Shown here: positions 1-33,765 of the stretch, piece after piece
Layout: each line of letters starts with the position of its first letter
How positions within the stretch are numbered: position 1 is the stretch's first letter
NCBI GenBank assembly: GCA_013298045.1
Contig: JAAFJI010000009.1
Coordinates: forward strand, 1 to 33,765
Direction of reading: 5' to 3'
Source of the DNA: Betaproteobacteria bacterium
GTDB taxonomy: Bacteria; Pseudomonadota; Gammaproteobacteria; Burkholderiales; Casimicrobiaceae
DNA: 33,765 nucleotides
Program-made: the position numbers and the translations under genes
The notes under the pieces: model-generated
Told to the model about the DNA's origin: nothing
The model's input: the letters and a program-made list of their open reading frames with translations, nothing else
Databases searched by the model: none

Positions 1-243
1 GTCGATGATGGCAACCGCGCCATGCTGTTTCGCAATCGACGCGGCGGCTTTGCCATCGACTCGACCGGCTTTCATGTGACCGATGTATTGCGGTACGCGG
101 GAAACGCCATGCGACGCCGTGCCCTGTTCGTCGGCGTAGACCAGACCGAGCGCGGTCTGCCCAGCGTTCGCTTCGGACGCACCCGCATTCTCGAGCGCGC
201 GCTTTGCGAGGGAAAACAATTCATCGGAAGAAATGAGAGGCAT
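1..243 (-). CDS. comC: Malate/L-lactate dehydrogenase (Ldh2) family protein, probable ComC-type (R)-sulfolactate dehydrogenase, truncated by window edge
   Basis: Minus-strand translation from ATG at 243: MPLISSDELFSLAKRALENAGASEANAGQTALGLVYADEQGTASHGVSRVPQYIGHMKAGRVDGKAA..., typical Ldh2 N-terminus with the TASHGVSR motif. The ORF track missed it because it runs off the edge. ComC role inferred from neighbours. Confidence 0.65.
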   Translation of the reverse strand, partial: MPLISSDELFSLAKRALENAGASEANAGQTALGLVYADEQGTASHGVSRVPQYIGHMKAGRVDGKAAASIAKQHGAVAIID

Positions 244-281
244 ATAGGGTCCTTAGGCGAAGGCTCGCAATCGCGCAGCAT

Positions 282-387
282 GTAGGATGGGTGGAGCGAA
301 GCGATACCCATCTCGTTCACGACAAAAAACAATATCTATCGAATGATCGACCGTTTGATGGGTATCGCTTCGCTCCACCCATCCTAC
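282..387. repeat. REPIN-like element: perfect 31-bp inverted repeat with 44-nt spacer
   Basis: GTAGGATGGGTGGAGCGAAGCGATACCCATC (282-312) and its exact reverse complement (357-387); each arm is itself an imperfect hairpin (GATGGGT...ACCCATC). Confidence 0.9.
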
Positions 388-412
388 GCAAAACAACACA
401 AGACGGCACAAA

Positions 413-1345
413 TTAACTAAGCGCTTCAATCACTTTCTCGGCGATCATCGACGAGACGCGAACGTTGGCCTCGGCGGAAACGCCGGCGATATGCGGCGTC
501 AACACGAGGTTCGGGCAGCCGGCAAAGGTCTCGCTCGCGGGCAGCGGTTCTTTCTCGAACACATCAATCGCCGCGCCGCCCAAATGTCCGCTCTTCAAAG
601 CGCTCGCGACCGCCGCATCATCGACGATGCCGCCACGTGCGGTGTTGATCAGAATCGCGCCCTTTTTCATCGCAGAAATTCTCTCGGCATTGAAGAGATT
701 TTTGGTTGATTCGACGAGCGGCACATGCAGGCTCACCACGTCCGCCTGAGCGATCAACTCGTCGAGTTCCACGCGAATCGCACCAGTGTCCATCCATGCG
801 TGATCCGAGTCTTTGATGATCGGATCGTAGGCAATCACGCTCATGCCGACGGCGCGCGCGAGCTGCGCCGTGAGTTGCCCGATTGAGCCGAAGCCCACGA
901 GCCCGAGGGTCGCGCCGGCCGTCTCACGCCCGTTCGAGAGCGCCGCGCGCGGCCATTTGCCAGCCACGACCGCATCGGTTGAAAGATAGCTCGCGCGGCG
1001 CAGCATCATTGCGGTGCCAATCACGTATTCGGCGACCGCAAGCGCGTTCGCGCCTGTTGCGGGAATGACTTTCATGCCGCGCGCTTCGCAGGCGGCCACA
1101 TCGATATTGTCGAGCCCGACCCCCAGCCGTCCGATCACTCGCGTTTTTGCGCAAGCGGTCAGCAGCACGCCGCGCACCTGCGTGCGATTGCGAACGATCA
1201 GCACATCGCAATCGGCGACTGCGGCGGCGAGCTCGTCGGGCTTGTCCACCAGCCCTGCGTCGTAAACCACGCTCTCTCGACCGAAGCGCGCGCGTAGCGT
1301 TTGCACCGCGTTTTCGTCCATAAACTCGGAAATTACGATTTTCAA
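413..1345 (-). CDS. slcC: D-2-hydroxyacid dehydrogenase (SerA-like), probable (S)-sulfolactate dehydrogenase
   Basis: NAD-binding LVGFGSIGQLTAQLARA and catalytic-region NTARGGIVDD...DVFEKEPL...LTPHIAG. Likely TTG start at 1345 preceded by GGAG (ggagaaatcgcTTG); the ORF track extends to 1378. Function inferred from divergent suyAB. Confidence 0.75.
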   Translation of the reverse strand: MKIVISEFMDENAVQTLRARFGRESVVYDAGLVDKPDELAAAVADCDVLIVRNRTQVRGVLLTACAKTRVIGRLGVGLDNIDVAACEARGMKVIPATGANALAVAEYVIGTAMMLRRASYLSTDAVVAGKWPRAALSNGRETAGATLGLVGFGSIGQLTAQLARAVGMSVIAYDPIIKDSDHAWMDTGAIRVELDELIAQADVVSLHVPLVESTKNLFNAERISAMKKGAILINTARGGIVDDAAVASALKSGHLGGAAIDVFEKEPLPASETFAGCPNLVLTPHIAGVSAEANVRVSSMIAEKVIEALS

Positions 1346-1379
1346 GCGATTTCTCCTTTTTTTTGGTATTGTACGCACT

Positions 1380-1398
1380 CATATAGATGATCTATATG
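1380..1398. promoter_or_regulatory. Candidate operator: perfect 9-1-9 dyad between divergent slcC and suyA
   Basis: CATATAGAT-G-ATCTATATG, 19 bp perfect inverted repeat in the divergent intergenic region. Confidence 0.6.
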
Positions 1399-1511
1399 AC
1401 TTGGTTTTCCTGCAGGCGCGACGCAAGTTGCGATTTCGTCCGGTCCGATTGCGGGCTCGTCCTGATCGCTGCGTTCGCCGCTCCTGCCACTTTAACGCGA
1501 AAGACAAAACG

Positions 1512-1793
1512 ATGATTCATTTCGTAGTGCATGAAAAAGGCGATGGCGTCGGCGTCGTCGTCGTCGAGGGCTGCGCCAAAGGCAGCAAAGCCACCGGCTG
1601 GATCATGGATCCGGATTCAACGGTGAAGGTCGAGCTCAAGAACGATATTCCAATTGGCCACAAGGTCGCGCTCAAAGACTTCAAAGTCGGCGAAACCGTG
1701 ATCAAGTACGGCGTCGATATCGGCAAGGTGGTCGCACCAATCAAAAAGGGCGAGCACTTGCATGTTCATAACGTTAAGACGAAGCGGTGGTAG
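1512..1793 (+). CDS. suyA: (R)-3-sulfolactate sulfo-lyase subunit alpha (UxaA/SAF-like family)
   Basis: MIHFVVHEKGDGVGVVVVEGCAKGSKATGWIMD...DIPIGHKVALKDFKVGETVIKYGVDIGKVVAPIKKGEHLHVHNVKTKRW; GEHLHVHN is typical of the small subunit of altronate dehydratase/SuyA proteins. Internal ATG preferred over the 1401 start. Confidence 0.88.
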   Translation: MIHFVVHEKGDGVGVVVVEGCAKGSKATGWIMDPDSTVKVELKNDIPIGHKVALKDFKVGETVIKYGVDIGKVVAPIKKGEHLHVHNVKTKRW

Positions 1794-1825
1794 TGCGCTC
1801 GCGAGGCGAGCGCGAATGAATCCGC

Positions 1826-2062
1826 TTCGTCAGGACGTCGCGCTTCGCGCTATGACGACGGCACGGAGGCCTAGGACGACGCTCCCGTTGGTCGCTAGGA
1901 CGCAAAGCTTTGCAATTTTTTGAATTTTTTTCGACCGGTTTTTTTTAACTTGTAAGAAACAAAGAACGTAGACAAGCGCAGTGAAGTTCGAATCCGCTTT
2001 GCGTCCTAGCGAAGCGTCGTCCTAGCGCGAAGCGCGTCGTCATAGGCCAAAGGCCGTCGTCC
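1826..2062. repeat. Inverted array of short hairpin-bearing GTCGTCCTAG/GTCGTCATAG modules flanking an AT-rich loop
   Basis: Perfect 16-bp arms CGCTAGGACGCAAAGC (1893-1908) / GCTTTGCGTCCTAGCG (1996-2011), with further inverted modules outside, e.g. GCGCTTCGCGCTATGACGAC on the left and GTCGTCCTAGCGCGAAGCGC, GTCGTCATAGGCCAAAGGCC on the right. Confidence 0.8.
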
Positions 2063-2103
2063 TTTTGTTTTTTTGCCTATCAACTTTAAGGAATAGAACC
2101 ATC

Positions 2104-3273
2104 ATGCTCAGCAAAAAAACAAAATTCTGGGGCTACAAACGCGCAAACGGTCGCGTGGGTATCCGCAATCACGTCATCATTCTGCCGGTCGACGATTTGT
2201 CGAACGCGGCGTGCGAAGCCGTTGCCAACAACATCAAAGGCACGATGGCGATTCCGCATCCGTATGGGCGTTTGCAGTTTGGTGCCGATCTCGATTTGCA
2301 TTTCCGCACCTTGATCGGAACGGGTTCGAATCCGAACGTTGCGGCGGTCGTCGTGATCGGCATCGAAGGCGGTTGGACGAAGAAAGTGGTGGACGGCATC
2401 GCAGCGACCGGCAAGCCGGTGATTGGCTTCGGCATCGAAGGCCACGGCGATCATCAAACAATCATGCACGCCTCGGCGGCTGCGAAAAAATTCTTGCAGG
2501 CCGCAAGCGAATTACATCGTGTCGAGTGCCCGATTAGCGATCTTTGGATTTCAACGAAGTGCGGTGAGTCCGACACGACCTCCGGCTGCGGTGCGAATCC
2601 AACCGTTGGTAACGCGTTCGACAAACTCTATCCGCTCAAAACGACCCTCGTGTTTGGTGAAACCAGCGAAATCACCGGCGGCGAAAAACTCCTCGAAGCG
2701 CGTTGTCGCTCACCGAAGGTGTGGAAAGACTTCATGGCGATGTTCGATCGCTATCAGGAAATGATCAATCGCCACAAAACGACCGATCTTTCAGAATCGC
2801 AACCGACCAAGGGCAACATCGCAGGCGGTCTTACAACTATCGAAGAAAAAGCCCTGGGAAATATTCAGAAGATTGGCAGAAAATGCGTAATCGACGGGGT
2901 ATTGGATAAGGCTGAAACGCCCAGTTCATCGGGCTTATGGTTCATGGACTCATCCTCTGCCGCTGCCGAGATGGTCACGCTCTGCGCGGCCGCTGGCTAC
3001 GTCGTTCACTTCTTCCCGACGGGCCAAGGCAACGTGATCGGCAACCCGATTCTGCCAGTCATCAAGATTTGTGCGAATCCAAAAACGGTTCGTTTGATGA
3101 GCGAACACATCGACGTCGATACCTCCGGCTTGCTTCGCCGCGAAATGACGATGGACGACGCAGGCGATGCATTGCTCGATTGCATGATGCGCACGGCGAA
3201 TGGTCGCCTCACATCGGCGGAAGCGCTGGGACATCGCGAATTTGTGCTCACGCGGTTGTACGAGTCCGCTTAA
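2104..3273 (+). CDS. suyB: (R)-3-sulfolactate sulfo-lyase subunit beta (UxaA large-subunit family)
   Basis: [86 protein letters not shown]...[23 protein letters not shown] upstream of ATG 2104; follows suyA. Confidence 0.88.
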
Positions 3274-3347
3274 AAATGGCAGAAGCGGCGCTCGCCGCGA
3301 TCACTCGTTGATTTGATCGCGACCAGGCTCGCTCCTTCACCTTGAAG

Positions 3348-3379
3348 AACGCCGCGCTTCATGTGCGGCGTTTTTGTTT
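3348..3379 (+). terminator. Rho-independent terminator
   Basis: AACGCCGC-gcttcatgt-GCGGCGTT followed by a T-rich tract, downstream of suyB and just before the SDR start. Confidence 0.75.
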
Positions 3380-3392
3380 GTACGCTTGCGAT

Positions 3393-4169
3393 ATGAACAC
3401 AATTCAAACCCTCTTCCGTCTCGACAACAAAATTGCAGTCGTCACCGGCGGCTCGACCGGCATCGGTCGCGCAATGGCATGGGCGCTGGGAATGCAAGGC
3501 GCGAGGCTCGTGCTCGTTGCGCGCTCGCACGACGCGCTTGACGAGACGGTTGCTGCATTTGCGAAAGATGGGATTGAGGCGAAGGCGGTCGTTGCTGATC
3601 TTGCCGATGAACTTTCGCGGACGCGAGCAATTGCTGAATGCAACGCCGCATTCGCCCGCTCGCCCGACATCTTGATCAACAACGCCGCGAACAATATTCG
3701 CAAGCCAATGCCGGAGCTCTCCGAGGACGACATTCGCGCGACGCTCGCGCTCAACCTCGAAGCGCCGCTCGCGCTCATTCGCGCGTTTGCGCCCGCAATG
3801 GCCGAGCGCGGTTGGGGGCGCATCGTGAATATGGGCTCGCAGCAAACCCATCGCGCGTTCAACAATAGCGGCGCATACGGTGTGAGTAAAGGTGCAATTG
3901 CATCGCTGACCCGCAGCACCGCCGAGCACTACACAAAGTTTGGCGTCACGTGCAACACAATCGTTCCCGGTTTTGTCGTAACGCAGCTCTCTGAAACGCT
4001 TATTGCGGCAAACCCCGAATTTGCGGCGGCGCACGAGGCCCGATCGATGATCGGGCGTAACGGCGTGCCAAACGATTTTTGCGGTGTCGCCGTGTTCGTG
4101 TGTTCGGAGGCGAGCGCGTACATGAGCGGCAGCACGCTTTTTGTGGACGGCGGCTACAGTGCGAAATGA
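3393..4169 (+). CDS. Short-chain dehydrogenase/reductase (SDR)
   Basis: Internal ATG 3393: MNTIQTLFRLDNKIAVVTGGSTGIGRAMAWALG (TGGSTGIG cofactor motif), NNAANN, active site S...YGVSKGA, C-terminal SGSTLFVDGGYSAK. Confidence 0.93.
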   Translation: MNTIQTLFRLDNKIAVVTGGSTGIGRAMAWALGMQGARLVLVARSHDALDETVAAFAKDGIEAKAVVADLADELSRTRAIAECNAAFARSPDILINNAANNIRKPMPELSEDDIRATLALNLEAPLALIRAFAPAMAERGWGRIVNMGSQQTHRAFNNSGAYGVSKGAIASLTRSTAEHYTKFGVTCNTIVPGFVVTQLSETLIAANPEFAAAHEARSMIGRNGVPNDFCGVAVFVCSEASAYMSGSTLFVDGGYSAK

Positions 4170-4203
4170 AGTAAATTTATCGTCTATAACTTTTCTACGC
4201 TAT

Positions 4204-4286
4204 GCCCGATTAAATATGACTTCCAGCCTTATTTAATTTATTAATATTAATTAATTTATTGGCTCCATTTAACTATTTTATTGGGC
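4204..4286. repeat. 84-bp-class dyad element, copy E1 (83 bp)
   Basis: GCCCGATTAAATA ... TATTTTATTGGGC; arms match 11/13 after reverse complement; AT-rich interior; between SDR and GntR gene. Confidence 0.7.
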
Positions 4287-4403
4287 TTTTCTCGCTATTT
4301 CTGTAAACTCAGTCGATTAACGCAGAATGCATAGGCTGTGCACGCACTACATCGGCGCGGCACAAGGCAAACGGCTTCGATCAATGAACCACGGACGACC
4401 ACG

Positions 4404-5126
4404 ATGAATAGTTTGGACGGCGGGCCGCTCTATAAGGGCGTGCAACGTGTGCTCATGGAGCAGCTCGCAAGCGGCGCGCTCAAACCCGGCCAGCTCATCC
4501 CGTCGGAGCGCCAGCTCGCCACCGAATTCAACGTCTCAATCGGCACGCTGCGCAAAGCGATCGACGATCTTGTCGAGCAGCGCATCCTGATTCGCCAGCA
4601 AGGCAAGGGCACATTCGTTGCAACCCATGATCGCGAGCGCCTGCTGTTTTATTTTTTCCATGTGGTGCCGCAAAAGGGACTAAAGAGCTACCCGTTTGTC
4701 GAGTCCGTGTTCTTTCAGAAGTCGGTCGCGAGCGACGACGTTGCCAACCGCCTCGGCATCGCCGTTGGTACGCCGACGTTTCATGTGCGCAACAAGCTCT
4801 CGCTCGACGGTGCCCCGGTGCTGATCGACGACATTCATCTCGATCAGGCGCGCTGGCCTGGGCTCACTCCGGTGCAGTTCAAGGAACGACCGAACACCAT
4901 CTACAACCTCTATCAAGATGCGTTCGGGATCACCGTCGTGCGCACCGAGGAGCGGCTGCGTGCCGAAGTCGTCGATCCGGAACACGCGAAGCTGCTCAAG
5001 CTGCGCGCCGGCATGCCGGTGCTCACCATTCGGCGCACCGCGTTTGACATGCGAAACCAGCGTGTCGAGCTCAGGATCTCGACGGTGAACACCGAAAAAC
5101 ACGAATATTTCGCAGAGCTACTTTAG
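4404..5126 (+). CDS. GntR-family transcriptional regulator with UTRA domain (HutC subfamily), candidate sulfolactate regulator
   Basis: N-terminal wHTH GPLYKGVQRVLMEQLASGALKPGQLIPSERQLATEFNVSIGTLRKAIDDLVEQRILIRQQGKGTFVA followed by UTRA-like ligand domain; ATG 4404 preferred over 4338. Confidence 0.9.
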   Translation: MNSLDGGPLYKGVQRVLMEQLASGALKPGQLIPSERQLATEFNVSIGTLRKAIDDLVEQRILIRQQGKGTFVATHDRERLLFYFFHVVPQKGLKSYPFVESVFFQKSVASDDVANRLGIAVGTPTFHVRNKLSLDGAPVLIDDIHLDQARWPGLTPVQFKERPNTIYNLYQDAFGITVVRTEERLRAEVVDPEHAKLLKLRAGMPVLTIRRTAFDMRNQRVELRISTVNTEKHEYFAELL

Positions 5127-5210
5127 ACGGGTCGCGCTGAGGTCGCTGCGGCAGAAAACGCCGTAGCGTCTACGATTGCAGTCTTTCGTCTGTCTCCATT
5201 GATCGCCGCT

Positions 5211-7562
5211 ATGCGCCTGTCCGCACCCTTCATTCGTCTTCCGTTTCAATGCGACGCAAGCGCCCTCGCCACCGAAGTGCGCAAACTCGCGCCCGAGCTC
5301 TGGCGCGCACATCCCGAAGGACATACGGGTAATACGGCGCTGCCGCTGGTCGCGCTCGGCGGCAATCCCGACGACGACGGTGTCGCCGGGCCGATGCGTC
5401 CGACCCCAGTGCTCGCGAAGTGCCCCGGCATTCGCGCGGTGATGGCGGCGCTCGACGCACCGATCGGTCGCTCGCGTTTGATGCGCATCGAGGGCAACGC
5501 CGAGGCGACGATGCATGTCGATACGAATTACTACTGGCAGCAGCGGGTGCGCGTCCATGTGCCGATCGTCACCACGCCGAACGTGCGATTTTTGTGCGGC
5601 GACGCTGACATCAACATGGCACCCGGCGAGATGTGGATTTTCGACACCTGGCGCATGCACAATGTCATCAACCCGGAGCCGACCGAGCGCATTCATCTGG
5701 TCATCGACACCGTCGGCTCGCCTGCGTTTTGGCAATGGGCAGACGAATCGGCACGCGGCGCGCGCACCCAGATTCGTTTCATCGGCACCGACGCGACCAC
5801 CGATTCGGGGCTCACATTCGAAGCGCGAAACTTTCCGGTGGCGATGCGACCCGAGGAACAGCGGCGTTTCATCGATTGGCTGCGTGCCGATTTGTTTCAT
5901 CCGACGCAAACGGCATTCGGCAGCGCGGGCGTGTTCTTCGGTTTGATTGAGCAGTTTCATCATCGATGGTCACAGAGCTGCACTGCACACGCCACTCACG
6001 AACAACTCGCCGCACTGCTCAACGCCTTCGCCAACGAAATCGCCCCGTTTCAGGGGCAACTCAAACTTGCCAACGGCAGCGACGCCGCGTTTATTGCACG
6101 GCAATGGTTGATCACGCCCGCGCTCAATCCGATGCTTGAAAACGTCTACGCGAATGCTGCGACGGCCTCGCCGTTTGCGATAGCACCCTCGGCTCCGCTA
6201 GTCAACGAAGCCCGCGCAAACGGTGCGCCGCCGTCGCCATCGGCACGCACGCCTGCCCCGGCGCGGGCGACCGCGAAACCAGCTCGCAAAACACGATTCG
6301 ATCGCCCGGTGTTTATCGTCGCCGCACCGCGCTCAGGCTCGACGCTGCTTTTCGAGACGCTTCTGCAATCGCCCGATTTCTATACGGTCGGCGGGGAAGC
6401 GCACGGCTTCTTCGAGCGCTTCGATGTGTTGAAACCTGCAAAGACCGGCTGGCAATCCAACCAGGCGAGCGCTGCGCTCGCAACTGGCGAACTCACCGCG
6501 CTCTTGGAGAGTGTGCTGCTCACAGCGCTCATCAATCGCGATCAAGCGCTGATACCCGCGTCCAACTCGCCGTTTCGCTTTTTGGAGAAAACACCGAAGA
6601 ATGCGCTTCGCATTCCGATGCTCTCGGCGATGTTTCCCGATGCGCGCTTCATTTATCTCTATCGCGAGCCGCGCGACAACGTGAGCAGCATCATCGATGC
6701 CTGGCAAAGCGGCGGCTTCGTCACTTACCCCGACCTGCCGCAATGGGCACCGCTCAAATGGTCGCTCGCGCTCATTCCCGGTTGGCGCGATTTGATTGGC
6801 AAGCCGCTCGGCGAGATCGCCGCACAGCAATGGGCAATCGTCAATCAAATCATCCTCGACGATTTGTCCGCACTGCCGCGCGAGCAATGGTGCACGGTGA
6901 GCTACGACACGTTTCTTGCAAATCCGAACGCCGAAGCGGCGCGCCTTTGCAATTTCGCAGGTGTTTCCTGGGATCGGCCAATCGACGGCGCGCTAAAACT
7001 TTCGCGACACACGCTCACCGCACCCGATCCGCAGAAGTGGCGGCGGAACTTCGATGTATTGCGCGAGGGCTGGGCGCGCGTTGAGGCCGTCGCGGAACGT
7101 GCGCGCGAGATCGTTGGCGGGGTCAGCGAACTGTCGCTAAACGAGCCGATACCTGCGGGTACGTCGCTTGCTGCGTCCGCGCCGACGCCGCTCGCGCAGC
7201 CGCCTGCGCTCGTCGCGGCCGCTGCGTCACGCGCCGCGTCAGCCGCGCCCATCGAGACCGCTGTGCCCCACCCCTTCAGCAGTACGCCATCGGCCAATCT
7301 CGCTCACTTATTGCAGCAGCTCAAAATCTCGGTGGCGATCACCACATACCAAAGCAATCAACTCTTACTCGTGCGCTCGCGCAACGCCGAACTCAACACC
7401 CATTTCGTTGAATTCAAGCGACCGATGGGCATGATCGGCGACGGTCGTCGATTATTTTGGGCACCCATCGCGAGGTCATTGAATTTCGCAACATGCCCGA
7501 CGTCGGTCGCCTGCGCGAGGACAAGCCGGATGCGGTCTACGTGCCACGCGTGTCGCATGTGA
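5211..7562 (+). CDS. Aspartyl/asparaginyl beta-hydroxylase domain + PAPS-dependent sulfotransferase domain + start of TIGR03032-like domain (apparent frameshift near 7455-7458)
   Basis: N-terminal RLMRIEGNAEATMHVDTNYYWQQRVRVHVPIVTTPNVRFLCG...GEMWIFDTWRMHNVINPEPTERIHLVID (H-x-D...H 2OG oxygenase core). Then RPVFIVAAPRSGSTLLFETLLQSP...FLEKTPKNALRIPMLSAMFPDARFIYLYREPRDNVSSIIDAW (sulfotransferase PAPS motifs). Then LKISVAITTYQSNQLLLVRSRNAELNTHFVEFKRPMGMIGDGRRLF. ORF track start is 5199. Confidence 0.85.
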   Translation: MRLSAPFIRLPFQCDASALATEVRKLAPELWRAHPEGHTGNTALPLVALGGNPDDDGVAGPMRPTPVLAKCPGIRAVMAALDAPIGRSRLMRIEGNAEATMHVDTNYYWQQRVRVHVPIVTTPNVRFLCGDADINMAPGEMWIFDTWRMHNVINPEPTERIHLVIDTVGSPAFWQWADESARGARTQIRFIGTDATTDSGLTFEARNFPVAMRPEEQRRFIDWLRADLFHPTQTAFGSAGVFFGLIEQFHHRWSQSCTAHATHEQLAALLNAFANEIAPFQGQLKLANGSDAAFIARQWLITPALNPMLENVYANAATASPFAIAPSAPLVNEARANGAPPSPSARTPAPARATAKPARKTRFDRPVFIVAAPRSGSTLLFETLLQSPDFYTVGGEAHGFFERFDVLKPAKTGWQSNQASAALATGELTALLESVLLTALINRDQALIPASNSPFRFLEKTPKNALRIPMLSAMFPDARFIYLYREPRDNVSSIIDAWQSGGFVTYPDLPQWAPLKWSLALIPGWRDLIGKPLGEIAAQQWAIVNQIILDDLSALPREQWCTVSYDTFLANPNAEAARLCNFAGVSWDRPIDGALKLSRHTLTAPDPQKWRRNFDVLREGWARVEAVAERAREIVGGVSELSLNEPIPAGTSLAASAPTPLAQPPALVAAAASRAASAAPIETAVPHPFSSTPSANLAHLLQQLKISVAITTYQSNQLLLVRSRNAELNTHFVEFKRPMGMIGDGRRLFWAPIARSLNFATCPTSVACARTSRMRSTCHACRM

Positions 7563-8326
7563 GCGGCGAAATCGATATTCACGAATTGGGGCTCGGGAAA
7601 AAAGAGCTGTGGGCGGTGAATACACGCTTTTCATGCCTCTGCACGATTGACTACGACCACAGTTTTGTGCCGCGTTGGCGACCGTCGTTCATCACGAGTT
7701 ATTCGACCGAGGATCGTTGTCATTTGAATGGCCTCGCGATGGTCAACGGGCAGCCGAAATACGTGACCGCCCTCGGCGAGACCGATCACGCCCGCGGCTG
7801 GCGCGACAACAAGGCCTTCGGCGGCATCTTGATGGATGTGGATACAAAACAAGTGCTGCTGCGTGGGCTCTCGATGCCGCATTCGCCGCGCTGGTATCGC
7901 GACACCTTATGGTTTCTGGAATCCGGCTACGGCGCGCTCTGCACCTTCAACAAAAAAACCGGCGAGAAAAAAATAATTGCGACGATGCCGGGCTTCACCC
8001 GCGGACTCGATTTCTACGGTCCCTTAGCCTTCATCGGCCTCTCGCAGGTGCGCGAAACCGCCTCCTTCTCCGGCATTCCGATTACCGAGATGGACATCGA
8101 GCGCACCAGCGGTCTCTACGTGATCAACATCGAGACCGGCGAAACGGTGGCCTTCCTTCGATTCAACCGGCAACTGCAAGAGGTCTTCGCGGTGAGCGTG
8201 CTGTCGGGCAATCAATGGCCGGAGCTGCTCGGGCGCGACGATGAAACGGTGGGCGGTGCGTATGCGCTGCCGAACGATGCGCTACGCGAGATTCGACCTG
8301 CGCCGGCTGCGCCCAATCAGAGCTGA
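7457..8326 (+). CDS. TIGR03032-like conserved domain protein, C-terminal continuation of the preceding ORF after an apparent -1 frame change
   Basis: GTHREVIEFRNMPDV...VYVPRVSHVSGEIDIHELGLGKKELWAVNTRFSCLCTIDYDHSFVPRWRPSFITSYSTEDRCHLNGLAMVNGQPKYVTALGETDHARGWRDNK; no independent N-terminus, continues the domain begun in the 5211 ORF. Confidence 0.8.
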   Translation: MGTHREVIEFRNMPDVGRLREDKPDAVYVPRVSHVSGEIDIHELGLGKKELWAVNTRFSCLCTIDYDHSFVPRWRPSFITSYSTEDRCHLNGLAMVNGQPKYVTALGETDHARGWRDNKAFGGILMDVDTKQVLLRGLSMPHSPRWYRDTLWFLESGYGALCTFNKKTGEKKIIATMPGFTRGLDFYGPLAFIGLSQVRETASFSGIPITEMDIERTSGLYVINIETGETVAFLRFNRQLQEVFAVSVLSGNQWPELLGRDDETVGGAYALPNDALREIRPAPAAPNQS

Positions 8327-8517
8327 GGCACACACTAGCGGGGGGCACGCCCGTCGTTCCGTCGCAAATACGCGACGGATCTTCAAAGGAGTTCCATGTT
8401 TTGGTAAATCGTTTGGTGAAACGAGCCGCATCCGACAAAATGTCGAGAGAAATCTGAAAATCAGCTCAAGCTGATAAGGCCTCAAAAAAACAACCACCAC
8501 CGGAAAGAACACTAGTA

Positions 8518-10023
8518 ATGAACGTTCGGATGCCTACCGCGCCGCGCCCACTTGCGTCGGCGTTGCTTGCAGCGGGGCTTGGTTTTGCCGCCATTCCCGC
8601 CCATGCCGCCACCTTTACCGTTTCAACCACTGCAGACGCAGGTCCGGGCAGTTTGCGGCAAGCCTTGTTAGACGCAAACGCCTCTGCTGGTGCGGACACG
8701 GTGGTCTTCAACTTACCTGCCAGCAGCGTGATTACGCTGAGCACTGGCGAAATTGACATCACCGAGACCGTCACAATCACCGGTCCCGGGGCAAGCAATC
8801 TGACGATTACCACCAACCGCAGCAGCCGCGTGTTTGCCATGACCGGCGCTGGCACCGTTGGGATCAGTGGGCTCCGCTTCGCGAATTCTGGCGCGACCGC
8901 GCCCGCATGCGCACCCGGCGGCGCGCTCTATTCCTCCGACACCAGTTTGTCGATCTCGCAATCAGTCTTTCATAACAACTCATCTGGAACCTGTGCGGGC
9001 GGAACACTCTATTTCACGTCAGAGGGAACGACGCCAACGCTCACCGTCACAGACAGCACATTCACCAACAACTCGGCCGGCACGGGCTCGCAAGGCGGTG
9101 CACTCTACATTCGTGGGGGTATCGCCAACATCTCACGCAGTGTCTTCTCAGGAAATTCGTCGGGAGACACCGGCGGCGCGATTTACGCCTATGACCATGC
9201 GGGGCTCACCATTCGAGATTCGGTGTTCACATCCAACACTGCTCCTGCGGGCGGTGCCATCGAAAGCCGCGACACGAGCGGTAGCGTGAACATCTCGGGT
9301 TCGACCTTCAGTGGCAATACGGCCACAGACACTAGCGGCAAGGGGGGCGGAGCAATCGCGCTTTACGGAAGCGGCGCGTCCGTGATCGAGAACTCAACGT
9401 TTACCGGAAACACAACGGCTGGTAGTGAGGGTAGCGCGATTTACTTGTACACAACGTCGCTAACGCTTCGCAATGTCACGATCTCTGGAAATACAGGCTC
9501 CTCCGCAGGAGCCGTCCGTGCAGAAGCCGAATCGACCCGTACGCTCACGCTCATCAACACCGTGGTGGCCGGAAGTGGCGCTCCCGACGTTTCCACGTCA
9601 GGTCTTTCAGCAACAGGAACGAATTCGTTGGTCGAAAATCAGACCGGTCTGGGCTTGGGCGGTTCCGGCAACCTGTCAGGCGCGCCAAACCTTGGGGCGC
9701 TCGCCAACAATGGCGGGTTGGTCGTGGGTGCATCGGGCTTCACTTCGCCCATTCTCACGATGCTGCCGATCGCGGGCAGCCCGCTCATTGACAATGGCAG
9801 CGCCGCCGCGCTCGGCACGTTGACCACTGACCAGCGTGGCGCAGGTTTCGCGCGAGTCACGGGCAGCAACCCCGACATTGGTGCGGCCGAGTTTGGCTCG
9901 GGTGTGGTCGTGCAGGCAAGACCACCCGCAGTTGTCCCGACATTGGGAGCGCTGGGCTTGCTGCTCACGTCGCTACTCACGGCATTCACTGGCGGATTGA
10001 GCTTACGGCGTCGGCGAAAATAA
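8518..10023 (+). CDS. Secreted parallel beta-helix surface protein (choice-of-anchor-Q-like) with C-terminal IPTL-CTERM-type sorting signal
   Basis: Signal peptide; repeats such as SVFHNNSSG, STFTNNSAGTGSQGGALYI, SVFSGNSSGDTGGAIYA, STFSGNTATDTSGKGGGAIAL; NPDIGAAEFGS; C-terminus VVPTLGALGLLLTSLLTAFTGGLSLRRRRK. Confidence 0.85.
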   Translation: MNVRMPTAPRPLASALLAAGLGFAAIPAHAATFTVSTTADAGPGSLRQALLDANASAGADTVVFNLPASSVITLSTGEIDITETVTITGPGASNLTITTNRSSRVFAMTGAGTVGISGLRFANSGATAPACAPGGALYSSDTSLSISQSVFHNNSSGTCAGGTLYFTSEGTTPTLTVTDSTFTNNSAGTGSQGGALYIRGGIANISRSVFSGNSSGDTGGAIYAYDHAGLTIRDSVFTSNTAPAGGAIESRDTSGSVNISGSTFSGNTATDTSGKGGGAIALYGSGASVIENSTFTGNTTAGSEGSAIYLYTTSLTLRNVTISGNTGSSAGAVRAEAESTRTLTLINTVVAGSGAPDVSTSGLSATGTNSLVENQTGLGLGGSGNLSGAPNLGALANNGGLVVGASGFTSPILTMLPIAGSPLIDNGSAAALGTLTTDQRGAGFARVTGSNPDIGAAEFGSGVVVQARPPAVVPTLGALGLLLTSLLTAFTGGLSLRRRRK

Positions 10024-10040
10024 CATATTTTTTCGTATGT

Positions 10041-10124
10041 GCCGGATACAGAGCCGCTTCGCGGCTCTTTTTTATTTGAATTGTGAAAATATTAAAATGC
10101 CCGGAAAGCGCGTTTTCATTGGGC
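10041..10124. repeat. 84-bp-class dyad element, copy E2 (84 bp)
   Basis: GCCGGATACA ... TTTTCATTGGGC. Inner arms weak, but outer arms TTTTCGTATG (10030-10039) / CATACGAAAA (10128-10137) are a perfect 10-bp inverted repeat. Interior holds a terminator hairpin. Confidence 0.5.
10050..10073 (+). terminator. Rho-independent terminator of the beta-helix protein gene
   Basis: GAGCCGC-ttc-GCGGCTC followed by TTTTTT. Confidence 0.8.
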
Positions 10125-10147
10125 TTTCATACGAAAAGTTAAATCAA

Positions 10148-10795
10148 TCAAACTTTTGGGCGAATCCGCATATTGAACGCGACCGAAATCCGCTCGGAGT
10201 CGCTCCGGTGCGGTGTGACGTAATGCTGCATCCAGCTCGGGAACATCACCAGCAAGCCGGCCGTCGGAACGGCACGAAAGCGAATCTCTCCCTGATCGGG
10301 AACGCCAAGGATCGTCGCGTTAGCCCGTGGATCGAGGAGCTCCATGCGACCGCCAGGCTCATCGGCCGCGATGCTTCGAGGATAGTAAACGCCCGACCAA
10401 GAGTAGCCGCCGTGTGCATGCACCACATGAAACGCATGCGCCGGTGAGACATTGGCCCACGCCTCCACTTCGACCGATGCATCCAGCGGCGCAGCATCTG
10501 CGGGTCGAACCTGGCGAGTGATCCGGTGCATCGCCTCAAGCGCCGCGTCGCGCAACATGGCGCATTCCGAGGTGGGCCAGTTGAACAAGTCGCGCGGCGA
10601 CTGCCATCCGCCGCGATTCGAAATTTGCCGCGACACCGGCATGGCCGCACGTCGCGCCAAAATGGTTTCAACGAGCCGCTCGTTGAATTGCTCGTTCGAA
10701 AAGGGCAATGTCCACTGCAGAACTGGGGTCGCGAAATGCCAGTAAACCATCCGCTCGGGGCTCGGCTCAACACGACCTAAAGGAAAGGCATTCAT
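10148..10795 (-). CDS. Putative 2OG-Fe(II) oxygenase (TIGR02466 / 2OG-FeII_Oxy_5 type)
   Basis: VEAWANVSPAHAFHVVHAHGGYSWSGVYYPRS...GRMELLDPRA...PTAGLLVMFPSWMQHYVTPHRSDSERISVAFNMRIRP. Confidence 0.8.
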   Translation of the reverse strand: MNAFPLGRVEPSPERMVYWHFATPVLQWTLPFSNEQFNERLVETILARRAAMPVSRQISNRGGWQSPRDLFNWPTSECAMLRDAALEAMHRITRQVRPADAAPLDASVEVEAWANVSPAHAFHVVHAHGGYSWSGVYYPRSIAADEPGGRMELLDPRANATILGVPDQGEIRFRAVPTAGLLVMFPSWMQHYVTPHRSDSERISVAFNMRIRPKV

Positions 10796-10816
10796 AACGA
10801 CGTTCTCACGGCTACG

Positions 10817-12679
10817 CTACCCAGCGCGATCCAAGAATTCGATGATTTGCTCGGCGGCCGCCACAGCATCGATGTTCGCTGTGTCAATCCGAAGCTCTGG
10901 GGAAACGGGCGCTTCGTAGGGCGCATCGATCCCGGTGAAATTACGCAGCTCACCCCGCCGCGCTTTTTTGTAGAGCCCTTTCGGATCGCGCGACTCGGCG
11001 AGTTCGAGCGAGGCGTCGACAAAAATTTCAACGAACTCATCGGTGGCGAATTTCTCGCGCACCATCTGTCGCTCCGCCGCGTACGGGGAGATGAAGGACG
11101 CAATCACGATGAGCCCGGCGTCCACCATGAGCTTCGCCACTTCCGACACGCGTCGAATGTTTTCCACGCGATCGGCTTCGGTGAATCCGAGGTCGTGACA
11201 CAGACCATGACGCACGTTATCGCCATCGAGCAGATAGGTGTGCCGCCCCATTGCATGCAAACGCTTTTCCACGAGGTTCGCAATGGTCGATTTACCTGCG
11301 CCCGACAATCCGGTGAGCCAAAGCACGCGCGGGGTCTGTCCAAGCGCGCTCGATCGCGCGGCGCGATTGACGGTGAGCGTTTGCCAATGCACATTTTGCG
11401 AGCGGCGCAGCGCAAAGCGAATCATGCCGGCCGCGACCGTTTCATTGGTGCTGCGGTCGATGATGATGAAGCTGCCGGTGTCGTGTTGCTCGACGTACGG
11501 ATCGAATGCAATCGGCTGCGCCGTCGTCACGACGCAAACGCCGATATCGTTGAGCGCGAGCGTTTTCGCGGCGATTTGCTCAAACGTGTCCACGTTGCGA
11601 CGAAACTTGGGCTCGCTCAGCGTCGCACTTACTGTGCGAGCGCCGACCTTCATCAGATACCCGCGCCCGGCGACGAGCGGCGTGTCACTCATCCACACAA
11701 TGTCGGCTTCGAACTGATCGGCCACCTGTGCAGGCGCGTTGCGCGCAACGATCAGGTCGCCACGACCGACATCGATCTCATCGGACAAAACGACCGTTAC
11801 CGAGCGACCGGTCGTTGCCACCTCAATCGAGTCATCGCCCCAGGTAACGATTTGTTTGACCGTCGTTTCGCGTCGCGACGGCAACACCGTCACCGCGTCA
11901 CCAACGCGCAAGCTGCCCGCGAGCACGCGACCGCTGTAGCCGCGAAATGCGGCGTTCGGGCGATTGACCCATTGCACCGAGAAGCGCAGCGGTTGATCGC
12001 CCAATTCGCGCTCGCCTGCTTTCACCGAGTGCAAATGCGCAAGCAGCGTCGGACCGCTGTACCAGGCCATCGCGTCGGAGGCGTGGCAGACGTTGTCGCC
12101 ATGAAACGCGGAGAGCGGAATGCTCACGCAATCGGTCAACGCGAGCGACGCCGCAAAGCTACGGAAATCCGCGTCGATCTTTGCAAATACCGCTTGATCG
12201 AAATCGACCAAATCCATTTTGTTCACCGCAAGCACGAGGCTTTCCACACCGAGCAGCGCGATCACATGACAATGCCGCCGCGTTTGCTGGAGCACGCCTT
12301 TGCGCGCATCGATCAACACCACGGCAAGGTCCGCGTTCGAGGCGCCGGTGACCATATTGCGGGTGTACTGCTCGTGACCGGGCGAATCGATCACGATGAA
12401 CTTGCGCTCAGGCGTGGCGAAGTAGCGATACGCGACGTCGATGGTGATGCCCTGCGCGCGCTCAGCCGCCAACCCGTCGACCAAAAGCGCCGGATCGAGC
12501 GCATCGCCCTGGGTGCCGAATTGTTTGGAGTCGCGGGCGAGCGCCGCGAGCTGATCCTCGTAGACCGAGTTCGTATCGAGCAGGAGCTTGCCGATCAGCG
12601 TGCTTTTGCCGTCGTCAACGCTGCCGCAGGTAACGAAGCGCAGCAGCGAGGTCGCATGTTCGTTCGCGTGCCCGCTCAT
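10817..12679 (-). CDS. cysNC: Bifunctional sulfate adenylyltransferase large subunit / adenylylsulfate (APS) kinase
   Basis: GTPase half [30 protein letters not shown]...[19 protein letters not shown]...NKMDLVD. APS kinase half [83 protein letters not shown]. Confidence 0.96.
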
Positions 12680-13593
12680 CAGAAATAGCCCTCACGCTTT
12701 TTGCGCTCCATCGAAAACGCGGTGTCTTTGTCGATGGCGCGACCTTGCCGCTCGGATTGCCGGCTCGCGCGAACCTCCTCGACAATGTCCGCCACCGTCG
12801 TCGCGGAGGACTCGACCGCACCAGAGAGCGGGTAGCAGCCGAGTGTGCGAAAACGCACTCGCCGAATGCCGGGTGTTTCCTTCGGTTCAAGCCGCATTCG
12901 ATCATCATCGACCATAATCCAAATGCCATCTCTGCGAACCACTGGACGAGGCGCTGCGAAGTAAAGCGGTACGATTTCAATCTGTTGATGCAGGATGTAT
13001 TGCCAAATATCGAGTTCGGTCCAGTTTGAAAGCGGAAACACGCGAAAACTCTCGCCAGCGTGTTTGCGAGCGTTCACTAAGCGCCACAGCTCCGGGCGCT
13101 GGAGCCGTGGTTCCCACTGGTGCGCGGTGGTTCGGTGCGAAAACACACGTTCTTTGGCGCGGGATGCCTCTTCGTCGCGCCGCGCGCCGCCAAACGCGCA
13201 ATCGAAACCGTGCAGATTAAGCGCTTGCCGCAGCCCTTGCGTTTTCCATTCGTCGGTGTGCCGTGAGGAGCCGTGATCGAACGGATTGATCCCCGCCGCG
13301 AGCGCATCGGGATTGCGATGCACCAGCATCTCGATGCCCGGTTGCGCCGCGATCTTCGCGCGAAAGGCGATCATTTCCCGGAATTTCCAGGTCGTATCCA
13401 CATGAAGCAGCGGAAACGGCAGCGGCGATGGGTAAAACGCCTTCTGCGCGAGGCGCAGCAACACCGAGCTGTCTTTACCGATCGAATACAGCAGCACCGG
13501 ACGCTCGCATTCGGAAACGGCTTCGCGAAAGATGTCGATGCTTTCGTCTTCAAGACGCTGCAAATGCAGTGGCAAATCGCGCGCTAGACTCAT
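12679..13593 (-). CDS. cysD: Sulfate adenylyltransferase subunit 2 (small subunit)
   Basis: [41 protein letters not shown]...[16 protein letters not shown]...[16 protein letters not shown]-terminus [13 protein letters not shown]. Start [26 protein letters not shown] at 13593; overlaps cysNC. Confidence 0.95.
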
Positions 13594-13697
13594 CGCGCTA
13601 TTTTGCACGGAGCGCGCAGCCTCGCTCGCGCCGCAGGCGTATGGATTCGTGCCACGGCTAAGAACATGCGCGCACCGGAGGACATAGAACCTAGCGC

Positions 13698-13727
13698 TTG
13701 GCAACGCCCGGCGTTTCGGGCTAGAAT
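13698..13727 (+). promoter_or_regulatory. Candidate sigma70 promoter for rpsF-rpsR-rplI
   Basis: TTGGCA (13698-13703), 18-bp spacer, TAGAAT (13722-13727), in the divergent cysD/rpsF region. Confidence 0.55.
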
Positions 13728-13864
13728 CGCGGGTTCTGCTCCACGGCACATACGTCTGCTGAATTCTTCGGAAACAGGCGGCGGCTAATTCAAAACGTCG
13801 GGAGTCGGTAAGGCGCTTCGAGTGATCGAAGCAATTTCTGTCCATAGAAACGAAAGGCAATGAC

Positions 13865-14227
13865 ATGCGTCATTACGAAATCGTCTTTATCGTCCATCCG
13901 GACCAAAGCGAACAAGTCCCGACGATGGTTGAGCGTTATCGCTCCCTGGTGACGGGCAAAGGCGGAAAAATTCACCGCTTAGAGGATTGGGGTCGCCGCC
14001 AGTTGGCCTACGCGATCAACAAAGTCTACAAAGCGCACTATGTGTGCATGAACATCGAGTGCGATGCGGAAACGCTCGTTGAACTCGAGACGTCGTTTAA
14101 GTTCAATGACGCCGTGCTGCGTCATCTGACCGTCAAAAAAGACGGCGCTGAACTCGCCCCATCGCCCATGATGACCGGCGAAAAAGCCAAAAACCTGAAC
14201 GCGCCGGAAACGGCCGAAGCCGAATAA
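13865..14227 (+). CDS. rpsF: 30S ribosomal protein S6
   Basis: [53 protein letters not shown]; operon context. Confidence 0.97.
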
Positions 14228-14239
14228 GGAGCACCGACC

Positions 14240-14524
14240 ATGGCATTTACACCTCGTGGCAAGGGCAACCTTCGCAATAACAACCGGAAGCCGCGCGAAG
14301 CGAGCTTATTCAAGCGCAAGAAATTCTGCCGCTTCACCGCAGCAGGCGTCAAAGAGATCGACTACAAAGACGTCGACACACTCAAAGATTTCGTTCAGGA
14401 GAACGGCAAGATTCAACCGGCACGCGTTTCGGGCACCAAAGCTCGCTACCAGCGCCAGTTGACCACTGCCATCAAGCGCGCCCGCTTCCTGGCACTCCTC
14501 CCGTACTGCGATCTGCACGAATAA
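14240..14524 (+). CDS. rpsR: 30S ribosomal protein S18
   Basis: [70 protein letters not shown]. Confidence 0.97.
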
Positions 14525-14543
14525 TCGGGACGAAAGAATCATT

Positions 14544-14996
14544 ATGCAAATCATTCTGCTCGAAAAAGTAAAAAACGTCGGTCTGTTGGGCGACGTCGTG
14601 AAAGTCAAAGACGGCTACGCACGTAACTTTTTGATCCCGCAAGGTAAAGCCAAGCGCGCCACGCAAGTCAACATCGACGATTTGGCGAAGCGCCGCGCCG
14701 AGCTCGAAAAGGTCGCTGCCGAGAAACTCGCAGAGCAACAAAAGCTCGGCGAGAAACTAAACGGCATCGAACTCAAAATGTCGCAAAAAGCCGGTGTGGA
14801 CGGACGCTTGTTCGGCTCGGTCACCAATAACGACATCGCCGACGCACTCAAAGCGCAAGGCTATGACGTGGTCAAGGCAATGGTCTTGATGCCTTCGGGT
14901 CCGATCAAGATGATTGGCGAGACGCCGGTGAAGCTCGCGCTTCACACCGACGTTGACGCCGAAATCAAAGTCGTGGTGATTGCCGAGAAAGAGTAA
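14544..14996 (+). CDS. rplI: 50S ribosomal protein L9
   Basis: [40 protein letters not shown]. Confidence 0.97.
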
Positions 14997-15013
14997 TTTC
15001 TTCCTCGCAAAAC

Positions 15014-15049
15014 AAAAACCCGCCCCAGCTAACTGCGGCGGGTTTTTTG
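15014..15049 (+). terminator. Rho-independent terminator downstream of rplI
   Basis: ACCCGCC...GGCGGGT followed by TTTTTT. Confidence 0.85.
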
Positions 15050-15151
15050 TTGTCCGCTTAGCCGCGCTGCGGTCGTGCAATCCCGGCGGCTCGCGCTCCG
15101 TGCCGCTGCGGCATGTCAACCCAAACAACTTGCTTGGCTATTTCTCGCGTT

Positions 15152-15235
15152 GCCCTATAAAATATGCCATCCTTCGCGATTAGCGCTTAAGTAAATACTT
15201 AATAAATTGCAGGTCAAGTTCATATTTTATGCGGC
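15152..15235. repeat. 84-bp-class dyad element, copy E3 (84 bp)
   Basis: GCCCTATAAAATATG (15152-15166) ... CATATTTTATGCGGC (15221-15235); arms match 13/15 after reverse complement. Confidence 0.75.
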
Positions 15236-15252
15236 GAAGTCTGCAAAAGCTA

Positions 15253-15957
15253 TCACCGCAAACCTCGTCGCCGAAACATTCCTGCCAACAGTGCGATGCC
15301 GAGCGCAAGCGCCATCATCGCCCAGGCGCTAAGCGTTGGTACGACCGTTGGAGCCGCCGCTGCCACCACGACTGTCGTCGCAAGTGTGCTCGACCCGCCT
15401 GCGCCATCGCTCACGCTCACAGTGAAGCTGTATGAGCCAATCACCGTGGGCGCACCGGTCAATGTGCAATTCGGGTTAAGCGCAATGCCCGGCGGCAACG
15501 CGCCCGCCACGAGCGTGCAGGTGTAAGGCGGCACGCCGCCGCTCACGCCGATACCCCCGACGTAGCTTTGCCCGAGCACGCCAGGCGGCAATGCGGGGGA
15601 CAGACTGAGCGCGTAGGCGATCACATTGACCCCGGCGAGAACCTTCGCCTCGCGCCCGTCGGCATCGGTCGCCCAGATTTCGAACGGGATCGTCGCCGGT
15701 GCGGGCGTGCCGGTAAGACTGCCAGCGGGCGAGAGTGTCATACCGTTGGGCAAACGGCCCACTTCGTTGGTAAACGCATAGGGCGCTTGACCGCCGCTCG
15801 CCGTGAACGCCTGGCTATAAGGCACGCCCGACGTACCTGGAGGCATGCTGCTCGGTGCGATCGTCACCTGCGCGAAGGCGAGCGCGGTCGCGAGCGAAAA
15901 CGCCGCCGCGACGATGCGCCTTGCCTTCCGGCGCAGGACAAAGATAGGATTCGACAT
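15253..15957 (-). CDS. Secreted protein with putative-Ig repeats and IPTL-CTERM sorting signal
   Basis: Two He_PIG-like repeats (GVPYSQAFTASGGQAPYAFT..., GQSYVGGIGVSGGVPPYTCTLVAGALPPGI...); C-terminus VVPTLSAWAMMALALGIALLAGMFRRRGLR. Confidence 0.85.
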   Translation of the reverse strand: MSNPIFVLRRKARRIVAAAFSLATALAFAQVTIAPSSMPPGTSGVPYSQAFTASGGQAPYAFTNEVGRLPNGMTLSPAGSLTGTPAPATIPFEIWATDADGREAKVLAGVNVIAYALSLSPALPPGVLGQSYVGGIGVSGGVPPYTCTLVAGALPPGIALNPNCTLTGAPTVIGSYSFTVSVSDGAGGSSTLATTVVVAAAAPTVVPTLSAWAMMALALGIALLAGMFRRRGLR

Positions 15958-15978
15958 GATGAAGCCGCTCCGCCCGCG

Positions 15979-17607
15979 TTAGCGGCGCGCGCCGGTGATG
16001 AGCGCCTCCAGCGCGTTCATACGCTCGCGAAGCGCGTTGAGTTCGCGATCCTTGTCGGCGAGTGCGGCAGTGAGCGCCTGAATCGCGCCGAGCGCAACGC
16101 CCGCCATGTCGCCTGGTGCGATTGCTTTCGGATTGTTGCCGAGCGAAAAGGTGCGATGAAAGTCCTCAGCCGTCGGTCCAAGATGCTGCTCATCCTTGCT
16201 CGACGCAAGATAGTTCCAGGTGTAAATCGGCAGCTTGGCGACCGCTTGAAGCAAGCGCTCACCACTCACCGGAATCATGTTCTCCTTGAGCGTGATCGAC
16301 GAAGCCTGGGTCAGCGCACCGGTAATGTTCAAATTGCCATTGGCCGCGAGCGTGAGCTGCGGCGTCCCCGCGCCGGCGACGTTGACGCGGAAGCCGCCCT
16401 GACCGGCAGTCGTCTCCCAGGTGGTCACAGGCGCTGCCGTGGTCTGGTAGCTCACCGTCACGTCGCCGTTGTTGACCAGGCTCGCGAGGGTGCGTGTGGC
16501 CGTGGTCGCGCTCGCCTCATCAACCAGCAAGCGCGTACTTCCGTCCTGGCGACGAAGATGCAAGGGTTGTGCGGGCGACGCGGTGCCGAAGCCTACATTG
16601 CCGCTGGCTGCGATATCGATCGCACTCGTTGGCGCGCCGGGGCGAATACGAAACGGTAGACGGTTTCCGCCAGTCTGATCGCGCACAAAAAAGTTCGCTT
16701 CGTTGCCAGCGACGTCCCAGGTCTGCGCGGTGTAGCCGCCGCTGTTGTTTTGCTCAAAGCGAATCGCCGGGGTGTCCGATGTGTTGGCGTGTATGTCAAG
16801 CACCGGCGTGGCCGTGCGCAGTCCGATCTTTCCGTTGTTGCCGATGAATAAACTGTTGGTCGGCGCACCGCCGCTCACGGTAAACGGAATGGTCACACTC
16901 GTGATGTCTTCAATCGAAAACTTATTCGCCCCGCCGCTGGCCGAATCGTTGGCCGTGAGCTGCCAATCGGTGGCCGGGAATGCACCAATGCTCGTGTCCT
17001 CAAACTTGATGCGGGTGTTGTTTTCTTTGAGACGGATGGTGTCGAAGCTGAAAACTTCGTTGTCAACGCAGTCAAAGCCGACGCAAAGGCTACCCTGAAC
17101 GATTTGATCGTCGGGAACTACGACATCCTTGCTGTCGTCGCGACGGGTGCGTTTGCTCGCGTCGCTTGCGACCTTGCCATCGGCTGCCCGTTTGGTCGTG
17201 TCTCGACGCTGCGGCTCCTCCGGACCCGCCGTATAAAGCACGCCGCCCTGAATCAGGAACGCGCCGTTTCGCGTCGCCACCTGCGGCGGCGTTCGCGGCA
17301 CATCGCGACTGAGTCCACGCGGCGCGACCGACGACACAAAAGTTAACTCGTAGGTGTAATTTCCGGCCGCGAGCTGCGCCGGATCGGCGACGATCTGCAC
17401 CGCCTCGGCACCGAAGTTGCGCTCGGTGACGCTACCGTCTGGGCCTGCGATGCGAAGGGTCGCCGCAGCATGCGGGAAATCCGTCGCCCATCGCAATTGC
17501 GCCCCGCTTTGCGACTGGGTGACCGGTCGATTCGATGACGAAGCAAGCGTGATCGTTGAACTCGCCGCGAGCGCACAGGCAACGAGCGTTAAGACAAAAT
17601 TTTTCAT
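15979..17607 (-). CDS. Secreted protein with C-terminal Peptidase_S74-like intramolecular chaperone domain
   Basis: Signal peptide MKNFVLTLVACALAASSTITLAS; C-terminus ASSITLKENMIPVSGERLLQAVAKLPIYTWNYLASSKDEQHLGPTAEDFHRTFSLG...IAPGDMAGVALGAIQALTAALADKDRELNALRERMNALE. Confidence 0.75.
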   Translation of the reverse strand: MKNFVLTLVACALAASSTITLASSSNRPVTQSQSGAQLRWATDFPHAAATLRIAGPDGSVTERNFGAEAVQIVADPAQLAAGNYTYELTFVSSVAPRGLSRDVPRTPPQVATRNGAFLIQGGVLYTAGPEEPQRRDTTKRAADGKVASDASKRTRRDDSKDVVVPDDQIVQGSLCVGFDCVDNEVFSFDTIRLKENNTRIKFEDTSIGAFPATDWQLTANDSASGGANKFSIEDITSVTIPFTVSGGAPTNSLFIGNNGKIGLRTATPVLDIHANTSDTPAIRFEQNNSGGYTAQTWDVAGNEANFFVRDQTGGNRLPFRIRPGAPTSAIDIAASGNVGFGTASPAQPLHLRRQDGSTRLLVDEASATTATRTLASLVNNGDVTVSYQTTAAPVTTWETTAGQGGFRVNVAGAGTPQLTLAANGNLNITGALTQASSITLKENMIPVSGERLLQAVAKLPIYTWNYLASSKDEQHLGPTAEDFHRTFSLGNNPKAIAPGDMAGVALGAIQALTAALADKDRELNALRERMNALEALITGARR

Positions 17608-17747
17608 GTCCCACCCCAGTTTGTTTGGAACCGCGAGTGTAGCGAGCGCTCAGAAAAATGGAAGGGGTCGGGTTTCGGCAACGCGCAGCGAATGTGGAGC
17701 CTGATTGCGGCACGCAGCGCGAGAATTTAATAACACTATCGCTTATT

Positions 17748-17831
17748 GCCTCAATGGATATGGCGAATTAAACGCTTTTTATAATTGTTTACACAATACT
17801 TTATCTAGACAGACACCATTTATCATTGGGC
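17748..17831. repeat. 84-bp-class dyad element, copy E4 (84 bp)
   Basis: Outer arm plus boundary is a perfect 14-bp inverted repeat: TATCGCTTATTGCC (17737-17750) / GGCAATAAGCGATA (17829-17842); inner arms GCCTCAATGGATATGG / CCATTTATCATTGGGC. Confidence 0.75.
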
Positions 17832-17870
17832 AATAAGCGATAAAGTTTACGGATTGGCGCTGAGCGGCAA

Positions 17871-18521
17871 TCACACGCTTCGAACAGATTTTGCCGCTCG
17901 TCGCTCTTGCAAATACTTAATGCCGATAGGCAAGACCGAAACGATGACGATGGCAACCACGATGAGTGAGAGGTTAGCCCTCACCCACGGCAGGTTTCCG
18001 AACACGTAGCCTGCGTAGACGAGGGAGGTGATCCAAAGCAGCGCGCCGAGCACGTTGTAGAAAAAGAACCGGCGGTACGGCATGCGCGCCACACCTGCCA
18101 AAAAAGGCACGAACGTTCGCACGATGGGAACGAATCGCCCCATGACGATGGAAAACGCGCCGTACTTCTCGTAGAACGCCTGCGTTTTTTCGAGGTACGA
18201 CTGGCGAAAGACTTTTGAGTCTTTGTTGGCAAACAATTTCAAGCCGATGCGCCGACCGATCGTGTAATTCACGGAGTCGCCGAGTACGGCCGCGACGATC
18301 AGGATCAGCACAAAAACGTGAACGTTGACGCCGGTGATCGCGGCGATCGCGCCCGCGACGAATAGCAGCGAATCGCCCGGAAGAAACGGCATGACCACCA
18401 CGCCGGTTTCAACGAAGATAATGAGCGCAACAATTGCAACGAAGCTCCACACGTTCGCCTGAGCGATTTCAAGCAAACGGTCGTCGAGCAGTCCGAAGAA
18501 TTGAATGAGATCGGCGATCAC
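17871..18521 (-). CDS. DedA/VTT family membrane protein
   Basis: FVETGVVVMPFLPGDSLLFVAGAIA...GDSVNYTIGRRIG...YEKYGAFSIVMGRFVPIVRTFVPFLAGVARMPYRRF. Confidence 0.93.
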   Translation of the reverse strand: MIADLIQFFGLLDDRLLEIAQANVWSFVAIVALIIFVETGVVVMPFLPGDSLLFVAGAIAAITGVNVHVFVLILIVAAVLGDSVNYTIGRRIGLKLFANKDSKVFRQSYLEKTQAFYEKYGAFSIVMGRFVPIVRTFVPFLAGVARMPYRRFFFYNVLGALLWITSLVYAGYVFGNLPWVRANLSLIVVAIVIVSVLPIGIKYLQERRAAKSVRSV

Positions 18522-18607
18522 AGCGTAGGTGGTTTGGAGCGACCCGGGTCGCGCTCACATTGACGGTGAGCGCGCGCAGTGAAAGCTGAACGCGACTCCC
18601 AAATTCG

Positions 18608-19597
18608 TTACGCCAAAATCTTTTCGGCTTCGAGCGGGTCTTTTGGTTTGCCTTCAGGCTTCACCAGATTCTCGCGCGACACGCCAAGCCAGCGAATGAG
18701 CGGTGCCATCACCAGCACCGACGAGTAGATGCCGAAGCAGATACCGATGGTGAGCGCGAGCGCGAAATAGTGCAGCGTCTCGCCGCCGAACAGCAGCATG
18801 AAGAGCACCATGATTTGGGTGGTGCCGTGAGTAATGATGGTGCGCGAAATGGTGGAGGTGATCGCGTTGTCGATCACCTCTTCGACCGAGGCTTTACGCA
18901 TTTTGCGGAAGTTCTCGCGCACCCGATCGGCGATCACGACCGATTCGTTCACCGAGTAGCCAAGCACTGCCAGACATGCGGCGAGCACCGGCAAATTGAA
19001 CTCCCAGCCAAATATCGCAAACAGCCCGAGAATGATCACCACATCGTGCAAGTTCGCGATGATCGCGGCAACGGCGAAGCGCCACTCGAAGCGGATCGCA
19101 AGATAGGCCATGATGCCCACGATCACCAGGAGCAGCGCCAGCGCGCCGCTTTCAAAGAGCTCGCGACCCACTTGACCGCCGACGAATTCAACGCGCTTGA
19201 GCTCGATTTTCTCCGCCCCCTCGCCACATGCATTTTTCGCATCATTGACCACGCGCGCCGATCCGCAGATCGCCTTGAACAGGTTTTCTCCCATTTGCGC
19301 GTTGGAGATGCTCTGCACAATTGGCAGGCGCACCAGCACTTCTGTTGGCGAGCCGAAGTTCTGTACAAACGCCTCACCGGTGTTGAGTGTCTCGACGGCG
19401 GTGCGCACCTGCGCGACGTCGGCAGTTTTTGCAAAATGCAGCTCTGCTACGGTTCCGCCCTTAAAGTCGATCCCGAAGTTCAAGCCCTTGTAGGCGAGTG
19501 CGCCGACGGCAATTAGAAAAGTTAAAAGCGAAATCACGTTGAAGATCAACGCGTATTTCATGAACGGCAGGTCGCGTTTGAAGCGGAAGAATTCCAT
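18608..19597 (-). CDS. secF: Protein translocase subunit SecF
   Basis: LNFGIDFKGGTVAELHF...VLGYSVNESVVIADRVRENFRKMRK...TISRTIITHGTTQIMVLFMLLFGGETL. Confidence 0.96.
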   Translation of the reverse strand: MEFFRFKRDLPFMKYALIFNVISLLTFLIAVGALAYKGLNFGIDFKGGTVAELHFAKTADVAQVRTAVETLNTGEAFVQNFGSPTEVLVRLPIVQSISNAQMGENLFKAICGSARVVNDAKNACGEGAEKIELKRVEFVGGQVGRELFESGALALLLVIVGIMAYLAIRFEWRFAVAAIIANLHDVVIILGLFAIFGWEFNLPVLAACLAVLGYSVNESVVIADRVRENFRKMRKASVEEVIDNAITSTISRTIITHGTTQIMVLFMLLFGGETLHYFALALTIGICFGIYSSVLVMAPLIRWLGVSRENLVKPEGKPKDPLEAEKILA

Positions 19598-19623
19598 GAT
19601 GTGTTTCCTTTGCTACCGGCCGA

Positions 19624-21558
19624 TTAGTTTGCGTCGGCCGCGGCGGGTTTGGTCACCACGCTGTCGGGACGCCAGACGGTGCCAATCGAGATTTTTTCGA
19701 GTTTTTTGCGAGCACCGTAGATCAAGTTGACCACCCCGCGCGCGAAGAACACCGCCGAGAACATCGACGTCAAGATGCCGAGACAGTGGACTACCGCGAA
19801 GCCTTTCACCGGTCCGGTGCCGAACGCGAATAGTGCAATACCGGCGATCAGCGTGGTGATGTTCGAGTCAAGAATGGTCGCCCACGCGCGATCGAAACCG
19901 GCGGCGATCGCGTCTTGCGGCTTAGCCCCGTTTCTCAATTCCTCGCGAATGCGCTCATTAATCAGCACGTTGGCGTCAATGGCCATACCGAGCGTCAGCG
20001 CGATTGCTGCAATGCCCGGCAAGGTGAGTGTGGCTTGAAGCATCGAGAGAATCGCGATCAGCAAGAGCACGTTGATTGCAAGCGCGAGCGCGGAGACCAA
20101 ACCCATCACCATGTAATAGGCGATGATAAAGATAGAGAGCGCGACGAAGCCCCATTTCACCGAATTGAAACCACGATCGATATTTTCCGCACCGAGGCTT
20201 GGGCCGACCGTGCGCTCTTCGATAATTTCCATCGGCGCGGCAATCGAGCCGGAGCGAATCAAAAGCGCGATGTCGCTTGTCTCCCGCACCGTCATGCTGC
20301 CGCTGATTTGGAACTGCGCGCCGAGCTCACTTTGCGTGGTCGGCGCGGTGATCACCTCGGCCTTGCCTTTTTCGATCAACACAATCGCCATGCGCTCTTT
20401 AACGTTCTGGCTGGTGTGCTCGCGCAGCACGCGTGCGCCCTGGGAGTCGGTCGAGACGCGAACGATAGGCTGATTGTTTTGCGAATCGAACGCTGGCTCG
20501 GCACTTGAAATCCGCTCGCCGGTAATGATCGGCTGTTTGCGCACAACGATTTGCTCGCCGGTGCGATCAACCAGCAATTCCATCCCGAACGGCACATTGC
20601 CGTTCTTCGCCGCTTCAAGCGTGGAGGCGTTTTTGCCGCCGTGGGCTTCGACGTGGCGGAATTCAAGGGTGCCGGTGCGACCGATCACATCTTTCAAACG
20701 CGCGGGGTCGGATGCGCCCGGCACCTGAATCACGATGCGGTCGGCGCCCTGGCGCTGAATGATCGGCTCGGTCAGCCCCAGCGCATTGATTCGGTTATTG
20801 AGCACTTTCTGGTTCTGCTCAATCGCCGAATCAGCGAGTTTGCGTTTGGCCTCTTCCTTGATCGTGAGCACCAGGCGCAGCTCGGGTGCTGCGCCGTCTT
20901 CACGAATCGCCAAATCGTTATTCGCCGCGGCAATTGCCTGTTGCGCCTTGTCGCGCTCGCCGGCATCGGTGAAGCGAACTACCAGCGTGTCGCCCGCCTT
21001 GCTCACACCACCGTAGGACACTTTTTTCTCGCGCAACAACGAGCGCACATCCGACATGTTTCGTTCGGCGGCACGATCCAGCGCCCCCTTCATATCGACC
21101 TGCATCAGAAAGTGCACACCGCCGCGAAGGTCGAGTCCCAAAAACATCGGCAGCGCATTCATCGACTGCATCCATTTCGGAACGGTCGATTCGTTGGTGA
21201 GGGCGATGATGTAGTTACCGGTGCCGTCGGCCACGCCGTTGTTGAGCGCTTTGAGCAAGGCTTCTTTCGCCTTCAGCTGCGTCACCGTGTCGCCGCCCTG
21301 GAAGCGGATATGCACCCCGTTTGCATCGAGCGCCGAATAGCCAATCGGCACACCCGCGTCTTTAAGTGTCGATTCCACACGCCCCAAGAGCGCGTTGTCG
21401 AGCTTGACCGCCGCCTTGTTGGTCGAGACTTGCACCGCCGGAACCTGTGGGAAGAAGTTCGGTACGGTGTAGAGCAATCCGATCGCCAGCGCGACGATCA
21501 TGATGGCGTATTTCCAGAGCGGGTAACGATTCATAGCGAATCCTATTAAGCGGTTCAT
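19624..21558 (-). CDS. secD: Protein translocase subunit SecD
   Basis: MNRYPLWKYAIMIVALAIGLLYTVPNFFP...FLGLDLRGGVHFLMQVDM...LTLPGIAAIALTLGMAIDANVLINERIREELRNG. Confidence 0.97.
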   Translation of the reverse strand: MNRLIGFAMNRYPLWKYAIMIVALAIGLLYTVPNFFPQVPAVQVSTNKAAVKLDNALLGRVESTLKDAGVPIGYSALDANGVHIRFQGGDTVTQLKAKEALLKALNNGVADGTGNYIIALTNESTVPKWMQSMNALPMFLGLDLRGGVHFLMQVDMKGALDRAAERNMSDVRSLLREKKVSYGGVSKAGDTLVVRFTDAGERDKAQQAIAAANNDLAIREDGAAPELRLVLTIKEEAKRKLADSAIEQNQKVLNNRINALGLTEPIIQRQGADRIVIQVPGASDPARLKDVIGRTGTLEFRHVEAHGGKNASTLEAAKNGNVPFGMELLVDRTGEQIVVRKQPIITGERISSAEPAFDSQNNQPIVRVSTDSQGARVLREHTSQNVKERMAIVLIEKGKAEVITAPTTQSELGAQFQISGSMTVRETSDIALLIRSGSIAAPMEIIEERTVGPSLGAENIDRGFNSVKWGFVALSIFIIAYYMVMGLVSALALAINVLLLIAILSMLQATLTLPGIAAIALTLGMAIDANVLINERIREELRNGAKPQDAIAAGFDRAWATILDSNITTLIAGIALFAFGTGPVKGFAVVHCLGILTSMFSAVFFARGVVNLIYGARKKLEKISIGTVWRPDSVVTKPAAADAN

Positions 21559-21673
21559 TTCGACGTAGCGGCACGTCGATGGTTTTCAAGAGCGCCGTGG
21601 CGCTCGGTCGGAGCGGCGCTCGTAGCGGTGGTGTTCGCTCGGGTCGGCTCGCGCCTAAACCCCCGAGCTCCGC

Positions 21674-21991
21674 CTACATGGCTTTGATCGAGCCTTTTGG
21701 CAAAAGTGCAGTAATCGCGTTGCGCTGAAAATTAATTTCCGTTCCGCCGACTTGCAGCGTGACGTAGTTTTCATCGAGTTTGGTCACTTTGCCAACAATG
21801 CCGCCTGCGGTTACGCATTCGTCGCCCTTTTGCAGCGCCTCGATCATCGCCTTCTGCTCTTTCGCTCGCTTCTGTTGCGGACGAATCAGCAAGAAATAGA
21901 AAACAACAAAAATGCCGATCATCGGCAACAAGGAGAGAAATTCGCTTCCAGTCGCGCCGCCAGCACTTTGCGCGTAAGCCGTACCAATCAT
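21674..21991 (-). CDS. yajC: Preprotein translocase subunit YajC
   Basis: LPMIGIFVVFYFLLIRPQQKRAKEQKAMIEALQKGDECVTAGGIVGKVTKLDENYVTLQVG. Confidence 0.96.
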   Translation of the reverse strand: MIGTAYAQSAGGATGSEFLSLLPMIGIFVVFYFLLIRPQQKRAKEQKAMIEALQKGDECVTAGGIVGKVTKLDENYVTLQVGGTEINFQRNAITALLPKGSIKAM

Positions 21992-22090
21992 GGAGACATC
22001 CTAAACAGGTCGAAAAAGTTAACCTGCAATTCTATCTTTCGCCCGAGCGTGACCAGCAAGATCATTGCCATTACAACTATAGCTATCTTC

Positions 22091-22174
22091 GCCGCATAGA
22101 ATATTGCGACTGTGTAATTCGATATCTATGAGAAGATTGTACTAAATTTTGTTGTATCTATTATTTTATTGGGC
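22091..22174. repeat. 84-bp-class dyad element, copy E5 (84 bp)
   Basis: GCCGCATAGAATA ... TATTTTATTGGGC; arms match 10/13 after reverse complement; between the 22205-22900 gene 3' end and yajC. Confidence 0.65.
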
Positions 22175-22204
22175 ATTCATCAAAACAGCCATTCTGTGGC
22201 TCGT

Positions 22205-22900
22205 CTACTTGAGCAGCACAGGCGCATCAGCCGACGCCGAGGACACGGCGAACTTCTGTGAGAGGAATTTTGAGTGATCGAGGAACGCCTGCGTATCGTG
22301 TGCCGCGAGCGCGGACGAAAGCGCGTTCACCTTCGCGGTTAACTCGTCAGCCGTCTGCCCAAGCGTGGCGTCCGGCGTCAAGCCGTTGTCGAGCGTCTTG
22401 GTGTGAACGAGGTTCGCAGGAAGGTCCCAAAAACGCTGTAGCGCCTCAGGCAAGTAGCGAAGCGCGATGTTGCGCGCGTGAAAGGTGTCTTCGAGCGATA
22501 GACCGTCGCTCGTTTTCTCCCACTGCTTCAACATCGCCTCGATCGAATCGCAGAGCTTGTTTAACTTGATCCCGGTATTCGCGGAAAGTCGTCGCCCCGG
22601 ATTGGCCTCCACCAGGCGGCGAATCGCCGCGAGCGCACGCGCGGTCGCAGCGCGGGTGTCCTCATCGTCGGCAAAACTGAGTTCGCTCCAGTCCGGACCA
22701 CTGAGTTTCGGCCAGCCGAACCACATGCCACCCACCGCGAACCCCGCACCGTATGCGAGTGCGCCGATCGGCAGCCACGACGTCGCGAGCCAACCCATGC
22801 CGACCATCGCAACCGTGCCTGCGGCGAGCGAAGTGCCAATCCAGTTCGCAGGAGAAAACAGCACCCGCGTTGCGCTCTCGGTGAACCCGGTGGTTTTCAT
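22205..22900 (-). CDS. Uncharacterised membrane protein, possibly XpaC-like, operonic with SBP/VWA genes
   Basis: Hydrophobic N-terminal hairpin followed by a helical soluble domain; XpaC-like call rests mainly on linkage to a telA gene. Confidence 0.4.
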   Translation of the reverse strand: MKTTGFTESATRVLFSPANWIGTSLAAGTVAMVGMGWLATSWLPIGALAYGAGFAVGGMWFGWPKLSGPDWSELSFADDEDTRAATARALAAIRRLVEANPGRRLSANTGIKLNKLCDSIEAMLKQWEKTSDGLSLEDTFHARNIALRYLPEALQRFWDLPANLVHTKTLDNGLTPDATLGQTADELTAKVNALSSALAAHDTQAFLDHSKFLSQKFAVSSASADAPVLLK

Positions 22901-22914
22901 CGTGACGTGATTGA

Positions 22915-24576
22915 CTATTGGTACGCGCGAATTTCTTTGAACACCGCTGGCAATGGTGTTTTGCGTGCATCGAAACTGCGCCCGCCACTCATCTTCGCGA
23001 TTTCTTTCAGCAACGAATCGTTCGCCTCGCCGAACGCGACGGTGAACACTGGAATCGCGCGTGCATCTTCCGGAAGTGCTGCGTAGGCTTCCTTAAACTG
23101 CGCGAAATTGCGCCCTTGATTACTCTCGCCGTCGGTGAACGCGATGACCGAATATTGGTAGCTGCGATTCTTCGCCTGCTCCGCACTCATCGCATTGAGT
23201 GCGGCGAGAATTGCGTCGTAGAGCGCCGTGCCGCCTTTCATCTCAAGACCGGTTGCATAGCCGCGCACCTGTTCGAGCACTTCGGCTTTTTTTTGCGCGT
23301 TCGCCGTCGATGTCGCTGGCGGAAATTCGAAGCTCGTGAGCTTGCCGGGATTGTCCGAGAACGGCAGCATCCACACTTTCTCACGACTTGAGAGCCGCGC
23401 GAGACGCCCGGTGAGCGAGGCATCCGCGCCCGCGATGCTGTGCAACGCGTTAATCAAATCGCCGCGTCGACCATGGTTGTTCATACTGCCGCTGACATCG
23501 AGTACGAAGGTCGAAGCGATCGGGCGACGAAATTCGTTCAGATACGCATCGATCAAACCATCGGCCAGACCGCGATCCGGCGAGAACGGCAATTCGATCA
23601 AAGTGCCGCCGGGGAAGCTCACCGCACTCGCAACCGCCGGATTCACAGGCCGACGCAAGGTCGTTTTCGCAAGCCAACTTTGCGCCTCTTCGCCTTTCAA
23701 ATAATCGACGACTTTTTGATACTCACCGCGCTTCGCGTCATTGAGCAACATGAACGGATAGTCGGCCGTTGCGATGCCTTCGCGCGGATAGAACAGTTTC
23801 AACTGCTCCTTCAATTTCCCCGATTGATTCATCGAGAGCAACCAACTTTCGTAGTTGATAAAGGCGTTCACGTAAACACCTTGTTGCTCGTAGAACTTTT
23901 CACTCAAATACGTTGAGTTGTCGCCGACCAATTTGTAGCCACGAAGAAAATCGGCGACAGCTTTGCGATCGATGTCGGCTGCGGTAAGCGCTTCCGATTT
24001 CTGCGTCGATGCGGCAACCACGCCCACAAGCGCCATGTAGCCTTGATTGGATGTCGCCGGATTCGAGAGGGCGTATTTGAGCTTGCCCGATTTCGCGGCG
24101 TCGGCGACCGTCTTCCAGGTGACTTTCGTTGTGTCAGTCCAGCCAAGTCTCGCGACTTCCGATTCGCTCACACCCACGACAATCGGTGACAGCATGATCT
24201 TTTCTTGCAGCTTCACGCGCGTCTGACCTTGCGGGTCGGAGAGCAAATATTTCGCATTCGCGAACCACGCAGCGTCTGCGGTCGTCTTACCGGTGAGCAC
24301 TTGCTCGGTGCTCTCCATTGTGCCGCCGTAGGTGAACTTGATTGTCACGCCCGTTGCTTTTTGCACCATCGCTTCGAGCGGTTGCGCGTCGCGCAGATCG
24401 CTCGTTGCGAGGACATTGAGCGTGCTCGTTGCGACAGACTTTGGTGCAGCATCGGTACTCTTTGGCGTGGGCTTCGGCGGAGGTTCCGACTTGCCGCACG
24501 CCACGACGAGCGCAGCCATGAGCGCGAGCGATGCAGCACGCGTGAGCGCGCCTACCGAAAGCGTTGCGAATTTCAT
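22915..24576 (-). CDS. Lipoprotein with N-terminal solute-binding-protein-like domain and C-terminal von Willebrand factor A domain
   Basis: Lipobox-like LMAALVVACGK; STLNVLATSDLRDAQPLEAMVQKATGVTIKFTYGGTMESTEQVLTGKTTADAAWFANAKYL; VWA MIDAS STFVLDVSGSMNNHG, GGTALYDAI, AFTDGESNQGR. Confidence 0.85.
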   Translation of the reverse strand: MKFATLSVGALTRAASLALMAALVVACGKSEPPPKPTPKSTDAAPKSVATSTLNVLATSDLRDAQPLEAMVQKATGVTIKFTYGGTMESTEQVLTGKTTADAAWFANAKYLLSDPQGQTRVKLQEKIMLSPIVVGVSESEVARLGWTDTTKVTWKTVADAAKSGKLKYALSNPATSNQGYMALVGVVAASTQKSEALTAADIDRKAVADFLRGYKLVGDNSTYLSEKFYEQQGVYVNAFINYESWLLSMNQSGKLKEQLKLFYPREGIATADYPFMLLNDAKRGEYQKVVDYLKGEEAQSWLAKTTLRRPVNPAVASAVSFPGGTLIELPFSPDRGLADGLIDAYLNEFRRPIASTFVLDVSGSMNNHGRRGDLINALHSIAGADASLTGRLARLSSREKVWMLPFSDNPGKLTSFEFPPATSTANAQKKAEVLEQVRGYATGLEMKGGTALYDAILAALNAMSAEQAKNRSYQYSVIAFTDGESNQGRNFAQFKEAYAALPEDARAIPVFTVAFGEANDSLLKEIAKMSGGRSFDARKTPLPAVFKEIRAYQ

Positions 24577-25721
24577 TGCGACATCTCCCTCGTAACCACG
24601 TCGATCATGAGCGACATCGTCTCAAACGACGGCGGATCGATCAGATCGTTAAGTTTTTCCTGGACGTTTAACTTCGCGGCGGCGGCCTTTTGCATGAACG
24701 CACCGCTGTCGGCAATGCGGAAACCATAGTCAAGACCGATCGCTTGCATTTCGGGCGACGCAGCAAGCAATTCACCCAGACGTTTGCTTTTCTCATTCAA
24801 CGCAACATAGACGACCTTGTTCACAATCGTTGGCTTTGGGTACATGAGCACCATGTCCGGTTGCAGCGGCTTCGTGAGCGCGTGCGTGAGCATTTGGTTT
24901 TCGTAAATGAACGCAAGCGGCGTTTTGCCGATGCCGATCGACACGTAGTCGTCGAAATTTCCATTCACGTAGTTTTCTTGATAGCCCTGGCGTTTGAAGA
25001 GATCGGCCACTTTTTTCGCGAGCGCTTCCGCCGTCGCGCGATCGGTTGGTAATTCGTTGTTGTTCATCGTGTAAGCCGCAAGCGCCATAAACATCGCAGC
25101 AGAATTGCTTTTTCGCACATCGGTGGTCGAGACGAGCACTGATTTGTTCACGTCGTAGGCGTCTTTCGCTTTCAAGTCTTTCCAGCGCGTTTTCGCTTGC
25201 ATGGTCGCCACGAGTTTCGCGAAGTCCACTGAATAGACCGATGGCTGCAACGACGTTGCCATTGCGTTCGTTTGCAAGATGTTTGCAATGGGTTGCCACG
25301 AAGCAATCACCATCGGCGTGAAAAAGACTGTCGTTTGCGTCGCACTCATGTTCGCCCGTTTGGCGGCATCCGCGATTTGGTTCGCCGCGACAATGCCCGA
25401 GGGAAACATGAAATCCGGTCCGCCAGTCGCTGCAACGCGCTGTGCCATGTCTCGCGAGCCCACACGTGTGATGTTGACTTTCACGCCATGGTCGGCGAGA
25501 AACTTAAGCACACGCTGGTCTTTGAAAAACGGTTCAACATCGAGCGCGATCAAGCCGCTCAACTCGACGGTTTGCGTCGCACGCAATCCGGGCAAATTCA
25601 GCGTTGGGTTTTGTCCGCTCGCGACCTGCGCCTGCTGCGTGCTGCGCAGTGCCCAAAACAGAGCACCGCCGAGAATCGCGAGCAAAACAACAGTGATCAG
25701 GGCTTTGGTCGGACGGTTCAT
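24573..25721 (-). CDS. Membrane-anchored extracellular solute-binding-like protein
   Basis: N-terminal TM KALITVVLLAILGGALFWALRS; type II SBP-like sequence; 4-nt overlap with the downstream SBP-VWA gene. Confidence 0.65.
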   Translation of the reverse strand: MNRPTKALITVVLLAILGGALFWALRSTQQAQVASGQNPTLNLPGLRATQTVELSGLIALDVEPFFKDQRVLKFLADHGVKVNITRVGSRDMAQRVAATGGPDFMFPSGIVAANQIADAAKRANMSATQTTVFFTPMVIASWQPIANILQTNAMATSLQPSVYSVDFAKLVATMQAKTRWKDLKAKDAYDVNKSVLVSTTDVRKSNSAAMFMALAAYTMNNNELPTDRATAEALAKKVADLFKRQGYQENYVNGNFDDYVSIGIGKTPLAFIYENQMLTHALTKPLQPDMVLMYPKPTIVNKVVYVALNEKSKRLGELLAASPEMQAIGLDYGFRIADSGAFMQKAAAAKLNVQEKLNDLIDPPSFETMSLMIDVVTREMSQ

Positions 25722-25780
25722 AGCTGTGGGTTGAGCGCGGCGCGCGGCGAAGCCGGATTATTACCCTTATTTGTCGTAAG

Positions 25781-25949
25781 CTAGGGAAACACTGAACAAG
25801 TCCCACGCGCGCATCGCATCCTTGCTTTGGGCGCATCGCTTTGTCGAAAATGCTCGCCATAGCTACGGCTATGGCTGTGCTTTTCTCCTCGCGCTGCATC
25901 CCAAACCAAGGCGCGCTGCACTGCGGGGACTTATTCAGTGTTTCCCTAG
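25781..25949. mobile_element. MITE-like non-coding element with ~21-bp TIRs and CTAG at both outer ends
   Basis: CTAG-GGGAAACACTGAACAAGTCCC ... GGGGACTTATTCAGTGTTTCCC-TAG; whole 169 bp is an imperfect palindrome centred on CCATAGctacgGCTATGG; no transposase. Confidence 0.7.
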
Positions 25950-25999
25950 CGATAGATCGCGCCATAATCCGCGCAACATCGTTCAATTCGAAAACTTCC

Positions 26000-27220
26000 A
26001 TGAGCACCTCCGAGCCGACCCCCGCCGTTGCCGCCAAAACCGCCGTGGCCGAATTTCAATTAACGCCGCCCGAAGTGCTCACGCCGGTCGTGCCGGAGGC
26101 GTCGAAATCTGCGGTGCCGCTCGCCGAGGCAACCAAAACGGCAGTCGATGCTCAGGTCGCGAAATACGTCGACGCGTTGCTCACCGAGGATGTCGAAAGT
26201 GCTGCGTTCAAGGGCAAGCTCGATAGCGCATTCGCGCTTGGCCGCGAGGAAATTTCGATGGCCTCGTCGCTCCTGCAAGGCCGTTTCATGGAGCAAAACT
26301 TTGTCGGCGCGGAATCGACGCCAGCGTACAAAGCAATTGCGGAGATTCGCGGTCAGCTCGATGAATTGAACCCTGGCAAAGAAGGTGACCTGTTCGCGCC
26401 CAACAAAATCTTGGGCATCATTCCGTGGGGCAACAAGTTGCAAGCGTATTTCCGCAAATACCAGAGCGCGGGAACGCAGTTGAAGAAGAGCATGGAACAG
26501 CTTTACTTGGCGCGCGACGACATGCAAAAAGACATCGTCGAAATTGAGAGCACACGCGGCAAACTCTGGGACGGCATGCAAAAGCTCGCGGCGGCGATTC
26601 ATTTCTCTGAGAAGCTCGATGCGCAACTCGCCGAACGCGTGAACGCGCTCAAAACGACCGACCCGAAACGTGCGACGGCGCTCGAACAGGAAGTGCTCTT
26701 CTATGTGCGGCAGAACCTATCGGACATGCTTACTCAACAGTCCGTTTGCATCAACGGCTATCTTGCGCTCGATGTGCTCAAGAAAACTGGTCGCGAGATG
26801 GTCAACGGCTGCTCACGCGTCGCAACCACTGGCATGAGCGCGCTTGCGGTTGCGCAGACGGTCGCGCGCGCGACAGGCAACCAGATCGAAGTGATGGGGA
26901 TGCTCAAAGGCGTGAACAGCACGATCGAAGGTTTGATCGCCGAGACTGGAAAACAGCTCAACACGCACGTTGAAAAAACCACCGAGTTCTCGCAGAATCC
27001 AGGGCTCGGCATGGACAAGCTCAAAGAAATGTTCGATCAGACGTTCAAAGCGATGGACGCGATGGACAATTTCCGCAGCAAAGCGATCGATGTGATGGGC
27101 AAGAACAACGTGATGCTCAAAGAGCAAATCGCCCGCAGCGAAACCTATGTTGATCGGGTGCGACAACAGCAAGCGCGGGAAGCGACGGCAACCGCGATCG
27201 GTGGACCGGTGAAGCTGTAG
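26000..27220 (+). CDS. telA: TelA family (toxic anion resistance) protein
   Basis: FAPNKILGIIPWGNKLQAYFRKYQSAGTQLKKSMEQLYLARDDMQKDIVEIE...QSVCINGYLALDVLKKTGREMVNGCSRVATTGMSALAVAQTVARATGNQIEVM; ATG 26000 preferred, since the 25841 start lies inside the MITE-like element. Confidence 0.9.
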   Translation: MSTSEPTPAVAAKTAVAEFQLTPPEVLTPVVPEASKSAVPLAEATKTAVDAQVAKYVDALLTEDVESAAFKGKLDSAFALGREEISMASSLLQGRFMEQNFVGAESTPAYKAIAEIRGQLDELNPGKEGDLFAPNKILGIIPWGNKLQAYFRKYQSAGTQLKKSMEQLYLARDDMQKDIVEIESTRGKLWDGMQKLAAAIHFSEKLDAQLAERVNALKTTDPKRATALEQEVLFYVRQNLSDMLTQQSVCINGYLALDVLKKTGREMVNGCSRVATTGMSALAVAQTVARATGNQIEVMGMLKGVNSTIEGLIAETGKQLNTHVEKTTEFSQNPGLGMDKLKEMFDQTFKAMDAMDNFRSKAIDVMGKNNVMLKEQIARSETYVDRVRQQQAREATATAIGGPVKL

Positions 27221-27280
27221 TCGATCTCACGCCGCAGAAAGGTCGTCTAGCACTGCAAACCAAAGACTTCTTCATCGAAT

Positions 27281-27364
27281 GCCCAGTCAAATCGGGACGT
27301 ATAGGCGAAAAATGCTAACCTCGTAATGCGTTTCCGATGGATCAGATCGCATATTTCACCGGGC
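27281..27364. repeat. 84-bp-class dyad element, copy E6 (84 bp)
   Basis: GCCCAGTCAAAT ... ATTTCACCGGGC; inner arms 10/12 after reverse complement; outer flanks TCGAAT| and |AATCGA partly continue the inverted repeat. Confidence 0.65.
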
Positions 27365-27541
27365 AATCGAGGTAATTGTTGTTAGGCGTTCGAGTCGAGT
27401 GCGAACAACGGAACGAAATTCAGTCTAGCGACGATGTAGCGGTCGAAGCAAACCCGCCACGTATTGGTTTAGCCGAATACGCCGTGCACCTGTGTCGATA
27501 ACTTTGATCGCCGCCATCGGCGACGCGCGGGCAGCGGCAGG

Positions 27542-27811
27542 CTACTCGCCTTCGCCAAATTTGTCGTTGATAAGCCCGACCAGCCCGTCCATCGCGGCGG
27601 CCTCGTCCTCGCCTTCGGTTTCGAGCGAAATTTTCGCGCCCTTCCCGGCGGCCAGCATCATCACACCCATGATGCTTTTTGCGTTCACCCGGCGACCGTT
27701 GCGCTCGATGTTGACCTCACATTTGAAGCTGGTTGCGAGCTGGGTGAGTTTGGCTGAAGCGCGAGCATGCAGCCCGAGCTTGTTGATGATTTCGATCTCT
27801 CGCTTTTGCAT
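27542..27811 (-). CDS. ptsH: Phosphocarrier protein HPr
   Basis: MQKREIEIINKLGLHARASAKLTQLATSFKCEVNIERNGRRVNAKSIMGVMMLAAGKGAKISLETEGEDE. Confidence 0.95.
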   Translation of the reverse strand: MQKREIEIINKLGLHARASAKLTQLATSFKCEVNIERNGRRVNAKSIMGVMMLAAGKGAKISLETEGEDEAAAMDGLVGLINDKFGEGE

Positions 27812-27833
27812 TGTTTTGGTCGATCCCGAACCG

Positions 27834-28289
27834 TCAGTGACGGTTCATCACCGGCGTGCCCTCATTGGCCGAGGATTTCGCCACGCAAGGCCCCACGATC
27901 GGGTCGGCTTCGATGTGAAAAACACCCTCGCAACCACCAGAGACCACGCGTTTCAGAAGCGTTTCCATCCCTTTGTTGCGGTAGGTCATTGCGCGGACGA
28001 GCATCGGCACATTGCCGCCCGCGACCGCTTCAACCTGTCCGGGGGAGATGAGTTTGGCGGCAAGATTGGCAGGCGAGGCACCGAAAATATCGGTGATCAG
28101 GAGCACGCCATCACCGTCGTCAAGCGATTCAATCATGCGCTTTGCAACCGGCACCAAATCGCGCGGGGAATCGTTGGCCGCCACCGACAGCGAGGCAATC
28201 GCCTCTGGACGTCGCCCAAGCACGTGCGTCATGCACCCGATAAGTGCATCGCCTAAATTGCCATGCGCAATGATCAATACACCGATCAC
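27834..28289 (-). CDS. PTS mannose-family EIIA component
   Basis: MIGVLIIAHGNLGDALIGCMTHVLG...GDGVLLITDIFGASPANLAAKLISPGQVEAVAGGNVPMLVRAMTYR. Confidence 0.92.
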   Translation of the reverse strand: MIGVLIIAHGNLGDALIGCMTHVLGRRPEAIASLSVAANDSPRDLVPVAKRMIESLDDGDGVLLITDIFGASPANLAAKLISPGQVEAVAGGNVPMLVRAMTYRNKGMETLLKRVVSGGCEGVFHIEADPIVGPCVAKSSANEGTPVMNRH

Positions 28290-28475
28290 ATCAACAACCT
28301 TTCCCTCGCTGAGCCGTCGTTTCGGTCTTCATTCTTGCTCTGAGCCCAATTCGTTTGACCGGCTTCGCGCCCCTGCGCACGCTTTAAACTCGAAAAAACG
28401 TCTGCAATCACGCTCGGCATTCGCCAAAACCAATGCATAGTAGCAAAAGAATTGTTGCGCCGCGACAGGGATTGT

Positions 28476-29441
28476 TCAACCGTTCTGGAGTGTTTGTTCA
28501 AGTTGTTGCATGAATAAGCCAGCGACGTCGAAGCCGGTTTGCTTCTCGATTTCCACAAAACCGGTCGGGCTGGTCACGTTGATCTCGGTGACTTTGTCGC
28601 CAATCACGTCCAATCCGACCAGAAACAACCCCTCTTTCGAAAGTCGCGCGGCCATCGTTTCGGCAATCCGCCGATCGCTCTCGGAGAGCGCTCGCGCCAC
28701 CGGTTTGCCACCTGCAGCCATGTTGCCGCGCGTCTCCCCGATCATCGGGATGCGAGCGAGCGCATGCGGCACGACCTGACCGTTGATCAACAAAATGCGC
28801 TTGTCACCATCGACGATTTCCGGCAAATAGCGCTGCGCCATGATGGACTGGGTGCCAAGTTGGGTGAGCGTTTCGATGATGACGTTTAAGTTCGCATCGC
28901 CCGCGCGCACCCGAAAAATGCCACTGCCGCCCATCCCGTCGAGTGGCTTGAAAATCGCATCGTTATGCTCCGCCACGAACTCGCGCAACAGCGACGCGCT
29001 GCGCGTCACAACGGTCGGCGCGATCATGTCTGGATGCTTCAAAATCGCCATCTTCTCGTTGTTGTCGCGAATCGCGCCGGGTCGATTGAACACCCGCGCG
29101 CCCTGATCGCAAGCCCGCTCGAAGAGATACGTGTGATAGACGTATTCCATGTTGAACGGCGGATCTTTGCGCTCAATCACAGCCGCGAAGTCGGCGAGCG
29201 GGCGCAGCATGGGTTCATCCGCCTCGTACCAGTTCGGCGAATGATCGCGCGCGTCATCGGTGAGCGCGAGGCTGAGCCTCTTCGCGACCGCCTGGACGCT
29301 GCCTGCGCGCGAGAACACGTCGCCGGGCTCAATTGCGTAGACACCGTGACCGCGTGCCGCAGCCGCGCGCATCATGGCGACGGTCGAATCCTTGTAGGCC
29401 TTGAGTTTGTCGAGCGGATCGACGTGAAATGCGATATCCAT
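28476..29441 (-). CDS. gshB: Glutathione synthase
   Basis: MDIAFHVDPLDKLKAYKDSTVAMMRAAAARGHGVYAIEPGD...DPPFNMEYVYHTYLFERA...KPLDGMGGSGIFRV...ITEINVTSPTGF-like terminus (TEINVTSPTGFVEIEKQTG). Confidence 0.96.
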   Translation of the reverse strand: MDIAFHVDPLDKLKAYKDSTVAMMRAAAARGHGVYAIEPGDVFSRAGSVQAVAKRLSLALTDDARDHSPNWYEADEPMLRPLADFAAVIERKDPPFNMEYVYHTYLFERACDQGARVFNRPGAIRDNNEKMAILKHPDMIAPTVVTRSASLLREFVAEHNDAIFKPLDGMGGSGIFRVRAGDANLNVIIETLTQLGTQSIMAQRYLPEIVDGDKRILLINGQVVPHALARIPMIGETRGNMAAGGKPVARALSESDRRIAETMAARLSKEGLFLVGLDVIGDKVTEINVTSPTGFVEIEKQTGFDVAGLFMQQLEQTLQNG

Positions 29442-29490
29442 ACACGGAGAATATCGCGCGGGCTATCGACGAATAACTTCGTCTTTAATT

Positions 29491-29574
29491 GCCCCGCTAA
29501 ATAACAATCTGACTCAATTAAAAATAAACTTCAACAATTTATAAAATTCGCCAGAATTCATTATTTTATAGGGC
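29491..29574. repeat. 84-bp-class dyad element, copy E7 (84 bp)
   Basis: GCCCCGCTAAATAA ... TTATTTTATAGGGC; inner arms 10/14 after reverse complement; outer AACTTC / GAAGTT in register. Confidence 0.7.
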
Positions 29575-29590
29575 TTTGAAACCTGAAGTT

Positions 29591-30286
29591 TTAAGACTTT
29601 TTCTTCGGTTGAGCTGACGGCGCGTTCGAGGCACCGGTCGCCGGTTTATTCGCCGCAGCTTCCGCCGCGATCAGATCGGCCAGGCGTATGCGCTCTTGCT
29701 CGTAGGTATTCGCCGTTTGCGCACGTTCGCGAATTCGCTTGGTCTGAGCGGCGGTGCCATCTTCGATTTGCGCCTCGATATCTTCGAGCTCGCGCGCCAA
29801 CTTAGGCGGCACTTTCTTGCCGGCGGAGGTCACGTCCTTTTTCGCCGCCGTTCGCTGCGTATCGAGCGTGGAGAGGCGGTTTTTCAGCGCCAAAAGATCG
29901 GCATCGATGAGCCCGATCGCGCGGTCGCGAACCCGGTCGAAATCTGCGAGCGTTGCGTAGGTCAGCAGCAGCGCTTTGTCTTTTCGCTCCCGCTCCTCCT
30001 TGGCGATACGCGCCTTGTCGTCCTCCGCTGCCTTCACAGCTGCGGCGCGGCGCTCCTCCGGCGTGAGCGCGCGATCCATCTGCCCCTTCACGATCCCGTC
30101 GCTGCGAATCTCGCGGCGCGCGCGATCCACCGCGCTCGGCGGAATGGTGTCGCTATAGTGCACTTTGCCGTTTTCGTCGGTCCAGCGATAGAGCTGCGCC
30201 TCGGTCGCCGCGCTCAGCAGAACCGCTGCAACCGACAGGGAGGCGAACGCGCACAGTCGCACAGTGGAGCGCTTATGCAATCCCAT
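29591..30286 (-). CDS. DUF4124-type secreted/periplasmic protein
   Basis: Signal peptide then AQLYRWTDENGKVHYSDTIPP (DUF4124-like), charged coiled-coil C-terminus; overlaps the pyrE 3' end. Confidence 0.8.
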   Translation of the reverse strand: MGLHKRSTVRLCAFASLSVAAVLLSAATEAQLYRWTDENGKVHYSDTIPPSAVDRARREIRSDGIVKGQMDRALTPEERRAAAVKAAEDDKARIAKEERERKDKALLLTYATLADFDRVRDRAIGLIDADLLALKNRLSTLDTQRTAAKKDVTSAGKKVPPKLARELEDIEAQIEDGTAAQTKRIRERAQTANTYEQERIRLADLIAAEAAANKPATGASNAPSAQPKKKS

Positions 30287-30923
30287 ATTGACCTCGGTAG
30301 GCGTCGATTTTCGGCTGAAACGAGGCGAGCTTTGGATCGGCCGAAACCATTTTCATCACATCGACCAGGGTTGCGATGGCGATGACCGGGATGCCGACCT
30401 CTTGCTCGACTTCTTGAACCGCCGATTTGGTGCCGTTGCCTCGCTCCATACGGTCAACCATGATCAGCAACCCGGAAGGCTCCGCACCTGCCGCGCGGAT
30501 CATGGTGACCGACTCGCGCGCGCTTGTTCCCGCCGTGATGACGTCATCGACAATCACGACACGCCCTTTGAGCGGTGCGCCCACAATTAAGCCGCCTTCA
30601 CCATGGTCTTTCGCCTCTTTCCGGTTGAACGCGTAGGGGATGTTGTGACCTTTTTGGGCAAGACCAACCGCAAGCGCCGACACCAGGGGAATGCCTTTAT
30701 ACGCCGGTCCAAACACCATGTCGAACGGCACCTTAGACGACAGCAGTGCATCGGCGAAATAGCCGCCCAACGCGCCCAACGCCGCGCCAGTGTTGAATTG
30801 CCCGCTATTAAAGAAATACGGAGACAACCGCCCCGACTTCGTCTTGAACTCGCCAAAGCGCAGCGCATCGCAGGCGAGCGCGAAGCTAAGAAAGTGCTGG
30901 CGGAAATCGGTTTCGGAGTTCAT
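30273..30923 (-). CDS. pyrE: Orotate phosphoribosyltransferase
   Basis: MNSETDFRQHFLSFALACDALRFGEFKTKSGRLSPYFFNSGQFNTG...VFGPAYKGIPLV...VVIVDDVITAGTSARES; start 30923 preferred over 31160. Confidence 0.96.
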   Translation of the reverse strand: MNSETDFRQHFLSFALACDALRFGEFKTKSGRLSPYFFNSGQFNTGAALGALGGYFADALLSSKVPFDMVFGPAYKGIPLVSALAVGLAQKGHNIPYAFNRKEAKDHGEGGLIVGAPLKGRVVIVDDVITAGTSARESVTMIRAAGAEPSGLLIMVDRMERGNGTKSAVQEVEQEVGIPVIAIATLVDVMKMVSADPKLASFQPKIDAYRGQYGIA

Positions 30924-30996
30924 TCGTGGCAAAGACGCAAAAAATGCGCCCGTCGTGGAAAATGGTGGTTTTACTTGTCCGCAAAGGATGTTGCAA

Positions 30997-31770
30997 ATGC
31001 GTATTGTGACGCTTAACGCGAACGGCATCCGTTCCGCGCACAGCAAGGGGCTCGCCGATTGGATGCGCAAACTGCGCGGCTGGGACGTGTTCTGCGTGCA
31101 AGAGCTCAAAGCCAACGTCGAGGATGTGCCGGAAGAGCTGCACAAAGTGAAAAAAGCCACGGGGCATTTCTACTCGGCGGAAAAGAAAGGCTACGCGGGC
31201 ACAGGCCTGTGGACACCGCATAAAGCGAAGATTTCAAAAGGGTTCGGTGTCGAAGAATTCGATCGCGAAGGTCGCTACCTCGAAGCCGATTTGGGCAAAC
31301 TCGTCGTCGTTTCGCTCTATTTGCCATCCGGTGCGGCCGGCCCCGAACGACAAGCCAGTAAAGACCGTTTCCTCGAAGCCTTTCCGAAACATCTCAAAGC
31401 ACTACGCAAAAGCGGCAAAGAAGCCGTGATCTGCGGCGACTTCAACATCGCGCATAAAGAAATCGATTTGAAGAATTGGCGAAGCAACCAGAAAAACTCC
31501 GGTTTCCTCCCGCACGAGCGCGCATGGCTCACCAACGTCTTCGATGAAATCGGCTTCGTCGATGTGCATCGGCAACTCGATCAACGCGCCGAGCAATACA
31601 CCTGGTGGAGTAATCGCGGGAACGCGTATGCAAACAACGTCGGTTGGCGTTTGGACTATCAAATCGCAACGCCGGGGATTGCTTCAACCGCAAAGAAGGT
31701 ATCGATTTATCTCGAAGAGAAGTTTTCGGATCATGCGCCGCTTGTCATCGACTATGAGTTTGCGATCTAA
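30997..31770 (+). CDS. xth: Exodeoxyribonuclease III
   Basis: MRIVTLNANGIRSAHSKGLADWMRKLRGWDVFCVQELKA...GDFNIAHKEIDLKNW...YTWWSNRGNAYANNVGWRLDYQIATPG...FSDHAPLVIDYEF. Confidence 0.95.
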   Translation: MRIVTLNANGIRSAHSKGLADWMRKLRGWDVFCVQELKANVEDVPEELHKVKKATGHFYSAEKKGYAGTGLWTPHKAKISKGFGVEEFDREGRYLEADLGKLVVVSLYLPSGAAGPERQASKDRFLEAFPKHLKALRKSGKEAVICGDFNIAHKEIDLKNWRSNQKNSGFLPHERAWLTNVFDEIGFVDVHRQLDQRAEQYTWWSNRGNAYANNVGWRLDYQIATPGIASTAKKVSIYLEEKFSDHAPLVIDYEFAI

Positions 31771-31849
31771 CCTATTGAGAGCCGCGCTTCGTCGATCCGC
31801 CCCAAGCCGATAAAATCCGTCTGGATAACAGGAATGGAGAAGATGAACC

Positions 31850-32050
31850 GTGAACACCGTAAAACTGATCGAGGACGCGGTGGAAGCTCTGCCACCGGCA
31901 GAGCTCGCCGAGTTTCGACGTTGGTTCGCTAACTTCGATCATGCGGGTTGGGATAAGCAGATCGATGCCGATCTCGCAGCTGGCAAACTGAGCGCGCTCG
32001 CCGCTGAGGCGCTGGAAGATTACAAGCTCGGTAATCAACGCGCGCTTTGA
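31850..32050 (+). CDS. Putative antitoxin of a RelE/ParE-like TA pair
   Basis: 66-aa protein from GTG: MNTVKLIEDAVEALPPAELAEFRRWFANFDHAGWDKQIDADLAAGKLSALAAEALEDYKLGNQRAL; 4-nt overlap with next gene. Confidence 0.7.
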   Translation: MNTVKLIEDAVEALPPAELAEFRRWFANFDHAGWDKQIDADLAAGKLSALAAEALEDYKLGNQRAL

Positions 32051-32310
32051 AACACACTGCGTCGAAGCGCTTTTGGCAGTGTTTCGATGCGCTGCCCGTC
32101 GACGTACGATCACTCGCGCAGCGAAACTTCGCGCTACTCAAAATAAACCCTGCACACCCGTCGCTGCACTTCAAAACACTGGGCAACGGCAAAATCCATA
32201 GCGTTCGGGTCGGCATCTCGTACCGCGCGCTCGGTGCGCCCACACTGGATGGCGGCGTTCACTGGTTTTGGATCGGCACCCACGCCCAGTACGACAAGCT
32301 CATAGACTGA
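32047..32310 (+). CDS. Putative RelE/ParE-superfamily toxin
   Basis: KRFWQCFDALPVDVRSLAQRNFALLKINPAHPSLHFKTLGNGKIHSVRVGISYRALGAPTLDGGVHWFWIGTHAQYDKLI; RelE-like size and the pattern HFKxL...SVRVGxxYRALG...WFWIGTHAxYD. Confidence 0.75.
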   Translation: MKHTASKRFWQCFDALPVDVRSLAQRNFALLKINPAHPSLHFKTLGNGKIHSVRVGISYRALGAPTLDGGVHWFWIGTHAQYDKLID

Positions 32311-32363
32311 CGCAACGGTCACCCGCAAACGCTCCGTGGTTTCGTGATTGCTTATCTTCCAAC

Positions 32364-32472
32364 GTAGCCCGGACGCTCGCGTCAGGGTTCCGGTTCTCCC
32401 GACGAAGTCAAAATACCAACTGGTCGCTTCGCGATACCTTTACAAAAACCCGGATGCGAGCATCCAGGCTAC
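32364..32472. repeat. REPIN-like element (imperfect inverted repeat)
   Basis: GTAGCCCGGACGCTCGCGTC (32364-32383) versus CCCGGATGCGAGCATCCAGGCTAC (32449-32472), reverse complement GTAGCCTGGATGCTCGCATCCGGG. Confidence 0.8.
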
Positions 32473-32475
32473 ACA

Positions 32476-33765
32476 ATGCTCAGATTTACTGATTTAACCC
32501 TCGCCCGCAGCTCCACCGTTCTCCTCGACCGCGCCAACATCACGATCAATCCCGGTCGGAAGGTCGGCATTGTCGGCGCAAATGGCGCGGGAAAATCGAC
32601 GCTCTTCGCGGCGCTGCGTGGCTTGCTGTATCCGGAGAAGGGCGATATTTCCATGCCCAACGGCTGGGTGATCGCGCATGTGGCGCAGGAAACGCCGCCG
32701 AGCGACAAAACTGCGCTCGAATACGCGCTAGATGGCGATGTGGAATTGCGCGATGTCGAGGCGCAGCTCGCCGCTGAAAACGAAAACCCGAATGCGGATG
32801 CGTCGAAGCATGGCGAAATCCTCGCGCATTTGTATTCGCACTTGGAAACGATTGGTGGATACGCTGCACCCGCGCGCGCCGCCGAGTTACTCGCCGGTTT
32901 GGGCTTTGAGTACGAAATGCAAAACCGAGCGGTTGGAGAATTTTCCGGCGGCTGGCGAATGCGACTCAATCTCGCGCAGGCGCTCATGTGTCGCAGCGAT
33001 TTGCTTCTGCTCGACGAGCCGACCAACCACTTGGATTTGGACGCCGTTCTCTGGATCGAGGATTGGCTGTCGCGCTACGCGGGCACGCTGCTCGTGATCA
33101 CGCATGACCGCGATTTCATCGATCGCGTTTCCAATCAAATTCTGTTTTTCGACACCAGCGCGCCGAACGCGCCCGCGAAGTTAAAGCTCTACACCGGCAA
33201 TTACGAGAGCTTCGAAGCGCAGCGCACCGTCGAGCTCGAAGTCCAGCAAGGCGCGTACGAAAAACAGCAGCGCACGATCAAACATCTCGAATCGTTCATC
33301 ACGCGATTCAAAGCAAAAGCGACGAAGGCGGCGCAAGCGCAAAGCCGCATGAAAGCGCTCGAAAAGCTGGAGCGAATTTCTGCTGCGCATGTCGATTCGC
33401 CGTTCTCGTTTTCGTTCCGAAAACCGGAAGGCGAGCCGCGTCAGTTGCTTAAGTTCGACCACGTTTCGCTCGGCTACGACGATAAAAACATCCTCGAAAA
33501 AGTAAAGTTTTCGCTGTTACCAAATTCGCGTATTGGTTTGCTCGGGAAAAACGGCGCAGGCAAATCGACGCTCGTGAAGGCGATCGCTGGCGAACTTAAA
33601 GAGCGCACTGGCGAGAGGATCGAAGGTCAGCACCTAAAGATCGCGTACTTCGCGCAGCATCAGCTGGAACAGCTGCGAAACGAAGAGTCCGCAATGTGGC
33701 ATCTCGATCAACTCGACAAGTCCCTTGTGGAAACGCGTGGCTACAGCCGGGCACGCGAGCAAGAC
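32476..33765 (+). CDS. ABC-F family ATPase (YheS/Uup-like), truncated at window end
   Basis: MLRFTDLTLARSSTVLLDRANITINPGRKVGIVGANGAGKSTLFAALRG...EFSGGWRMRLNLAQALMCRSDLLLLDEPTNHLDLDAVLWIEDWL...ITHDRDFIDRV...; second Walker A GLLGKNGAGKSTLVKAI. Absent from the ORF track because it is open at the edge. Confidence 0.93.
   Translation, partial: MLRFTDLTLARSSTVLLDRANITINPGRKVGIVGANGAGKSTLFAALRGLLYPEKGDISMPNGWVIAHVAQETPPSDKTALEYALDGDVELRDVEAQLAAENENPNADASKHGEILAHLYSHLETIGGYAAPARAAELLAGLGFEYEMQNRAVGEFSGGWRMRLNLAQALMCRSDLLLLDEPTNHLDLDAVLWIEDWLSRYAGTLLVITHDRDFIDRVSNQILFFDTSAPNAPAKLKLYTGNYESFEAQRTVELEVQQGAYEKQQRTIKHLESFITRFKAKATKAAQAQSRMKALEKLERISAAHVDSPFSFSFRKPEGEPRQLLKFDHVSLGYDDKNILEKVKFSLLPNSRIGLLGKNGAGKSTLVKAIAGELKERTGERIEGQHLKIAYFAQHQLEQLRNEESAMWHLDQLDKSLVETRGYSRAREQD

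What the first reader, a model, noticed from the sequence alone, without database searches (positions are those of the whole stretch)
5211..8326. Asp/Asn beta-hydroxylase + sulfotransferase + TIGR03032-like three-domain protein
One locus encodes a 2OG-dependent hydroxylase-like domain (HVDTNYYW...WRMHNVIN), a PAPS-sulfotransferase domain (PRSGSTLL, FLEKTPKN, YLYREPRDNVSS) and a TIGR03032-type domain (VNTRFSCLCTID...DRCHLNGLAM). The architecture implies sequential chemistry: hydroxylation creates a hydroxyl and the sulfotransferase caps it with sulfate. Substrate unknown. I cannot tell how common this fusion is without a search.
Basis: partly seen in the sequence, partly recalled or inferred. 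Interest (0 to 1): 0.75.

Follow-up and report, generated by a model that had tools for sequence, protein, structure and literature searches.

The report
Three-part sulfating enzyme beside β-helix protein
A rare bacterial three-part enzyme (an oxygen-adding part, a sulfate-adding part and a propeller-shaped part in one protein) recurs in several bacterial phyla next to a gene for a secreted β-helix protein that is its likely target, which would make it an undescribed way for bacteria to decorate surface proteins.

Summary
Window 5211-8326 encodes a PF05118 2OG-oxygenase, a Sulfotransfer_3 and a DUF4915/TIGR03032 domain; one frameshift inside the third splits the frame in this MAG. Six intact and two contig-truncated relatives (Acidobacteriota, Ca. 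Contendobacter, another Pseudomonadota, Solirubrobacteraceae) show a real single protein of about 1000 aa. New here: all nine triple-fusion loci lie next to (one 2 kb from) a secreted choice-of-anchor-Q β-helix gene. The window cluster also holds CysD and CysN-CysC (PAPS synthesis) near the genome's only Sulfotransfer_3 gene, apart from an assimilatory cysHDN set without APS kinase. Linked β-helices carry a Tyr at one coil position far more often than controls; one such Tyr is invariant in 10/10. The sulfotransferase fold resembles human tyrosylprotein sulfotransferase, the hydroxylase resembles proline hydroxylases, and DUF4915 models as a six-bladed propeller. Best reading: a cytosolic enzyme that hydroxylates and sulfates its β-helix neighbour before export.

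The parts
5211..5744 (+). 2OG-Fe(II) oxygenase domain (PF05118); HxD...H...R residues at aa 102, 104, 150, 160 counted from ATG 5211
   Evidence: PF05118 2.4e-10; residues invariant in 11 homologues; profile match to L-Pro cis-4-hydroxylase 5.6e-10
5745..6260 (+). helical region after the hydroxylase, then a Pro/Ala-rich linker
   Evidence: helices 220-311 in the AF2 model of relative L056, disordered linker 323-353
6306..6974 (+). Sulfotransferase domain (PF13469): PRSGS 5'-PSB, GGExH, REPRDNVSS 3'-PB
   Evidence: 7.1e-25; only PF13469 match in the genome; fold near TPST2 and CurM
7296..8227 (+). DUF4915/TIGR03032 domain, predicted 6-bladed beta-propeller, in two frames
   Evidence: PF16261 2.6e-105; TIGR03032 7.6e-103; Foldseek SAKe6 and nidogen propellers
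7452..7490 (+). Frameshift that splits the third domain (a T run at 7455-7458 lies here)
   Evidence: overlapping frames; intact in relatives
8518..10023 (+). Secreted right-handed beta-helix protein, choice-of-anchor Q, IPTL-like C-terminus; candidate substrate. Tyr225, Tyr283 and Tyr311 at the GGxIxxY coil position (codons near 9190, 9364, 9448)
   Evidence: NF041518 1.1e-11 and PF13229 2e-14; Tyr positions
10148..10795 (-). Second 2OG-Fe(II) oxygenase (PF13759, TIGR02466), 21 bp after CysNC on the same strand
10817..12679 (-). CysN-CysC fusion: ATP sulfurylase large subunit + APS kinase (makes PAPS)
   Evidence: NF004035 5.6e-289
12679..13866 (-). CysD, ATP sulfurylase small subunit
   Evidence: TIGR02039 8.7e-141

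Best explanation
The fusion is a cytosolic protein-tailoring enzyme for the neighbouring secreted beta-helix (choice-of-anchor-Q) protein. The propeller domain docks the polypeptide, the 2OG-oxygenase hydroxylates a side chain, and the sulfotransferase moves sulfate from PAPS, supplied by the clustered CysD/CysNC, onto the coils before Sec export. The likeliest sulfate acceptors are the tyrosines that recur at one position of successive coils and would form a surface ladder. Shown: architecture, recurrence, neighbourhood, PAPS genes, Tyr enrichment. Inferred: enzymatic activity, substrate, site, order of steps, role of the propeller, export after modification.
For: Six intact fusions of 964-1009 aa plus two cut by contig ends. 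A choice-of-anchor-Q beta-helix gene adjoins 8 of the 9 triple-fusion loci, window included (roughly 20-190 bp away, divergent in six, co-directional in two; L053 by a fragment), and lies 2 kb away in L055, although the genomes hold only 1-7 such genes each. Tyr at +6 of the coil motif: 25/60 coils in linked proteins versus 22/279 in controls, Fisher 1e-9; per protein 8/8 versus 14/64, p 3e-5. It is the most enriched of 820 residue-position pairs; one Tyr is invariant in 10/10. AF2 puts four of them at the ends of stacked strands in L056. The sulfotransferase fold matches human TPST2 at 2e-8 with invariant Arg, Glu/His and Ser, the residue classes named essential in PMC6637879. PAPS: cluster CysD/CysNC; the genome's other CysN lacks APS kinase and its CysH is APS-reductase-like; CysD/CysNC lie near the fusion in L061 and L057 too.
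Against: No activity or modified protein is known. The Tyr motif also occurs in 14/48 helices from genomes without the fusion, and five such loci show no fusion-type domain nearby. Coils within a protein, and related proteins, are not independent, and the motif was first noticed in the same proteins. Fusion and helix divergence correlate only weakly (rho 0.48, p 0.08). Hydroxylases and sulfotransferases of these families often act on small molecules. G060 and G066 keep hydroxylase-sulfotransferase with no beta-helix found in the flank read. Other sulfotransferase families were not searched genome-wide.
Confidence: 0.45

Rival explanations
1. Sequential chemistry on one residue of the beta-helix: the oxygenase hydroxylates e.g. 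Asp, Asn, Pro or Lys and the sulfotransferase sulfates that new hydroxyl.
For: Both activities in one chain, and as adjacent genes in G028, G069, G073. D and K are enriched just after the Tyr. CurM, the best sequence match, is a polyketide-pathway sulfotransferase.
Against: No hydroxylatable residue specific to linked helices is as conserved as the Tyr: the next position is D, N, S, K, G, Q or R.
Confidence: 0.2
2. The enzyme makes a sulfated hydroxylated small molecule, lipid or surface glycan; the beta-helix protein binds or displays that product.
For: Closest solved oxygenases act on free proline or other small molecules; CurM belongs to a polyketide pathway. Other DUF4915 genes sit near a sugar epimerase and CysC (L048) or a carbamoyltransferase (L042).
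Against: No polyketide, NRPS or glycan-synthesis genes among the window proteins scanned; the constant neighbour is a secreted protein.
Confidence: 0.25
3. Ordinary co-location: a beta-helix gene and a multidomain enzyme travel together as a transferred unit without an enzyme-substrate relation.
For: Patchy distribution suggests horizontal transfer.
Against: Adjacency kept in both divergent and co-directional order, with different C-terminal modules on the helix proteins, and a distinctive coil residue.
Confidence: 0.1

Closest known systems
RaxST tyrosylprotein sulfotransferase, Xanthomonas (PMC6637879)
   Same: bacterial sulfotransferase encoded beside its secreted substrate; PAPS-dependent; essential Arg, Ser and His/Glu residue classes
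   Different: acts on a 60-residue peptide precursor, PAPS from housekeeping genes, type I secretion; no hydroxylase or propeller reported. RaxST's sequence was not compared here
Human TPST1/TPST2
   Same: fold match; 5'-PSB motif and Glu at the GE position aligned
   Different: Golgi enzyme, no oxygenase or propeller; sequence similarity weak (2.5e-4)
CurM sulfotransferase domain (curacin pathway)
   Same: best sequence match among solved sulfotransferases (7e-8)
   Different: polyketide pathway enzyme (title)
L-proline cis-4-hydroxylase (4p7w)
   Same: HxD...H and R aligned, profile E 5.6e-10
   Different: free-amino-acid enzyme, no sulfotransferase or propeller
Aspartyl/asparaginyl beta-hydroxylase (AspH)
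   Same: same Pfam family and fold (6yyu 1.4e-6); acts on proteins
   Different: more distant than the proline hydroxylases; here the HxD carboxylate is present

Membership tests
PF05118 2OG oxygenase | profile score above cut-off, iron and 2OG residues | tested here: met
   40.9 vs 22.6 bits; H102, D104, H150, R160 invariant in 11
Asp/Asn beta-hydroxylase (activity) | beta-hydroxylates Asp/Asn in proteins | not testable with these tools
   nearest solved relatives are proline hydroxylases
PF13469 Sulfotransfer_3 | profile score; 5'-PSB Arg, His/Glu base, 3'-PB Ser | tested here: met
   89 vs 27 bits; R367, E389/H391, S486 (L056 numbering) invariant; classes as in PMC6637879
Protein tyrosine sulfotransferase | fold | tested here: met
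   TPST2 3ap3 2e-8; CurM is about as close, so fold alone does not assign it
Protein tyrosine sulfotransferase | transfers sulfate to protein Tyr | not testable with these tools
   only indirect: Tyr enrichment in the neighbour
TIGR03032 / DUF4915 | profile score above cut-off | tested here: met
   344 vs 251.5 and 352.6 vs 35 bits
Conserved triple fusion | one open reading frame in relatives | tested here: met
   L052, L053, L055, L056, L060, L061
Conserved triple fusion | one open reading frame in the window | tested here: not met
   frameshift near 7455-7490

The most novel reading that the evidence does not exclude
A dedicated bacterial system that hydroxylates and sulfates a stacked tyrosine ladder on secreted beta-helix surface proteins, with hydroxylase, sulfotransferase and substrate-reading propeller in one chain.
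Probability: 0.3. Interest if true: 0.87.

Novelty: new variant of a known kind. Interest (0 to 1): 0.68.

Why it matters
Few bacterial protein sulfotransferases are known, RaxST being the clear precedent. A conserved enzyme-plus-neighbour pair gives a concrete substrate and site to test, offers a first functional handle on DUF4915/TIGR03032 (no paper in the held library mentions either), and could show that bacterial surface β-helices are decorated with sulfate.

Tried and rejected
Programmed frameshift: rejected; the needed -1 shift has no good slippery heptamer at 7452-7460 and relatives are unbroken. Chance adjacency of the β-helix: rejected on gene counts. Tyr motif as exclusive to linked helices: rejected, since 14/48 controls have it. 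A third fusion copy near the two exceptions in G100 (L078, L079): none found, so they could only be trans substrates. Mirror-tree coevolution: not significant (p 0.08). Linked helices as one clade: not resolved, the repeat-based tree is unreliable. Papers on TIGR03032, DUF4915 and choice-of-anchor Q: none.

Full report
What is there. Window 5211-8326 carries three domains: PF05118 (2.4e-10), Sulfotransfer_3 (7.1e-25) and DUF4915/TIGR03032 (2.6e-105 and 7.6e-103). They occupy two overlapping frames because of one frameshift within the third domain. The upstream GntR/UTRA regulator and sugar-acid genes look unrelated.

Is the fusion real? A profile of the first two domains found ten named loci. 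Six have a single ORF of 964-1009 aa with all three domains: L052, L055, L060 (Acidobacteriota), L053, L056 (Ca. Contendobacter), L061 (Pseudomonadota). L054 (Acidobacteriota) runs into the third domain and L058 (Solirubrobacteraceae) stops after the second, both at contig ends, so L058 is only presumed to be a triple fusion. G028, G069 and G073 have the two as neighbouring genes. Sampling finds the fusion-type hydroxylase (a long open frame) in 2 of 347 Acidobacteriota, 2 of 41 of the Contendobacter order and 1 of 299 of the Solirubrobacteraceae class, always genomes already known. It is rare and patchy; horizontal transfer is an inference.

Neighbourhood. Beside each triple fusion stands a secreted right-handed β-helix protein with a choice-of-anchor-Q domain and varied C-terminal parts (Calx-β, DUF11, Ig, IPTL-CTERM). 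L053 shows only a fragment, and in L055 the gene is about 2 kb away. The genomes hold 1-7 such genes each, so chance adjacency is very unlikely, though the loci are not fully independent. G083 has a DUF4915 gene without the enzyme domains, also near an anchor-Q protein.

Sulfate donor. The cluster encodes CysD and a CysN-CysC fusion. In the whole genome the only Sulfotransfer_3 match is this one. A second CysN without kinase lies with CysD and an APS-reductase-like CysH elsewhere, so this CysNC looks dedicated to PAPS for sulfation. The MAG is 90% complete and other sulfotransferase families were not searched.

Candidate acceptor. In the linked helices a Tyr follows GG[GAS][IVLMFA]xx in 25 of 60 coils, against 22 of 279 in 48 control proteins. 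Controls come from the window's relatives and the Contendobacter order, genomes in which searches found no triple fusion. In 16 unlinked anchor-Q proteins of fusion-bearing genomes it is absent; two further ones that carry it lie in G100, which has two fusions. A scan of every residue at 41 positions puts this Tyr first of 820, but the motif was first noticed by eye in the same proteins. One Tyr is invariant in all ten aligned helices, eight linked and the two from G100. In the AF2 model of L056 (pLDDT about 90 over 60-415) Tyr249, 277, 305 and 334 end four successive strands.

Folds. AF2 of the L056 fusion: mean pLDDT 79.9, pTM 0.41, three modules with disordered linkers, relative placement uncertain. 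Foldseek: proline hydroxylases and AspH, TPST2 and CurM, six-bladed propellers.

Mechanism. Best reading, 0.45: the fusion modifies its neighbour before export. It shows no signal peptide by eye (starts MRLSAPF), while PAPS and 2OG are cytosolic (general knowledge). Whether sulfate goes on Tyr or on a new hydroxyl is open.

Novelty. No held paper mentions TIGR03032, DUF4915 or choice-of-anchor Q; two literature queries on hydroxylase-sulfotransferase combinations gave no such enzyme. RaxST is the closest functional precedent (PMC6637879).

Noticed in passing
window 10148-10795 (-): A second 2OG oxygenase (TIGR02466/PF13759) follows CysD-CysNC on the same strand, perhaps another tailoring step.
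   Followed up: partly
window 15253-17607 (-): Ig/IPTL-CTERM protein and a Peptidase_S74 (endosialidase chaperone) protein; L048 likewise has a 2384-aa S74 protein beside DUF4915 and CysC.
   Followed up: no
L043, L042, L048: DUF4915 genes without the enzyme domains lie near a TPR/glycosyltransferase-41 protein, a carbamoyltransferase and an APS kinase: DUF4915 may be a general partner of modifying enzymes.
   Followed up: partly
L039, L040, L041: Separate hydroxylase and sulfotransferase genes about 10 bp apart in three genomes of one sister genus, the unfused form.
   Followed up: partly
L078, L079 (G100): Anchor-Q helices with the Tyr motif but no adjacent fusion, in a genome with two fusions: possible trans substrates.
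   Followed up: partly
L046 (G063): A DUF4915 gene with an in-frame TGA, split into two ORFs.
   Followed up: no
L150 (G463): Anchor-Q helix with five of seven coils carrying Tyr but no fusion-type domain in the flank read.
   Followed up: partly
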